Below are positions 1 through 64,000 of a stretch of DNA of 64,000 nucleotides, piece after piece. Below the pieces are notes generated by a model. That model did not search any database and was not told the DNA's origin. It worked only from the letters and a program-made list of their open reading frames with translations. The stretch's first letter is position 1; the number at the start of each line of letters is the position of its first letter. The position numbers and the translations under genes were made by a program. Source of the DNA: Longimicrobiales bacterium (GTDB lineage Bacteria > Gemmatimonadota > Gemmatimonadetes > Longimicrobiales > Gaopeijiaceae); contig OX639991.1 in NCBI GenBank assembly GCA_951828585.1, positions 434,001 to 498,000 on the forward strand. The letters are read 5' to 3'.

Positions 1-776
1 GTGCCGGCGGTCTCGCCGAACGGGTTGCCCGCCGCCACCAGAATGCGGTCCCCGACGACCAGAGCCTCGGTGCCGAACCAGGCCCCCGGTCCATCATCGG
101 ACGTCAATTCGGCGGTCATGGTCCAGCCATCCGCTCCGCGCTCGTAGACGTACGCGGCCCCCGCCGCCGAATCGGCCTGGGTCGCGCCAACCACCAGCAG
201 GTCGCCCGACAGGGCCAGAGTAACGCCGAATGCGGTGCGTTCCTCTCCCCCGGGAGACTCGAGCACAGCCTCCTGAACCCAGGCGCCGTTCTCATGACGG
301 AAAACGAGTACGAGGCCGTCTCCCCCGCGCGGTGCAGCCGCATTCAGGGCGGCCCGGTCCCCGCTGAGCACGACGGAACTCCCTACGATCATTCCCTCGG
401 GCAGGCCTTCGGCGACGATCATTCCGTCTTCCCGCCACTCCGACCCCGTCCGTACATAGACGTGGACGGCGCCACTCGCCGGCGGGAAGGGACTGAAGGA
501 CGTGACGAGCAGACGGTCTCCCGATGCGGCCACGTCGTTCCCGAAGCCGTCTCCCTCGGCGGGCTCCGGAGCCGTCAACCTGCCCGTCTCCATCCAGCTA
601 TCGCCGCTCCGGGTGTAGACGTACACCACACCCCCGCTCGGGCCACGGGTCGCGGCCACGAGGATCTGGTCTCCGTTCACGACCACACCCTCACCGAAGC
701 CCTGGGCGCTCAGCGCCCCGGACAGCAGGCCGATACCGGCCAGGGACACGAACGCGCCCCGGAACACTCTCTTCAT
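1..776 (-). CDS. Secreted FG-GAP / beta-propeller repeat protein (3' end off the window)
   Basis: The reading frame runs open from an ATG at 776 to the left edge, so the C-terminus is missing. The product starts with a signal peptide (MKR, a hydrophobic stretch, then ALSAQ) and continues with repeats of about 50 residues. Each repeat carries a GD-x-L/I-V/L-V motif followed by a VYVYTRSGDSW-like strand (for example NGDQILVAA, SGDRLLVTS, SGDLLVVGA, VGDRILVAA). This pattern is typical of FG-GAP/integrin-alpha-like propeller proteins, which are exported and often bind ligands or calcium. A good ribosome site (GAGGAAA) lies about 5 bases upstream of the ATG, which fixes the start. No partner or substrate can be read from the sequence. 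Confidence 0.85.
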   Translation of the reverse strand, partial: MKRVFRGAFVSLAGIGLLSGALSAQGFGEGVVVNGDQILVAATRGPSGGVVYVYTRSGDSWMETGRLTAPEPAEGDGFGNDVAASGDRLLVTSFSPFPPASGAVHVYVRTGSEWREDGMIVAEGLPEGMIVGSSVVLSGDRAALNAAAPRGGDGLVLVFRHENGAWVQEAVLESPGGEERTAFGVTLALSGDLLVVGATQADSAAGAAYVYERGADGWTMTAELTSDDGPGAWFGTEALVVGDRILVAAGNPFGETAG

Positions 777-989
777 GCTCGTTTCCTCGGAACTGTTGAA
801 GGACCTGACAAAGCGTTGCGGTCCATGGGGAACCGATACCGTCCGAACCGTGGACCGCCAGTAAGGCTGGCACGTTTCCAGCCGTCGGACAAGGTTGGCG
901 GGTGCTGACTGACAGGTTGGGGGGTGCCGGCCTTCCGGTACGGGGCAGCGATCCGCTCAGAGGCACCTCAACTCGACGTTCACGGGAAT

Positions 990-1005
990 GGGGGACCGAT
1001 CCCCC
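990..1005 (-). terminator. Short GC hairpin after the M28 gene
   Basis: Five G and five C (or more) flank a six-base loop just past the stop of the M28 peptidase gene. There is no clear T tract, so this is only a possible terminator separating the M28 gene from the FG-GAP gene downstream on the same strand. Confidence 0.3.
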
Positions 1006-1011
1006 CGGCTC

Positions 1012-2784
1012 CTACCCGGCTGCTGCCACCCCTGTGACATCGTCCAGAAGCCTGCTGGCCTCCGACAGGCCCTCGACGACCTTGTTCGTCTGGCGCCGGG
1101 CTTCGGTCATCACAAAGAGGAATCGATCCGATTCCGCCTCCCGCAAGGGCTCCAGCTCGGGCACCCTGGCCAGCTTGGGAAGCGGGGCGCGCGGCGTCGC
1201 CGGATCGTGTTCGAAACGGGCACCCTCCGCGTATCCCAAGTGGACCAGAATCCGGCCCAGCCTGAGAAGCACTTCATTCGCGGCGGCGGGATCCAGATGC
1301 CCCTCCTCGAGGTTCTCGTAGAATGACTCCACCCGTTGCGAGAGGGCGTCGAACGCGGCACGGACGGGAACGAGGTTGAACCCTCTTTTTCCGAGGTCCT
1401 TGGTGATGGTGGCCTCGTAACCCTCGAGCGCTTCGTTCAACTCGGCCATCGTTTCGCGGAAATCCAGAGGGATGATCTCGTCGTCCAGGAATCGCAGGAT
1501 CGCCGTGATGTACACACGCAGGTCGCGCTCGAGATTGTCGCGGTCGGCGACCTCAAGCCGGTCCGCCTCGGTGTGCCAGGCGATGTTGCCGCCACACCCT
1601 CCGACCGGGTAGAACCCGAGCCGCTCCCGCTCCTCGCGCGGCATGTTCGACAGGAGCATGAAGAAAGACGAGATGCCCAGCTCATTAAAGGAGTAGTCCC
1701 CCGCCCTGGGGGGACGCTCGTGTCCGGCCTCGACGCCCGCGACGGACTGGATCGAGGTGCGGCAAGCCTCTCCGGCCTCGGCCATCCATGCCACCTGGTC
1801 GTAGTTCGTAGCGCCCCGGCAGCCCGGCGAGTCGATGTTGACGGTCGCGACGCAGTGCCTGGACAGCTCGAGCCCGAAGTTGTCCGCGTACCAGGCGGAT
1901 CCGCCGTAACGCCCGGTGGAGTGCGCGGGCCACCAGGCCACTCTGAGGGAGCGGCGCAGCTCGTCGCGATGTCCGTGGAAGATGCGGGCGAGTTCCAGAA
2001 GGGTCGCATCGCCGACCGCATTGTCCCCGATACCGATGTCCCACGAATCGTAGTGCCCGTGCGCGAGCAGGAAGTCCTTTTCGAGGCCGTCGATACGGGC
2101 GACCGGGAGGGGGCAGTCGAACCAGCCTTCCTGCAATTCCGTGTGCAGCGTGATCCGGTCCAGCCCGTCCTCGATGGCCTGGATCAACTGGTCGCCGTCC
2201 GGGCGATTGATAGCCGCGACGGGCGTGGTGGGCTTCAGGTGTCGCTGGGATTCCCCCGGTGTTCCCCAGATGGTGGTGCAGATCCCCCAGTGGATGCGGC
2301 TGCCCGGGTTGATATAGACCTGGCCCACGGCGCCTGCAGCCTCCAGTTGCGCCACCGAGACAGGCATCGGATAGCCCTCGGTAACCACGATCTTCCCGGC
2401 CACTTCTTCCGGCAGAGTGCCGAGGGTGGACTCGAAGAGGGTGGATGTATCCGAGACCTCCGCGGCGGGAACGTGGATGGGTTGCGCCGAGAGACCCTTC
2501 CGCGGGGTCGAGACGGCGAAGGACGGTGGCTTGGCCGTCAGGCTCGCACCCGCCACCTCGACGGAGGCGCCGCGAGGAATGGAGAGGTACAGTTCGGGCT
2601 CGTAGACCGTGTGCGGAATCTCCATGGCCTCGAGCCGCGACACGATGAAGTGCGCGCCCGCCCGCTCATCCGCCGACCCCGACTCCCTGACAAGGACCGC
2701 GAACCGTTCGAGAAGACTCCAGCCCAGGTCAAAGGAGACATCGGCCAGCAGGGCTTCGGCCAGGTTCGTGGGGGATTCTGACAT
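1012..2784 (-). CDS. M28 family metallopeptidase with PA domain
   Basis: A 590-residue protein with the layout of glutamate carboxypeptidase II-like M28 enzymes. It has an N-terminal part, a PA-like insert (about 110-220), the zinc peptidase core with HGHYDSW (about 242-248) followed by GDNAVGDA (about 253-260), a later NIDSPG and a WHTEAD zinc-ligand motif, and a helical C-terminal dimerisation-like region. Such enzymes remove terminal amino acids from peptides. The usual adjacent Glu-Glu pair after the second metal motif is replaced by PAHSTGRYGG, so the general base differs from classical members; the activity may be altered or use another residue. No signal peptide is obvious, unlike many relatives. 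The gene stands alone, with a 235-bp gap to the next gene. Confidence 0.88.
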   Translation of the reverse strand: MSESPTNLAEALLADVSFDLGWSLLERFAVLVRESGSADERAGAHFIVSRLEAMEIPHTVYEPELYLSIPRGASVEVAGASLTAKPPSFAVSTPRKGLSAQPIHVPAAEVSDTSTLFESTLGTLPEEVAGKIVVTEGYPMPVSVAQLEAAGAVGQVYINPGSRIHWGICTTIWGTPGESQRHLKPTTPVAAINRPDGDQLIQAIEDGLDRITLHTELQEGWFDCPLPVARIDGLEKDFLLAHGHYDSWDIGIGDNAVGDATLLELARIFHGHRDELRRSLRVAWWPAHSTGRYGGSAWYADNFGLELSRHCVATVNIDSPGCRGATNYDQVAWMAEAGEACRTSIQSVAGVEAGHERPPRAGDYSFNELGISSFFMLLSNMPREERERLGFYPVGGCGGNIAWHTEADRLEVADRDNLERDLRVYITAILRFLDDEIIPLDFRETMAELNEALEGYEATITKDLGKRGFNLVPVRAAFDALSQRVESFYENLEEGHLDPAAANEVLLRLGRILVHLGYAEGARFEHDPATPRAPLPKLARVPELEPLREAESDRFLFVMTEARRQTNKVVEGLSEASRLLDDVTGVAAAG

Positions 2785-2962
2785 GAGGGGTGGGGGGAGG
2801 AGGGAGGCAGGGTGCGCCTACTACTATAACGGGGGGCGCAATAGGCCTCTTGTTGCCGTGGGGACTGCCCTCCGGCCCCGGGAGCAATGGCTCCTCGTGA
2901 TGGTCGACGCCGGGAGCCCGCACGCTGAGTTCCTCGACCGTTTCTCCGCGTTGTCGGACGAG

Positions 2963-2996
2963 GCGGAGGTCCTCCAACTCCGGGGAGAACCTCCGC
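2963..2996. repeat. 3' hairpin module of the peptide cassette, copy 1
   Basis: GCGGAGGT and ACCTCCGC form an 8-bp stem around an 18-base loop. The sequence recurs at 3870-3902, and similarity continues for about 20 bases beyond the stem. Each copy lies roughly 200-230 bases downstream of a small Cys-protein gene (3198-3527 and 4092-4472). The repeat therefore belongs to the duplicated cassette and may be an RNA end or processing structure. The rest of 2785-3197 has no recognisable gene. Confidence 0.6.
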
Positions 2997-3197
2997 GGTT
3001 GCTTCCCTGTGGCCCGGGGGTTCGGACTCAACCCTGGTTCACCGTCGACGAATGCCCCTCAGTCGAGCGGGAGTCGAATCCCGGCCCCTTGCCGCCACGT
3101 CACAGGGGTCTTGCTCTCGGTTGTCGCGTAGTGATCCGTCCCTATCTGGACGCATCGGGAGTTGCGCGCATCGAGGTCTTCTGGTCCCACGCGAAGG

Positions 3198-3527
3198 CTA
3201 GCAGGTCAAGATCTTAACAGCACAAGAGAGCCTGTCCAACTTACGGCTTAGCCAGCATGCAGCATGCAGATACCACGGGTTGCGATCGAGGCAATCCTGG
3301 TACTCCACTTCGGCCGTCGCAAGGCACGACTTCACGCAATAAGGTACCTGCGCAGACACAGGATGGCCGAATACCGCCTCCGTGATGGTCACTCCGACAC
3401 CATCACGGTGGGAGCCGGTCATTGGCACGATTGCCGGAGACACCGCCAGGATTGCGATCGCTGCAGTCGAAGCCAAGCACTGGACGGATCCGAACCTGCC
3501 ATGTCTCTTTTTCCTATTGTCCATCAT
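3198..3527 (-). CDS. Small secreted Cys-rich protein, paralogue 1
   Basis: A 109-residue protein of unknown function, paralogous to the product of 4092-4472. Residues 1-60 form a long leader that aligns without gaps to the paralogue: basic N-terminus, hydrophobic segment (about 17-35), then GSH-x-DGVG, a TEAVFG motif and VSAQ, a likely signal-peptidase site. The mature part has Cys at 64, 68, 79, 91, 102 and 109. Four of these keep the spacing C-x10-C-x11-C-x10-C seen in the paralogue, with a conserved Tyr, PW and CW. This suggests two disulphide-linked helices. The start is set by GGGAGGT about 7 bases before a tandem ATGATG. It lies downstream of an ABC transporter operon on the same strand. 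No known family is recognised. Confidence 0.75.
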   Translation of the reverse strand: MMDNRKKRHGRFGSVQCLASTAAIAILAVSPAIVPMTGSHRDGVGVTITEAVFGHPVSAQVPYCVKSCLATAEVEYQDCLDRNPWYLHAACWLSRKLDRLSCAVKILTC

Positions 3528-3563
3528 AATATTACCTCCCAATAAGGGGGGTGGAGGATGATT

Positions 3564-3583
3564 CCGGCGGACTACTCCGCCGG
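3564..3583 (-). promoter_or_regulatory. Leader hairpin upstream of peptide gene 1
   Basis: CCGGCGGA and TCCGCCGG pair perfectly (8 bp) around a 4-base loop, 37 bases before the start codon. The paralogous gene has the same hairpin at the same distance with one C-to-U change on one arm that still allows a G-U pair. The conservation suggests a functional RNA leader element. Confidence 0.55.
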
Positions 3584-3765
3584 TCCGCGTCTCAGGGACG
3601 CGTCTTCGCCAACCGAGGCTTCCGGTCCAGCACAGCCCGGCCTGTCCGGATGGTGCCCGGTGCCGTGGCAAGTCCGCTGCCAGAATCGAGGGGCGGCCTT
3701 TCTCGTGGCATCGAGGGCTGTAACGGCGGTTGCCCCATCCGGACAATCCTGGGTGTGGACGGTCG

Positions 3766-3840
3766 CCTTGATCAGGCAACTCCATCCTAACCCGCTCTTG
3801 CGGGCGCATACATGTCGGTTTGGGACCGGTTTCCGCGCAC
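3766..3840 (-). promoter_or_regulatory. Conserved upstream module, copy 1
   Basis: Core of a conserved upstream region for the gene at 3198-3527. Read on the minus strand it contains GACATGTATGCGCCCG, a small CCCGC/GCGGG hairpin and TTAGGATGG. Related sequences occur at 4705-4776 and 7451-7522, always upstream of a minus-strand gene of the same cluster. It is probably the promoter/operator of these units. The spacing does not fit a simple sigma-70 -35/-10 pair, so the exact promoter is not assigned. Confidence 0.5.
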
Positions 3841-3869
3841 CTGTCATTGGGGGGTAGGCACTCTCAACG

Positions 3870-3902
3870 GCGGAGGTCCTCCAATCCCCGGAGAACCTCC
3901 GC
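3870..3902. repeat. 3' hairpin module of the peptide cassette, copy 2
   Basis: Second copy of the GCGGAGGT/ACCTCCGC hairpin, about 190 bases downstream of the peptide gene at 4092-4472. With the copy at 2963 it shows that the whole unit (upstream module, gene, 3' hairpin) was duplicated in tandem with a period near 0.91-0.95 kb. The gap 3528-4091 holds only this module and the upstream region of peptide gene 1. Confidence 0.6.
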
Positions 3903-4091
3903 ACTTGCTTCCCCTACGGACCCAAGGGCCCCGAGCTCGGCTCGGGCTCACCTATCGTTAGGTGCCCTCAATGGGTGCCGGGACGGACCCCGACTCCTGC
4001 CGCCAACCCGCAGGTTCGTCGTCTTCATGGTTGCGGCCAACGTGATCCGAACCGTTCGGAACCCTTTGGCGTTCTCCACACCAGATCCTGG

Positions 4092-4472
4092 TCATCCCGT
4101 GATGACGTCACCCACCAACCCTGCACCGCAAGCCGCAGAGTCCACCGCCACGGCCGCCCAGCACATCCACTCTCGCCACCATGGGTGAAAATCGGCGCAC
4201 TGAACATAATTGTCGTCGGCGGCATTCATGCAGTGTCCGAATTTCTCCGTGGCCGTGCACATCCGCGGGTTTCCATTCCTGTCCGTACACTCCTGTGCGC
4301 TGACGAATTCGCCGAACACCGCTTCCGCGATGGCGAGCCCGACGCCGTCCAGGTGGGAGCCGGCCAGCGACACAATCGCCGGTGACACCGCAATGACTGC
4401 GAAGGCAGCAACTGAAGCCACGAGCCGACCGATTCCGAACCTGCCAATTCTCCTTCTCCTATCGCCCATCAT
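4092..4472 (-). CDS. Small secreted Cys-rich protein, paralogue 2
   Basis: A 126-residue paralogue of the 3198-3527 product. The first 60 residues align gap-free (basic start, hydrophobic stretch, GSH-x-DGVG, AEAVFG, VSAQ) and are probably cleaved after VSA. The mature part has Cys at 62, 72, 81, 92, 104 and 115; the last four match C-x10-C-x11-C-x10-C of the paralogue, along with Tyr, HPW/NPW, CW and an Asp. The C-terminus is Gly/Ala-rich and differs from paralogue 1. GGGAGGT lies 6 bases before a tandem ATGATG at 4472; a TTG 15 bases upstream is also in frame but sits in the ribosome site. The gene follows the ABC permease after about 330 bp that contain its own upstream module. Function unknown. 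Confidence 0.75.
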   Translation of the reverse strand: MMGDRRRRIGRFGIGRLVASVAAFAVIAVSPAIVSLAGSHLDGVGLAIAEAVFGEFVSAQECTDRNGNPRMCTATEKFGHCMNAADDNYVQCADFHPWWREWMCWAAVAVDSAACGAGLVGDVITG

Positions 4473-4507
4473 GATCTTACCTCCCAAAAAGGGGGTGTCG
4501 GATAGTC

Positions 4508-4527
4508 CCGGCGGACTGTTCCACCGG
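4508..4527 (-). promoter_or_regulatory. Leader hairpin upstream of peptide gene 2
   Basis: CCGGTGGA and TCCGCCGG (minus strand) pair through 8 positions including one G-U, around a 4-base loop, 36 bases before the start. It is the covarying counterpart of the perfect hairpin at 3564-3583. Confidence 0.5.
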
Positions 4528-4704
4528 TCCGCGCCTCGTGTGCGCGTCTTCGTCGACCGAGTCTACCACTCCGCCACGCGCCAGCTTGTCCCACAGCTGC
4601 CGGTGCCCTGGCCCAGCCAATAGCGGATCCGAGGGGCGGCTTACCTCGTGACCTCGCGGGCTGCAACAGGGCGCATGACCTGCACAATCCTGATGCAGGT
4701 GGTC

Positions 4705-4776
4705 GCTTCGATCGTACAACATCATCGTAGGCCCCTGGCGCGGGCGCATACATAGTGAATTGGGACTGATTCCCCC
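4705..4776 (-). promoter_or_regulatory. Conserved upstream module, copy 2
   Basis: Upstream region of the 4092-4472 gene, sharing ATGTATGCGCCCG and TACGATGATG (minus strand) with the modules at 3766-3840 and 7451-7522. It lies just past the 3' end of the ABC permease gene, so peptide gene 2 probably has its own promoter rather than depending on read-through. Confidence 0.45.
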
Positions 4777-4799
4777 ACATTCATGGACTGCACCCAGGT

Positions 4800-5534
4800 T
4801 CAGGCAAGCCGCACCCATGCGCCGCGCGAGAAAGCGCGTCGAATCCCAAGGGCTCCAACGCCAACCCAGGCTGCGGCATAGCAGAGGACCCACGCGAGTG
4901 GACCAAGTAGTGACTCGAGTTCCATTCCCTCCGTCGCCCGCAGTTCAATCAGAGGGGTCAATGGAAACAGCATCATGTCCACCAGCGGCGACCTGAGCCA
5001 ATCCATCGCTGACGGATCCGGCAGGACGAACGCCTCCCTGACCACTGTGACGCCCACCAGAGCCAGTGCGGCCAGTTTGCCTCCTCGGGGCAGAGTGGCA
5101 CAGAACCCGAACCCCACCGAAGCCATGACGAACGCGAGCAGAGCATCGATTACGACGGGACGAAGCGGGTGCGTAACCGGCTTCCACCCCGAACCCAAAG
5201 CCACCGCGATGAAGATGCTTACGACAACCACCGACAACACAACCGAAGCCAGAGCACCCTCGGCGAACCTCGCCAGGTGGAAGCGCACAGGATCCACGGG
5301 TTTCTGAACCCACAGCAATGCCACCCCCTTCCTCAGGTTGGCTCCAACGGTCGTGAGCACCAGCGGAACGCCCATCACCACCACGACACGAGCAGTAGTA
5401 CCTTCAAAGTTACCGGCCCTCCACTCGAGAGCCGACATCGCGGCGGCCGCGAGGGCCAGAATGAAGAGTGCGCCGCCCCGGGATCGAAAAAGGATGGTGA
5501 TTCGGCTCGGCAACGGCAGCAGTTGTCGTGTCAT
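4800..5534 (-). CDS. ABC transporter membrane subunit
   Basis: A 244-residue integral membrane protein with about six hydrophobic segments (for example LFILALAAAAMSAL, VVVVMGVPLVLTTVG, VVLSVVVVSIFIAVAL and a C-terminal VLCYAAAWVGVGAL). It sits 3 bp after the ABC ATPase gene and is the obvious permease partner. The sequence is not close to a named family, but the ABC-2-like arrangement (one ATPase and one six-helix permease) fits an exporter. In this locus it is followed by two small secreted Cys proteins, so export of, or immunity to, a peptide is a reasonable but untested guess. Confidence 0.75.
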   Translation of the reverse strand: MTRQLLPLPSRITILFRSRGGALFILALAAAAMSALEWRAGNFEGTTARVVVVMGVPLVLTTVGANLRKGVALLWVQKPVDPVRFHLARFAEGALASVVLSVVVVSIFIAVALGSGWKPVTHPLRPVVIDALLAFVMASVGFGFCATLPRGGKLAALALVGVTVVREAFVLPDPSAMDWLRSPLVDMMLFPLTPLIELRATEGMELESLLGPLAWVLCYAAAWVGVGALGIRRAFSRGAWVRLA

Positions 5535-5537
5535 CTG

Positions 5538-6272
5538 TTAGTTATCCATCAGTTCGGCTTCCAGAGAAGCGCCCGCCGACTCCCCTTCGCCCCACGGGCT
5601 GACAGGTCGCGCGTTCCCGCCCTGGAGAATGAAGGCTCGGTCTGCCAACCGCTCGACCTCCAGGACTTCATGGCTGGCAAACAGGACGGTCGCCCCCCGG
5701 TCGCGCGCGGCAACCATCTCACGCCGCAACCTCGCCCTGGCACGCACGTCAAGCCCCGAGAACGGCTCGTCGAGTAAAACCAGCGCAGGGTCGCCGGTCA
5801 GCGCGTACGCAAGGCCCACCGCTCGCTGCATTCCCTTCGAGCACTTTTCGACCAGCTTCGACAGCGTCGCGGAATCGAACCCGGTGCGGGCAACCGCCGT
5901 CGCGAAGAGCTCGGTGGAAGCTTCCGAAGCCGACAGGTCGGCACCCCGGGCCAGCAGAGCCCGGACCGTCCATCCACGAGGAAATACACTGAGCTCCGGC
6001 AGGTAGCCAACGCCATGGCGGCACCGGTAGTCTGAAGGTCGCAACCCGCCAACCAGGCACCTTCCGCGGTCCGGGCAGAGCAGCCCAAGGATTGCCGAGA
6101 ATAATGTAGTCTTCCCCGCTCCATTCGGACCCACAATCGCGGTGATCATCCCGGGTTCGGCCGAGAGATTCACCCTCTTGAGCACCGTGTGTCGTCGGAA
6201 ACCCGTCCCGTACGACGCGACGAGGTTGTCGACAACCACCCTGACCTCTTTCACAGGGTCCGCGGCCGACAT
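5538..6272 (-). CDS. ABC transporter ATP-binding protein
   Basis: A complete ABC ATPase: Walker A GPNGAGKTT, a signature region CSKGMQR (a variant of LSGGQ), Walker B LVLLDEPFSGLD and a switch His in LFASHE. This is the ATPase of an ABC-2-type exporter whose permease is the next gene. The start is taken as the ATG at 6272, which overlaps the stop of the upstream propeller gene as TGATG and implies translational coupling. An in-frame start 57 bases upstream would overlap that gene and is less likely. It forms an operon with the genes on either side. Confidence 0.88.
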   Translation of the reverse strand: MSAADPVKEVRVVVDNLVASYGTGFRRHTVLKRVNLSAEPGMITAIVGPNGAGKTTLFSAILGLLCPDRGRCLVGGLRPSDYRCRHGVGYLPELSVFPRGWTVRALLARGADLSASEASTELFATAVARTGFDSATLSKLVEKCSKGMQRAVGLAYALTGDPALVLLDEPFSGLDVRARARLRREMVAARDRGATVLFASHEVLEVERLADRAFILQGGNARPVSPWGEGESAGASLEAELMDN

Positions 6273-7396
6273 CAAGAACGATCCAGCTTCCGGACCGCAA
6301 TCCGCATTCCCGCAATGTCCTCCCACCACAAGAGCACCGAGTCGTCGGCAGCAAACATCCCATCGGCAACGGGCAAGGGAAAGGCGAGCGCCTCCCCTGC
6401 GGGCCCTCGCGTGACAAGGCGGAATGTTTCAATCGCTTCAGGGACCGGGACCTGATACGCGAGTTCACCGCCAGCCGAAAAAACCTGAATGAACGGTGGC
6501 AAGCGATCCAACTCGATCAGTCGAAGCCCACTTTGGCGGGCACGCGCTTGCAGGCTGGCCATCCGGCCTCCCAGAGCCTCCGGGATCGGCAGGCGCTCGA
6601 TCCAGTCGTGACAGACCTCGCCCAATTCCTCGCCCTGCGGGCTGAACAGATCGAGACAGTCGTTACCCGCCAACCCGAAGACGAATCCTCGCGGGTGCGC
6701 ACCGAGGACGGCGTTTGCCATGGTCACATCCACGACTCCGGGATCGCTGGCCCGAACCACCATAGTCTGGGAGGCTCCCTTGCTGTTCTCGAGAATGACC
6801 GACCATGCCGTCCTGTCGGACGCCCTGCAGTCCACCAACAGAAGCAGGCCCGTCGGCTGCGACAGCAGATCTCGCGCCGACCCGTTGGCACAACCGCCCA
6901 GGCGCACTCGTCGGTCCTCCAGATGATCCCCATCCAAGTCGTACAGGTGGAGGTCTCCACCGTCCAAAACGACCACGGTGTCTCTGTGAAGGGCAATCGC
7001 CGCAGGGCCGCGAAGCTCGCCCGGGCCCTCACCCTTGCGGCCAAAACTCCCCAGCAGGGATCCGGACTCGCTGATGCGGTGAACCTGTGCACCCCGACGA
7101 TCCAGGACGAACCAAACGCCGCGGTGCAGCACGGCGTCGGAAACGGAGAACACCGCTCGGTACAATCGCGCCTCGGGCGGTGCAGCGGTCAGTGTGCCCG
7201 CAGGAACTTCCGTGTCGGTGGCTGTCGGCCGGGCGTCAGTCCGCGCCCGGGTCATCTCGAAGATGCCCCAGACCAGTATGACAGCCGCCGCGAAGGCGCC
7301 TACCACCGTCAGCCACGTACCCAGCCCCTTCCGGGGTGCTTCCGGATGCACAGTCACTGATCCGTGGAAGCTGCACGGGGAGTACTTCCATGACAA
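6272..7396 (-). CDS. Membrane-anchored 6-bladed beta-propeller protein
   Basis: About 374 residues: a short cytoplasmic tail, one transmembrane helix (WLTVVGAFAAAVILVWGIF, about 28-46), a linker, and an extracytoplasmic propeller with the FGRKGEGPGELRGP motif typical of 6-bladed propeller proteins common in this group. It is the first gene of the operon with the ABC ATPase and permease and overlaps the ATPase start. Its job may be sensing or binding at the cell surface for the transporter. The annotated start is a TTG at 7396 with no clear ribosome site; a GTG some 45 bases downstream is possible, so the N-terminus is uncertain. Confidence 0.78.
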   Translation of the reverse strand: MSWKYSPCSFHGSVTVHPEAPRKGLGTWLTVVGAFAAAVILVWGIFEMTRARTDARPTATDTEVPAGTLTAAPPEARLYRAVFSVSDAVLHRGVWFVLDRRGAQVHRISESGSLLGSFGRKGEGPGELRGPAAIALHRDTVVVLDGGDLHLYDLDGDHLEDRRVRLGGCANGSARDLLSQPTGLLLLVDCRASDRTAWSVILENSKGASQTMVVRASDPGVVDVTMANAVLGAHPRGFVFGLAGNDCLDLFSPQGEELGEVCHDWIERLPIPEALGGRMASLQARARQSGLRLIELDRLPPFIQVFSAGGELAYQVPVPEAIETFRLVTRGPAGEALAFPLPVADGMFAADDSVLLWWEDIAGMRIAVRKLDRS

Positions 7397-7450
7397 CGGA
7401 ATTCACATGGTGCTACGCTCATCAGCATTCTCCGGGATTGGAAGGGTGGT

Positions 7451-7522
7451 CTCGCGATCAAGCCGGACCATCCTAAACGCCCGGGACGGGCGCATCCATG
7501 TCAATTGGGGACACACTTGTCC
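7451..7522 (-). promoter_or_regulatory. Conserved upstream module, copy 3
   Basis: Upstream of the propeller/ABC operon. On the minus strand it contains TTGACATGGATGCGCCCG, a CGCCCG/CGGGCG hairpin and TTTAGGATGG, matching the modules upstream of both small Cys-protein genes. Sharing one module between the transporter operon and the two peptide genes implies a common regulator. Confidence 0.5.
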
Positions 7523-7564
7523 GAGGCGGTCTTCCGAGCACTTCGAGGACACCATGACACCCCC

Positions 7565-8191
7565 CTACAACCCCCTCAGCACCTCCAGAATATCCTCGTT
7601 CGTCGGGCGCACCTTGTAGTCCACCTCCACGAAGCGGTACCGCACCACCCCCTCCTTGTCGATCACGTATGTGGCGGGGTGCGGGAACGGTCGCCGGCCC
7701 GGCGAGTCCTCATTGAACAGACCATACCGGTCGATCACCGCGTGGTCCGGATCCGAAAGCATCACGAAGTCGGGCAGGACTCCGTCGTCGTCGGAGATCT
7801 CGTCGATCATCCTCTTCATCCCCTCCTGGTCGTCCACCGAAACGGTCACGACCTCCGTCTGCTCCTTGAGTTCGTCAGGAAGAAGGGCTCTCAGCTCGCC
7901 GAGCTGACGGGCGCAGTAGGGTCACCAGTGGCCCCGGTAGAAGACCAGCACCACGAACTTCTGCCCCCGGAAGCTCGCCAGCTCCACCGCATCACCGCCG
8001 TACGACGCCAGAGTGAAGTTCGGCGCCTCGCCGCCCACGGCCACCCGTTCCAGGTCGGCGCGGGGCAATTCACGGCCGTCCGCGGGTCCAAGATCCTGCG
8101 CCTGCGCGTTGGACACGGGCCCGACCGCAACGAAGAGGGCGAGCAGCACCAGGGTGCCTGCAGTCATCAGGGATTGAATCGAAGATCTCAT
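7565..8191 (-). CDS. Secreted peroxiredoxin-like protein with in-frame UGA (probable selenoprotein)
   Basis: The frame is interrupted only by a TGA at 7924-7922, located exactly where AhpC/TSA-type proteins have the catalytic Cys: FYRGHW-U-PYCARQLGEL. Read through, the product has 208 residues: signal peptide ending in SNAQAQ, thioredoxin-like peroxiredoxin fold, U90 and Cys93 as a U-x-x-C pair, then VVTVSVDD, HPATYVIDKEGVVRY and a normal C-terminus. The homology is continuous on both sides of the TGA with no frame change. A hairpin suited to a bacterial SECIS starts 15 bases after the TGA. The protein probably reduces peroxides or thiols in the periplasm. The alternative, a simple nonsense mutation, is unlikely because a second peroxiredoxin here has UGA at its own catalytic position. 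Confidence 0.82.
7892..7906 (-). promoter_or_regulatory. Candidate bacterial SECIS hairpin (peroxiredoxin 1)
   Basis: CAGCTC-GGC-GAGCTG forms a 6-bp stem with a G-rich loop, starting 16 bases after the UGA at 7924-7922. Bacterial SECIS elements lie inside the coding region directly downstream of the Sec codon with a G-containing apical loop, so position and shape fit. The spacing is the same as in the second peroxiredoxin. Confidence 0.55.
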
Positions 8192-8270
8192 GGGTTGCCG
8201 TCCGTTTCGCGGGGGCGGTTGTCGTCCGTGCGGGTACACCGTCGATCGGTGACGCAGGTATCTTAACGCC

Positions 8271-9929
8271 ATGTGCTCCGTCCTCGCCATCCTGGGACTC
8301 GATCCCTCCGAGCCGATTCCTCGCGAGCGGGTCCTGGCGCTCTCCCGGCTCCAGCGCCACCGCGGTCCGGACTGGTCCGGCGTCTACGCCCACGAACGGG
8401 CCGTTCTGGCCCACAACCGGCTGGCCATCGTGGATGTGGAGAACGGGGCCCAGCCGCTCCGCAGCCCCGACGGATCCCACGTCCTGGCCGTCAACGGAGA
8501 GATCTACAACCACCGCGACCTCGAAGCCGGCCTCACCCGCCCCTACGAGTTCCGGACCCGCAGCGACTGCGAGGTCATCCTGGCACTCTACGCCGAACAG
8601 GGCAGCGGCTTCCTGGACCGCCTGAACGGGATCTTCGCCTTCGTCCTCTACGACGCCGACGCCGACCGCTACGTCATCGCGCGCGACCACCTGGGAATCG
8701 TCCCCCTCTACACCGGTCACGACGACGAGGGCCGCCTCCACGTCGCCTCCGAGATGAAGGCGCTCACCCCCGTCTGCCGCACCGTCTCCGAGTTCCCCCC
8801 CGGCCATGTCCTCGATTCCGCCGACGGCACTCCACGCCCCTACTACCACCGCCCCTGGCGAGACCACGCCGCCGCCACCGCCGACCCCGACACCGCCACC
8901 CTGCGCGAAGCCCTCGAAGCCGCCGTCCACCGCCAGCTCATGTCCGACGTCCCCTACGGCGTCCTGCTCTCCGGGGGACTGGACTCGTCCATCATCGCGG
9001 CCGTCGCCCAGCGCTACGCCCGCCACCGGATCGAGGACGACGACCGCACCGAGGCCTGGTGGCCCCGCCTCCACTCCTTCTGCATCGGCCTGGAGGGGTC
9101 GCCCGATCTGGCCGCGGCCAAACTCGTCGCCGACCACATCGGCACCGTGCACCACCAGTTCCACTTCACCGTGCAAGAAGGACTCGACGCCCTCTCCGAC
9201 GTGATCCACCACCTCGAGACCTTCGACGTGACCACCGTGCGCGCGGCCACCCCCATGTACCTGATGGCACGCCGCATCCGCACGCTCGGGGTCAAGATGG
9301 TCCTCTCGGGCGAAGGGGCGGACGAGATCTTCGGCGGCTACCTGTACTTCCACCGCGCCCCCGACCCCCGCGCCTTCCACGAGGAAACCGTGCGCAAGCT
9401 CGACCGCCTGCACCAGTTCGACTGCTTGCGCGCGAACAAGGCGACCGCCGCGTGGGGCGTCGAGGCCCGCGTCCCCTTCCTCGACAAGGAGTTCCTGGAC
9501 GTGGCCATGTCGATCGACCCGGCCGCCAAGATGCCCGCCGGCGGGATCGAGAAGCGGATTCTGCGCGAGGCTTTCGCCGACTACCTTCCGGACACCGTGC
9601 TGTGGCGCCAGAAGGAGCAGTTTTCGGACGGCGTGGGGTACTCGTGGATCGACGCGCTCCGGGCGCACGCGGCGGCAGTCGTCGCGGACCGCCAGATGGC
9701 CAATGCTCGCTTCCGCTTCCCCCACAATCCGCCCGCGGACAAGGAGGCCTACCTGTACCGGCGGATCTTCGAGTCCCACTTTTCGCTCGCCGACGCGGCG
9801 CGGTGCGTTCCGGGCGGGCCGAGCGTGGCGTGTTCGACTCCGGAGGCGCTGGCGTGGGACGCGGAGCTCTCGAGGACGGTGGATCCGTCGGGAAGGGCGG
9901 TGGCGGGGGTTCATCGGGCGGCTTACTGA
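8271..9929 (+). CDS. asnB: Asparagine synthetase B (glutamine-hydrolysing)
   Basis: A 552-residue cytoplasmic enzyme making asparagine from aspartate, ATP and glutamine. It starts MCSVLAILG, so Cys2 becomes the N-terminal nucleophile after Met removal. The class II amidotransferase domain covers about residues 2-190 (RHRGPDWSG, VNGEIYNH, SDCEVILALY). The synthetase domain has the PP-loop SGGLDSS (about 235), GEGADEIFGGY and RVPFLD. The length equals that of Escherichia coli AsnB. It is transcribed divergently from the peroxiredoxin gene, 79 bp apart. No frameshift or missing residue was seen. Confidence 0.95.
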   Translation: MCSVLAILGLDPSEPIPRERVLALSRLQRHRGPDWSGVYAHERAVLAHNRLAIVDVENGAQPLRSPDGSHVLAVNGEIYNHRDLEAGLTRPYEFRTRSDCEVILALYAEQGSGFLDRLNGIFAFVLYDADADRYVIARDHLGIVPLYTGHDDEGRLHVASEMKALTPVCRTVSEFPPGHVLDSADGTPRPYYHRPWRDHAAATADPDTATLREALEAAVHRQLMSDVPYGVLLSGGLDSSIIAAVAQRYARHRIEDDDRTEAWWPRLHSFCIGLEGSPDLAAAKLVADHIGTVHHQFHFTVQEGLDALSDVIHHLETFDVTTVRAATPMYLMARRIRTLGVKMVLSGEGADEIFGGYLYFHRAPDPRAFHEETVRKLDRLHQFDCLRANKATAAWGVEARVPFLDKEFLDVAMSIDPAAKMPAGGIEKRILREAFADYLPDTVLWRQKEQFSDGVGYSWIDALRAHAAAVVADRQMANARFRFPHNPPADKEAYLYRRIFESHFSLADAARCVPGGPSVACSTPEALAWDAELSRTVDPSGRAVAGVHRAAY

Positions 9930-10027
9930 TAAGAGGGTGAAGCCGGCTTGCTTGCTGGCCTCGTTAGCGCGCGCGAGTGAGGCAGCGCTCGCGTTCAAGA
10001 CGGGCGCCAGGGAAAGGAAGGTTGTGG

Positions 10028-11470
10028 ATGACCATGAGGAGAGTGGGATCTCGATTCGTTCCCTCATCGATCCACGGGACTGGAAGGGGGAAGAGAGGCT
10101 GTGCCGGGCTCCATCTCGCCGGCTTTCTGGTCCTGACCGCCTCTGCCTGCTCCGAGGGCGCGGAACAACCCCCACCACCCGCCTTCACCACCACCGACAG
10201 CGCGGGCGTCCGCATCGTGGTGAACTCGGGCCCGCAGTGGGGCGAGGACGAGGGATGGCAGGTGACGCCAGAGCCCGTGGTGACCCTGGGAACCGTCGAC
10301 TATCCCGTCGAGCAGCAATTCCAGCGCCTCGGCGAGGTGACGCGCCTGAGCGACGGCACGGTCGTCGTGCTCGAGATCGAGGATGCGCAACTCCGTGCCT
10401 TCGACCCCGCCGGCGCCCTGCTGTGGACCGCCGGCGGCATCGGGGACGGCCCCGGCGAGACAAGGCCGTACGACGATACACGCGCGGTGCTTACGAGGCT
10501 CCCGGGCGATACCCTGCAGTTGCAGAACGGCCAGGCCCGCGTGCGCTTCAACTCCGGCGGCGACCTGCTCGAGCATGTCAGGGTGGACTACGGGCGATTC
10601 CGCCGGTGGGGGCAGATCTTCCTGCAATACTGCCCGTTCGATGCCTATTTTCTGCAGGATGCGATCGTGTTTTGCGACACCGCCCTGCTATCGGCGTCCG
10701 GCTCCGACAGTCCGACCCGCGAGCAGACGATCATGCGGATCGACTGGTCGCTGGACAGGCTCGATACGCTGGGCACCTTCTTCCGAGCGGTCGGAGCGTC
10801 GGTGGAGATGGACTATTCGGCGCTTTTCGCCGGCCCTGAATACGACCTGGTGAGGGAGCAGTTCGGGGGGCGCAGGACCCGCAGGGTCTCTTCTCCGCTC
10901 GGCCCAAGGGGCATTCTCCGGGTTGGCGTACGTGACCGGCCCTGGCTCCTTTCCGCCCGCAACGACAGATACCGGATCGAGGTGTGGGACATCCTGACCG
11001 GCGCGCTGTCCATGGTGGTCGAGCGGCGAGCCCCCCGGAGGGCCCGGACGGAGGAGGAAGCGACCCGCGTGCTTCAATGGGGAGTGGTCATGCTACCCGG
11101 GAACGACCGCTCGGATCTGGATCCATCCGACGACCGCTGGTCGGCGCTCGATTCCGTCTCCATCGCCGAGGGATTCCTGCTCGACGATCTCGGTTTCCTC
11201 TGGGTCCGCCGGGGCCCGTCTCCATCGGAGGGTGACTCGGGCCTGACCAGCGAATTCACCGACTACACCGGCGAACAGTGGACGATTCTGCGCCCCTCCG
11301 GTCTCCACGATGTCTTCCGTCCGGATGGCGTGTACCTCGGCACCGTGCAACTCCCGCATGACCTTGAGGTGATGGAGATCGGCGAGGACTACGTGCTCGG
11401 CAAGACGACGGACGACCTCGACATCGAGTACGTGCGGGTTTACGGGCTGGACCGCACCCCCTTCAGATAG
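10028..11470 (+). CDS. Putative beta-propeller lipoprotein
   Basis: About 480 residues. The N-terminus has a basic region, a hydrophobic stretch (LAGFLVLTASAC) and a Cys that looks like a lipobox. The body resembles 6-bladed propeller lipoproteins of this organism: DSAGVRIVVNSGPQW, VTRLSDGTVVVLE, and GIGDGPGETR in place of the usual GEGPGE motif. The role is unknown; surface binding or sensing is the usual guess. The ATG at 10028 has AAGGAAGG 6 bases upstream; the longer frame from 9977 lacks a ribosome site. The 3' end overlaps the convergent M20 gene by 31 bp. Confidence 0.7.
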   Translation: MTMRRVGSRFVPSSIHGTGRGKRGCAGLHLAGFLVLTASACSEGAEQPPPPAFTTTDSAGVRIVVNSGPQWGEDEGWQVTPEPVVTLGTVDYPVEQQFQRLGEVTRLSDGTVVVLEIEDAQLRAFDPAGALLWTAGGIGDGPGETRPYDDTRAVLTRLPGDTLQLQNGQARVRFNSGGDLLEHVRVDYGRFRRWGQIFLQYCPFDAYFLQDAIVFCDTALLSASGSDSPTREQTIMRIDWSLDRLDTLGTFFRAVGASVEMDYSALFAGPEYDLVREQFGGRRTRRVSSPLGPRGILRVGVRDRPWLLSARNDRYRIEVWDILTGALSMVVERRAPRRARTEEEATRVLQWGVVMLPGNDRSDLDPSDDRWSALDSVSIAEGFLLDDLGFLWVRRGPSPSEGDSGLTSEFTDYTGEQWTILRPSGLHDVFRPDGVYLGTVQLPHDLEVMEIGEDYVLGKTTDDLDIEYVRVYGLDRTPFR

Positions 11471-12807
11471 TCCAGCAACAGATTCGTCATCGCCCGAATC
11501 CCAACCGGCACCGCCGAGTTGTCCGCCTGGAAATCCGGTGTATGGTGTCCCCCCGAGCTCCCCCCGGGCAACACCTGACCCAACCGGAAGAAGAACCCCG
11601 GCACTTCATTCGCGAAGTACGCAAAGTCCTCCCCCCCCATCGTCGGATCCAGCGCGACCACGTTGTCGGCCCCCACCACCCGCTCCAGCGTCGGCAGCAT
11701 GCGCGCGCCCAGATCCGGGTCGTTGATCGTCGCGGGGGTGCCGCGGTCGTAGTCCAGTTCGAACGTCCCGCCCCCCGCCGCCGTGACCCCCGCCAGGATC
11801 TCGCCCATGCGCCGCTCGACCGCATCGCGCACGTCGGGGTTGTAGGTGCGCACCGTCCCCTCCAGCTCGACCTCGTTGGGGATGATGTTGAAGCGATTCC
11901 CGCCCCGGAAGATCCCCACCGTCACCACGCTGGGCTCGAGCGGAGGCAGGTTGCGCGACCGGATGGTCTGAAACGCGGCCACCGCCTGCGATGCCATCAC
12001 GATCGGGTCGATCCCCAGGTGCGGCGCGGCCCCATGCGACTGCTTCCCTACGATGCGGATCCGGAAGTGATCCACCGCCGCCAGCGCCGGCCCCGACGTG
12101 AACCCCACCTTCCCCACCTCCATTTCGGCGAAGCTGTGCAGCCCGAAGATCGCGCTCGGCACGGGGTCGTCCCCCAGCACCCCCTCCGCCACCATCAGCT
12201 CGGCACCGCCCTCCTCACCCGGCGGCGGCCCCTCCTCGGCCGGCTGGAAGATGAACTTGACCGTCCCGGGAAGCTCGTCGCGCATCGACGCCAGCACCGA
12301 AGCCACCCCCAGCTGCACCGCCACGTGTATATCATGCCCGCACGCGTGCGACACCCCCACCTCCTGGCCCGCATACGTGGTCCGCACCGTCGACTTGAAC
12401 GGGTACGGCGTGTCCTCGGTGACCGGCAGCGCGTCCATGTCGGCCCGCACCGCCACGACCGGCCCGGGACGCCCACCCCGCAGAATCCCCACCACCCCCG
12501 TGTGCGCGATCCCCGTGTGCACCTCGTCGAAACCGAGCGAGCGCAGGTGATTCGCGACCAGCTCGGCCGTCTTGAACTCGCGATTGCCGAGCTCCGGGTA
12601 CTGGTGGATGTGTTCCCGCAGCCGGATGATCGAGTCCTGGACGCTAGCAAGGACCTCTTCGATCTGCGCCTCCTGCGTTTCCTGCGCGTGGAGGGGCGGT
12701 GCGGGGGCCGCGGCCGCGATCGCCACCGAGGCGGCGAGTGCGGTGATGGCGGCCTTGCGGAGGCGGCGGTTGCGGCGGGTGTGGCCCCTGCGATGGATGG
12801 CTGTCAT
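11440..12807 (-). CDS. M20 family amidohydrolase (secreted)
   Basis: A 455-residue member of the IAA-amino-acid hydrolase / hippuricase type of M20 dimetal hydrolases. A signal peptide ends near PPLHAQ. Characteristic motifs are HIHQYPELGNREF, AVRADMDALPV, HACGHDIHVA, FQPAEEGPPPGEEGGA, SHGAAPHLGIDPI and MGGEDFAYF, so all metal ligands and the catalytic Glu are present, as is the inserted dimerisation domain. It releases amino acids from N-acyl conjugates, probably in the periplasm. Its promoter region (12808-12901) is unusually AT-rich with dyads. The C-terminal codons overlap the convergent propeller gene. Confidence 0.92.
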   Translation of the reverse strand: MTAIHRRGHTRRNRRLRKAAITALAASVAIAAAAPAPPLHAQETQEAQIEEVLASVQDSIIRLREHIHQYPELGNREFKTAELVANHLRSLGFDEVHTGIAHTGVVGILRGGRPGPVVAVRADMDALPVTEDTPYPFKSTVRTTYAGQEVGVSHACGHDIHVAVQLGVASVLASMRDELPGTVKFIFQPAEEGPPPGEEGGAELMVAEGVLGDDPVPSAIFGLHSFAEMEVGKVGFTSGPALAAVDHFRIRIVGKQSHGAAPHLGIDPIVMASQAVAAFQTIRSRNLPPLEPSVVTVGIFRGGNRFNIIPNEVELEGTVRTYNPDVRDAVERRMGEILAGVTAAGGGTFELDYDRGTPATINDPDLGARMLPTLERVVGADNVVALDPTMGGEDFAYFANEVPGFFFRLGQVLPGGSSGGHHTPDFQADNSAVPVGIRAMTNLLLDYLKGVRSSP

Positions 12808-12901
12808 GATTCCCTGTTCGTGAAGATTCTCTGGGTGATGTGTAAAGTGTGGGTTACAATTTGGAATGTTTACATTACATTGTGAATCTTTTCACAACCT
12901 C
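12808..12901 (-). promoter_or_regulatory. AT-rich promoter/operator region of the M20 gene
   Basis: A low-GC gap in a GC-rich window. On the minus strand it shows GTGAA-N4-TTCAC followed by repeated TGTAATGTAA and a TGTAA/TTACA dyad. The 10-mer ACATTACATT (plus strand) also occurs upstream of the cyclase gene at 24225-24246, suggesting a shared repressor site. The regulator is not identified. Confidence 0.4.
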
Positions 12902-13822
12902 CTACGACCCCACCAGACTCCGATAAACCGCCCGCACGAACCGCTCCGGATTCTCCCCCCAGACCGCATCCAGATCCCCCGTCGGCCCCGCGGCCACAAC
13001 CTGGTCCTCCGTCCGCCCGTTCGCTACCAGCCCCGCCACACGCAGCCGCACCGTCTCCAGCATGTCGCGGTATTCCCGCAGATGCTCCGGCGACGCCAGT
13101 TCGCCATGCCCGGGAATGATCCGCGTCCCCTCGCTCGAGCGCTCCAGCACGAAGTTGGCCGCCGCGATCACCCCGTCCACCCCGCCCCCGCTGTCCACGT
13201 CGATGAACGGGTAGCGGCCCCGGAAGAAGGTGTCGCCCATGTGGAAGACGTTGGCGCGGGGGAAGTGCACGATCGCGTCGCCGTCCGTATGGGCAACTCC
13301 GACGTGGGTGACCTCGATGTGGCGCCCGTTCCAGTGAAAGCGCACCCCCTCGTCGAAGGTGACGACGGGCAGAGCCGCGCGCGGCGCCTGGCCCGAACGG
13401 CCGACCAAGTCCGCGAACTCGGCCGGATTCATGCGACGGTACACGTTCTCGTGGGCCACGATCATGGCGCCGGCCTTTCCCAGGTTCTCGTTGCCCCCGG
13501 TGTGGTCGCCGTGCCAGTGCGTGTTGAGAACCCAGCGGACCGGCTGGTCGGTGACCGCCGCGATCGCGGCCAGGATCTTCTCCGTCAGCGGCGCGAACTG
13601 GTCGTCGATCAGGAAGGCCCCGTCATCCCCCACCGACAGCCCGATGTTGCCGCCCCGGCCCATCAGCATGAAGAGGTCGCTCTCCAGTTCGATGGTGGTG
13701 ATCTCCACATTCGACATGTCCTGCTGGCCGGTGAGCGAGCCGACGGCAGCGCCGGCGCCCAGCAACACAAGAGCGACCAGCCCGGCAATCCGCACGAAGC
13801 TGCTCCGGTACGAAGTCCTCAT
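12902..13822 (-). CDS. MBL-fold metallohydrolase (secreted)
   Basis: A 306-residue exported protein (hydrophobic N-terminus, cleavage around GSLTGQQ) with the full metallo-beta-lactamase-fold metal motif NTHWHGDHTGG (about 100-110), HTDGDAIVHF, HMGDTFFRG and a C-terminal IIPGHGE. This motif set matches subclass B3/quinoprotein-relay-type hydrolases acting on small molecules; the substrate cannot be read. It lies just upstream of the M20 gene on the same strand, but the 94-bp promoter-like gap suggests separate transcription. Confidence 0.87.
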   Translation of the reverse strand: MRTSYRSSFVRIAGLVALVLLGAGAAVGSLTGQQDMSNVEITTIELESDLFMLMGRGGNIGLSVGDDGAFLIDDQFAPLTEKILAAIAAVTDQPVRWVLNTHWHGDHTGGNENLGKAGAMIVAHENVYRRMNPAEFADLVGRSGQAPRAALPVVTFDEGVRFHWNGRHIEVTHVGVAHTDGDAIVHFPRANVFHMGDTFFRGRYPFIDVDSGGGVDGVIAAANFVLERSSEGTRIIPGHGELASPEHLREYRDMLETVRLRVAGLVANGRTEDQVVAAGPTGDLDAVWGENPERFVRAVYRSLVGS

Positions 13823-13917
13823 TCTTGATTCCTCTCGATTCCGTCGGGGGATTGTGGCGAACAGCGCGCCCCATCCATATGAATAAGGTCACCGTCACTC
13901 CCATGGAGAATACCGAA

Positions 13918-14763
13918 ATGAGACGCCTGCCTGCCACTGCACTCCTCGCAGTCCTCCTGCTGCCCGCCTGCGGCGACGCCCCGCCGAGGGAGGCCGCCGC
14001 GCAGAACCCCGCTGCCAACCCCGGCGCCCCCACCCAGGACCTCCCCCCCGCCATCATCGGCGAGGGCGGTGCACTGGAGGGCTGGGACCACCGCTACGTC
14101 GACGGCGACACCCTCACCACCGGCTACCTGGCCGTCCCCGCCGGCAACGGCCCCTTCCCCGCCCTGGTCATCATCCACGAATGGAACGGCCTCCAGGACC
14201 GCGTGCGCCAGCTCGCCGACGACTTCGCCGACGAGGGGTACGTCACCCTCGCCGCCGACCTCTTTCAGGGCCGCACCGGCTCCAACCCCCGGGAGAACAT
14301 GGCCCTGGTCCGCGAGGCGCAGGCCGACCAGCCCGCGATGATCGCGAACCTGAACGCCGCCGTGGCCTATCTGAAGAGCCGATCGGACGTGACCGGGCGG
14401 GTAGGGGCGATGGGGTGGTGCTTCGGCGGCGGTGTCGCCCTGTCCTTCGGCCTCGACGGCGTCAACCACGAGGCCACGGCCATCTTCTACGGCCGCCTGG
14501 TCGACGACCCGGAGGTGCTGGCCGCCATGGACCACGAGGTCTACGGCACCTTCGCCGCCCTCGACAACGGTCCATCCCCCGAATCGGTGGCCGCCTTCGA
14601 CACCGCTTTGCGCGCCGCCGGCATCGAGCACGACCTGCACATCTACGACGATGTGAACCACGGCTTCTGGCTGCGCGTGGACGGGGACCCGGAGGTCCGA
14701 ACGGCCCCCGCCGCCGACGCCTGGCAGCGCCTGAAGGCGTACCTGGAGCGTACGCTGCGCTGA
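13918..14763 (+). CDS. Dienelactone hydrolase family lipoprotein
   Basis: An alpha/beta-hydrolase of about 280 residues. The lipobox LLPAC near the N-terminus marks a lipoprotein. DLH features are the strand VIIHEWNGLQD, the nucleophile motif GWCFGGG (Cys nucleophile as in dienelactone hydrolase), and the C-terminal HGFW carrying the catalytic His. It hydrolyses esters or lactones; the physiological substrate is unknown. Upstream in-frame ATGs exist (13825, 13903), but 13918 is preceded by GGAG at 9 bases and gives the most compact signal peptide. It is transcribed divergently from the MBL gene. Confidence 0.85.
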   Translation: MRRLPATALLAVLLLPACGDAPPREAAAQNPAANPGAPTQDLPPAIIGEGGALEGWDHRYVDGDTLTTGYLAVPAGNGPFPALVIIHEWNGLQDRVRQLADDFADEGYVTLAADLFQGRTGSNPRENMALVREAQADQPAMIANLNAAVAYLKSRSDVTGRVGAMGWCFGGGVALSFGLDGVNHEATAIFYGRLVDDPEVLAAMDHEVYGTFAALDNGPSPESVAAFDTALRAAGIEHDLHIYDDVNHGFWLRVDGDPEVRTAPAADAWQRLKAYLERTLR

Positions 14764-15014
14764 CCGCGGTTGGGGACGAGGCGGCCCGGTCGTTCGGGTC
14801 GATGGTCGCGAGCCTCGGGGGACTGGTCATGTGCACCGCCGACGAGGACCACCACGCCCGGGTCTGCCGCATGTCGGACCGGTTGCGCCACGAGAAGCTC
14901 ACCTATGTTGACGCATCGAGTCTGGTCCTGATGGACGAACACGACATCAGGACGGCGTGGTCGACGGACCACCGGCTGGGACTGACCGGCGCGGAGGTGT
15001 TGCCGCGGCTGTAG
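14764..15014 (+). pseudogene. PIN-domain (VapC-like) toxin remnant
   Basis: Only the C-terminal half of a PIN ribonuclease can be read: LTYVDASSLVLMDEHD, then AWSTDHRLGLTGAEVLP. These are the second acidic motif and the terminal strand of the fold. The N-terminal DTSAL-type motif with the first catalytic Asp is absent and no antitoxin lies upstream. It directly follows the dienelactone hydrolase stop. A non-functional fragment. Confidence 0.65.
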
Positions 15015-15048
15015 TGCAATGCCGCGCCCCGCTGCCTGTCCAAAAAGG

Positions 15049-15178
15049 GTGACGCACCTGTCACCCTGCGGTGACTTCGATTCCGCCGCGAACCACCGTT
15101 ACCGGAGCCCGATCCCCCGCAAATCCCCCCAGATCCCTGCAATCCGCACGGTTTTCCGAAAGCGGCACGGGTCTTGCC
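15049..15178 (+). promoter_or_regulatory. Sigma-54-type promoter with upstream activator dyads, copy 1
   Basis: GGCACGGGTCTTGC at 15164-15177 has the exact GG-N10-GC spacing and core of a -24/-12 promoter. About 90 bp upstream, three alternating half-sites GTGAC, GTCAC, GTGAC (15049-15075), each separated by 6 bases, look like enhancer-binding-protein sites. The outer membrane protein gene starts at 15215. The same arrangement is repeated at 17995-18122. Confidence 0.7.
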
Positions 15179-15214
15179 AATGAAGTTCCACAGACCCCAG
15201 CTTAGGAGACCGAA

Positions 15215-16015
15215 ATGTTCAGCCACATCGGGAGAATCAGAAAGATGCGAGCCCTCTGGATCGTCCCCGGCCTTGCATTGCTGGCGCCGTTGAGCGCCCC
15301 GCAACTGAACGCCCAGCAGCGCGACTTCCTCCTCAAGAAGCCGCAGGTGACCTTCTCGATCAGAGGGGGATACAGCGTTCCGCGCGCCGGAAGCGGCGAT
15401 GTCACGGAGAGTCTGTGGGACTTCACCCGCAGGCACCTGACGGTGGAAACCGGCGACTTTGGCGGGCCCTACGTTTCGGCGGAGGTGGGGATCCGGACTT
15501 CGGAGCGCCTCGATTTCGTGTTCGGGCTCGGGTACAGCGCATCCTCGACCCTGTCCGAGTTTCGCGACTACGTGGGGGAAGACGATCTGCCCATTGCACA
15601 GACCACCGAATTCACCACGGCACCGGTCACGGCGGGCCTCAAGGCCTACCTGCTGCCCCGCGGCCGGTCCATCGGCAGTTTCGCCTGGGTCCCCCGGAAC
15701 TTCAACGCCTTTGCGGGAATCGCGGGCGGGATGGTCTGGTACCGCTTCGAGCAGTACGGCGAATTCGTGGACGAGGGGACGCTCGACATCTTCGTCGACA
15801 ACTTCAAATCGGTCGAGAAGGCGCCGACCCTGCATCTCTTCACGGGATTTGACGTCAGCCTCAACAGGAGCCTGATGCTGACCGGGGAAGCGCGCTACGG
15901 ATTCGCGACGGCCCCTTTCCAGCGCTTTTACGACGGTAGCGCCGATTTCGTGAACTTCCCCGAACTGGACCTGACAGGTCTGACACTGAGCTGCGGAGTG
16001 AGCTTCAGGCTCTGA
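15215..16015 (+). CDS. Outer-membrane beta-barrel-like protein A
   Basis: A 266-residue secreted protein. After a short hydrophobic leader (MRALWIVPGLALLAPL... then LNAQQ) there are alternating strands such as VTFSIRGGYSVPRAG, VSAEVGIRTSERLDFVFGLGY and LTLSCGVSFRL, ending in an aromatic/hydrophobic strand and a final Leu, as expected for a small outer-membrane beta-barrel. The family is not recognised by name. Start: AGGAG 6 bases before the ATG at 15215. It forms a unit with the next gene and is driven by a sigma-54-type promoter. A damaged second copy lies at 18159. Confidence 0.7.
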   Translation: MFSHIGRIRKMRALWIVPGLALLAPLSAPQLNAQQRDFLLKKPQVTFSIRGGYSVPRAGSGDVTESLWDFTRRHLTVETGDFGGPYVSAEVGIRTSERLDFVFGLGYSASSTLSEFRDYVGEDDLPIAQTTEFTTAPVTAGLKAYLLPRGRSIGSFAWVPRNFNAFAGIAGGMVWYRFEQYGEFVDEGTLDIFVDNFKSVEKAPTLHLFTGFDVSLNRSLMLTGEARYGFATAPFQRFYDGSADFVNFPELDLTGLTLSCGVSFRL

Positions 16016-16081
16016 GGGCGATAGACAATGACGACTATACACGGACGAAACAGAACGATCTTCGACGCGGAGGAAGCAATC

Positions 16082-17191
16082 ATGGGTATGAAGAAAGCAG
16101 GAATCGCCTTGCTCGCCGGACTGGGCGCGGTGGTCGCGATCGCCGGAATCCACGGTCCTCTGGCGGCACAGGAGGGTGACCTCCGAGCTGGCTGGCAGCC
16201 CTACCTGGGGTGCTGGGTGTCGGTGGAGGCCGAGGAGGACCAGGGTGTCCTGTGCCTCGTCGAGGACGGCCAGGACGTGGAGATGCTGACCATCGTCGAC
16301 GGGGCGGTAGCGTTCAGCGAGCCCCTCGTGGCGGACGGCGGCACCCACGATTTCGAACGGGACGACTGCCAGGGCACCGAGTCCGCCCGCTTCTCCGAGG
16401 ACCGGCGGCGGCTGTACACCGCGTCCCTGGTGAACTGCGACGGCGAGCCCCCCCGGCGGAGCACCGGAATTATCTCCATGCCCGGTCTGGACGAGTGGGT
16501 CGACGTGCGGGCCATCGAGGCGAACGGTGCGACCACCGTCTGGTCGCAGCGATACCAGCGCACGAGCCACAGCGTGCTCAACCAGCTGGGACTGGCCGAC
16601 CCGGTCGCCCGCCCCAACCCCTTCGCGCTGCGCGGCGGGATCACCTACGCGACGGCCGCCATCACCATCGACGACGTGATCGACGCCTCCCGGAACGTCG
16701 ACACCGACGCGGTCAAGGGGTGGCTTGCGTCGGTGGAGCAGCAGTTCGAGGGCCTGAGCGCCGAGGACCTGATCCGCATGGAAGACGCCGGCGTGGCTAC
16801 AGCGGTGATCGATGTGGTGGTCGCGGTCTCGTTCCCGGAGCAGTTCGCCCTCAACGAGGAATTGGACAGTCCCGACCGGAACAGGTACATGTACGGATGG
16901 GCGGATCCGTTCTACTATCCCTATTACGGCTACGGCCGCTACGGCTACGGGGGTTATTATAACCGTTACTATCCCGGCTACTACACTCCGGTCGTTGTCT
17001 CCGTACACCGGCGGGGCGATGGCGGCGGCCAGGCCGTCGCGGGCGGGGGCTATCGCCGCCCCGGATCCGCCACCAGCAGTTCCGGCTACAGCGGCGGCTC
17101 GTCATCGGTCGGAAGCAGCGGCAGTAGCAGCAGCGGTAAGTCCACCAGAACCAGCACCGGCCGCAAGGCCGTCCGGCGTGGCGGCAAGTAG
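16082..17191 (+). CDS. Secreted protein B with Tyr-rich and Gly/Ser-rich tail
   Basis: About 369 residues. A signal peptide ends near GPLAAQ; a globular part (about 35-230) follows, opening with GWQPYLGCWVSVE. Then come a Tyr/Pro/Gly-rich stretch (YYPYYGYGRYGYGGYY) and a Ser/Gly-rich end finishing with RKAVRRGGK. No known family is recognised; an envelope structural or stress role would fit the low-complexity tail. The ATG at 16082 has GGAGGA at 7 bases and is preferred over 16028. It lies 66 bp after gene A and is probably co-transcribed. The tail sequence reappears fused to the duplicate of gene A near 18,700. Confidence 0.65.
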   Translation: MGMKKAGIALLAGLGAVVAIAGIHGPLAAQEGDLRAGWQPYLGCWVSVEAEEDQGVLCLVEDGQDVEMLTIVDGAVAFSEPLVADGGTHDFERDDCQGTESARFSEDRRRLYTASLVNCDGEPPRRSTGIISMPGLDEWVDVRAIEANGATTVWSQRYQRTSHSVLNQLGLADPVARPNPFALRGGITYATAAITIDDVIDASRNVDTDAVKGWLASVEQQFEGLSAEDLIRMEDAGVATAVIDVVVAVSFPEQFALNEELDSPDRNRYMYGWADPFYYPYYGYGRYGYGGYYNRYYPGYYTPVVVSVHRRGDGGGQAVAGGGYRRPGSATSSSGYSGGSSSVGSSGSSSSGKSTRTSTGRKAVRRGGK

Positions 17192-17213
17192 CACCTCCAC
17201 GTTCTCAACATTC

Positions 17214-17252
17214 ATGGCCGGGGCCGGCGACCTCTCGCCCGCCCCGGCCATG
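17214..17252. terminator. Strong hairpin at the start of the CcdA-like gene
   Basis: Two 17-base arms (beginning ATGGCCGGGGC and ending GCCCCGGCCAT) pair with one mismatch around a short loop. The hairpin follows the stop of gene B by 22 bp but also covers both candidate start codons of the next gene (17214, 17250). It could terminate the A-B transcript or hide the ribosome site of the downstream gene. There is no T tract. Confidence 0.45.
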
Positions 17253-17972
17253 CTTTCGTTCGTACAGGATTCGGCAGGGGGGCTCTCCGAGTCGCTCGCC
17301 TCCAGCCCTTTGCTGGCCGTGGCCGTCCTCTTCGGAGCAGGCGTTGCGACCAGCCTGACCCCCTGCGTCTATCCCATGATCCCCATCACCGCCTCGGTGA
17401 TCTCGGGGACTGCGCGGGACGGGCAACGGTGGAGCCGCACCCTGGCACTCACCATGACCTATGTCACGGGCATGGCGCTGCTCTACGCCACGCTCGGGTT
17501 GTTGGCGGGACTTACCGGCACCCTCTTCGGCACGGTGAGCGCGAGCCCCTGGGCGCTGCTGGCCATCGGCAACCTGTTGCTGTTCTTCGCGCTGGCCATG
17601 TTCGACGTGATCCCGATTCGGGTGCCGCAGCGTCTCATGGCGTGGGCGGGCGGGCGCGAGGGGGGTTCGTACGGGGCTGTCTTCGTGCTGGGGGCTACGT
17701 CCGGGGTGGTGGCCGCGCCGTGCGGGGCGCCGGCATTCGCGGCCGTGCTGGCGTGGGTGGCCGCCACGCGGGCCGGTTTCATGGGATTCGTGTACCTCTT
17801 CGTCTTCTCCATTGGGATGACCGCGCTGCTGGTGGCGGTGGGGCTCTTCTCGGGAACGATTTCGCGGCTGCCGAAGTCGGGTAAGTGGATGGTGGCGGTC
17901 AAGCGCGTGGCCGCGGTGATCATGCTGGGTGTCGCGCAGTATTATTTCATCCAGGCGGGGTATAATCTGTAG
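17214..17972 (+). CDS. CcdA/DsbD-like thiol-disulphide transmembrane protein
   Basis: About 252 residues with six predicted membrane helices. Two conserved Cys motifs, SLTPCVYPMIPIT (C51) and VVAAPCGAPAF (C170), match the redox Cys pair of the DsbD-beta/CcdA family, which moves electrons from cytoplasmic thioredoxin to periplasmic thioredoxin-like proteins. A TlpA-like protein is encoded at 18880 and a thiol peroxidase at 19407, which would be natural acceptors. The start may be 17214 or the ATG at 17250; both lie in a strong hairpin. Confidence 0.85.
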   Translation: MAGAGDLSPAPAMLSFVQDSAGGLSESLASSPLLAVAVLFGAGVATSLTPCVYPMIPITASVISGTARDGQRWSRTLALTMTYVTGMALLYATLGLLAGLTGTLFGTVSASPWALLAIGNLLLFFALAMFDVIPIRVPQRLMAWAGGREGGSYGAVFVLGATSGVVAAPCGAPAFAAVLAWVAATRAGFMGFVYLFVFSIGMTALLVAVGLFSGTISRLPKSGKWMVAVKRVAAVIMLGVAQYYFIQAGYNL

Positions 17973-17994
17973 CGCCCGGTCCTGCCCCTGAGAG

Positions 17995-18122
17995 GTGACG
18001 CGGCTGTCAACCTGCGGTGACTCCGACTCCCCCGACAACCGCCCTTGTGCGGTCTCCGAGCCCCGAAAACGCTCGCTGACCCTTCAATCCGCACCGAAAT
18101 CCAGGACGGCACGGGTCTTGCT
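17995..18122 (+). promoter_or_regulatory. Sigma-54-type promoter with activator dyads, copy 2
   Basis: GGCACGGGTCTTGC is repeated base for base at 18108-18121 with the GG-N10-GC spacing. Half-sites GTGAC, GTCAA, GTGAC with the same 6-base gaps lie at 17995-18021. The flanks have diverged while these two blocks are kept, which supports function. Confidence 0.68.
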
Positions 18123-18158
18123 CATCATGTTCAGCAAACCGCAACAGGGAGGCCGAAC

Positions 18159-18833
18159 ATGTTCAGCCAATTCAGGAACTTCAAGACGATGCGGGCCCTC
18201 TGGATCATCCCCGGTCTTGCCGTGGTGGCACCGGTGGGCGCCGCGGAACTCAACGGCCAGGCGCCCGGCTTTCTTCTCCACACGCCGCAGATCACCGTCG
18301 TGGTCAGAGGGGGATACAGCGTGCCGCGGCTTGGGGGAGGCGGCGACGCTCAAAGCCTGTGGGACTTCACCAAACAGCACTTGACGCTGGAAAACCGCGA
18401 TTTCGCGGGCTCCCACATCATGGTCGAAGTGGGGATCCGGGGATCGGAGCGTGTCGACCTGGTCCTGGCGCTCGGGCACAGTCCCACTTCAGTCGTGTCC
18501 GAGTTCCGCGAATGGGAGGGTGGCGATGGCCTGCCCATCACCCAGACCACCGACTTCACCACCACGCCGCTCACCGCCGGCATCAAGGCCTACCTGAAGC
18601 CCCGGGGCCGCGCGATCGGCAGTCACGTCTGGGTGCCCCGCGCCTTCAATCCGTTTGTGGGGATCGCGGGCGGGGGTCGGCAGGCCCGGTCAGGTCGTCG
18701 CGGGCAAGGGTTACCGCAAGCCCGAGTCCACCAAGTCCTCCGGCTGCAGCAGCGGGGGCAAGTCCTCCTCTTGCAAAGGCAGCACCGGTCGCAAGGCCGT
18801 ACGGCGTGGCGGCAAGTAGTGGTCGTGGTGTAA
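18159..18833 (+). pseudogene. Chimeric duplicate: gene A front half joined out of frame to gene B tail
   Basis: The first 175 or so residues are a close copy of the outer-membrane protein at 15215 (MRALWIIPGLAVVAP, VVVRGGYSVPRLG, FVGIAGG). Homology then stops, and the DNA continues with a copy of the 3' end of gene B (GYRKPESTKSSG to RKAVRRGGK, stop at 18819). That tail is in another frame, so the ORF reads junk (QARSGRRGQ...) to 18833. A duplication of A-B followed by an internal deletion explains it. The ATG at 18159 has GGGAGG upstream. Confidence 0.78.
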
Positions 18834-18879
18834 CATGCAGGGGATAGTCTGACCATCACCTTCCAGAAGGACTTCAGCC

Positions 18880-19467
18880 GTGAGCACCCAGCAACATCTG
18901 CCCGGCACGCCCACCGCTGCGTGTTTCGCTCTCGCCCTCGCCCTCGCCGCTCCTACCGCCATCACCGCCCAGGAGCCGGAGGACGGACTGGGTCTCCTCG
19001 CCGGCACGCCGGCCCCCGACGCACAGGTAGAGGACATGGAGGGCAACGAGGTCTCGCTGCTCGAGGTCATCGGCGGCCGTCCCGCGCTGATCGAGTTCTG
19101 GGCGTCGTGGTGCGAGCAGTGCGAGGCGCTCCAGCCGGAGATCGACCGTGTGCAGGAGCGGTTTGGGGAGGAGGTGGCGGTGGTGGCGGTGGCGGTGGCC
19201 GTTTCGCAGTCGCGGCGGAGGGTGCGCCGACATGTGGAACGGCACGCGCCCGGGTACGACTACGTCTACGACGCAAACGGCGAGGCCGTGAGAGCGTACA
19301 AGGCCCTCACGACCTCGATCGTGGTGCTGGTGGACGGGGAGGGGCGGGTGGTGTCGACCGGCGTGGGGCCGGAGCAGGAGCTGGTGAAGGCGCTGGAGGC
19401 GCTGCTTCAGGACCCCTCGTCCGGCTCCGGCGTCACCTCGTCGATCGCGGCGGCCAGCTCCTCGTAG
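18880..19467 (+). CDS. TlpA/ResA-like thioredoxin-fold protein
   Basis: A 195-residue exported thioredoxin-fold protein. The signal region runs to about AITAQEP; then AGTPAPDAQVEDMEGNEVSL, the redox motif FWASWCEQC (C78/C81) and a C-terminal VVLVDGEGRVV strand. It is a periplasmic thiol-disulphide reductase, likely reduced by the CcdA-like protein encoded at 17214; the chimeric duplicate now sits between the two genes. The start is a GTG at 18880 with AGAAGG upstream. The last 61 bp overlap the convergent peroxiredoxin gene. Confidence 0.83.
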   Translation: MSTQQHLPGTPTAACFALALALAAPTAITAQEPEDGLGLLAGTPAPDAQVEDMEGNEVSLLEVIGGRPALIEFWASWCEQCEALQPEIDRVQERFGEEVAVVAVAVAVSQSRRRVRRHVERHAPGYDYVYDANGEAVRAYKALTTSIVVLVDGEGRVVSTGVGPEQELVKALEALLQDPSSGSGVTSSIAAASSS

Positions 19468-19991
19468 GCGGTCGGATCCGTCTGCCGGAACTGCGGGATC
19501 ACCTTGGCCACGCGGCCATCCGGCCCGACCACGATCACGGCGCGGCTGCCCACCATGCCGTTGTCCCGCAGCGATCCGCCAAACGCCGCGAAGCTGGCCC
19601 CGTCGGCGTCCGAGCCGAACAGGTAGGGGAAGTCCTCGTCCTTCAGCCATGAGGCGCCTTCTTCGGGCGAGTCGTTCGAGATCGCCATGAGTACCACGTT
19701 GCGGCCTTCGTTGAACAGTTCTGCGTACTGATCACGGTACGCTCTCATTTGAACCGTTCAGCCACGCGTCCTGACTCTGAAGAAGAATGCGAGGACCACC
19801 GTTTCGCCGCGGTAGTCGCTCAGCTTGACCTTGTCGCGGAGGACCCCGTGACGGGTCGCGCCGGTCAGCTCGAAGTCGGGGGCCATCGTCCCGACCTCGA
19901 TGAGGCTTGTTTCCTGGGCGGTGCCCGGGTTCGGCGCGGCCATTCCGACCGCTGCGGCCAGCGCGGCCGCCACCAGAAGTCTCCGTATCAT
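19407..19991 (-). CDS. Secreted peroxiredoxin with in-frame UGA at the peroxidatic position (probable selenoprotein)
   Basis: Reading through the TGA at 19760-19758 gives 194 residues: signal peptide (MIRRLLVAAALAAAVG... to GTAQ), VGTMAPDFELTGATRHG, VVLAFFFRVRTRG-U-TVQM, then AYRDQYAELF and a complete peroxiredoxin C-terminus. U78 replaces the catalytic Cys of the TxxC motif, and there is no other Cys after it, so this would be a 1-Sec type enzyme. The frame is unbroken on both sides. The start at 19991 has GGAGAG 5 bases upstream. A hairpin at SECIS distance follows the UGA. Its neighbours are TlpA-like and CcdA-like redox genes. Confidence 0.83.
19723..19742 (-). promoter_or_regulatory. Candidate bacterial SECIS hairpin (peroxiredoxin 2)
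   Basis: GCGTAC and GTACGC form a perfect 6-bp stem with an 8-base loop. It starts 16 bases after the UGA codon, the same spacing as in the first peroxiredoxin, although the two sequences are unrelated. Confidence 0.5.
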
Positions 19992-20053
19992 TCGTTCTCT
20001 CCGTTCCGGTTCAACATGTGCATATGAGTATATGAGTATATGAGCAGGTTTCC

Positions 20054-20962
20054 TCAGTTCCCCGCCCCGATCGCCGCCCGAATCGCCTCGACCGTGCGGT
20101 CCACGCGGAAGCCGAGCAGCTTCCTGCCCGTCTCGATTGTGGCCTCCAGGTCGGCGATGCTGAGCCCGTTGATCGTCGCCTTCCCGGCCGCGACGCGCTG
20201 GGCGTGCCGCACCGACTCCGGATCCACCGCCGTCATGATCGAGGTGATGACGAAGTCGTCGTGGAGGCCGTCGTTGGTGGGCTCGGTGATCCCCAGTTCG
20301 CTCTCCATCCACTCGAAGACTTCGCGGTAGCGGTAGAACTCGGGGACGTAGTGGGCGCGCGCGCCGCCGCGCCACCGCTCGTTCAGCGCGGCCGCCACCG
20401 CCGCCATCCCGCCCTGGTTCCCCCCGCTGTCGCCGATGAAGACGATGTTGGTGAAGCCGTGGGCACGCAGACTGCCGGCCACGTCTTGGAGCACCGCCCT
20501 GAAGGTCTCCTCGCGGAGGCTTATGGTGCCCGGGTAGCGCATGTGCCCCGACGGATTATCGATCCCGCCTTCCGGAACCAGCTTGATGACGGGGGCGCAG
20601 AGCGCGTTGCCCAGCTTGCGCGCGATCCCCTCGCACGCGCCTTCGAGCACGTAGTTGTGCTTGCCCGTTGCGAGGTAGGGCCCGTTCTGCTCGATCCCGC
20701 CGGTCGAGATGATCGCCGTGGTCTTGCCGTCGCGGAGCGCGTCGCGGACCTCCATCCAGGTGAGTTCCTCGATCCAGACCGAGTTGAGGGCCTCGATCGG
20801 GCGCTCCATCTGCATGTCGGCCAGGAGGGCCTGCGCCTGGCGCGCCATCATTTCGGCGCGCCGTTCAGCGGTCATGCCTCCGCGGCCCTGCTGGGCTGCG
20901 GCCGGTATCGGGGCGGCCAAGGTGAGCGCGGCGGCCGCGAAGATCCATCGCCGGTGTTGCAT
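20054..20962 (-). CDS. Creatininase family protein (secreted)
   Basis: About 302 residues. A signal peptide ends near APIPAAAQQG. Motifs of the creatininase/mycofactocin MftE-type amidohydrolase fold are visible: IISTGGIEQNGPYLATGKHNYVL, GHMRYPGTISL, and FIGDSGGNQGG. Catalysis uses two metals; the usual HGPHLP-type motif is changed to QNGPYLATGKH, a variant seen in exported relatives. Substrate unknown. The ATG at 20962 is preferred: GGAGG lies 7 bases upstream, while an ATG 6 bases earlier is too close to it. Confidence 0.82.
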   Translation of the reverse strand: MQHRRWIFAAAALTLAAPIPAAAQQGRGGMTAERRAEMMARQAQALLADMQMERPIEALNSVWIEELTWMEVRDALRDGKTTAIISTGGIEQNGPYLATGKHNYVLEGACEGIARKLGNALCAPVIKLVPEGGIDNPSGHMRYPGTISLREETFRAVLQDVAGSLRAHGFTNIVFIGDSGGNQGGMAAVAAALNERWRGGARAHYVPEFYRYREVFEWMESELGITEPTNDGLHDDFVITSIMTAVDPESVRHAQRVAAGKATINGLSIADLEATIETGRKLLGFRVDRTVEAIRAAIGAGN

Positions 20963-21123
20963 GGTCATTCCTCCATCGTGGGGTATCTGCTTGCGCGCAA
21001 CATTGTAGCGCGGGGCTGGCGCCAAGGCGACCTTTCCACCGCCACCTCGCGCACTTGCGTCGCAACACCCCCAATGCCGAGGATCACCCGCATCGCCCCA
21101 CACGCCCAACGGCCATCAACCCC

Positions 21124-22128
21124 ATGCGATCCACCACCCACGCCACCCTGCTCCCCGCCCTTGCCGCCGTCGCCCTCGCGTGCAACCCTGCCGACGACCC
21201 CGAGCCTGCCCTCGACACCTCAGCCCCAACCACACCCCCCGCCCCCCTCCCCACCGCCGACCCCCACGCCCGCGGCTACACCGACGACGATTTCCCACGC
21301 GTCCAGGAACTCGCCCCCGGCGTCTACTCCTACGAACAACTCCGCTCCGCCGGCGACGAACGCTTTACCACCGTAAGCATGTTCGTCGTCACGGATGACG
21401 GCGTTCTCGTCGCCGACGGCCAGGGCAGCCCCGCCGAGACCCGCCGCCTCATCGAGACCATCGCCACCGTCACCGACCACCCCATCACCCATGTCGTGAT
21501 CTGCTCCGACCACGGCGACCACACCGCCGGCAACGCCGAATTCCCGTCCACCGCCCGCTTCTACGCCCACCCCACCTCCCACGCCGTGCTCCAACGCTCC
21601 GCCAACAACCCCGACCGCCCCACCACCGCCCCCCCAATCATCGTCCCCACCAACCTCGTCCCAACCACCGAGACCCTCCACCTCGGCAACCGCGAGATCC
21701 GCCTCCTCTTCCTGGGCCGCGCCCACACCGGCGGCGATCTCGTGGTTCATCTCCCGAAAGAAAAAGTCCTCTTCATGAGCGAGGCCTACCTGCACCGCGT
21801 CTTCCCCGCCATGCGCTCCGCCTACCCGAGCGAATGGGTCGCGATGATCGAAGCCGCGCAGGCCCTCGATGTCGACACCTATGTCCCCGGCCACGGCTTC
21901 GTCGACTCCCCTGAAGTTCTCGCCGAGGAACTGGAGACGTACCGCCAGGCCCTCGTTCAGGTCATCGACGAAGCCACCCGCCTCCACACCGCCGGCCTCG
22001 CCCTGGAGCAAGCCATCGACCAGGCCGACTTCGGCGACCTGGAAACCTGGTCCCTCCGCGCCAGCCAGGCCCCACGTGCGATCGGCCGCGTCTACATGGA
22101 GTTGAATGGCGAGCTGCCGCCCGCGTGA
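21124..22128 (+). CDS. MBL-fold lipoprotein
   Basis: About 334 residues with a lipobox (AAVALAC) followed by a Pro-rich linker. The MBL-fold metal motif reads SDHGDHTAGN instead of HxHxDH, so the first zinc ligand is Ser. Other motifs remain: GRAHTGGDLVVHLP, LFMSEAYLHRVFP and TYVPGHGFVD. It resembles quinoprotein-relay MBL proteins and lies 124 bp upstream of a PQQ-type dehydrogenase on the same strand, which may be functional. Very high GC and Pro content at the N-terminus. Activity is uncertain because of the missing ligand. Confidence 0.78.
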   Translation: MRSTTHATLLPALAAVALACNPADDPEPALDTSAPTTPPAPLPTADPHARGYTDDDFPRVQELAPGVYSYEQLRSAGDERFTTVSMFVVTDDGVLVADGQGSPAETRRLIETIATVTDHPITHVVICSDHGDHTAGNAEFPSTARFYAHPTSHAVLQRSANNPDRPTTAPPIIVPTNLVPTTETLHLGNREIRLLFLGRAHTGGDLVVHLPKEKVLFMSEAYLHRVFPAMRSAYPSEWVAMIEAAQALDVDTYVPGHGFVDSPEVLAEELETYRQALVQVIDEATRLHTAGLALEQAIDQADFGDLETWSLRASQAPRAIGRVYMELNGELPPA

Positions 22129-22252
22129 GAAGCCGCGGGACTCGGTCCGCCTCCCACCACTGGCCCCACCACCCCGCACCCGCGTATTCTCATCCTTGCT
22201 TTCCCCGACACATCATCCCCCCACCCATCCCGGATCCATCCTGGAGGACCAT

Positions 22253-24184
22253 GTGAAACCGACACTTCGGGCGGCCGCCCTCCTCGCCGTTGCGGCCGCG
22301 CTGGTCACGCAGACCCTCACCGCCCAGCAGCCCCAGTGGCGCTACTGGGGCGCCGACGCCGCCAGCACCCGCTACTCCCCCCTCGACCAGATCGACGCCT
22401 CCAACTTCGAGCAGCTCGAGGTCGCCTGGATCTGGCGCGCCGACAACTACAGCCCTTCGCCCGGCGAAATGCTGCGGGCCACGCCCATCTACGTGGACGG
22501 CACGCTCTACTCGGTGGCCGGCAGCCGGCGGACCGCGGTCGCCATCGATCCCGCGACCGGCGAGACGCTCTGGACCTTCCGCGAGCCCCCGACCAAGCGG
22601 TGGGAAGACTCCATGCGGAAGAACTACGGGAAGGGCGTCGCCTACGCGGAGGTCGGCGGCCGCCCCACCATCTACCTGGTCACGCCCGCCTTCCACATGC
22701 ACGCCCTCGATCCGGAGACCGGCCGCAAGATCACCTCCTTCGGCAAGGGCGGCTCCGTCGACCTCTTCGCCGACCTCGGCCACTGGGACCCCCACCCCAC
22801 CGACGGCCTGCCCTTCGAGGTCGGCTACATCACCAACTCGTCGCCGCCGATCGTGGTCAACGACGTGGTGGTGGTCGGCAATTCCCATGAGCAGGGCTAC
22901 TACCAGTACCTGCAGGAGAACGTGCCGGGGAACATCCTCGCCTACGACGCCGGGACCGGTGAGCACCTCTGGACCTTCAACGTGATCCCGCAGGAGGGCG
23001 AATTCGGGAACGACACCTGGGAGAACGACGCCTGGAAGTGGACCGGCAACGTGTCGGCGTGGGCCCCGCTCTCCGCCGATCCCGAACTAGGCCTGGTCTA
23101 TGTCGTGACCGACCCGCCGCCCGTCGACTACTTCGGCGGCTTCCACCCGGGCGACAACCTCTTCGCGACCAGCATCCTGGCCCTCGACGTGCGGACCGGC
23201 GAGCGCCGCTGGCACTTCCAGACCGTGCACCACGACGTCTGGAACTACGACAACCCCACCGCGCCCAACCTGGTCGACATCACGGTGGACGGACGTGACA
23301 TCAAGGCGCTGGTGCAGGTCACCAAGCAGGGGTGGGCGTACGTGCTCGACCGCGAGACCGGCGAGCCCGTGTGGCCGATCGAGGAGCGGCCCGTGCCGCA
23401 GTCCGACGTGCCCGGCGAGAAGCTGTCTCCCACCCAGCCCTTCGTGACCCGCCCGGCCCCCTTCGAGATGCAGGGCATCACCGAGGACGACCTGATCGAC
23501 TACACCCCGGAACTGCGAGCCGAAGCGCTGGAGATCGTCAAGGACTACCGGCTGGGTCCGCTCTTCAATCCCCCCGCGGCCGGCGAAATCCCCTCGATCC
23601 ACTGCCCGGGCGCCAACGGCGGCGCCAACATTCCCGGAGGCGCGGCCGTCGACCCCGAAACCGGCATCCTGTACGTCGCCTCGACGCGGGGATGCAGCGC
23701 GCCCCGGCTCTTCCCGGGCGTCGAGCGCGATTCGACCGCGAACGTCGACTGGGTGACCTACGGCCCCGGCGGCGCGCGCGGCCCGCAGGGTCTGCCTCTG
23801 GTCAAGCCTCCCTACGGCACCATCACGGCGATCGACCTCAACACCGGCGACCACATCTGGCAGATCCCCAACGGGACCACCCCCGACAGAATCCGGAACC
23901 ACCCGGCGCTCGTGGGCGTCGATCTCGGCAACACCGGCGCTGCGACGCACGCGACCAAGCTGGTCACCAGGACCCTCCTCATGTACGGCGAGGGGCGGCG
24001 TGGCGCCCCGATCTTCCGCGCTGTGGACAAGATGACCGGCGAGGAACTGGGCGCCGTCGAACTCCCCGGCGACACCTATACCGCGCCGATGACCTACATG
24101 CACGAAGGCCGGCAGTACGTGGCCGTGGCAATCCGCCTGCCGGACGGCGAGTACGGGCTGGTCGCGCTCCGGCTGCCGGAGTAG
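22253..24184 (+). CDS. PQQ-dependent quinoprotein dehydrogenase
   Basis: About 643 residues, secreted (signal ends near LTAQQP). It has an 8-bladed PQQ propeller: WRYWGADAASTRYSPLDQI at the N-terminus, repeated AxDxxTGExLWxF blades, WHFQTVHHDVWNYD, KQGWAYVLDRETGEPVWPIEE and IHCPGANGGANIPG. It belongs to the membrane/periplasmic glucose- or alcohol-dehydrogenase-like group; there is no C-terminal haem domain (no CxxCH), so electrons leave through another carrier. The start is a GTG at 22253 with GGAGG 6 bases upstream; the overlapping ATG is followed by TGA. The MBL lipoprotein upstream may be a partner. Confidence 0.9.
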   Translation: MKPTLRAAALLAVAAALVTQTLTAQQPQWRYWGADAASTRYSPLDQIDASNFEQLEVAWIWRADNYSPSPGEMLRATPIYVDGTLYSVAGSRRTAVAIDPATGETLWTFREPPTKRWEDSMRKNYGKGVAYAEVGGRPTIYLVTPAFHMHALDPETGRKITSFGKGGSVDLFADLGHWDPHPTDGLPFEVGYITNSSPPIVVNDVVVVGNSHEQGYYQYLQENVPGNILAYDAGTGEHLWTFNVIPQEGEFGNDTWENDAWKWTGNVSAWAPLSADPELGLVYVVTDPPPVDYFGGFHPGDNLFATSILALDVRTGERRWHFQTVHHDVWNYDNPTAPNLVDITVDGRDIKALVQVTKQGWAYVLDRETGEPVWPIEERPVPQSDVPGEKLSPTQPFVTRPAPFEMQGITEDDLIDYTPELRAEALEIVKDYRLGPLFNPPAAGEIPSIHCPGANGGANIPGGAAVDPETGILYVASTRGCSAPRLFPGVERDSTANVDWVTYGPGGARGPQGLPLVKPPYGTITAIDLNTGDHIWQIPNGTTPDRIRNHPALVGVDLGNTGAATHATKLVTRTLLMYGEGRRGAPIFRAVDKMTGEELGAVELPGDTYTAPMTYMHEGRQYVAVAIRLPDGEYGLVALRLPE

Positions 24185-24224
24185 AGGCTCGCAGGCGCCT
24201 CGCGGAAAGCTGGCGGTAAACCGG

Positions 24225-24246
24225 ACATTACATTTTGTAAAGTCGA
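24225..24246 (+). promoter_or_regulatory. Dyad upstream of the cyclase gene
   Basis: TTACA-TTT-TGTAA inside ACATTACATTTTGTAAAG, next to the cyclase start. The block ACATTACATT also occurs in the M20 promoter region (12808-12901). Probably an operator. Confidence 0.4.
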
Positions 24247-24252
24247 GTTGAC

Positions 24253-25098
24253 ATGGGATCAAGGACGATGACCCGAGCGACAGTTGTGCTGACCGCGCTG
24301 ACCGGCCCCCTCCTGGCCACGGGATGCCTGCGGGATGCCCCGCCCCCCGACCACACCGCCGTCTTCGATGGCGGCGCGGGCGAGTGGATCGAACTCTCCC
24401 ACGCCTTCGGCCCCTCCACCATCTACTGGCCCACCGACACGGCCGGCTTCCAGCTCACGGAACTGGCGTACGGCCACACGGAGGCGGGGTTCTTCTACGC
24501 CTCGTACGCCTTCGCCTCGGCCGAACACGGCGGCACCCACCTCGACGCGCCCATCCACTTCGCCGAGGGGCGCATGACGGCGGACGAGATCCCGCTGTCG
24601 AGCCTGATCACGACGGCGTCGGTGGTCGATGTCTCGGTTGCGGCGGCCGCCGACCCGGACTACCAGCTGACGGTCGAGGATCTGACCGCGTGGGAGGCGG
24701 AGCATGGTGAGTTGGCGGATGGCACGGCGCTGCTGGTGCGCACGGGGTGGTCGTCGCGCTGGGGGGACCGCGCGGCCTACCTGGGCACGGATCTGACCGG
24801 GCCCGAGGCGGTGCCGGAACTGCACTTTCCGGGGATTGGGCCGGAGGCGGCGCAGTGGCTGGTGGACAATCGGGGAGTGGCGGCGGTGGGGATCGATACG
24901 CCGAGTATCGACTATGGGCAGTCGAGTGATTATCGGTCGCATGTGATTCTTTACAGCGAGAACATCGTGGGGTTTGAGAACTTGGCGAACCTGGAGAGGC
25001 TGCCGGCGACGGGGGCGGGGATCGTGGCGTTGCCGATGAAGATCGTGGGGGGGAGCGGGGGGCCGTTGAGGGTGGTGGGGTGGGTGGCTTCGGGATGA
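24253..25098 (+). CDS. Cyclase family (kynurenine formamidase-like) lipoprotein
   Basis: 281 residues. The N-terminus has a hydrophobic segment and lipobox (PLLATGC). The metal-binding HGGTHLDAPIHF (around residue 95) is diagnostic of the cyclase/arylformamidase-like fold, and VRTGWSSRW and GIDTPSIDYGQ follow as usual. These enzymes hydrolyse N-formylkynurenine or related amides and need Zn or Mn. The exact substrate is unknown. Start: ATG at 24253; an ATG at 24268 is possible. It probably has its own operator (24225-24246). Confidence 0.85.
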   Translation: MGSRTMTRATVVLTALTGPLLATGCLRDAPPPDHTAVFDGGAGEWIELSHAFGPSTIYWPTDTAGFQLTELAYGHTEAGFFYASYAFASAEHGGTHLDAPIHFAEGRMTADEIPLSSLITTASVVDVSVAAAADPDYQLTVEDLTAWEAEHGELADGTALLVRTGWSSRWGDRAAYLGTDLTGPEAVPELHFPGIGPEAAQWLVDNRGVAAVGIDTPSIDYGQSSDYRSHVILYSENIVGFENLANLERLPATGAGIVALPMKIVGGSGGPLRVVGWVASG

Positions 25099-25464
25099 CG
25101 AGGGGTACGGTCCGGGTGCCGGTCGTCCTGCCGGGGAGGGTGGTGCCGCGGGCGGACTTCTGGCCGGAGATCGAGCCGTCTGGAGCCGGCCGCCGCGCGG
25201 GACAGAAGACCCGGTGTCGGGGATTGCGATCGCTCATGTCGGGTCTCGCTACACCGATGTCGGCATCAGCGACAGCACACCCTCGCAAAGGTCGCCGATC
25301 TACACCAACGCCCGTCCCCGCGGATCGTCGTGTATTTCGTTGTCTTCCAATCACTTGGAGGCCTGGAAGATGCTGATGCTCGCCGTCGTGAGCCCATTGG
25401 AATGGTTATTGCTTGAATGAGGGATGTCCGTTTTGTCACAAGAGGGCTTGACGTGGCCTCACTT
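25099..25464. other. Gap before the IS3 element
   Basis: 366 bp without a convincing gene. A short open frame at 25214-25420 matches nothing recognised. The last three bases (CTT) are the left target-site copy of the IS3 element. Confidence 0.5.
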
Positions 25465-25531
25465 TGAGGTGGTCCCGGTTTTTCGGACAGGTCGTTAAGG
25501 TGGATTCCACTATGGAACAGGAGGCACCGAG

Positions 25532-25819
25532 ATGGCCAGGAAGAGACGGAGGTTCACAGCGGAGTTCAAGGGCCGGGTGGCGCTGGAGGCGCTTCAGGAG
25601 CGCGACAGCGTGCAGGCGATCGCCGTGCGGCATGAGCTTCATCCGAACCAGGTGAGCGCCTGGAAGCGGCAGCTGCTCGACGCCGTGCCGGAGGTGTTCG
25701 CCAAGGGCGGGAGCCGGAAGCTCGCCAAGGAGCATGAGGCGAAGGTCCACGACCTGCACGCGAAGATCGGAGAGCTCACCGTCGAGCGGGATTTTTTTCG
25801 GCGCGGGTTGAAGCGCTGA
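25532..25819 (+). CDS. IS3 transposase OrfA
   Basis: 95 residues with an N-terminal helix-turn-helix (RRRFTAEFKGRVALEAL, VSAWKRQLL) followed by a leucine-zipper-like helix, typical of IS3 OrfA, which binds the inverted repeats. Near its end a run of seven T (25792-25798) precedes the stop. OrfB lies in the -1 frame relative to OrfA, so slippage here could make the OrfAB fusion transposase, as is known for IS3 elements. Confidence 0.88.
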   Translation: MARKRRRFTAEFKGRVALEALQERDSVQAIAVRHELHPNQVSAWKRQLLDAVPEVFAKGGSRKLAKEHEAKVHDLHAKIGELTVERDFFRRGLKR

Positions 25820-25839
25820 GCCGGACGGAGCGCTTCGGG

Positions 25840-26655
25840 ATGATCGAGCCTGATGGACCGCTGAGCCTGTCGAGGCAGTGCGTGCTGCTGGGCGTGAGCC
25901 GGTCGTCGCTCTACTACCGGCCGAAGGGAGAGAGCGCGGAGAACCTGGCCCTGATGCGGCGGATGGACGAGCTCCACATGGACTATCCGTTCTACGGGAG
26001 CCGGCAGCTGATGCGGCATCTCCGCCGCGAGGGTGTCACGGCTGGCCGGCACCGGATCCGGCGGCTCATGCAACTCATGGGGATCGAGGCGACCTACCGG
26101 CGGCCGCGCACGAGCGTGGCGAACCCGGCGCACCGGATCTTTCCCTATCTGCTGCGCGGCCTCGAGATCTTTCGTGCGGACCACGTGTGGTGCGCCGACA
26201 TCACCTATATCCCTGTGACGCAAGGGTTTTTCTACCTTGTGGCCGTGATGGACTGGGCCACCCGGCACGTCCTCTCCTGGCGGTTGTCCAACACGATGGA
26301 CGCCTCGTTCTGCATCGGGGCTCTGGACGACGCGCTCATCCGGACGACTCCGGAGATCCTGAATACGGACCAGGGCTCGCAGTTCACCAGCGAGGCGTTC
26401 GCCGACCGGGTGCTGGGTGCGGGCGTGGCGTTCTCGATGGACGGCCGGGGCCGCTTCCTCGACAACATCTTCATCGAACGGCTGTGGCGGTCGCTGAAGT
26501 ACGAGGCCGTGTACCTGCACGAGCTTCGCGACGGCCCGGAAGCCGGTCGGCTCATCGGGACGTGGATCGACTTCTACAACGAGGTGCGCCCGCACTCGGC
26601 GCTGGCCGGGCGCACGCCAGGCGAGACCTACCGTAACGGCACGAGGGTGATGTGA
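25840..26655 (+). CDS. IS3 transposase OrfB (DDE integrase)
   Basis: 271 residues with an HTH_21-like region (YGSRQLMRHLRREG) and an rve DDE core: ADITYIPV (Asp 1), NTDQGSQFTS (Asp 2) and FIERLWRSLKYE (Glu). All catalytic residues are present. The ATG at 25840 gives the stand-alone protein; the frame is open upstream, allowing the -1 fusion with OrfA. Confidence 0.9.
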   Translation: MIEPDGPLSLSRQCVLLGVSRSSLYYRPKGESAENLALMRRMDELHMDYPFYGSRQLMRHLRREGVTAGRHRIRRLMQLMGIEATYRRPRTSVANPAHRIFPYLLRGLEIFRADHVWCADITYIPVTQGFFYLVAVMDWATRHVLSWRLSNTMDASFCIGALDDALIRTTPEILNTDQGSQFTSEAFADRVLGAGVAFSMDGRGRFLDNIFIERLWRSLKYEAVYLHELRDGPEAGRLIGTWIDFYNEVRPHSALAGRTPGETYRNGTRVM

Positions 26656-26753
26656 ACAGCGGATCATTGCGGGGCTGGCGACCGCCCTCGCGAGACAGCG
26701 GCGGGGAGCGGGTGATACGCCCATTCTGCGCGCCGCGCGCCACAGGTGTCCAA

Positions 26754-26794
26754 GCCCCGCTCGCCGGTCGGGTCCCCCTCCCGGCGAGCGGGGC
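26754..26794. terminator. Stem-loop inside the IS3 element
   Basis: GCCCCGCTCGCCGG and its exact complement form a 14-bp stem with a 13-base loop about 100 bp after OrfB. No T tract. It probably ends IS transcripts or blocks read-through. Confidence 0.5.
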
Positions 26795-27084
26795 TCATCC
26801 TGGCATCCGTCCTTTTCCTTGCCCCAAAGGACCGCAGACCGTAGAATCCCCTTCAAGACAGAACAGCGAATGCTCCCGAGGGCTCCGACAACCAGCCGGA
26901 GTCCACCTTAGCTTTGCCCTCGGACTGTCCAACGAAGTAGGACCACTTCACTTGTGGACGGCGACGATGCCGTCGTGATGCGAAAGTGCGACCTGTCGGT
27001 TGTCGCCCCGATTCCCGGCCACCAGGTCCCGCACTTGGATACAGAAAGCGCCTTGGCGACGGATCGCGCATAGAGGGGAGATTG

Positions 27085-28344
27085 ATGGCAACCGCCAATA
27101 GATCGTCGGCGCTGCTCCTGGTCATGGTACTGTCCGGGGGCATCGCCGTTGCGTGCGGTATGGATCGGAACGCCGGATCCGAAGCCGACGAGGCACTGAC
27201 CGAGGCTCCTCCAACCTGGATGACCGAGGACGAATACCGCTTCGGAGACTCTGCCGAGGAGGAGTTGTTCTTCACGGCGCCCGTGGTACGGGCTGATCCC
27301 GCCCGAGGTCGCATCTTCGCCGTTGACCGTCGCAACCATCAGGTGAGCGTATTGGCCCTTGATGGCACGCTCCTCTTTCGCGTGGGCCGGAAGGGGGAGG
27401 GTCCCGGAGAGTTCATCAACATGCGTTCTCTGCGCATCGAGCCGGATGGCGCCTTTGCTGTTCAGGAATTCGGACGGGGTAGGTACGCACGCTTCACGGC
27501 ACACGGGGAACTGGTCGGTACCACACCGGGCCCTCAATCCAACGCCCTAAGTTACCAGGGCCTGCCCGTCGACCTTCATTGGCCGACGGGAGGCTCCTAC
27601 CTGGGTACTGCCCGTATCCCCAACGAGCTGGAAGCTGGATGGGGCGGGTTGGCACCCGTCACCCGCATGCCCGTCGTGCGCATCCGAGATCTGGGCAACG
27701 GACGCTGGAGTGCTCCAGAACCTTTGCTGTGGATGGACATCAGCAACAGGATACACTTCAAGGTGCTTCCGGGGGATGGGCCGGGCGACACCGTATGGGT
27801 GACCGGATCGCAGCCGTTCGGAGATCCGGATTTTGCGCAGTTCGAGCCCGGTGCGGTGGTGGTGTTGCGTTCGAAGGGCGATCCGGGGACGGTGGAATTG
27901 GTCGAAGTGGATGCGGGAGGCGATACGACCTGGCACCGGCGAGTGGAACTGGCGGCTCCGAGACGGCTCACCTCTGCGATGGTGGACGAGCGTGCGGAGA
28001 TGTGGGTGGCAAGCATGTCAGGGGAAAGTCGGCACCCCCCGGCACGGCTTCGCGAGGCATACTTCGATGGGCTCTACCAGCCGGAGTACATTCCTCCCTC
28101 GGAAGGACCTCCGGTTTTGACGGCATCCAGGGAAGTCTGGATCAGGACACCGGAAATCCTGGACACCCTGAGGGTGTACTACGCGGTGCCGAGGGGTGAT
28201 CGGACCGGGGTGCCCCGGCGTGTACTCGTGCCCGCATCGCTATGGGTCACCGACGCGACGGCGACTCACGTCTGGGGTACCCGGTGGGATTCGTTGGGCA
28301 TGCCCCACATCATCGGACTACGGTTGGTGCCGCCGGCGGGGTAG
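27085..28344 (+). CDS. 6-bladed beta-propeller lipoprotein
   Basis: About 419 residues with a lipoprotein-like N-terminus (VLSGGIAVAC) and the diagnostic GRKGEGPGEFINMRSL segment shared with the membrane propeller at 6272-7396. The blades include VDRRNHQVSVLALDG and FAVQEFGRGRYARF. Surface-exposed or periplasmic; function unknown. The ATG at 27085 has a GGGGAG site. It sits 134 bp right of the IS3 element, which may have separated it from its original promoter. Confidence 0.75.
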   Translation: MATANRSSALLLVMVLSGGIAVACGMDRNAGSEADEALTEAPPTWMTEDEYRFGDSAEEELFFTAPVVRADPARGRIFAVDRRNHQVSVLALDGTLLFRVGRKGEGPGEFINMRSLRIEPDGAFAVQEFGRGRYARFTAHGELVGTTPGPQSNALSYQGLPVDLHWPTGGSYLGTARIPNELEAGWGGLAPVTRMPVVRIRDLGNGRWSAPEPLLWMDISNRIHFKVLPGDGPGDTVWVTGSQPFGDPDFAQFEPGAVVVLRSKGDPGTVELVEVDAGGDTTWHRRVELAAPRRLTSAMVDERAEMWVASMSGESRHPPARLREAYFDGLYQPEYIPPSEGPPVLTASREVWIRTPEILDTLRVYYAVPRGDRTGVPRRVLVPASLWVTDATATHVWGTRWDSLGMPHIIGLRLVPPAG

Positions 28345-28438
28345 TCGGCCGGGCAAGTCGCGGAGGCATCCGATCCCGCCCACTTGCTAGCTCTCGGCAA
28401 TTCGCCCATTTTGAATACGCAATATGCCAAAGGAACCC

Positions 28439-28870
28439 ATGACATCCCAAGTGCTCGCGGACTACCTGGGCGGCCGCCGGGCGCTCGGGCGCGAGATCCG
28501 CTCCGACTTCGATCTGGACGACGCGATTCGAGAGGGACTGCCCTTGTCGGCCATCGAATCCGTCGTGCGGGGAGGCGCCCTAAGTCCATCCGAACTCGAC
28601 GCGCTCGTGATTCCCCGCCGGACGCTCGCCCACCGCAAGCGGTTGGGAAGGCGGCTGAGTGCGCGCCAGTCGGATCGTCTGACCCGCGTCGTGCGGGTCG
28701 TGGCCAGAGCGGAAGAGGCGATCGGGGAATTCGCCAAGGCTCAGCGCTGGCTTCGCAAGCCCAACCGCGCGCTCCGGGGCAAGCGGCCGCTCGACCTCGC
28801 GGCCAGCGACGTGGGGATTCGTGTCGTCGAACAGCTCCTGGGGCGTATCGAGCACGGCTTGGGCGCGTAG
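28439..28870 (+). CDS. Xre/MbcA/ParS-type antitoxin
   Basis: About 143 residues with the two-part layout of RES-linked antitoxins: an N-terminal helical region (DDAIREGLPLSAIESVV, then RRTLAHRKRLGRRLSARQSDRL) and a C-terminal toxin-binding region (FAKAQRWLRKPNRALRGKRPLDLAASDVGIRVVEQLLGRIEHG), which matches the DUF2384 antitoxin-binding domain. It neutralises the RES toxin encoded 27 bp downstream and should repress the pair. AAAGGA precedes the ATG at 28439; an ATG 15 bases upstream is also possible. Confidence 0.9.
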   Translation: MTSQVLADYLGGRRALGREIRSDFDLDDAIREGLPLSAIESVVRGGALSPSELDALVIPRRTLAHRKRLGRRLSARQSDRLTRVVRVVARAEEAIGEFAKAQRWLRKPNRALRGKRPLDLAASDVGIRVVEQLLGRIEHGLGA

Positions 28871-28897
28871 CCAGCCATGCCCAGGTAGCTCACCCCG

Positions 28898-29353
28898 TTG
28901 CAGCTTTGGCGCCTCACCCGGGAAGCTCACGCCTCCCTCGACGGCGAGGGTGGCCGCCTTCACGGCGCCCGGTGGAACTCCAGGGGAACCGCAGTGGTCT
29001 ACGCGGCATCTCACCTGTCGCTCGCGGCGCTGGAATACCTGGTGCACATCGACCCGGAGGACGCACCGGACGACTTGGTCGCGCTTGGCCTGCACGTCCC
29101 GGACGATGCCACTGAGCTGGTACACCGGCCATCCGGGCTGCCCGCAGGATGGCGGGACACTCCCGCGCCACCCGAATGCCAGGCCATCGGCGACCGCTGG
29201 GCCAGGAACGGCGAACACCTGCTGTTGCGCGTTCCATCGGTCCTCGTGCCGGAGGAATCCAACGTGCTGGTGAACCCGGCCCACCCGGAGGCGTCGCGGG
29301 TTCGGGTGCTGGCCACCCGTGCCTTCTCCTACGACCTGCGGCTGGTCCCCTAA
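28898..29353 (+). CDS. RES-domain toxin
   Basis: 151 residues with the RES fold of NAD+-degrading toxins (MbcT-like): LWRLTREAHASLDGEG-GRLHGARWNSRGTAVVYAA holds the Arg and the conserved R-W-N region, followed by LAALEYLVH and a C-terminal NPAHPEASRVRVL and FSYDLRL. It would deplete NAD+ when free of antitoxin. Start: TTG at 28898 (no in-frame ATG after the antitoxin stop). The stop overlaps the convergent VapC gene by 4 bp. Confidence 0.9.
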   Translation: MQLWRLTREAHASLDGEGGRLHGARWNSRGTAVVYAASHLSLAALEYLVHIDPEDAPDDLVALGLHVPDDATELVHRPSGLPAGWRDTPAPPECQAIGDRWARNGEHLLLRVPSVLVPEESNVLVNPAHPEASRVRVLATRAFSYDLRLVP

Positions 29354-29757
29354 ACCGTCCCCCTCGGCACCACCCACTCCACCGCCTGCTCCGTCACCGC
29401 CGCGATCCGGTCGAAATCCGCGTCGTAGTGCAGAAGCACCATTCCTGCATGTTCCGCGACCGCCGCGACGATCAGATCCGGGAGGGGGACCCGGTGGTGC
29501 CCCCGGAGCGCCAGCAGCCCCTGAACTTCGATGGCACGCTGGAACATCGCTTCGGTCAACTCCACGTGACGGTAGGCGAGGGCCCTACGCTTGCGCGTTC
29601 GCGCGTGGTCGTCCGCGTTGCGTGTGGAGTAGAGGACTTCCAGGTCGATCATCGCGCAGGTGGCGGCCTCTCCGTCCTCCAGGATGGGCACAAGTCTCGC
29701 CTGTACCTGCGGGTGGGGCATGCGGGCCAGTGCGCTCTTGTCGATCAGGTAGGGCAT
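29350..29757 (-). CDS. vapC: VapC-type PIN-domain toxin
   Basis: 135 residues: PYLIDKSALARM (first Asp), MIDLEVLYS (Glu in the second motif), PLPDLIVAAVAEHAG (third acid) and LHYDADFDRIA (fourth acid) are all in place, so the Mg-dependent RNase site looks intact. The partner antitoxin is 19 bp upstream. Regulation is probably through the VapBC complex on its own promoter. Confidence 0.9.
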   Translation of the reverse strand: MPYLIDKSALARMPHPQVQARLVPILEDGEAATCAMIDLEVLYSTRNADDHARTRKRRALAYRHVELTEAMFQRAIEVQGLLALRGHHRVPLPDLIVAAVAEHAGMVLLHYDADFDRIAAVTEQAVEWVVPRGTV

Positions 29758-29776
29758 TGCCGTCGTATGGCCGCCG

Positions 29777-29986
29777 CTAGTAGCGCCACGCCCTGGCCAC
29801 GACCTTTTCGTCCCTCAGGTCGAGGCCGTCCATCTCAACGAGCGCCCTGATCTCCTGCCGCCTCGCCTCCCGGCGCTCGACCTCGAGGAGTGCCTGGTGG
29901 ATGGTCTCCTTGATCGACGATGTCCCGAGCAGGATCCGCACGCGGGCGACGAGCTCGTCGTCGATATGGACGCTGGTCTTCCGCAT
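29777..29986 (-). CDS. vapB: VapB-type antitoxin
   Basis: 69 residues: KTSVHIDDELVARVRILLG is a ribbon-helix-helix DNA-binding start, followed by a helical linker and a C-terminal arm (MDGLDLRDEKVVARAWRY) that would clamp VapC. AGAGGA lies 5 bases before the ATG. First gene of the vapBC operon. Confidence 0.88.
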   Translation of the reverse strand: MRKTSVHIDDELVARVRILLGTSSIKETIHQALLEVERREARRQEIRALVEMDGLDLRDEKVVARAWRY

Positions 29987-30053
29987 TGATATCCTCTTTG
30001 ATCGTCAGTCATCCATATTGGAAAACACTATTGATATATCCAAAATACCTTCT

Positions 30054-30188
30054 ATGGTATATCAACGCAATCCGGCCCATCTGGACGCGCCACAGTTGCG
30101 GGTCTCCGCGTCCCGTGCCGTCTCCTATGACCTCCGGCTGCTGGAGCGCGGCAGAGCAACCGGTCAGGTAATGCTGTCGACCTTTTGA
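30054..30188 (+). pseudogene. RES toxin C-terminal remnant
   Basis: YQRNPAHLDAPQLRVSASRAVSYDLRLLE matches the end of the intact RES toxin (NPAHPEASRVRVLATRAFSYDLRLV). The front of the gene is missing and the sequence before it is AT-rich and unrelated. Probably an old copy of the TA pair replaced by vapBC. Confidence 0.7.
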
Positions 30189-30190
30189 AC

Positions 30191-30947
30191 TCATTGCCTT
30201 TGTCCTCCCTTCCGTTGACCCCGGTTGGAAAAATAGGCGGTGGTGACACCGTGCATGAAGCCACCCATCAGCCAGAACGGGATCGACAGGCTTTCCAGGG
30301 AACCTGTCGTCAGGCCAGTCATCCCCCTGTAGAAGAGCAAGCTTCCAGCAAGCCCAAGAGCGGATCCACCAACCGCTCTCAGGAACCCGCTTCCGCCCAG
30401 AGTAGCGGCGCCAGCCGTGGTCAGGGTTGGTACCAGCAGGAGAAAGACCGATCCCACAAGGTCACTGTGGTCGTCAAGGAATGGACAACGGCTCCCGCGC
30501 GGGCCGGGCGGAACGCCGACTACTCCCGGCCAGCCGGGCCCCCGTGAAGCGCCCGGGATCCCCCAGTCGACCTGCTTGACACCGAAGGAAGAAAGCGGCT
30601 GCCACGTGACTGGCGACAGCGCCCAACGCCGTCATCCCGACCAACCTGTTTGTGGACGTCCCGGCCTCCTGGGCACCAGTGTTCGGAAGACCCATCGACA
30701 AGCCTGCGGTTGGACCCTGCGCTGCACTCGGATACCCCGCCGCCGAGAGAAGGAAACCTTGGCCGGGCGGCCCAAGGGGTGTGCGGTGGACGTGAAACGG
30801 ACTGCGCAGCACTTCGCCGACTGCTTCCGAGAGGGGGCGCTCAGGCGTGGACCGCGACTGGGCCGACGTCTCGATCGAGAACCCCGCGAACCCCACCAAC
30901 AACACACCGAGCAGGATGAACGATCCTCGAAGGTGAACCGCTTTCAT
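30191..30947 (-). pseudogene. Secreted/membrane protein broken by a 1-base frameshift
   Basis: The ATG at 30947 begins a protein with a signal peptide (GSFILLGVLLVGFAG to ETSAQ), a low-complexity region and the start of a membrane helix (AAFFL). Around 30590 the coding potential moves to another frame: removing one base joins it to FGVKQVDWG, then VFLLLVPTLTT and IPFWLMGGFMHG, ending at 30191. Together this would be one protein of about 250 residues with two to four membrane segments. No family is recognised. A real indel or an assembly error is possible. Confidence 0.55.
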
Positions 30948-31128
30948 GATTCCATCACCCTTTCTCCCAACGCGCGTCGTGTCCAGACCGAACAACCGGA
31001 GGAATTGGAGAATCATCAGCAAGACACCTGGACGCAAGCGTGCCGTCGCCGCCCACAGGTATGGATTACGACCCCCGCCAAGCTAGATTGTTCCCCAACT
31101 ACCGGAACCAACACGAGGTGCCATAGAA

Positions 31129-32609
<1,481 letters not shown>

Positions 32610-32610
<1 letters not shown>

Positions 32611-33086
32611 TGCGCGCCGGGGTTCGTCCACCGACCGTTGCGGCCTCGGCCGGCCCGGCGCCTCGCCGACGAAGGGTTCGCGGACCTGTCCTGGGGCTCC
32701 TCGCCCTCGTCCCCGCCGTCCTTTCCTGCGGCGAACCGCCCGAGCCCCTGCTGGGCGAGTGGGTGTCGGTCGCGGCGGAGACCGGGCAGATGACCTACAT
32801 CTTCGAGGAAGACGGGCAGAGCCGGTGGGTTCTCGAGCTGGAGACGGGACCCGACACCTTCGCGGTCGCCTACCAGGTCGACTACAGCCGGAGTCCCATC
32901 CATCTCGATGTCGGCCCCTGGTCCACCGGGCCGCTCGCGGGACGCACGCTGTTCGGCATCGTCGAGATGCAGGGGCCGGATCGCTTCGTCGTCGACTTCG
33001 AACCCGCTGATCCCGACGGGGACGGGACCGCGCGCCCGTCGAGCTTCTCGAATCAGTCGGTGACGTTTGTTCGCAAGCTGAACTGA
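32610..33086 (+). CDS. Small lipoprotein (lipocalin-like)
   Basis: 158 residues with a lipobox (VPAVLSC) and a single beta-rich domain beginning LLGEWVSVAAE, followed by TYIFEEDGQSRWVLELE and FGIVEMQGPDRFVVDF. This resembles the small TIGR03067/lipocalin-like domains found in lipoproteins. It starts inside the ahcY stop (TGATG), so it is probably translated by coupling, though a link to the methyl cycle is not evident. Confidence 0.7.
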
Positions 33087-33100
33087 CGACGCAGCAAGAA

Positions 33101-33126
33101 GGGCCCGGCCACTCTCGGCCGAGCCC
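33101..33126 (+). terminator. Hairpin after the ahcY operon
   Basis: GGGCCCGGCC and GGCCGAGCCC pair with one mismatch around a 6-base loop, 15 bases after the lipoprotein stop. No T run. Confidence 0.45.
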
Positions 33127-33268
33127 CTCGCCGTCCCACTGGGTGCGGTCGCTCGTGTAGAGCCAACCACGACGGTCCTCCGGATTAGTACTAGTGTCAT
33201 GTCACACGTGATATGTCGTAAGGATAGTGTTAGATTCCTTGCCAGTCCACGATCACAGGGAGGCTGGC

Positions 33269-33945
33269 ATGAAACGGTATCTGGTGGAGCTGGAAGCTGG
33301 GGAGCGCGCGGCGCTGGAGGCGATCACGCGCAAGGGCTCGCATCGTTCGCAGAAGGTGCTCAACGCGCTGGTTCTGCTCAATTGCGACGCGGGCGAGTTC
33401 AACGAGCGGCGCGCGACCGGCCGGGAGATCGCCGGGGTGTTGCGGATCAGCGCGCGCAGGGTGGACCGGGTCAAGAAGCGGTTTGTGGAGGACGGTCTGG
33501 AAGCGGCGCTTGGGGCCCGGCAGGGTCGTCGAGCGAAATACCTTCGCAAGGCGGACGGGGAATTCGAGGCGCGCCTCGTCGCGCTCAGCTGCGGCGATCC
33601 GCCCGAGGGGCACTCGCAGTGGTCGCTGCGCCTGCTGGCGGACCGCGCGGTGGAACTCGGCTACATCGACAGCGTCTCGCACGAGACGGTGCGGCGCGTG
33701 CTAAGAAAAACGCCGTCAAACCGTGGCGGCGCGCCGGCTGGGTGATCCCGCCGCAGCGCAACGCCCACTTCGTGGCGGGGATGGAGCGGGTGCTCGACGT
33801 CTACCGGCGTCCGTACGATGCGGACTTCCCAGTGGTGTGCATGGACGAGACGCCGCGCCAGCTGATCGGCGAGACGCGCACGCCCGTCCCCGCCGGCGCC
33901 CGGACGGCCGGCGCGCGAAGACTACGAGTACCGGCGCCTCGGCCT
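33269..33945 (+). pseudogene. IS630-family transposase remnant
   Basis: The ATG at 33269 (GGAGG at 5 bases) starts an IS630-type N-terminal HTH (HRSQKVLNALVLLNCD, GREIAGVLRISARRVDRVKKRF). Near 33,705 the frame changes by -1 at AAGAAAAAC, giving LKKNAVKPWRRAGWVIPP, VAGMERVLDVY and PVVCMDETPRQL (the first catalytic Asp in MDE), as in intact members. Homology ends about 33,945 in a DYEYRRLG segment; the rest of the DDE core is missing. The right side is joined to the 3' end of an Hsp20 gene. The slip site may have been a programmed frameshift. Confidence 0.8.
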
Positions 33946-34351
33946 TCGGCAGGCGGACCGTCAGGAGCCCGTAGTCGAAGTCGGCGGTGATGCCCTCGCC
34001 GCGGACCGTGCGCGGCAGGGTGAAGGAGCGGCGGAACGATCCGAAGCTGCGCTCCACCAGGTGGTACTTGCCACCGTTCTCGCCCTCTTCCCGCGCCTCG
34101 CGCTTCTCGCCCGAGATGGTGAGGACGTTGTTCTCCAGCGTGATCTCGACCGCGTCCTCGGTCATGCCGGGCAGCTCGGCGGTGAGAAGGATTTCGTCGC
34201 TCCGCTCCTCGACGCTCACCGGGGGCACCCAGTTGGCGCCGTAGGTCAGGTTGCCGAGACCGGAGTCGGAGAGGGTGCGGGACAGCCGGTTGGCCAGGAC
34301 GTCGAAGTCGCCCCAGGGGCTGGCGCGGTGGTTGTGCTTGGTCAGAGACAT
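33716..34351 (-). CDS. Hsp20 small heat-shock protein with foreign C-terminal tail
   Basis: The ATG at 34351 (AAGGAG upstream) begins a class Hsp20 chaperone: a short N-terminal arm and the alpha-crystallin domain from SVEERSDEILLTAELPGM to FDYGLLTVRLPKAEA. Hsp20 normally ends within about 10 residues of this point (an Ile-x-Ile tail). Here the frame enters the antisense strand of the IS630 remnant at about 33,945 and adds some 75 Arg/Pro-rich residues. The chaperone core is intact, but the native tail needed for oligomer control is lost. Confidence 0.82.
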   Translation of the reverse strand: MSLTKHNHRASPWGDFDVLANRLSRTLSDSGLGNLTYGANWVPPVSVEERSDEILLTAELPGMTEDAVEITLENNVLTISGEKREAREEGENGGKYHLVERSFGSFRRSFTLPRTVRGEGITADFDYGLLTVRLPKAEAPVLVVFARRPSGRRRGRACASRRSAGAASRPCTPLGSPHRTDAGRRRAPAPSPPRSGRCAAAGSPSRRAATV

Positions 34352-34585
34352 CTTGTGATTCTCCTTGGTGTGTGGTTGTAAGCAGCAGCACGTTGTGTGC
34401 GGCCGAGGGACTCGATTGCAGGCTATGTGCCAGCGTGGATCTGCCACACTGTCAACCGTGGATGACACTACCGGTCACATGCCCCGTTTGATTTCCAGCG
34501 ATCCGTACCCAAGATTTCCCCAATCGTCCGACGCTGCCGCCAGTCAGCCGACGCCACAAAGCGACTTGCACCAAAGGAGGCTCCA

Positions 34586-36625
34586 ATGACTACCCCCCGC
34601 CCCTTCCCCACCACCCCCGCCCTCCTCCTCCTCACGATCGCCCTCGCGCCGCCGGCCCCCTCCACCGCCCAACAGCCCAGCGGCCTCCTCGACATGGACA
34701 CCTACATGGAGATGGAATCGGTCGGCAGCCCCAGGATGTCCCCCGACGGCAACCACATCCTCTTCACGCGGGGCGGCGTGGACAAGATGAATGATCGCAG
34801 CAAGAGCGAGCTCATGATCATGGACCTGTCCACCCGGCGGATCAGCGAGCTCGAGACCGGGAGCTTCGAGGTGTCGTCACCCATCTGGTCGCCCGACGGA
34901 ACGAAGATCGCCTTCCTGTCCGACAAGAGCGGGACGAACCAGATCCACGTGATGTGGCTCGACACGCGCGAGACCAAGCAGCTCACCAACCTCGACCGGT
35001 CGCCCGGCGGGATCCGATGGTCGCCCGACGGAATGCAAATCTCGTTCACAACCTTCATCCCCGAGACTGGGTCGCCGCTGCCCATCAAGATGCCCGCCTT
35101 CCCGCGGGGCGCGAAGCTCGCCAAGCCGGCCGTGGTGGAGGACCGGATCGCCTGGCAGCGGGACGGGCGCGGCCTCACCCGGAAGGGCAACACCCAGATC
35201 TTCATCGTCGACGCCGACCTTGGCGGCACCCCGCGCCAGATCACCTTCGGCGACAACTCGCACGGCAACCCGCGCTGGTCGCCGGACGGCACCAGGCTCT
35301 ACTTCAGCGGCGACCTCATCCCCGAGGAGGGCTACGAGCGCGGCAACTCCGAGGTTCACGCCATCGACCTCGCCACGCTGGAAATCACCACGCTGACCGA
35401 CCGTCTGGGCCCCGACAACGGCCCGAACCCGTCGCCCGACGGGAGCATGATCGCCTACACCGGCTACGACCAGAACGACAACTACAGCAACCTGTCGAAC
35501 CTGTACCTGATGGACGCCGACGGCGGCAACCCGCGCATGCTCGCCGGCAACCTCAAGAACTCGCCGAGCGGCGTCACCTGGGCGCCCGACGGCTCCGGCC
35601 TCTACTTCACCCTCGGCGAGGAGGGCTCGTCGAACCTCCATTTCGTCTCCACCGGTGGTGACCTCAGGAAGGTGACGGACGGCGTCCACTACATCGCGGG
35701 CGTGTCGATCGCGGACAACGGCCGCGTGGCCGCCACCAACTCGACCTTCTACCGTCCGAGCTACCTCGTCACCTTCGACCTGGACGACCCGGACGAACTC
35801 ACCACCCTGGTCGACTACAACGAGGACGTCCTGGCCAATATCACGCTGGGCGAAGTCGAGGAGATCTGGACCGAGTCCTCCGACGGCTGGCCGGTGCAGG
35901 GGTGGTTGATGAAGCCGGCCAACTTCGAGCCCGGCAAGAAGTACCCGCTGCTGCTGTGGATCCACGGCGGGCCGGTCTCCATGTACACCGTTCGCTGGAA
36001 CTGGAGCTGGCAGAACTTCGCGGCGGACGGCTATGCGGTCCTCTGGATGAACCCGCGCGGCAGCACCGGATACGGCCAGGATTTCGTCAACGGCATCAAC
36101 TACCTGTATCCCGGCAACGACTTCCACGACCTCATGGCCAGCGTGGACGCGGCCGTCGACCGCGGCTTCGTCGACGAGGACAACATGTTCGTCACGGGGA
36201 GCAGCGGCGGCGGCGTCCTCACCGCCTGGATCGTCGGCCACACCGACCGCTTCCGCGCCGCCGTGTCACAGCGGCCGGTCATCAACTGGCACTCCTTCGT
36301 GGGGACGACCGACGGGTCGGGCTGGTACCGCCGCTTCCGCTCGATGCCCTGGGAGGATCCGCTGGAGTACGCCGAGCGCTCGCCGCTGCACTACGTCGGC
36401 AACGTCACCACCCCGACCATGCTGCTTTCCGGCGTCGAGGACCTGCGGACCCCGATGCCGCAGGCCGAGGAGTTCTACCGCGCGCTCAAGGTGCTGGGCC
36501 AGGAGACGATGCACGTCAAGATTCCGGACGAGTACCATGGCTCGCGGGCGGTGTCCCACCGGATCATGACGCTGCTTTACCTGAAAGCCTGGTTCGACAA
36601 GTTTCGGAGCACGCCGGTGGCCTGA
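34586..36625 (+). CDS. S9 family prolyl oligopeptidase-like peptidase
   Basis: 679 residues. The signal peptide ends at STAQQP; a WD40/TolB-like propeller of seven blades (repeated WSPDGTKIAF-type motifs) covers about 40-400; the alpha/beta-hydrolase domain follows with LWIHGGPVSMY, the nucleophile GSSGGG (about 540), Asp in GVEDLRTPM (about 617) and His in DEYHGSRA (about 651). It cleaves short peptides, probably in the periplasm. AAAGGAGG precedes the ATG. Complete. Confidence 0.93.
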   Translation: MTTPRPFPTTPALLLLTIALAPPAPSTAQQPSGLLDMDTYMEMESVGSPRMSPDGNHILFTRGGVDKMNDRSKSELMIMDLSTRRISELETGSFEVSSPIWSPDGTKIAFLSDKSGTNQIHVMWLDTRETKQLTNLDRSPGGIRWSPDGMQISFTTFIPETGSPLPIKMPAFPRGAKLAKPAVVEDRIAWQRDGRGLTRKGNTQIFIVDADLGGTPRQITFGDNSHGNPRWSPDGTRLYFSGDLIPEEGYERGNSEVHAIDLATLEITTLTDRLGPDNGPNPSPDGSMIAYTGYDQNDNYSNLSNLYLMDADGGNPRMLAGNLKNSPSGVTWAPDGSGLYFTLGEEGSSNLHFVSTGGDLRKVTDGVHYIAGVSIADNGRVAATNSTFYRPSYLVTFDLDDPDELTTLVDYNEDVLANITLGEVEEIWTESSDGWPVQGWLMKPANFEPGKKYPLLLWIHGGPVSMYTVRWNWSWQNFAADGYAVLWMNPRGSTGYGQDFVNGINYLYPGNDFHDLMASVDAAVDRGFVDEDNMFVTGSSGGGVLTAWIVGHTDRFRAAVSQRPVINWHSFVGTTDGSGWYRRFRSMPWEDPLEYAERSPLHYVGNVTTPTMLLSGVEDLRTPMPQAEEFYRALKVLGQETMHVKIPDEYHGSRAVSHRIMTLLYLKAWFDKFRSTPVA

Positions 36626-36648
36626 GGAAGTAGGGAGGAGGGGACGAG

Positions 36649-37149
36649 CTACATCCACGTACCCCTGTCGGCCATCCCGTTCAGGACCTTCTCGATCTCC
36701 TCGAAGGTCCGGCCGGTCGCCAACACGCCCTGGGTGATCGTGAGTTCCCCGCCGTTGCCCATCGCAGCCCGCAGCAGCTGCTGGCGCAGGTTCAGGGGCG
36801 GGGCGCGTTTGGGTTCCGGTTCGCCCGCACCGATCTGGGGCCGGTCGAGCGCCAGCTGCCGCGGATGCGGAATGCGTCCTTCGCGAATGTTGGCGTCCCG
36901 CACCAGCGACTTCATTCTGATGAGGTCGAGGATCTGGCCGATGCCGAACAGCCCTACGGTGAGCAGCCACAACACGCCTGTGCCGACCTTGCCCAGGTAG
37001 AAGCGGTGGATCCCGCAGACCCCCACCAGACCGGTGCAACACAGGCCGTAGCCGAGCGCGGTCGAGTACGGTTCCTCGTAGTCCGCCTGCCGCGCGGCCG
37101 GAACATTGACGTTCACGTTGACCGAGAGATTCTCGGGTCGTTCGCTCAT
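36649..37149 (-). CDS. TM2-domain membrane protein
   Basis: 166 residues: an N-terminal soluble segment (SVNVNVNVP), a TM2 domain made of two helices (LGYGLCCTGLVGVCGIHRFYLGKVGTGVLWLLTVGLFGIGQILDLIRM) with the conserved G-x-HRFYLGK loop, then a cytoplasmic tail ending in a small helical region (ITQGVLATGRTFEEIEKVLNGM). The role of TM2 proteins in bacteria is not settled. The ATG at 37149 has GAGAGG at 6 bases. Confidence 0.82.
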   Translation of the reverse strand: MSERPENLSVNVNVNVPAARQADYEEPYSTALGYGLCCTGLVGVCGIHRFYLGKVGTGVLWLLTVGLFGIGQILDLIRMKSLVRDANIREGRIPHPRQLALDRPQIGAGEPEPKRAPPLNLRQQLLRAAMGNGGELTITQGVLATGRTFEEIEKVLNGMADRGTWM

Positions 37150-37939
37150 AGTGGGCCTCTCACCTGGCGGTACTCCCGCGTTCCCAAGTCGAATCTGTCG
37201 CGGGACTGCGACTGAACCGCTCGGCCGTGGAATTCGACGGTCGCCGAAGACACGCTGAATGTCAACTACGGATGAGCATCGCGAGTGATTCAGGGCGGTA
37301 ACCGGAGTCTCACCCTCGAGAGCTGGAGGCGTGCAACGCGTTTCTGGATTCGGATGAGACGGAGGCGGAGGGGAAGCGGCTGCGGATGCCGGGGTAGGCG
37401 CTATGTCTCGTGGCGTTTGGTCCACGGTCGGTCTTTCACCAGGGCACAAAGGAGACGCGAAGCGATGACGCTGGAACCCAGGTCATTTCGGGTTATGATC
37501 CTACAGGATGTCTGTTGAAATGTCCATGGATGACCGACTGTATCGTGAGATGACTAGTTTGCTAACAGATTGATAGTAAATGATTTATGAACTGCACTGT
37601 ATGAGGATGTGGGATTATGGTTGACGGTATGACTATCAGAGTGTCCACAGCCATTGGGGCGAAAGGCGAGCGGAGAAAGGTGTGCAGCCGGGTTGGGTAG
37701 GCTGGCGCCTCGACGCCGATCTCGGGTGCCGCCGCGGCGAGCACGAGCTCTTCACCAGCGCACACTCGCGTCGCTCGATGGTATCGCAGAGGTATCGAGT
37801 CACTCAGCGGCTTGACGCTCGCTCGCCGACGAAGCGCCGGAGCGGATGTCGCCGGTCGTCCTCTCGACCTCCGCTTCCGCCAAGACGGGTCGTCCCTCTC
37901 GCGGCACGACCTCGGGTGCATTGGCGTGCCCGATCGAGG
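37150..37939. other. Non-coding, partly AT-rich gap
   Basis: Almost 800 bp with no gene I can support. 37,490-37,640 is lower in GC than its surroundings and rich in stop codons in all frames. It looks like eroded sequence at the left edge of the accessory island. Confidence 0.5.
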
Positions 37940-38080
37940 ACATTAGACTCTCCGGAAGTCTTCGCGAGGTGCGGGTCTATGACTATGTAGACGACCGCGT
38001 GCCGGTGCTGCAGCGGATGAGCGAGAAGCGCGTCCGGGGCTACGCGAACCTCGGTTACACGGTGGAATCGAGTGCTTTGG
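37940..38080 (+). pseudogene. C-terminal remnant of a DEAD/DEAH helicase
   Basis: LREVRVYDYVDDRVPVLQRM, followed by EKRVRGYANLGY, matches the conserved end of large SNF2/DEAD-type helicases of restriction systems (VRIYDYVD..VPxLxRMFEKRLRGYxxxGY). Nothing of the motor domains is left. Confidence 0.6.
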
Positions 38081-38344
38081 CGGACTCGTGCGGGGCGGGG
38101 TCGCTGAACGTCGGTTCCGAACGTTCAGGTTGAGCGGGGCGGAGCCGATGTCTCGATGAGCGCCCCGTACCCCACACATGGTCGCCGAGACCGGGGCTCG
38201 TCAAAAGGAATCGCAGCTTCGACCGAATCGCGAATCGGACCGGCCCAAGAGGTCCCGATCGGCATTGACGGAACCTTGACGGCACCGTTGTACCATTTCG
38301 CCCCGGAGGTCAGGTTCGCGCACCCGAGAGCGGGGAGGTATGAT

Positions 38345-38926
38345 GTGTCCACCATGCAGACCGAGACACCGACAACGTGGGAGGATGTCCTGCGGATGCC
38401 GGACGACGGCAACCGCTACGAGTTCATCGGGGGGCGCCTGTACGTGACGCCGGCGCCCGTGACCAGGCACCAGCGCGTCCTGATGCGACTTTGGTCAGCT
38501 ATTTTACCGATCCTCGTCGACTCCGGACGCGGAGAAGCGTTCTGCGCCCCACTCCTGGTCCAGTTCCCGGGAACCGACGATCGGGTCCAGCCCGACCTTC
38601 TGTTCGTGTCCAACGAGAGGCGGGCGATCATCGGCGAGAAGCAGGTTCTGGGCGCACCCGACCTCGTCGTCGAGATCCTCTCGCCGTCCACCGCGCACCG
38701 CGACCGCGGGATCAAGCTGGATCTGTACGCGCGTCACATGGTGCGGCAATACTGGATCGTGGATCCGGTCGAGGATTTGGTCGATGTCTGGCGCTTCGGG
38801 GACGAGCCGGGGCACGAGCGCTTCTCCGGCGAGCTCCCCGTCCGGCTTGGTCCCGAGCGCTTGGGCCTGATCGACCTTGACGAGGTCTTCTCGCGTCATC
38901 TGGATCTGTGGGAGAACGGAACATAG
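38345..38926 (+). CDS. Uma2 family (DUF820) PD-(D/E)XK endonuclease-like protein
   Basis: About 193 residues. YEFIGGRLYVTPAPVTRHQRV, RVQPDLLFVS (catalytic Asp), APDLVVEILSPST (Glu) and RGIKLDLYARH (Lys) make up the PD-(D/E)XK core; QYWIVDPVEDLVDVW closes the fold. The family occurs in many copies in cyanobacteria and island regions; its role is unclear. GGGGAGG lies 6 bases before a GTG at 38345; the ATG at 38354 is the alternative start. Confidence 0.87.
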   Translation: MSTMQTETPTTWEDVLRMPDDGNRYEFIGGRLYVTPAPVTRHQRVLMRLWSAILPILVDSGRGEAFCAPLLVQFPGTDDRVQPDLLFVSNERRAIIGEKQVLGAPDLVVEILSPSTAHRDRGIKLDLYARHMVRQYWIVDPVEDLVDVWRFGDEPGHERFSGELPVRLGPERLGLIDLDEVFSRHLDLWENGT

Positions 38927-38988
38927 GGTCTCGATCCCAATACCCGGAGCGCGCCCCGGACTACGTCGTAGGATGACTGACGCATGCG

Positions 38989-39291
38989 GTGTTCGGGAGT
39001 GGAACCCCGGCGCCAATAGACGCCCCGAAACGACTTGTGAAACGGGGGTTCTACCGCTACACGCGCAACCCGATGTGCGTGGCGGCGCTGACCGTGGTCA
39101 TTGGGTGGGCCACCCTCTTCGGAGCCGCCGTTCTCGTAGGGTACGCAATCGTGCTGTTCGTCGTTTTCTCCCTCTTCATCCGGCTCTATGAAGAACCGCG
39201 CCTCGCCCGGGAGTTCGGCGAGGAATACGCGACGTACGTGTCGCAGGTCGGGCGCTGGCTGCCTCGTCGCTCCCACGGGCGAGCGCCTTAG
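38989..39291 (+). pseudogene. Isoprenylcysteine methyltransferase-like protein, 3' part
   Basis: 100 residues covering only the catalytic C-terminal part of ICMT/PEMT methyltransferases: GSGTPAPIDAPKRLVKRGFYRYTRNPM, a helical hairpin, and EEPRLAREFGEEYATYVSQVGRW. The first membrane helices are missing and the GTG start has no ribosome site. Probably truncated. Confidence 0.65.
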
Positions 39292-39323
39292 TAGTTCATG
39301 TGGAGGAACAGGAGGATAACGCG

Positions 39324-40319
39324 ATGAAGCAACTGACATGGGTGGTCGCCGTCGAGGCCATGCGGCCGCGGGTCATGGGCACCCACGGGGTCATCTCTTC
39401 CGGGCACTACCTGGCCACGCAGGCCGGCTACGACGTGCTCAGGGCCGGGGGCAACGCCTTCGACGCGGGGGTGACCGCGGGGATGGCGCTCAAGGCGCTC
39501 AAGATGGACTACGCGGGCTGGACCGGGGTCGCGCCCCTCATCGTCTAGAGCGCCGCGGAGGACCGCGTGATCGCCCGGGTCGGGGCCGGGATCTCGCCCG
39601 CGCTCGCTACCCTCGACTACTTCCTCGAACACGGCAAGTCGCCCGTCAACAACGCGCGCGACGTGGACCGCTTTTTCCGCGAGCCGGGCGGGATCGTTCG
39701 CTACGAGGATCTGGCGGGGTACGAGAGTCGTTGGGAGGAATCCTTGGGCACGAGCTTCCACGGCTACGACGTGTACACGTGCGATGGATGGAGCCAGGGG
39801 CCGCGCATCGTCCTGATGCTCAACATGCTCGAGAACCAGGAGCCGCGCGCGCTCGGCTACAACACGCCGGAGTACATTCATCTCGTGTCCCAGGTCATCA
39901 ACCTGGCGATATCGGATGCCCACAAGTACGTCGGCGATCCGGACTTCGCGCCTGCGCCGGAGGGGCTCTACGGGAAGGATCACGCGCGTGCGCAACGGGC
40001 TGATCGACGAGAAGAGCGCCTTTCCCGCATGGGCCAGTTCAACCTGGACCCGGAGCTGGCCAACGTGATGGCGCCCGGCAAGCGCCCGCGCCCGGCCTCG
40101 GGCAGCGAGGTGAACCTCAGTCCCGCGGTGCTCCGCCTCGAGGACCGCATCCCGACGGAGACGGCGGAAGCGCTGTGGGCGATGGGGCACGACGTGCAAT
40201 CCTGGGGCCTGTGGAACTGGCGCGCGTGCGCGCCCACGGTGACCTGGCGCGATCCGGAGACGGGCTTGATGATCGCGGCCGGTGATGTCCGGCGGGAGAC
40301 TGCGTCGCTGGGATTCTGA
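39324..40319 (+). pseudogene. Gamma-glutamyltranspeptidase-like pseudogene
   Basis: The 5' part (HGVISSGHYLATQAGYDVLRAGGNAFDAGVTAGMALK) matches the N-terminal GGT motif, but a TAG follows after GVAPLIV, and the body resumes in a second frame (ISPALATLDYFLEHGKSPV, GYDVYTCDGWSQGP). Near 39,990 the best frame changes again (RNGLIDEKSAF). The catalytic Thr region is missing and only a short C-terminal GGT-like piece remains. The TAG, the frameshift and the deletions show decay. GGAGG at 8 bases marks the original start. Confidence 0.75.
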
Positions 40320-40343
40320 TAGATCCCCACCACCTGAGAGGCA

Positions 40344-40736
40344 ATGTACCGGACCTGCATGTTCTGCAAGAAGCCCCTCGGCTCCAACGAGGTCGTGGAG
40401 GCCTTCCCGGTCGGCCGTCGTCTTGCCTTCGATCCGGCGAAGGGCCGCCTCTGGGTGGTTTGCCGCAGCTGCGAGCGCGGGCGCGGGAGGAAGGTCCGGC
40501 TGTCCGGGCCCGGATGGGTCCGTAAGATGCCCAAGCCCACGTGCCTCGCGCTGGAAATGGCGCTCCACGAAGAGCAGGAGCGGCGCGCGCTTGAAGGTGA
40601 AGTGGCGCAGTTGGAGCAGGCGTGGCGCGAAGCCGAGGAGATCGCGGCGATCGCCGACAACCTGCTCCTTCCCGAGCACACCGACGAGTTTCTGGACCGC
40701 CACTCACGTCGGGAGGGGTCCGGCGGGCCTTCCTGA
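40344..40736 (+). pseudogene. Zinc-ribbon protein with internal deletion
   Basis: 130 residues: a CxxC zinc-ribbon start (RTCMFCKKPLGSNEVVEAFPVGRRLAFDPAKGRLWVVCRSC), then an abrupt change to a coiled-coil end (LALEMALHEEQERRALEGEVAQLEQAWREAEEIAAIADNLLLP). The joining piece (KVRLSGPGWVRKMPKP) reads as unrelated filler, and family members as I remember them are about twice as long. So a central segment has probably been lost. Function unknown. Confidence 0.5.
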
Positions 40737-40817
40737 TGAGGCGCACCAAGGGCAGGCTGCGTGTTCTGTCAAACGCGGCAGCCATCAGGCAGGAACTCCC
40801 GGCTTGCGCGCAAATCT

Positions 40818-41144
40818 CTATCCTTCCTTCGCGAGCCGGGCACTCACCAGGCGATTCATGCTCACTCCCTGCTCCGCCGCTCGAATGGCCAGGGAGCGGT
40901 GCGTCTCCGGCGGCACCCGCACCAGGAACTTCCCGCTATAGGCCCGGTCTGCCATCGGCTCTGGGACCGCCTCGCCATTGGTGCGCATGTCGGCCAAGCA
41001 GTCGGCCACGAGGCGCTGGATGCCCGACAGGGCTTCTGCCGGGGTAGCCGCCAGCCAGCTCAACGACGGGAACTCGGCGCAGAGGCCTACATGTTCCCCG
41101 TCCTCGGCTGACCATGTGATGCGGTAGGTGTAGTGGTCGCTCAC
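40818..41144 (-). CDS. hicB: HicB-type antitoxin
   Basis: 108 residues: an RNase-H-like HicB domain (YTYRITWSAEDGEHVGLCAEFPSLSWLA...A), then a ribbon-helix-helix (GKFLVRVPPETHRSLAIRAAEQGVSMNRLVSARLA). It should bind HicA and the promoter. The GTG start overlaps the original hicA stop (GTGA). Its toxin partner carries a nonsense codon. Confidence 0.87.
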   Translation of the reverse strand: MSDHYTYRITWSAEDGEHVGLCAEFPSLSWLAATPAEALSGIQRLVADCLADMRTNGEAVPEPMADRAYSGKFLVRVPPETHRSLAIRAAEQGVSMNRLVSARLAKEG

Positions 41145-41395
41145 TGCATGTCCTCATGTCTTTCGACTGCCCGTATGACCTGGCGCACCTGTTATGCCTT
41201 CGCCATTCCCTTGGCGTTCTGAATGTTCACGCGCGGATTTCCCGGCCACGGCGTCCGGTACACTCGGTGGCCACCGCTCCGGTGCCGTGGCTCCCCGAAA
41301 CATGCGTCGCACACCCTCGCCAGATCCCTGAAGCGAACACCCGCCGGGTTCCTGCGGAATTCGTCGAGGGCGGCCAGCAGCTTTCGTCGTTTCAT
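41141..41395 (-). pseudogene. hicA: HicA-type toxin with premature stop
   Basis: The ATG at 41395 encodes LLAALDEFRRNPAGVRFRDLARVCDACFGEPRHRSGGHRVYRTPWPGNPRVNIQNAKGMAKA, then TAA where relatives have Tyr, then QVRQVIRAVERHEDMQ and the original TGA that overlaps the hicB start. The dsRBD-like fold keeps the catalytic His (GGHRVY), but the last helix is cut off by the nonsense codon, so the toxin is probably dead or weak. Confidence 0.78.
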
Positions 41396-41487
41396 AATAG
41401 CATTATTGATACTACTCGCAAGATAGGAGCGACGGTTGAGGACTTGAGAACCGACTTGCGGAAGTCGTCGCGCATGGAGTCTCCGAG

Positions 41488-43291
41488 ATGGTGGGGACTC
41501 CAAGGTGGGGTAGAGCCGCGGGCGAACGGATGGCTGGATGGGCCCCTATTGCCTTCGACTCCGCGGGAACGCATCTCAAGACCGAGGCCGACCGCGGCAT
41601 TCCCAGCACCGGCCCGCGCCTGTGGAGAACATCGGTCCCGCTTGCCGGGGGACGCGGGTCGATTGCCCGCTGGGAGAGGCGCGATATCATCCAGAACGTT
41701 GGCAACGACCGCTACCTGGAAGGCAGCCGGGGCCACCGTGCCGTGATGTCGGCCGGAGCGGTCGACGGCACCTACGGACAGCGGCTCAACGCAATCGACT
41801 GGGGCCTTCTCTACGCGGCCCGCGACGGCTACGTCATGTTCGAGGACGTCCGGGCCCAGTGGCAGGCCGCCGACTTCGACTACGTCCTGCTCGATTCGCG
41901 CACTGGGTTCACCGATGTCGGCGGAATCCGCACGCGGCACCTGCCGGACGCCGTGGTCTCCCTCTTCCGCCCCGACGACCAGAGCCTTGGCGGCACGGCG
42001 CAGATGGCGGAAGCCATTCGCGCCGAAGTCCCGACTCCCAGGCGGGCCAACGACATTGAGCAGCACTTCGTGATGGCCGGGATCCCCGACGCCGACGATG
42101 AGCACGGTCATCTAGCGCGGAGGCGGAGGGTCTTTGTGGACCGGCTCGGCATTCCCCGCCACGACAGGCTCACGGAGATCAGGCACTACTCCAGCATGGA
42201 CCTCCTTCACGCAGCCGATCTACACCATGGAACGGCGGGGGACGAGACTTACGAAATCGTACCTGGCACTCACGCGGAGGATTCGGGTCAGAAATGTCGG
42301 CGACCGTGACGGCGTGCTCGACGGCCTCCGGGACCAGCACCTTCCGGCTGGCGGACGCCATACCGACTACCTCGGCCGCGTCGGGAAACGCTATGGGGAT
42401 GACTCCGAGGTCCTCGCGATGGTGGCCGAGGCCTACGAACGCGAGGGTGACCTTCTGGAGGCGGCACGGCTGCTGGACAAGGCGTCTCGGATCGGTCAAT
42501 TGACCCTTCGGCAGCTTCATAGCCTGGCTCGCGGCCGACACCTGACCGGTGACGTAGAGGGTGCGCTGCAGGCACTGAGATCCTTCTTCGATGGTTCCGC
42601 TGAGCCAAGCGGGGAAACACCTCGTGCGTTCGTGCTTGCGGCACTCAACCTCCTTCAGCTGCTTGCGGGAGAAGATGCCAGCGGCATAGTTGCGGACAGC
42701 CCAGTCATAGCCGGTGCTCCGCCCTCAACGCGTGCGGCGGTCGCGCTTCGACTGGACCGGTCGGTGAGCGAGTGTCGAGCGGCCATTGCGATCCTCGAAG
42801 AGCTGATTGCGGCCGACGACGCGGCTGCCCGCGAGAGGGACTACTGGAGCAGTCACCTCGCGTTTGCCCGCATGGCCGTTGGGGACGTTGACCGCGCTGC
42901 TGCGTTCTATGAGGATGCAATGGCGGATTCTCGTCATCGCATTGGCGTCTCCACCGCATTCAACGCGGCCATGGCGGATTGGGCGACCACGGGAGTTTCT
43001 TCCGGAGACAGTTTCCGCAAGGTGCTTGAACGTATTGACGCGGATACCGACAAAGCGTGGATGCTCGGCAACGCCAACGCTCTTCAATCAGTTTCCGTAG
43101 CCAGATGGTTCGCCGGACGCGATGACGACGCCGGCAGGAGCTTGGAGGAGGCCGAGGAAGCCGCTGGCCGCTACGAAATCAGTTGCTGGTCCTACACGCG
43201 AGTCCCGCGGAGGGCGTTTCTCGGACACTGCGCCGAAATCCGCCGTCTGTTCGACGGGGAGGACGTCATGCCGGCATGTGTTGGACGCTGA
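41488..43291 (+). pseudogene. KGGVGR-type variant ATPase with TPR region, frameshifted
   Basis: The first frame (to 42309) contains a ParA-like core without its N-terminal P-loop: DWGLLYAARDGYVMFEDVRAQW, FDYVLLDSRTGFTDVGGI and a VSLFRPDDQSLGG strand. Near 42,200 coding continues in another frame (TKSYLALTRRIRV), then TPR-like helices (YGDDSEVLAMVAEAYEREGDLLEAARLLDKA, FARMAVGDVDRAAAFYEDAM) up to 43291. The order matches KGGVGR-motif variant ATPases with TPR repeats, known mainly from defence-rich regions. The P-loop is missing and the frame is broken, so the gene is dead. Confidence 0.6.
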
Positions 43292-43303
43292 GCGAGTACC
43301 CAG

Positions 43304-43456
43304 TCAGCCCATCCGCACGCGATCGAGGAATTCGTCTCCCGTGGCGCATTCGACCAGGGCGTCGGTCACCTTGTCGATGTCTTCGAGACCAGGCAGTTCG
43401 TCAAGCAGGTCGAACAACTCCCCAGCCGTCGCCTCGCCGAACTTGCGGTCGGCCAT
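43304..43456 (-). CDS. Short remnant ORF, possibly a DUF4351-like tail
   Basis: 50 residues (ATG at 43456): FGEATAGELFDLLDELPGLEDIDKVTDALVE, then ATGDEFLDRV. Amphipathic helices and the codon pattern suggest a real coding fragment, perhaps the end of a Rpn-type nuclease. The frame continues upstream without an earlier ATG. Weak evidence. Confidence 0.3.
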   Translation of the reverse strand: MADRKFGEATAGELFDLLDELPGLEDIDKVTDALVECATGDEFLDRVRMG

Positions 43457-43717
43457 TCGGCGAAGGACATGCACCTGACCTTTGCCGATGTCAACTGCGC
43501 TTTACATTGTGTCAATCATAGATGACATTGGGGATTGCGCCGCGTGCCGGTCTTTCGGTTTTCTTGCTTGACGCTCATTCCGATCACTCGTAATCGTGAT
43601 TGGCCGCGCCCGATAGACGTCACCCCCGCCCCTCACCTGAGCCCCACCCCCCATGCCCCTCCGTAATCCCACCTCTACTCCTCGCTCTGGAAGAGCTGCG
43701 ACGAGCTGCGCGGCGGA

Positions 43718-46275
43718 ATGGACGCGTCCCAGTACAAGGACTACGTGCTCACGCTGCTCTTCATGAAGTACGTCTCGGACAAGTACGCGGGCGACGACGA
43801 GTTCGCCGACATCACCGTGCCGCCGGGGGGAAGCTTCGCCGACATGGTCGCGCTCAAGGGGACCAAGGAGATCGGCGACCGGATCAACAAGGTCATCGGA
43901 CGGCTCGCCGACGCCAACGACCACCTGCTCAAGGGCGTGATCGACCTCCCGGACTTCAACGACGAGACGAAGCTCGGCAAGGGGAAGGAGATGCAGGACC
44001 GTCTCACGAAGCTGGTCGGGATCTTCGAGGGGCTCGACTTCCGCGCCAACCGCGCCCATGGGGACGACCTGCTCGGCGACGCGTACGAGTACCTCATGCG
44101 GCACTTCGCCACCCAGTCGGGGAAAGGGGCCCGCGAAGAAACCCCCACGGCATTCGACCGGCGATGCATCCGGCCTGGATCGCTTCGCTCTTCGTTGCTC
44201 CTCGGGCGAATAGCGCTGCTATTCCCCTTTCGTCGCGCCTTGCCAGCCCGGCGCCTCGCCGGTCTCGGTGCTCGCGCGGGTTTATCCACGGGCCCCCGAG
44301 CAAGGGGCAGTTCTACACCCCGGCGGAGGTGTCCCGCATCATGGCCCGGGTGATCGGGATCGGGGCGGACGCCAGGCTGGACCAGACCGTGTACGATCCC
44401 ACGTGCGGTTCCGGGTCGCTCCTCATCAAGGCCGCCGACGCGGCGCCGAACGGGTTGACGATCTACGGGCAGGAGAAGGACGTCGCAACCTGGACGATGG
44501 CGCGGATGAACCTGATCCTGCACGGTCGCGAGGCAGCCGAGATCGGGCGCGACAACACGCTCACCGCCCCCCAGTTCACCGATGGGCCGGGGCGCCTCAA
44601 GCGCTTCGACTTCGCCGTCGCCAATCCCCCGTTCTCCGACAAGGCCTGGACGAACGGCCTCAACCCGGCCCACGACGAATACCGCCGCTTCGACCACGGC
44701 GAGCCTCCGGCCAAGAACGGAGACTACGCCTACCTGCTGCACCTCGTCGCGTCGCTCAGGAGTACCGGCAAGGGCGCGATCGTCATGCCGCACGGCGTGC
44801 TCTTCCGCGGCAACCGCGAGGCGGCCATCCGGCGCAATCTCGTCAAGCGCGGCTGGATCAAGGGAGTCATCGGGCTCCCGGCCAACCTCTTCTACGGCAC
44901 CGGGATCCCGGCGTGCATCGTGGTGATCGACAAGGAGAACGCGCTCGGCCGCCAAGGCATCTTCATGATCGACGCCAGCAAGGACTTCCGGAAGGACGGC
45001 GCCAAGAACCGGCTGCGGGAACGCGACATCCACCGAATCGTGGACGTGTTCAACGAGCGGAAGGAGATCCCCGGATACGCGCGCATGGTGCCGTTGGCCG
45101 AGATCGCCGGCGAGACCAACGACTACAACCTCAACATTCCGCGATACATCGATTCCAGCGACGACGAGGACCTGCACGACCTGAGCGCGCACCTGCGGGG
45201 CGGCATCCCGAACCGGGACATCGACGCGCTCGGCGATTACTGGGATGTGTTCCCGGGGATCCGGTCGCGGCTGTTCTCGCCGAACGGGCGGGAGGGATAC
45301 AGCGACGTGCGCGTTGAGGCGGACGAGGTGCGCACGGTGATTCTCGAACACCAGGAATTCGAGGCGTACGCGGGCCGGATCCGGCGGGTGCTGGATGCCT
45401 GGCGGCGGGAGCATGCCCCCCGCCTTCGCCGGCTCGCAGTGGGATACTTGCCCAAGGCGCTGATTCGGGAATTGTCGGAGGATCTGCTCCACCGCTTCGC
45501 CGGTCTTCCGCTACTCGACCGCTACTCCGTGTACCAGTGCCTGATGGACTATTGGGACGAGGTGATGCAGGACGATGTGTACCTGGTGGTGACGGAGGGG
45601 TGGAGGGAGGCCGCGCGGCCGCGGGTGCTGGCGCCGGTCAAGGGCAGGAAGGCCGCCGAGACGCCCGACATGACGGTGAAGCGCAAGAAGTACCGCATGG
45701 ACCTGCTGCCCCCCGGGATCGTCGTCGCCCGGCATTTTGCGGCCGAACAGTCCGAGGTCGACCGCCTGCGGACGAAGGTGGAGGCGGTGACTCGCGACTT
45801 GGAGGACTTCATCGAGGAGTACACCGGCGAAGACGGGCCGCTCGAAGGCGCCACGAGCGATTCCGGTAACGTGACCCAGGCGGCCGTGAAGGCGCGATTG
45901 AAGGAGGTGGCCGACGATCCCGAGGGCCTTGACGAGCGCGATACGCTGGAGGTGTGTCTGGAGTTGATCAAAGCCAAGGCTGCGGCGAAGAGGGCGGCCA
46001 AGGCGGCTCAGGCCAAGCTGGACGCGAAGGTGCTGGCGCGGTACCCGACGCTGACCGCCCCGGAGATTGCCGAACTCGTGGTGGACGACAAGTGGATGAC
46101 GAGCGTGGAGGCGGCTATCCGGCATGAGGTGGAGCGCCTGACGGGCGGGTTGGTGGATCGGGTTGGCGTGCTGGAGGGGAGGTATGCCAAGCCTCTGCCG
46201 GAGCTCGAGCGCCGGGTCGAGAAGTATGCGGCGAAGGTCGAGGACCACCTTGAGCGGATGGGGGTGCCGGGATGA
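43718..46275 (+). pseudogene. hsdM: Type I restriction-modification M subunit split by an insertion
   Basis: The front (MDASQYKDYVLTLLFMKYVSDKYAGDDEF ... LMRHFATQSGK, to 44125) is the HsdM N-terminal helical domain. After a 173-bp insertion the gene resumes in another frame with GQFYTPAEVSRIMARV, AdoMet motif DPTCGSGSLL, catalytic NPPF (VANPPFSDKAW), and a long C-terminal coiled-coil region ending LERMGVPG. Without the insertion the ORF would be continuous, so inactivation is by this element. The second part keeps both catalytic motifs and could only make a truncated enzyme. The TGA stop overlaps the next ATG. Confidence 0.85.
44126..44298. repeat. 173-bp palindromic insertion (MITE-like) in hsdM
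   Basis: GGGGCCCG...AAACCC at one end and its near complement (GGGTTTATCCACGGGCCCC) at the other; the two halves stay complementary in patches up to a centre at GAATAGC-GCT-GCTATTC. It codes for nothing. Length mod 3 is 2, so it shifts the hsdM frame. No target duplication is obvious. Non-autonomous palindromic element. Confidence 0.75.
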
Positions 46276-46865
46276 GTGGAGGATTCGATTTCGAGCAACT
46301 GGTCGGACTGTGCCGGCGGACCCACGAGGAGACGCGGCGTTCGGCCGCGCGGGCCATCGACCGATCGCTGGTCGTTGAATCCCAAGCCCCCTCAAAGATT
46401 CGGCAGACGGCGTCTGTTGAATCCCTCGAACCAGACCTGGCCATCCCATCCCTAGCGGACCTTGCCGAACGATTCCCCCTCGGCTGGTCCCACTACGTCA
46501 CGCTCCTGTCCGTGACCGATCCCGAGGCGCGCCGTTTCTACGAGATCGAGGCGGCGGAGAACGGCTGGAGCGTTCGCGAACTCAAGCGCCAGCTCGACAG
46601 TTCCCTGTACCAGCGGCTGGCGCTCAGCCGCGACAAGCACGAAGTCCGCCGCCTGGCCCGCGAGGGGCAGGCGGTCGAAAAGGCGTCGGACCTGATCAAG
46701 GACCCGGTGGTGCTGGAATTCCTCGGCCTGGAGGAGACACCGGCCTACTCCGAGAGCGATCTGGAGACCGCGATCATCGATCGGCTCCAGCAGTTCCTCC
46801 TCGAACTCGGCAAGGGATGCGAAGGCTCGGCGGGAGGTGGGCCGTGGTACTGGAGAGAGCGATGA
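46272..46865 (+). CDS. YhcG/DUF1016-like protein, truncated
   Basis: 197 residues. The N-terminal DUF1016 (PDDEXK nuclease YhcG) helical region is shortened: FDFEQLVGLCRRTHEETRRSAARAIDRSLVV is followed directly by a palindrome-derived IRQTASVES stretch, then FPLGWSHYVTLLSVTDPEARRFYEIEAAENGWSVRELKRQLDSSLYQRLALSRDK. The C-terminal nuclease domain is missing after LLELGKG. It starts in an ATGA overlap with hsdM. Probably a non-functional accessory gene of the restriction locus. Confidence 0.7.
   Translation: MSGGFDFEQLVGLCRRTHEETRRSAARAIDRSLVVESQAPSKIRQTASVESLEPDLAIPSLADLAERFPLGWSHYVTLLSVTDPEARRFYEIEAAENGWSVRELKRQLDSSLYQRLALSRDKHEVRRLAREGQAVEKASDLIKDPVVLEFLGLEETPAYSESDLETAIIDRLQQFLLELGKGCEGSAGGGPWYWRER
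46397..46423. repeat. 27-bp palindrome, family copy 1
   Basis: GATTCGGCAGAC, loop GGC, GTCTGTTGAATC: imperfect inverted repeat lying inside the DUF1016-like coding region, read as RQTASVES. Related to 47116-47141, 47282-47310 and 47396-47422. Confidence 0.65.
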
Positions 46866-46917
46866 GTGAGGATCGGGTGAGCGGAGCGGAGCGGCATGCG
46901 AGGCTGCGGCAGGAGCC

Positions 46918-46987
46918 GGAGCGTCGGGTCGAGACGTACGCGACGAAGGCCGAGGGCCACCTTGATCGGATGGGGGTGTTGGGATGA
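46918..46987 (+). repeat. Duplicate of the hsdM 3' end
   Basis: About 70 bp encoding PERRVETYATKAEGHLDRMGVLG copy 46206-46275 (LERRVEKYAAKVEDHLERMGVPG) including the stop/ATG overlap. A partial tandem duplication of the hsdM-yhcG junction; similarity continues weakly into the following 40 bases (second yhcG start). Confidence 0.7.
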
Positions 46988-47115
46988 ATCGGCAGGTCGC
47001 TCTCGAGCCATTGGTCGAGCTGCCCCGGAATCCACCGCACCTCCGCCACCCGAATGGAGTCCTCTCTCCACATCCGCCGACACCGCCCGGCCGATTGGTC
47101 CGACACCGTTGGACC

Positions 47116-47141
47116 AATTTCCGAAACACTGTCTCGGAATT
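47116..47141. repeat. Palindrome, family copy 2 (degenerate)
   Basis: AATTTCCGAAAC / GTCTCGGAATT around a 3-base loop; shares the AATT-CCG arm of the family but with several mismatches. Confidence 0.45.
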
Positions 47142-47281
47142 CTGGCAGCCATCCGGTCTTCGGCATGATTTCGCGCATGGCGATGTGCCACGGCGAGGGC
47201 TGCAACGCGCCGTCGAAGAGGCGGAGCCCGATGCGACAGGAGTGACGGGAGGGTCCGCGCGGTACGATCGGGTCGTTGAAG

Positions 47282-47310
47282 AGATTCGGCAAACGGTGTT
47301 TTCCGAATCT
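47282..47310. repeat. 29-bp palindrome, family copy 3
   Basis: AGATTCGGCAAAC, loop GGT, GTTTTCCGAATCT: 13-bp arms with one mismatch. Confidence 0.65.
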
Positions 47311-47395
47311 TCCGTGGCGAGCGTGACCGGGCGGAGCTCGAAGGTTCAGATGCGCTCCGGGCAGGTTCCTGTGGCGGTTTCTGGTCGGAGCCCTG

Positions 47396-47422
47396 AATTC
47401 CGCAGACGGCGTCTGCGGAATT
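47396..47422. repeat. 27-bp perfect palindrome, family copy 4
   Basis: AATTCCGCAGAC, loop GGC, then the exact complement. It ends at the TTG that opens hsdS, so it sits in the ribosome-binding region and could influence hsdS translation. Confidence 0.7.
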
Positions 47423-48782
47423 GGAAGCAAGGGCATTGAGCGACCCTGGCAGCCAACGGTTCGAGGAGGCGACCGCCCAGGCGGCGGTGCGGCGGCGGGT
47501 TGCTGACCCGATGCGTCAGAGGCGGTTTGCGGGCGAGTGGGAGGTGGAGCGGCTAGGAGACTTGGGGATGTTCTGCAAGGGCAAGGGCATAAGACGAGAT
47601 GACTTGGGTGACACCGGGGTCCGCTGCATCCGGTACGGAGACCTCTACACCCAGTATGAGAACTATGTGGTCAGGCCCGCGTCCCGGATACCACAACACG
47701 TCGCGAACGCGGCACAACGGATCCAGCATGGTGACCTGTTGTTTGCCGGCTCGGGAGAGACGGCAGATGAAATCGGCATTTGCGTTGCGTATCTTGGCGA
47801 CGACACTGCCTACGCCGGCGGGGACATCATCATCTTGAGGGTGCCGGGACAAGATGCAGTCTACCTTGCGCACCTTCTGAACTCTCCGGTCGTCGCCCGT
47901 AAGAAGGCTCGGATGGCTCAGGGCGACGCTGTCGTTCACATACGCGGCGACCACCTGGCTGAAATCGAAATCCCCCTTCCACCCCTCCGCGAACAACGCG
48001 CCATCGCCGCCGTGCTCCGCGATGTGGACGAGCTGATCGGGTCGCTGGAAGCGCTGATCGCCAAGAAGCAGGACATCAAGCAGGCCGCAATGCAGCAACT
48101 GCTGACGGGTAGGACGCGGTTGCCGGGGTTTGGGGGGGAGTGGGAGGTCGTCACGTTGGGCCAAATCGGTGTCATCACAGGTGCGGGCGTGAACAAGAAG
48201 CACGCGCCATATGAGCAAACCGTCAGACTGCTCAACTACCTTAGCGTTTACAGAGAGCGATTTATTTTCAGCAGACACCTGACGCAGACGGTAACGGCAC
48301 CAGAGCGACAGTTGAGAAAATGCGCCATCCGAGGAGGCGACGTCTTCTTTACCCCCACGTCAGAAACTCCTAGCGACATCGGTAATGCGGCGGTCGCGTT
48401 GGACGATATTTCGGACGGCGTGTACAGTTACCATGTGGTTCGCTTGAGATTGCATGTGAACTGGGATCCTCGTTTTCCGGCATACGTGTTTGACACCGCG
48501 TCTTTCCGAAACCAAACGAGTAGGATGGCCGAGGGCAGTGGAACTAGATACGTCATAACGCTGCCGAGATTTCGATCCTTGACGGTGTGTGTCCCGCAGG
48601 ACCTCCCCGAACAACAAGCCATCGCCACCATCCTCTCCGACATGGACGCCGAAATCACCGCTCTCGAACACCGCCTCGACAAGGCCCGCGCGATCAAACA
48701 GGGCATGATGCAGCAGCTTCTCACCGGTCGCATCCGGCTGATTGACCCGCACGCTACGCCCGGCAGGGAGACCGCCCCATGA
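47421..48782 (+). CDS. hsdS: Type I restriction-modification specificity subunit
   Basis: 453 residues with two target-recognition domains and two conserved coiled-coil spacers: IEIPLPPLREQRAIAAVLRDVDELI...KKQDIKQAAMQQLLTGRTRLPGF in the middle and LPEQQAIATILSDMDAEITALEHRLDKARAIKQGMMQQLLTGRIRL at the end. It would direct HsdM/HsdR to a bipartite DNA site. The start is uncertain: TTG at 47421 inside a palindrome. The ORF is intact although both partner subunits are broken. The stop overlaps the next ATG. Confidence 0.92.
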   Translation: MEARALSDPGSQRFEEATAQAAVRRRVADPMRQRRFAGEWEVERLGDLGMFCKGKGIRRDDLGDTGVRCIRYGDLYTQYENYVVRPASRIPQHVANAAQRIQHGDLLFAGSGETADEIGICVAYLGDDTAYAGGDIIILRVPGQDAVYLAHLLNSPVVARKKARMAQGDAVVHIRGDHLAEIEIPLPPLREQRAIAAVLRDVDELIGSLEALIAKKQDIKQAAMQQLLTGRTRLPGFGGEWEVVTLGQIGVITGAGVNKKHAPYEQTVRLLNYLSVYRERFIFSRHLTQTVTAPERQLRKCAIRGGDVFFTPTSETPSDIGNAAVALDDISDGVYSYHVVRLRLHVNWDPRFPAYVFDTASFRNQTSRMAEGSGTRYVITLPRFRSLTVCVPQDLPEQQAIATILSDMDAEITALEHRLDKARAIKQGMMQQLLTGRIRLIDPHATPGRETAP

Positions 48783-49072
48783 CTCCGATCCGCATCTTCA
48801 TCAGCGGTGTCCAGCGCGAGTTCGCGCGCGAGCGGGAGCAACTGCGCGAATACCTGCGCGGGGACCAGCTCATGCGTCGTTTCTTCGAGGTGTTCCTTTT
48901 CGAGGACGTGCCGGCTTCCGACCGGTGGCCCGACGAGGTGTATTTGGACGAGGTCGAACGGTGCGAGATCTACGTCGGCCTCTTCGGCACCGACTACGGG
49001 TTCGAGGACGACGAAGGGATCTCGCCCACCGGGCGCGAGTTCGACCGTGCGACCGCGTTGGACCGACCATGA
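48779..49072 (+). CDS. DUF4062 protein, N-terminal fragment
   Basis: 97 residues: IRIFISGVQREFAREREQLREYL, then FFEVFLFEDVPASDRWPDEVYLDEVERCEIYVGLFGTDYGFED and GISPTGREFDRAT. This is the DUF4062 (TIR-like fold) domain, which in intact proteins continues for several hundred residues. Here it stops at once and overlaps the next ATG (ATGA). Likely a truncated gene kept in the operon. Confidence 0.78.
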   Translation: MTPIRIFISGVQREFAREREQLREYLRGDQLMRRFFEVFLFEDVPASDRWPDEVYLDEVERCEIYVGLFGTDYGFEDDEGISPTGREFDRATALDRP

Positions 49073-50055
49073 CGCCTGACGCCCGGCCGGTCGAGCGGAA
49101 GCGGTCATGGCGCGACGAGCATCTGGACTGCATCTGCGGGCTCGCCAACGGGCGGGGCGGTGTCCTCGAGATTGGGAGAGTGGGCCGGGGCGAAGTCGTC
49201 GGGGTGGCCGATGTCCTTCGTCTGCTCGACGAGATCCCCAGAAGGGTGCGGTCGGTCCTCGGAATCGTCGTCAACGTGGACATCGGGAGAGACTGCGGGC
49301 GCGACTACCTGCGCATCGTCGTGCCCTCCCATCCGACTCCGGTGGGCTTCCCGAGGGAGTCCCGGCAGCCAGTGGACGACGCGCCTCGGGAGTCCCGGAG
49401 ACAACCAGATGATTCAGCCAGAAATCAACCAGAACGCCAGAGTCAGCCAGAAAACCGCCAGAAGACCGCCGACCGCATCATCGCGATCCTGCGCGAGAAC
49501 CCGCACGCCAGCCGGCGCGGCATCGTTGCGGCGCTCGGAGACGTCACCGAGGGCAGCGTCCGGTATCAGCTGGACAAGTTGAAGGCAGCCAAGCGGTTGC
49601 GGCGCGTGGGACCGGACAGGGGAGGACATTGGGAGGTCATGGAGGGCGTGGACGCACTCGACCCAGGCCAGAATCCGAGGTCCGACACCGGTGCCGGAAA
49701 TAGCCAGCGGACACGCGCGGGACAGGCTACCCAGAACCCGCAAGCAACCAGAAAACAGCCAGAAAACCACCAGAAGACTGCCAGAAGCTACGATCAGCCG
49801 CCTGATTCCGCGCCCCTCGCCGAACGCATCCTCGCACTCCTCCGCCGGAATCCATCGGCAAGCCGCCGCAGGATCGCCGCCACTCTCGGCGCCACCGAGT
49901 CCACCGTCCGCTACCGGCTGGACAGGCTGCGCGCAGCGGGGAAGATTGCCCGGGTCGGCCCCGACAAGGGCGGCCACTGGAAGGTGCTCGACGGCGCTGC
50001 GGTCCCCGAGTCCGATCCTAGGCCTGCCCGAGACCCCGCGGAGACCCGAGCATGA
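49069..50055 (+). CDS. AlbA_2-domain protein lacking the ATPase core, with two winged helices
   Basis: 328 residues. The N-terminus (VERKRSWRDEHLDCICGLANGRGGVLEIG, VLRLLDEIPRRVRSVLGIVV) is a Schlafen AlbA_2 domain as in the following gene, but the HATPase-like middle is absent. Instead there are two copies of a winged-helix unit (RRGIVAALGDVTEGSVRYQLDKLKAAKRLRRVGPDRGGHWEV; RRRIAATLGATESTVRYRLDRLRAAGKIARVGPDKGGHWKV) joined by Gln/Asn-rich linkers. Overlaps both neighbours (ATGA). Probably a DNA-binding regulator derived by deletion and duplication. Confidence 0.7.
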   Translation: MTPDARPVERKRSWRDEHLDCICGLANGRGGVLEIGRVGRGEVVGVADVLRLLDEIPRRVRSVLGIVVNVDIGRDCGRDYLRIVVPSHPTPVGFPRESRQPVDDAPRESRRQPDDSARNQPERQSQPENRQKTADRIIAILRENPHASRRGIVAALGDVTEGSVRYQLDKLKAAKRLRRVGPDRGGHWEVMEGVDALDPGQNPRSDTGAGNSQRTRAGQATQNPQATRKQPENHQKTARSYDQPPDSAPLAERILALLRRNPSASRRRIAATLGATESTVRYRLDRLRAAGKIARVGPDKGGHWKVLDGAAVPESDPRPARDPAETRA

Positions 50056-51563
50056 CGCCCGAAACCCAGAACGTGGAGTGGAAGCGCTCCTGGCGCGACG
50101 AGCATCTGAAGTGGATCTGCGGATTCGCCAATGCTCAGGGCGGCGTCCTCGAAATCGGGAAGGACGACAGCGGCGAGGTCGTCGGGGTGACGGGCGTGCT
50201 GCGCCTGCTCGAGGAGATCCCCAACAAGACGCAGTCGCTGCTCGGGATCGTGGTCGACGTCAATCTGAAGACCGAGTCCGGCCGGGAGTACTTGGAGATC
50301 GCCGTCGAGCCGCATCCGAACCCGATCAGCTACCGGGGCAAGTTCCACTACCGCAGCGGAAGCACCAAGCAGGTGCTGGAGGGCGCCGCGCTGACCCGCT
50401 TCCTGCTGGACAAGTACGGTCGGACGTGGGACGACGTGGCTCTGCCGGACATCTCGCTCGGCGATCTCGACGGCCGGATCTTCGACGAATACCGGCACCG
50501 GGGCGTCGAGAGCCAGCGACTGCCGCCTCAGGCTCTGAACGATTCCGACGAATCCGTGATCGAGCGTCTCCAACTGCGGGACGGCAGCCGCCTCAAGCGA
50601 GCCGCGGTGCTGCTGTTTCACCCCGAACCGCACCGCTTCTTCACGGAGGCCAGCGTCAAGATCGGCGCGTTTCGTGGTGCCGAGCTGTTGTATCAGGACG
50701 TGATCGAAGGCGATCTGTTCACGCAGGTGGACCGCACGCTCGACCTGCTCTACACGAAGTACTCGCGCGGCCTCGTCTCGTACGATGGCATCTACCGCGT
50801 CGAGACCTTCCCCGTGCCGCGCGCAGCCATGAGGGAGGCGGTCATTAACGCCATCGTCCACCGGGACTACGCGACGCCGGCGTCGACGCAGATCCGCGTC
50901 TACGACGACCGCATCACGCTGCGCAACGCAGCCCAGTTGCCACCGGACTGGACCGCCCCGGTCACCGGAGGGTTGCAGTCGCGACCCCACAACCCGCGCG
51001 CAGCTCACGGCTTCTACCGGGCGGGAATGATCGAAGCCTGGGGGCGGGGGGTCCGCCGCATCGGGGAGCTCTGTCGGCAAGCGGGGAATCCCCAGCCGAC
51101 GTGGACGCGCGAGCCGGGCGGCGTCCTGCGTCTGCGCTTCCCGTTCTCCGAGGCGTATCGGACTGCCCACCGGGAGGCTCACCGCACTACACAAGAAACT
51201 ACACATAAGACTACACAAGAGACTGCGCAAGAAACCTCGGAGGCCACTCAGGAAATCGGCGATGCTACCCCGGTCACTACCCCGACTACCCCAATTGCCC
51301 CAATCGCTGGACCAATGACTGGCCCAATGACTGGACCAAAGACTGGCCCAAAGATCGCCCGAAGTACTGAACCAGGACCTGCGGCGGACCGGATCCTGGC
51401 CATCCTGACAGCGGAGCCCGGGATCACCCAGTCTGCGATCGCCGAGCGTCTCGGGCTGACGGTAAAGGGCGTGAAGTACCATTTCCGCAAGCTGCGCGAT
51501 GCCGGTGCAATCCGGCGGGTAGGTTCGTCCAGATCCGGCCATTGGGAGGTCCTGAAACCTTGA
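50052..51563 (+). CDS. AlbA_2/ATPase accessory protein with winged helix (RecG-like)
   Basis: 503 residues: AlbA_2 domain (VEWKRSWRDEHLKWICGFANAQGGVLEIG), central region, HATPase_c_4-like part (MREAVINAIVHRDYATP, HGFYRAGMIEAWGRGVRRI), a low-complexity linker (Thr/Gln repeats, then MTGP repeats) and a C-terminal winged helix (QSAIAERLGLTVKGVKYHFRKLRDAGAIRRVG). Such proteins are common passengers of type I restriction loci and are thought to control expression or sense damage. Complete; the stop overlaps the hsdR TTG. Confidence 0.82.
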   Translation: MTPETQNVEWKRSWRDEHLKWICGFANAQGGVLEIGKDDSGEVVGVTGVLRLLEEIPNKTQSLLGIVVDVNLKTESGREYLEIAVEPHPNPISYRGKFHYRSGSTKQVLEGAALTRFLLDKYGRTWDDVALPDISLGDLDGRIFDEYRHRGVESQRLPPQALNDSDESVIERLQLRDGSRLKRAAVLLFHPEPHRFFTEASVKIGAFRGAELLYQDVIEGDLFTQVDRTLDLLYTKYSRGLVSYDGIYRVETFPVPRAAMREAVINAIVHRDYATPASTQIRVYDDRITLRNAAQLPPDWTAPVTGGLQSRPHNPRAAHGFYRAGMIEAWGRGVRRIGELCRQAGNPQPTWTREPGGVLRLRFPFSEAYRTAHREAHRTTQETTHKTTQETAQETSEATQEIGDATPVTTPTTPIAPIAGPMTGPMTGPKTGPKIARSTEPGPAADRILAILTAEPGITQSAIAERLGLTVKGVKYHFRKLRDAGAIRRVGSSRSGHWEVLKP

Positions 51564-52133
51564 CCCCCGTCGGCGAACTCGAAGCCCGCACCCAGCAGCG
51601 CGTCGTCCGGCATTTCCAGGACCAGCTCGGCTACCGCTACCTCGGCAACTGGCACGAACGCGACGACAACCGGAACATCGAGACCGAACTCCTCACTCGG
51701 TTCCTGAAGCGCCAAGGCCACTCCCTCACCCTCATCACCAAGGCGCTCGACAAGCTCGACAAAGCCGCCGCGCTCGGCGGGAGCAAGACCCTCTACGACG
51801 CCAACCGCGAGGTCTACAGTCTCCTTCGCTACGGCGCCCGCGTCAGCCCCGGTGTCGGCGAACACACCGTCACCGTTCACCTGATCGACTGGGCGAACCC
51901 CGCCGCCAACCACTTCACCATCGCCGAAGAGGTCACGGTCACCGGCAAGAACACCAAGCGGCCCGACATCGTGCTCTACGTCAACGGGATCGCCATCGGC
52001 GTGCTGGAACTCAAGCGGTCCACGGTCTCGGTCGCGCAGGGGATCCGCCAGAACCTGGACAGCCAGAAGAAGCACTTCATTCAGCCATTCTTCAGCACCG
52101 GAACCTGCCAACGACGTTGAGACACTTTCCGAT

Positions 52134-53171
52134 TCAGTTTAGTGAGCCCTCCTTTCCCCCGTTGGCCGGCTCTGCTCCATCGGCTGCCGTGACGGGGAGT
52201 GCGCGGTTGATCCAGACCTCCACCGGGAGTTCCGCAGCTCTCGGCGGGCCACCGACAAAGCGGTCGGGCCGGGCGGCGTAGGCCGCAGCCAGCACCTTCT
52301 GTCTGTGCTCGATGACCGCGGGGGCGCGGCCGAGATGGACCTGTTCCGGCGTCAGCAAGCCGATGCCGCCGTGCCGGTGCTCGGTGTTGTACCACTGGAA
52401 GAACTCCCGGCAGAAGTCCTTCGCCTCCTCGATGTTGCCGAAGCGACCCGGGAAGCCCGGATGGTACTTGACGGTCTTGAAGTGCGCCTCCGAGTAAGGG
52501 TTGTCGTTCGAGACCCTGGGGCGGCCCAGCGACTGGGTGACGCCCAGGTCGGCCAGGAGCTGCGCCGTGCACTTGGCCGTCATGGGAGATCCCCGGTCCG
52601 AGTGCAGCGTGAGCACCCGGGGCTGCACACCGTGCTTGAGGCATGTCTCCCCGATCAAGTGTCCGGCCAAGCCGGCGGTCTCGCGCTCCGCCACCATCCA
52701 TCCGGCGGCGTAGCGGCTGTAGATGTCCAGGATCACGTACAGATAGAAGTACTGCCACTTCTCCGGCCCCAGCAGCCGGGTGATGTCCCAGGACCACACC
52801 TCGTTGGGTGCCCTGGCCACCACCTCGGGCTTCGGGTGGTTGGGATGGCTACGTTGCGCCCGGCGCTCGCGGACCGCCTGATTCTCGGCCAGGACGCGGT
52901 ACATCGTCCGCTCCGAACACAGATAGACGCCCTCGTCCAGCAGCGTCGCGTACACTTCCGCGGGAGCACGGTCCGCGAAGCGCGGCGAGCACAGCACACC
53001 AAAGACCCCCGCCCGCTCCGTCGCGTCCAGGGCCCGGGCAGGAGCCGGCCGGGGCTGCCACTGCCCGGTCTTCGGCCTCCGGCGACGGTAGAACGTGGCG
53101 CGCGCAACCCCGAGGGCTTTGCACGCCGCGCGTACGCCCACGTGCCCGGCCAAGCCTCTGGCCGCGCTCAA
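52134..53171 (-). CDS. IS3 transposase OrfB (second element)
   Basis: 345 residues with the rve core: WSWDITRLLG (Asp), LTLHSDRGSPM (Asp) and NPYSEAHFKTVKYHPG (Glu); all catalytic residues present. Starts at a TTG overlapping the OrfA stop. Carries an N-terminal HTH (GVRAACKALGVARATFYRR). Confidence 0.88.
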   Translation of the reverse strand: MSAARGLAGHVGVRAACKALGVARATFYRRRRPKTGQWQPRPAPARALDATERAGVFGVLCSPRFADRAPAEVYATLLDEGVYLCSERTMYRVLAENQAVRERRAQRSHPNHPKPEVVARAPNEVWSWDITRLLGPEKWQYFYLYVILDIYSRYAAGWMVAERETAGLAGHLIGETCLKHGVQPRVLTLHSDRGSPMTAKCTAQLLADLGVTQSLGRPRVSNDNPYSEAHFKTVKYHPGFPGRFGNIEEAKDFCREFFQWYNTEHRHGGIGLLTPEQVHLGRAPAVIEHRQKVLAAAYAARPDRFVGGPPRAAELPVEVWINRALPVTAADGAEPANGGKEGSLN

Positions 53172-53617
53172 GAGCGCTTCCCGTCCCCGGGGCTCACACC
53201 CAGCAGCCCCGCAACTTTTCCCTGGACATCGATGATGATGCGCGCCTTGCGAAGTTCCTCGCGCAACCGCGCGTTCTCCCGCTCCAGCTTCCGCACCCTC
53301 TTCGCCTCACGCTTCCCGCCGGACGGCCTCGGGCCTCGCTTCTTCGCCAGCCTCCGCAGCGACCCTTCCCGCGCCGCCTTCCGCCACGACGACAAGTGCG
53401 AACTATACAGTCCTTCGCGCCGAAGCAGCTCTCCGATCTCGCCCGGTGTATCGCAGGCGTCCGCCTTCTCCACGATCGAAAGCTTGTACGCCGCCGTGAA
53501 CCGCCGCCGCGTCGTCTTCGCCGCAACCTCCGGATCCGGCCGGGCTGCCGCGCTTCGCTTGCCCTCCCCCGTGGAGAGGGGCGTTCCGTTCACCTTCATT
53601 CCTTCTCCTCGTGCCAT
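53168..53617 (-). CDS. IS3 transposase OrfA (second element)
   Basis: 149 residues. RRRFTAAYKLSIVEKADAC, then ELLRREGLYSSHLSSWRKAARE is the HTH that binds the ends; KLERENARLREELRKARIIID is the zipper. The N-terminal 30 residues may not be used; a start further in is possible. Confidence 0.82.
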   Translation of the reverse strand: MARGEGMKVNGTPLSTGEGKRSAAARPDPEVAAKTTRRRFTAAYKLSIVEKADACDTPGEIGELLRREGLYSSHLSSWRKAAREGSLRRLAKKRGPRPSGGKREAKRVRKLERENARLREELRKARIIIDVQGKVAGLLGVSPGDGKRS

Positions 53618-55585
53618 CGTTCAACTCTCTGCCTCGCCCTACTCTAATCTCTTTCTCCTCTCGTGTCTCGCGTGTGTTGGCAGAGAGGGCACCGTGCAAC
53701 TCGTCATGGCGGGCAACGACACCGAGGGGCTGCGCTACGGCGTGATCGAGACCCCGGAGAAGTATTGGCTCCGATGGAAGGAAGCCGATGCCCCTGACGC
53801 CGCCGCCGCCACCTCCCCCCTCCTCGCCGAACTCGGCCACCTCTGCACGCCCAGCCGCCTGCTCGAACTCATCCACGATTTCGTGGTCTTTGACGCCGGC
53901 GTCAAGAAGATCTGCCGTCACAACCAGTACTTCGGCGTGAAGGAGGCCCGGAAGCACGTCGGCCGGCGCGACGGCGGGATCATCTGGCACACCCAGGGCA
54001 GCGGCAAGAGCCTCACGATGGTGTGGCTGGCGAAGTGGATCCGCGAGCTCAAGGGCGTGGACGGCCGCGTGTTGATCGTCACCGACCGCACCGAGCTCGA
54101 CGAGCAGATCGAGATGGTCTTCAAGGGTGTGGACGAGGACATCTACCGCACGAAGAGCGGGGCCGATCTGGCGAAGGCGCTTCGCGACCCCGTCAACTCG
54201 CTGATCTGCTCGCTCGTTCACAAGTTCGGCAGCTCCGAGGAAGGCAACGTCGACCAATACGTGAGCGAACTCCGGAGCCACATCTCGGGTGGCCTGCGAC
54301 CGCCGGGCGAGATCTTCGTCTTCGTGGACGAGTGCCACCGGACCCAGTCGGGCAAGCTTCACAGGGCCATGAAGGCGATCCTCCCCGGCGCCACCCTGAT
54401 CGGGTTCACCGGAACGCCGCTGCTCAGAGCCGACAAGCAGCGCAGCATCGAGATCTTCGGCCCGTACATCCACACCTACAAGTACGACGAGGCGGTCGAC
54501 GACGGAGTGGTTCTGGATCTGAGGTACGAGGCGCGCGACATCGACCAGGACATCACCTCCGAGGCCAAGATCGACCAGTGGTTCGAGTCGAAGACCAAGG
54601 GATTGAGCGATCTGGCCCAGGCGCAGCTCAGGCAGAGGTGGGGGACCATGAAGAAGGTCACGAGCTCCCTGCCCCGAATCCGGGAGATCGCGGCCGACAT
54701 CCTGATGGACATGGAGACGCGGGACCGCCTGAAGAGCGGGCGCGGGAACGCCATGCTCGTATCGGACAGCGTCTACGCGGCCTGCCGCTTTTTCGAGGCG
54801 TTCAGCGAGACCGAACTGAAGGACAGATGTGCCATCGTCACCTCCTGCAGCCCGGCCGCTGGCGACATCAAGGGCGAGGAGACGGGCGAGAAGCTCACCG
54901 AGAGGCTCCTCAAGTTCGACACCTACCGGAAGATGCTCGCGGACTACTTCGACGAGCCTGCGGACAGGGCCATGCACCGGACCGAACAGTTCGAGCAGGA
55001 GGTCAAGCGGCGCTTCGTGAACGAGCCCGGGCAGATGAAGCTCCTGATCGTCGTGGACAAGCTGCTCACCGGCTTCGACGCCCCGCCGGCCACCTATCTC
55101 TACATCGACAAGAAGATGCAGGACCACGGTCTCTTCCAGGCGATCTGCCGCGTCAACCGTCTCGATGGGGAGGACAAGGAGTACGGCTACATCATCGACT
55201 ACAAGGACCTGTTCAAGTCGCTGGAGGGCGCGATCCAGGATTACACCGGCGAAGCGTTCGACGGCTACGACCGCGAGGACGTCAAGGGACTGCTGAAGGA
55301 TCGCCTGGAGCAGGGGCGGAAGCGGCTGGAGGAGACCCGCGAAGCGGTCAAGGCGCTCTGTGAACCCGTCGAGCCGCCCTACGACTCGGACGCGTACCGG
55401 CACTACTTCTGCCACGGCGGAAAGGGTCTCGCCGCCAACGAACGGAAGCGGCTCACCCTGTATCGTGCGGTTGCGGCCTTCGTGCGCGCATACGCCAACC
55501 TGGCCAACGAGATGATCGAGGCGGGCTACACATGCACCCACGCCTAGTCCAGCTCCGCGCGCCACACCTGCGACGGCGGTGGCGG

Positions 55586-55705
55586 CTACAGCGCCGCCCC
55601 CAGAGGCTGGTCGCCCAGATCCCCCGGCAACGGCCAGGACACTCCGGCATCCAGCGCCCGCCGGACATAACTGCCGACCGAGTCGACGCTGCCGACTTGA
55701 CTACT
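55586..55705 (-). pseudogene. IS21 IstA-like remnant
   Basis: VGSYVRRALDAGVSWPLPGDLGDQPLGAAL resembles the linker after the HTH of IS21 IstA proteins (YLRRAxxAGLSWPLPxxLDDxxLE). Short, with stops on both sides. The rest of 55548-55788 holds nothing recognised. Confidence 0.5.
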
Positions 55706-55788
55706 TTAGCGGGCTCCGACCACCTTTCGGTGGATCGGCACGGCTGTACCGAGGCAACCAACTCCCAATACGGTGGAGACCGCAGGGA

Positions 55789-56655
55789 ATGACCAAGACA
55801 CGCTTGACGAAGTACAGGGGTGACCTTAGCCCCGCTCAGATCGCACACGGCATAAACGCCGCGCGTCGAAACGCTCGTCGACTCGCGGACGATGCCAAGC
55901 TGCTTCTTGATTCAGGTCGCTACCCCACGGCCGCCGCAATCGCGGCACTATCCGTTGAGGAAAGCGGGAAATCCAGTGTGCTCCGAGGGCTCGCTCTTTC
56001 GCCGAACGTGGATGTGCGACGCAATGCCTGGAAGGATTATCGGTCGCACCGCAGCAAGAACGCAGCGTGGATACTCCCAGAGCTGGTTGCAAAGGGAGCA
56101 CGAGACCTTGATTCACTCAGGCTCGCAGCCGATTCTTCAGCGGAACACACTGCGATACTGGATCAACTCAAGCAGATCGGTTTCTACACCGATTGTTTGG
56201 GCGACGCGCATTGGAGTGAGCCGGCAAAGGTCATCGATGAGAACTTAGCGAGAAGCCTAGTCGGCATTGCCAACCTACTTGCACGTGAGGGGACAGTCAC
56301 GGAAAGAGAGATGGAACTCTGGGTGGAGCATATGCGGCCTGTTTACGGAGCACCGCCCATTTTGATGAACACCGCATTGTTGAATTGGTTTGCCGCGATG
56401 CGTCAGAACGGTTTGTGGGAGGACGGTGACATCGGCGTGGACGCGTTTGTTTGGGGCAAAGCCACGCTCCAGATGCTACTCGACTTCTGGGAGGGATTCG
56501 CGGCGTTTGTGGCCCGTGAGGGCGAGATCGTGACCAGCATCAACGCGCTCAGGCCACAACATTGGTTGGGAATCAGCGGAGTGGGTCGGCCCGGGTTCCA
56601 CCTGTATGGGGTGATCTGCACATGGTCACCGAGTGGCGGTCATGAACTGAGCTGA
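55789..56655 (+). CDS. AbiV family abortive-infection-like protein
   Basis: About 288 residues. The N-terminal helical motif IAHGINAARRNARRLADDAKLLLDSGRYPTAAAIAALSVEESGKSSVLRGL matches AbiV family proteins, known as phage-defence factors in lactococci; relatives occur in many defence islands. The rest is helical with no other recognised domain. The ATG at 55789 is supported by a weak GGGA. It follows hsdR and precedes a DUF4268 remnant. Confidence 0.75.
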   Translation: MTKTRLTKYRGDLSPAQIAHGINAARRNARRLADDAKLLLDSGRYPTAAAIAALSVEESGKSSVLRGLALSPNVDVRRNAWKDYRSHRSKNAAWILPELVAKGARDLDSLRLAADSSAEHTAILDQLKQIGFYTDCLGDAHWSEPAKVIDENLARSLVGIANLLAREGTVTEREMELWVEHMRPVYGAPPILMNTALLNWFAAMRQNGLWEDGDIGVDAFVWGKATLQMLLDFWEGFAAFVAREGEIVTSINALRPQHWLGISGVGRPGFHLYGVICTWSPSGGHELS

Positions 56656-56930
56656 GGGCAGAACTCGTCATCAACGGCCACGATGCCGATCACTACTTCG
56701 ATCTGCTCCACGCCGATCGGCAAGATGTGGAAGAGGAGCACGACTTCAGCGACGAGATGGACTGGTACAACCCCGCTGGTGTCCAGCAGGGGAACATCTA
56801 TTGGCGCCTTCCGACAGACTTTGGAGATCGGGAGCTGCGTACCGGCCAGTACCGCTGGCTGTTGGAACGGATCGAGGCGCTCCACCGCATCCTGGCACCT
56901 CGGGTGAAAGCGCTGCCGGTGCCAGAGTAG
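56622..56930 (+). pseudogene. DUF4268 fragment with in-frame stop
   Basis: From the ATG at 56622: MVTEWRS, a TGA where W is expected, then TELRAELVINGHDADHYFDLLHADRQDVEEEHDF, DEMDWYNP and YRWLLERIEALHRILAP. This fits the C-terminal DUF4268 domain often attached to restriction-related or nuclease proteins; the front of the gene is lost. The 5' part overlaps the AbiV 3' end. The next in-frame start is a GTG at 56727. Confidence 0.6.
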
Positions 56931-57081
56931 CGAGGTCGAGCAACGTTCCTCCAGATGACGTCAAGCTGCATCGACATTTCAACGGCCTGGCCAGCCGCGC
57001 CAGCAACGGAGTCACAAACGGGCCACGCGTAAACCCGGTTCGTCCACCGGATTCTGGCCCACCTCCGGTCAAATTGATCGA

Positions 57082-57549
57082 TCACCTACGGCCGCGCAAA
57101 TCGGCCCGGACCCTGGCATTCACCCAGTCAGCGATGTTGCCAACTGTCGCCGAAGTGATCTTCGCTGCTTGTACAAGATTGCCGGGCAGCCGGTAGAAGC
57201 CCGTGGTATGGTATTCGAACGCTTTTGCCTTGTAGTATGGACCGATCATGGTGATGATCTCGTCGGTACCGGGCTCTTCCAAGTTGTCGAGATCACCAGG
57301 GAACTGTGTTTTCGTCTGTCTCCTGCACTTGATCAGATCGTGCCCGATCTTCTTCAGGCTGCGTTCTGTGGCTCCAAGATTCACCAAGATCGACTTGTAA
57401 GCGAGTTCCAACGCATGTCCGATCAGGAACAAAAAGACCAAACTGACCGGTGATAGCCCTTCTTTCGTGACCAGGTGTTCTGCGGCTTCCGAGAATTCTT
57501 TTGCACGCCGCGCCAAGCCAGTGCCGGTGTTTCTTCGTGCTTCGCTCAT
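57082..57549 (-). CDS. HEPN-like helical protein
   Basis: 155 residues: LARRAKEFSEAAEHLV, LSPVSLVFLFLIGHALELAYKSILVNLGATERSLKKIGHDLIKCRRQ. The pattern (H-x-L-E-L-x-x-K-x-x-L, then GHDL) is that of HEPN-type domains common in defence and toxin systems. The usual RNase motif RxxxxH is not clearly present, so activity is uncertain. Stands alone between the AbiV and res genes. Confidence 0.55.
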   Translation of the reverse strand: MSEARRNTGTGLARRAKEFSEAAEHLVTKEGLSPVSLVFLFLIGHALELAYKSILVNLGATERSLKKIGHDLIKCRRQTKTQFPGDLDNLEEPGTDEIITMIGPYYKAKAFEYHTTGFYRLPGNLVQAAKITSATVGNIADWVNARVRADLRGRR

Positions 57550-57706
57550 ACGCCTTCCTTCTCTTGTTCACTATGCCAGCCTATCGGTTCGGCAAGACAC
57601 GGGTTCCACGCGATCTACACACACGCGAGTTCCTTGTACTGCCGGTGGCGCTTATCAAATCCGTCGAGCGCAGCGATGCTCCGCTTGACCGAATCCGCCC
57701 ACACCG

Positions 57707-60700
57707 TCACCCACCCCCCGCCAACAGCCGCTCGATATACCGCCCCCCGTCATCAGGAAACAGAATGTGCCGCCGCGCGAAGTCCTCCCGCGACCACCCC
57801 CCGTCCCCATACTTCGGCTTGAGATCGCCATACGACGTAGCCGACACGATGTACGAATCAAGCCTGACCCGCCCCCCCACCCCACTCCGCCGCGCGATCC
57901 CCTCCGCCAGCCCCGGCAGCCGCTCATGCAACCGCGCCTTCTCGTCCTCCTCGTACGCCTTCGCGTGCAGCATCCCATGAGGCTCGATGAACACGACCCG
58001 CTGCGCGTCGCCGGTGATCATCCACAGAATGAAGTCCGGGTAGAAGCCGCTGCCGCCGAGCGAGAATCCCACCCCTCGTCCCCGCCCCTGGTTCCGCAGC
58101 AGGAAGATCTGGGTGTCGGGGTGGCGCTGGCTGCCGTGGTCCCGCCAGTAGTCGCGCAGGTCGCTCACGAACCGTCTCTCGCTCTGGTTGAGCGGCGGGG
58201 GAGATATGGTCACCGGCGCGTCGGGGTCTTCGAGCAACAGCGGCTGGTATAGGTGCCGGTCGAAGTGGATGCGGAACAGGGCGCCGTGCTCCTGCTCGTA
58301 GAGTTTGTCCTGCTGCTCGATGAGCTCCTCGATCTTCTCGCGAAGTCCGATGTCGGCCTGTGGCACGCTGACGACGTAGTGCGATTGGCGGGGCGTGTCG
58401 GGTGTCGCCGCCTCCGCGGGATCAACGTTGAGCAGCAGATTGGGATCGTCCTCGTCCACCTCGCGGTAGTTCATGCGCTCGGCCTCCCACAGCCGCCGCT
58501 CGGTCGCCCAGCACCTGTCCGCGCACTTGCGGAGCACGGTGTGGACGATCTCCTGCAGGTCCTCGCGGTCGCGCCAGGCGCGGGGCTGGAAGATGTGGTC
58601 GTCGGCCGAGACCGTGACGTTCGCATTCTCGACGAACGACCGCAGCGCTCCGGGCCGGGGGACGGCCAGGGGACGCATGCCCTTGACGCGGCGGTGTTCG
58701 ATCAGGTCCAGGTACGCCTCCTCCCAGTCCACCAGCCCCAGCGGCAACTCGCCGGCGGCGCGGTCATGGCCGGTGGAGCCCTCGGTCGCGTGCGCGTTGG
58801 CCCCGCTCTCCCACGAGGACGCGCGCGTGGCGCGGTCGATCCGCACATGAGTCACGCCACTCGCGTCGAGCGTGAAGTTGGCGTCCGTCTCGAAGTCGCT
58901 GCCGTCGGGAACGGCGGGAACCACCAGCCCCCGGCCCAGAAAATCCTCGTTGGCCCGCACCGGCACCTTGAGCGGCACGGGATCCTGCGCCTCCAGGCCC
59001 TCGCGCTCCAGGTACTGCCGGAATTTGTTCATGTAGTCGGCGCGCAGGGCGAAGATGTTGAGGGTCTCCAGCAGGCCGACCTTGTCCGGGTGCGGGCCTT
59101 CGAGGTGCGTGCTGCGCTTGAGCGACATGCCCCTGCCCTTGAGCCTGACGCCGCGCCCGAAAAGCTGGATGATCTCGGAGCCCTCGCCCGTCCCCACGTT
59201 CATGAGCCCCATGTTCGACACGCGCCACGAGTTCCAGCCCTCGACGAACTTCTTGGCGCCGATCAGCACGTTGACGGTCGCCCCGGCGTCGTTGACCCGC
59301 CCGAACATGGACCCGCCCACGGCGTCCTCCTCCATGACGATCCCGGCGTCGGCCCTGAGCGCCAGCTTCTTGAACCTCGGAGTGTCGCCGATGTAGGTGA
59401 GGCCGAAGTAGTGGTCCGACCCGGCCGCCTTCAGCCCCAGCTCGCCGGGCGCGCCCCGGATGTCGCAGAGACGCAAGCCGCCCGGGCCGTCTGTGTGGAA
59501 GAAGGTCTTCAGAAGGTCGCGGTAGATCGCCTGGGGGGATCCGCCGGACTTGGCCAGCTCATCGAAGCGCCCGGCAAAGAGATCGACATTCCAGGCCGAG
59601 TAGAGACGCGATTCGCCCCGCAGGAGCCTCGCGATGGCGTCCTCGGCCCAGGCGGGCTCGCCCAGCACCCGGTGGAGGAAGAGCTGCACGTCGAGCACGT
59701 CGCTGGTGTCGCGCCGGTTGCGCCGGTAGACCGCATTGACGCTGCGTCCCACAAAGACCCACAGCGGCGGCTCCAGGTTGTAGGCGCGCAGCGCGGCCGC
59801 GTTGTCGCGGTGCGCGCAGAGCTGTTCGTGGAACGAGAGCAGGTTGCCGAGGAGGAGCCGGTCGGTGAGCTCGCGCGGCGGATCGGCGCCCGTGACGTTG
59901 AGGACGCGGAAGTCCTTCCCGAACCCGTCGCCATGGAAGTAGCGGTAGGAGTAGTCGAAGACGATGGACTTTCCGTAGTCGAGCGTGAGGCGGTTGTCGC
60001 CAGCCGCGGCCAGCGCCTGGCCGAAGGTTGCGCTGTATTCGAAGGTGAAGCCGCGCGCGGCCACGGCGTCCCGCACCGCTCGCCAAGCCTCGCCGCTCGC
60101 CCCGCGGTGCCCCTCGTCGACGAACACGAGATTGCGGTCGCCGAGCGCCTCCACCTCGATGCTGACGCCCGTCCCTTTCCCCTTCTTCCTCTCGACCAGC
60201 TTGGTGATCTCGGTCACCCGCACGGTCCGGCGGTGGCCCGCCAGCAGCCCGGTCTCCCCGAAGCGCGCCGACGGGATGCCCGAAGCCTCCATCTCGGCCA
60301 TGTGCTGGGCGCTCAGCCCCTCGTTGGGCGTGATCAGGATGATGTTGTCCAGCCCCTCGGCGCCCCCGTAGTGCAGGAACTGGAGGTAGTTGAGGTGCAT
60401 GATCAGCGTCTTGCCGCTCCCGGTGGCCATCCAGAACGCGAGCTTGTTCAGGTCGGCCGGGGTGATCTCCCTGACGGGATACGTAGGCGGCACCTTCTCG
60501 CGCACGTAGCGGTCGATGTCGCGGGCGAGCGCCTCCGGGGCCGCGGCCCGCCGGTCGAGGAAGAGTTCCGCGTAGAGCGCGGCCAGCTGCTGGAAGTACC
60601 GCAGGGTGATCGGCTCCCGCCGTCCCGCGTTCATGGACGCCAGGTGCCGCCTGACGTTGTCGTCGTAGCGGGCCAGGTCGCCGGGGGGAACCAGGCAGCC

Positions 60701-60886
60701 GTCCTCGCTCGCGATCTTGCGGCCCACGTGACTGCGTCCGTCGGCGTCGTACCCCTCGGCCGTCCCTTTCATCTTGTTGAACAGCGCCCGGTTGGACTTG
60801 AAGCCGAACTGCAGGTTGGCCCAGCCGAGAAGCATGAGCCGGGCTTCGAGCCGTTCGAGGGTCCGGGGCCGGGACGTGGGGGACAT
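57707..60886 (-). CDS. res: Type III restriction endonuclease-type helicase (Res-like)
   Basis: 1059 residues. Helicase motifs: Walker A MATGSGKTLIMHLNYLQF (about 155), LVFVDEGHRGASGE (DEAH variant DEGH), GAKKFVEGWNSWRVSNMG and IQLFGRGVRLKGRG. The C-terminus has a PD-(D/E)XK-like nuclease (YPDFILWM, then VVFIEPHGM). The arrangement matches large DEAD/DEAH restriction enzymes that act with a Mod methylase. The ORF is complete. Its mod gene is 18 bp upstream but is split by an IS1380-type element, so the nuclease may act without protection or be silent. Confidence 0.88.
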   Translation of the reverse strand: MSPTSRPRTLERLEARLMLLGWANLQFGFKSNRALFNKMKGTAEGYDADGRSHVGRKIASEDGCLVPPGDLARYDDNVRRHLASMNAGRREPITLRYFQQLAALYAELFLDRRAAAPEALARDIDRYVREKVPPTYPVREITPADLNKLAFWMATGSGKTLIMHLNYLQFLHYGGAEGLDNIILITPNEGLSAQHMAEMEASGIPSARFGETGLLAGHRRTVRVTEITKLVERKKGKGTGVSIEVEALGDRNLVFVDEGHRGASGEAWRAVRDAVAARGFTFEYSATFGQALAAAGDNRLTLDYGKSIVFDYSYRYFHGDGFGKDFRVLNVTGADPPRELTDRLLLGNLLSFHEQLCAHRDNAAALRAYNLEPPLWVFVGRSVNAVYRRNRRDTSDVLDVQLFLHRVLGEPAWAEDAIARLLRGESRLYSAWNVDLFAGRFDELAKSGGSPQAIYRDLLKTFFHTDGPGGLRLCDIRGAPGELGLKAAGSDHYFGLTYIGDTPRFKKLALRADAGIVMEEDAVGGSMFGRVNDAGATVNVLIGAKKFVEGWNSWRVSNMGLMNVGTGEGSEIIQLFGRGVRLKGRGMSLKRSTHLEGPHPDKVGLLETLNIFALRADYMNKFRQYLEREGLEAQDPVPLKVPVRANEDFLGRGLVVPAVPDGSDFETDANFTLDASGVTHVRIDRATRASSWESGANAHATEGSTGHDRAAGELPLGLVDWEEAYLDLIEHRRVKGMRPLAVPRPGALRSFVENANVTVSADDHIFQPRAWRDREDLQEIVHTVLRKCADRCWATERRLWEAERMNYREVDEDDPNLLLNVDPAEAATPDTPRQSHYVVSVPQADIGLREKIEELIEQQDKLYEQEHGALFRIHFDRHLYQPLLLEDPDAPVTISPPPLNQSERRFVSDLRDYWRDHGSQRHPDTQIFLLRNQGRGRGVGFSLGGSGFYPDFILWMITGDAQRVVFIEPHGMLHAKAYEEDEKARLHERLPGLAEGIARRSGVGGRVRLDSYIVSATSYGDLKPKYGDGGWSREDFARRHILFPDDGGRYIERLLAGGG

Positions 60887-60904
60887 GCGCGCGAACCCGT
60901 CCCG

Positions 60905-61959
60905 TCAGTCCGTCGCGGACGCGAACATCCGCTGCTTGAAGAGCGTGTCCAGCGGCCGGGCGCCCTTCACCATCGTGTCCCCGTTCATCCAGATGTCGTC
61001 GGCGCCCGCCGTCATGTCGTTGGCCTCGACGAAGTCCCGGTCCCGCTCCCGGTCCTCCGGCGTCCACCCCTCGGTGTTCCGCCAGATGACGACGGCTTCG
61101 CGCTTGTCGCGGGTGCGCCCCGTGTAGACGAGGTAGCGGCGGCCATCGTTGTCGTAAACGCGGCGGGTGCGTACCGCGAGACCCAGCAGGTAGTTGAAGG
61201 TCTCGGGGAGGTCGACCTGCACGTCCTCGCCGTCGGCGTTTCCGTTGAGCCGCAGCTTGTAGTCGAAGGGACGCTCCAGCCCCACCACGTTCAGAAGCGT
61301 CGCGCTCCCCTTGGTTTCCCACTGGAGCATGTAGCGCAGCATGTAGTCCTCGACGCCGAACAGATCCTCGTCCGGCCGCTCGAATTCGATGTTGTTCAGC
61401 GCGTCCTCGTAGCTCTCCAGGCGGAAGTACTTGATGATGCGGGGGCCGCGCTTCGCCTCCTCGGGGGTCGCCTCGCGAACCGCCTTGCCGTTCTTCCACT
61501 CGGGGGAGAAGGCGACCTTCTTGAGGCGGGGCATGAGCACGGTGTCGAAGTGGTCGCCCATCTCGACGAGGATGAACTTGCGGCGGCCGCCGTCCTCGCG
61601 GTTCAGGTTGATGACGGCGTGGCCGGTGGTGCCGGAGCCGGCGAAGTAGTCGAGGGTGGTGGAGGAGGCGTCAGACACAATCCGTACAGAATCCTCGACC
61701 GTGTGAACTGACTTCGGGTACAGATCGTCTCTCGACTTCAGGCCGAGGTTCGTCAGCCACTTCGTTCCATAGTCTCCAGCGATATAACGGGGATCGTCCC
61801 ACACGGTCTTGATCGCTGTCTCCGTCTGGGCCTTGTGAATCTGGATTTCACCAGACTTCGTTCTGTGGACACGAAGCAGGTCGCGAATGCCTTCAACGGT
61901 TTGACGGGCGTACCTCCATTTCCGCTCAAACCCCTTGGAGTCAACCGGATATACGCCTG
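60905..61959 (-). pseudogene. mod: Type III DNA methyltransferase (Mod-like), 3' portion
   Basis: Contains AGVYPVDSKGFERKWRYARQTVEGI, DWGL-independent middle parts, and the AdoMet motif TLDYFAGSGTTGHAVINLNRE (DxFxGSGTT). The C-terminal domain ends with FKQRMFAS. Everything N-terminal of AGVYPVD lies on the other side of the IS1380-type element (63721-64000 and beyond). An in-frame TTG inside the IS end could produce only a truncated protein without the DPPY motif. Co-oriented with res. Confidence 0.85.
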
Positions 61960-63720
61960 CCTTATTCATGAATTCGCGAGTCGAGGGCAAGGTAGGGGGC
62001 TGAGAGGCCTCTCACAACCCCGATGGCGGGTCGGGGGCGGTTCCGGGGGCAAAAAACGGGCGTTTCGAGTCCGAAAAGGTTAGTTTGTTCGACCGAACCG
62101 AGCCGGTTTCCGGCGCTTGGAGACACCTCGGCGTCCTTGCGGCCGCCGGGGCCGGGAAAGGGTTCGGCGCCTGGCGGCGCCCGCGCTATCCGGAGGGCCC
62201 GTGCAGGGTCGCGAGCCCGCGGGCGAGCATGCGCCAGTGCGCCGACGCGCCTCCGATGGTCATCGTAATCCGGCGGCCCGATACGGTGAAGCGCGCCGGG
62301 GTGCGGAGCACGCGGTCCGCGAGACGCCGCAGGCTCCAGCCGGTTCCGGTCATGCGCTCCAGCACGGCGCGCTGGACGTGCATGATCTGGTAGCCGAAGC
62401 CGGCGAGCAGCAGGCGCACCTGGTTGCACGCGAAGGGGTCCACACCCTTCTCGCGCTTCGCGATCTTCTTGCCCCGGTAGTGGCTCTTGCGGCGCGACGT
62501 GGACGACAGGGCCGGGGAGACGACGCTCATCAGCTCGCCCAGGTGGCCCTCCGCCTTGCCGCGCTTGCGGTACAGCGCCAGGAGGTCCTCGCCGGACATC
62601 TCCTCCGACGGCATCGAGGTCAGCAGCCAGAAGCAGCGCGGGATGAGTTCGCCCGGCCGCTCGACGACGACCTGCACGACCCGGCGGGAACGGGACCACG
62701 ACCCGGCCCGGTAGGACGACTCGCAAACCCAGGTGCGGGGCTCGCCGCCGGGCGCCCCGTTGTTCAGCGCATCCCAGACCACGGCGTCCATGGCCGGCAG
62801 CGCCAGGCGCTTCAGCACGGCGTTGTTGCGCACCCGGGCCACGTAGTGCGTGCCCCGCTCCTCCAGCGCCGCCATCAGCGGCTCGCCGGGATATCCCGCG
62901 TCGAAGCGCACCGCTGCCTTCCCGCACAGATGCCGCTCCGCCCGCTCCAGCACCTCGAGGACGAACTCCAGCCCGCCGTCCGCCGTGTGCACCTGCCCCT
63001 CGCGCAGCCGCAGATCCAGGATGTCGCCCGTCTCCCCCGCCGCCGCCACGATCGGATGATACACGCGCCGGTGATAGTAGCCGTTCCACGCGCTGCCCGG
63101 CTGTTCCCCATGGACCTCGACCGGCAGGCTGTCGATGTCGATCACCAGCGTCTTCGGACGCCGCCGGCCGCCCATCGCCTTCAGCCGCCACCCCGCCAGC
63201 CGCTGCAACCCCTCGCGCAGCACCTCGACGCCCTCCTTCGCCGACCACGCCGCCACCCGCCGCGACAGCGTCGGCTGCGAGGGCAGGCACCCGCCCTCGC
63301 CCAGCGGAGCCGTGCCCGCCCGGTCGCCGGTGGCCAGCCGCAGCGCCGGATCGTCGCGCAGCTCCGTCGCGTCGCCATGGTCCCGGCGGCCCTGCCCCGC
63401 CAGCAGCAGAAGCGTCCGCGCCAGCCGCCTCTGAGAATGCCGGATCCGGCGCCCGTCCCGCTTGTCCGGCAGCCCCTCCGCCAGAAACCGCACCACCCTG
63501 CTGCGCCGCAGCAGCTCGCGCCCCGTCAGAGCCCCCGAATCCCCCGTGATCCGGTCCCGGCCGGACCCAATCCTGATCGACCTGTTGAAGCTGAACGGCG
63601 CATCCATTATCTTCACCCCCGACGTGATGGCTGGCAGGTGCTCGCGATCCTTCTAACACTCTGAATCTAAAGCACTTGCCGCCTCACGTCGCCTCGCCTC
63701 CCGGCCATTCGTGAATAAGG
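61960..63720 (-). mobile_element. IS1380-family element within mod
   Basis: 1761 bp. Reading inward the two ends begin CCTTATTCATGAATT and CCTTATTCACGAATGG, a near-identical terminal inverted repeat. One large transposase ORF lies on the minus strand. A target duplication is not evident (CCTG versus GGGG), so one flank may have been altered or deleted. Confidence 0.75.
62186..63616 (-). CDS. IS1380-family transposase
   Basis: 476 residues with the family's DDE features: TLVIDIDSLPVEVHGEQ (Asp), AAVRFDAGYPGEPLMAALE (Asp), YRKRGKAEGHLGELM (Glu in the Y-R-x-R-G-x-x-E motif) and NQVRLLLAGFGYQIMH near the end. An intact ORF; the ATG 9 bases downstream (MDAPFSF) is an alternative start. Confidence 0.9.
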   Translation of the reverse strand: MKIMDAPFSFNRSIRIGSGRDRITGDSGALTGRELLRRSRVVRFLAEGLPDKRDGRRIRHSQRRLARTLLLLAGQGRRDHGDATELRDDPALRLATGDRAGTAPLGEGGCLPSQPTLSRRVAAWSAKEGVEVLREGLQRLAGWRLKAMGGRRRPKTLVIDIDSLPVEVHGEQPGSAWNGYYHRRVYHPIVAAAGETGDILDLRLREGQVHTADGGLEFVLEVLERAERHLCGKAAVRFDAGYPGEPLMAALEERGTHYVARVRNNAVLKRLALPAMDAVVWDALNNGAPGGEPRTWVCESSYRAGSWSRSRRVVQVVVERPGELIPRCFWLLTSMPSEEMSGEDLLALYRKRGKAEGHLGELMSVVSPALSSTSRRKSHYRGKKIAKREKGVDPFACNQVRLLLAGFGYQIMHVQRAVLERMTGTGWSLRRLADRVLRTPARFTVSGRRITMTIGGASAHWRMLARGLATLHGPSG

Positions 63721-64000
63721 GGGGATACGGCGAGACGTTGTGAGAGCCCTTCATCCGCAACGTTGGAACCAACGGGATGGAAGTCCTCCGCACAAACATC
63801 GCCGAACCCCACGATCTCCTCGCCCTCCACATGAATAGGGTAAAAGCAATTCCGTGCGGTACTGCGTTCCGATTCCCGTCCCCATTTGCGAAGATTGTCG
63901 TACTTCCACTCACTCTGCGACACGGGTTTTCCAGGGATTCCGGCACGCGAGCGTGGAATGCAGAAAAACGCGAAATCATGATTGTAAGAGAAATAGTTGC
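63721..64000 (-). pseudogene. mod: Type III DNA methyltransferase (Mod-like), 5' portion (runs off the right edge)
   Basis: In one open frame: YFSYNHDFAFFCIPRSRAGIPGKPVSQSEWKYDNLRKWGRESERSTARNCFYPI, EEIVGFGDVCAEDFHPVGSNVADEG, reaching the IS end at 63720. These segments precede the YPVD-x-KG-x-ERKWRYAR motif in Mod proteins, which lies at 61,950 beyond the element. Only the DNA to the right of the window can show the DPPY motif and the start. Confidence 0.8.

Follow-up and report, generated by a model that had tools for sequence, protein, structure and literature searches.

The analysed window is a 64,000-nucleotide stretch of DNA whose minus strand carries, between 19991 and 19407, a frame of 195 codons including the stop. 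Its sole interruption is a TGA at 19760-19758, codon 78, in the motif TRG-U-TVQM, and 116 more codons follow directly after it in the same frame. The preliminary description of this DNA had the frame resuming three codons on; the continuation to a complete C-terminus stands, but it is immediate, and three codons on lies the next ATG. In agreement with that description, Cys is absent from the translated frame beyond the UGA; it is absent before it as well, so that Sec78 would be the only redox residue of the protein. The gene, its active-site and RNA features and two neighbouring genes are as follows.

19407..19991, minus strand: predicted Sec-peroxiredoxin gene of 194 residues, from the ATG at 19991 to the final TGA stop at 19409-19407, where homology in relatives ends
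19917..19991, minus strand: putative cleavable export signal, residues 1-25, ending TA-Q (rule-based)
19779..19781, minus strand: Phe71, in place of the motif Pro of PxxxTxxC (alignment)
19767..19769, minus strand: Thr75 of the catalytic motif, Thr in 75 of 79 Sec homologues
19758..19760, minus strand: in-frame UGA, predicted Sec78 at the peroxidatic position, TGA in 71/71 and TGC in Cys homologues
19542..19544, minus strand: Arg150, at the position of the catalytic Arg of peroxiredoxins, invariant in the alignment
19712..19760, minus strand: lower helix pairing 19760-19751 with 19721-19712, predicted for the window copy and partly kept in relatives
19723..19742, minus strand: SECIS-like hairpin, stem GCGUAC/GUACGC, loop CGUGAUCA, 15 nt after the UGA, fitting the bSECIS rules (PMC13188914)
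18880..19467, plus strand: TlpA-like thioredoxin with WASWCEQC, convergent, overlapping the 3′ end of the peroxiredoxin gene by 61 bp
16812..17972, plus strand: DsbD_TM, a DsbD/CcdA-type transmembrane electron transporter (PF02683, 4e-47), with its true start inside the ORF

The read-through protein matched the AhpC-TSA family PF00578 with 78.1 bits against a cut-off of 26 (E 7e-22). In its AlphaFold model (pLDDT 89) the fold is that of an ordinary BCP/AhpE-type peroxiredoxin, and Sec78 lies close to where an active-site helix begins. BCP proteins and the 1-Cys AhpE are among its best fold matches in the PDB, and the closest solved relatives by profile are mainly BCP-type peroxiredoxins. The earlier wording of two unrelated peroxiredoxins, with this one on an independent fold branch, was thus overstated, as the modelled fold is an ordinary one and the first gene resembles, by its motif, another redoxin. 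Besides Sec78, the active site retains Thr75 and Arg150, the latter of which we take, from general knowledge of peroxiredoxins, to act as the catalytic Arg. The PxxxTxxC/U motif is nevertheless incomplete, since the Pro expected seven residues before Sec is Phe71.

Homologues were compared in a dereplicated set of 98 representatives, 79 with Sec and 19 with Cys. The motif Pro was kept in all 19 Cys homologues versus 8 of the 79 Sec homologues, the other 71 carrying Phe (64), Tyr (6) or Val (1). A paired test on supported branches gave three independent Pro/Sec pairs and none in the opposite direction, which is too few for significance; the data strongly suggest, but do not prove, that Pro loss is coupled to Sec. 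No Cys besides the active-site residue was present in the cores of any of the 79 Sec and 19 Cys representatives, and the lack of a resolving Cys places the protein in the 1-Cys mechanistic class. A hydrophobic leader followed by an AQ-type cleavage site was recognized by rule in 72 of 78 Sec homologues, and the peroxiredoxin appears from its sequence to be exported.

The in-frame TGA is widely shared. Orthologues with TGA at the same codon, 46-91% identical, were found about 50 times among 98 related genomes, and TGA occupied this codon in nearly all of the more than 100 best matches listed from 395 genomes of the phylum. Most named records of these loci come from Gemmatimonadota MAGs, among them Longimicrobiales, Palauibacter and the BD2-11 clade. 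Comparison with Cys-containing homologues, which the preliminary description had proposed, placed TGC at exactly the UGA codon, bearing out its claim that the UGA stands in place of the peroxidatic Cys. Its view that this could not easily be coincidence also holds, as UGA and hairpin are conserved in dozens of independent genomes. In three records titled Gammaproteobacteria (L075, L076 and L078) the copy shows no difference over 180 residues from that of L038 (G033), whose genome is placed in the window's own family, and these titles are probably wrong. A different BCP-type protein with TPGU (L138, G092:C3) is, on sequence grounds, a second kind of predicted Sec peroxiredoxin within the phylum, and a distant family member (L219, G136:C159) has Ala at the catalytic position (FTDGATAEM) and is possibly inactive.

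The host genome, a single contig of 4.47 Mb and 99.5% complete, encodes the full set required of a selenoprotein-making bacterium: selA (E 1e-125), selB (a SelB winged helix match, 1e-8), the tRNA-Sec gene selC (79.7 bits) and selD (E 9e-115). The two components whose absence had been named as grounds for rejecting the idea, selB and tRNA-Sec, are thus present in the same genome, together with selA and selD. The host selD (L011, G000:C1:1180470-1181396) has an internal TGA, and SelD is itself probably a selenoprotein. Across genomes, selA, called by TIGR00474 above its cut-off, turned up in all 26 of those tested that carry the Sec form versus 7 of 19 whose best family member lacks an in-frame TGA (Fisher p 1.8e-6); these genomes were hand-picked, one of them (G086) is only 72% complete, and some of the 19 hold more distant paralogues, among them L219 with its Ala.

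A perfect 6-bp hairpin, GCGTAC-CGUGAUCA-GUACGC, starts exactly 15 nt past the UGA, as the preliminary description had it. The bSECIS model (PMC13188914) calls for a stem of 4-16 bp, a loop of 3-9 nt with G among its first two positions, and a distance of 16-37 nt between UGA and loop; the window hairpin agrees on every count, with 6 bp, an 8-nt loop with G second and then U, and 21 nt. An Rfam search of the window at the gathering cut-off found nothing. All six stem pairs were invariant across 51 different DNA sequences of Sec forms; the exact stem occurred in 78 of the 79 dereplicated Sec homologues versus 1 of the 19 Cys homologues, and the whole 20-mer in 69/79 versus 0/19. A search of the whole 4.47-Mb genome for the spaced stem pattern gave a single occurrence. 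The six hairpin codons are essentially frozen in Sec forms, which shows selection acting on the RNA; among them are CGT (kept in 74/79, against 8% of Arg codons in the rest of these genes) and GAT (75/79; background 26% of Asp codons). Covariation was looked for among the Sec sequences and none was seen, because the stem pairs never vary; the support for the hairpin is its conservation in Sec forms and its decay in Cys forms, as read from the sequences. The 10-bp lower helix was paired in 72.9% of cells across relatives, with the innermost pairs often broken, and as a whole is probably not essential.

These data bear on two readings in which the UGA is not decoded. Under translation table 11 the ORF is split, as would be expected if the UGA were a genuine stop codon or an error of sequencing and the gene a pseudogene or base-call artefact; against this, purifying selection is strong on both sides of the UGA (dN/dS 0.02-0.11 3′ of it), and dozens of relatives, each assembled independently, share the TGA at this codon, which excludes both a decayed gene and the misread TGC or TGT that the preliminary description had raised, leaving this explanation a vanishingly small chance. 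An ORF from the ATG at 19748 (TVQ-M) to 19407 does exist, and the UGA could in principle end one protein and precede a second in a split two-gene redoxin. Yet the TVQ between UGA and ATG is conserved, both halves are needed for the modelled fold, Cys homologues form one uninterrupted gene, and Sec machinery correlates with the TGA, so we consider a two-gene arrangement highly improbable. On the sequence evidence, the UGA at 19760-19758 is a selenocysteine codon and not a stop, and the best explanation of 19991-19407, in which we have high confidence, is a predicted exported 1-Sec peroxiredoxin decoded through SelB and recycled by an external thiol.

In a quick tree, grouping of the Sec forms as one clade was rejected (p-AU 0.0003), as was that of the non-Pro forms (p-AU 0.0002), indicating that the Sec/Cys and Pro traits each changed more than once. 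Several Sec/Cys switches appear to have occurred within this family, while Sec-to-Cys change in prokaryotes is described as rare (PMC13188914). Because the hairpin letters are common to all Sec forms, Sec was more likely gained once and lost several times than gained repeatedly. Three independent Sec-to-Cys reversals (L119, L123 and L184) were considered and set aside, as the grouping of the three in one clade was not rejected (p-AU 0.85). Two relatives carry adjoining Sec and Cys copies in tandem (L198, G140:C14; L208, G120:C19).

Among 77 flank-bearing loci, which are partly redundant with some genomes counted twice, a TlpA-like gene lay near the peroxiredoxin in 63 and DsbD_TM did so in 59, almost always in convergent orientation. 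The window encodes together a transporter, a TlpA-like donor and a putatively exported peroxiredoxin, the gene set of ScsB-TlpA-PprX-like systems. This suggests a periplasmic relay of thioredoxin, DsbD, TlpA and seleno-peroxiredoxin, in which the TlpA-like thioredoxin is the probable electron donor, a guess given that the TlpA and DsbD neighbours are missing in some relatives.

We propose that SelB with Sec-tRNA would bind the hairpin 3′ of the UGA at 19760-19758 and Sec would enter position 78, a step that we infer from conservation and the presence of the Sec machinery. The mature protein would fold like BCP/AhpE, with Sec opening the active-site helix as in the AlphaFold model, and the Sec78 selenolate, aided by Thr75 and Arg150, would attack the peroxide to give a selenenic acid. 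Because the protein has no resolving Cys, oxidised Sec78 would have to be recycled by an outside thiol, most likely that of the neighbouring TlpA-like thioredoxin. At each peroxide turnover, electrons would pass from cytoplasmic thioredoxin to the DsbD-type membrane protein, on to the TlpA-like protein and then to Sec78, a route that the conserved gene neighbourhood points to. Selenols need no help to ionise at neutral pH, and for this reason the enzyme may tolerate an aromatic residue in place of the motif Pro.

The protein could instead be a selenoprotein whose task is not scavenging of H2O2, acting as a thiol-selenol oxidoreductase or as a reducer of lipid hydroperoxides or sulfenylated envelope proteins; the motif Pro is gone in 71 of the 79 Sec forms and thiol-exchange proteins are its neighbours. 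Retention of the peroxidase-site Thr and Arg and the complete PxxxTxxC of the Cys homologues argue against such a role, and a single redox residue would fit a peroxidase better than a disulfide exchanger; we regard it as unlikely. We put forward tentatively, and as more doubtful than probable, a selenium relay in the envelope that would span the phylum: Sec would free the active site from its otherwise conserved Pro, the Pro-to-aromatic and Cys-to-Sec changes would be functionally coupled, the oxidant preference would differ, and the TlpA-like protein would resolve the selenenic acid.

Under standard annotation, this gene would come out split or truncated throughout a phylum of environmental bacteria, hiding a conserved, predicted envelope peroxidase and its selenium requirement. 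Natural Sec/Cys pairs, some in tandem, also occur in the family; in them the active-site Pro changes with the chalcogen, making the effect of Sec in a peroxidase directly testable at residues 71 and 78.

Sec peroxiredoxins with TxxU in PF00578 are a described class whose motif is given as PxxxTxxU (PMC13188914), and the gene studied here is an uncatalogued, phylum-wide variant of it. What is new is a Cys-free, apparently exported protein whose motif Pro is mostly lost in the Sec forms, unlike in all 19 Cys forms. Judged by title and abstract, the papers found on selenocysteine peroxiredoxins in Gemmatimonadota do not describe this gene, and none of the curated NCBIfam models claims the window protein, which scored 43.8 bits against the PrxU equivalog NF040737 (cut-off 270) and 49.6 bits against the BCP/PrxQ thiol peroxidase NF006960 (cut-off 140). 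PrxU of the Eubacterium acidaminophilum type shares the PF00578 fold and Sec at the peroxidatic position of TxxU, whereas most members here have Phe or Tyr for the motif Pro, and the window protein is putatively exported and contains no Cys. BCP/PrxQ and the 1-Cys AhpE of M. tuberculosis have the same fold (TM-score to target 0.84-0.88), and AhpE likewise lacks a resolving Cys; the window protein differs from them in Sec for Cys and a putative signal peptide, with ~25-31% identity in the structural alignment. The first Sec redoxin gene of the window (minus strand, UGA 7922-7924, FYRGHWUPYC) also has a UGA-coded Sec predicted in a redoxin-type site, followed by a 6-bp stem, CAGCTC-GGC-GAGCTG, at the equal 15-nt spacing that the preliminary description had reported; it carries UxxC (UPYC) in contrast to TxxU here, stem and loop sequences differ, and the two genes are likened by motif only. 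The Caulobacter envelope, for which Cho et al., according to PMC5403849, demonstrated electron flow from ScsB to TlpA to PprX by experiment, has the same set of a DsbD-like transporter, a TlpA-like thioredoxin and an envelope peroxiredoxin. In comparison, the peroxiredoxin here is a predicted selenoprotein, likened to PprX by gene set, and the electron flow is the one that we infer from gene neighbourhood alone.
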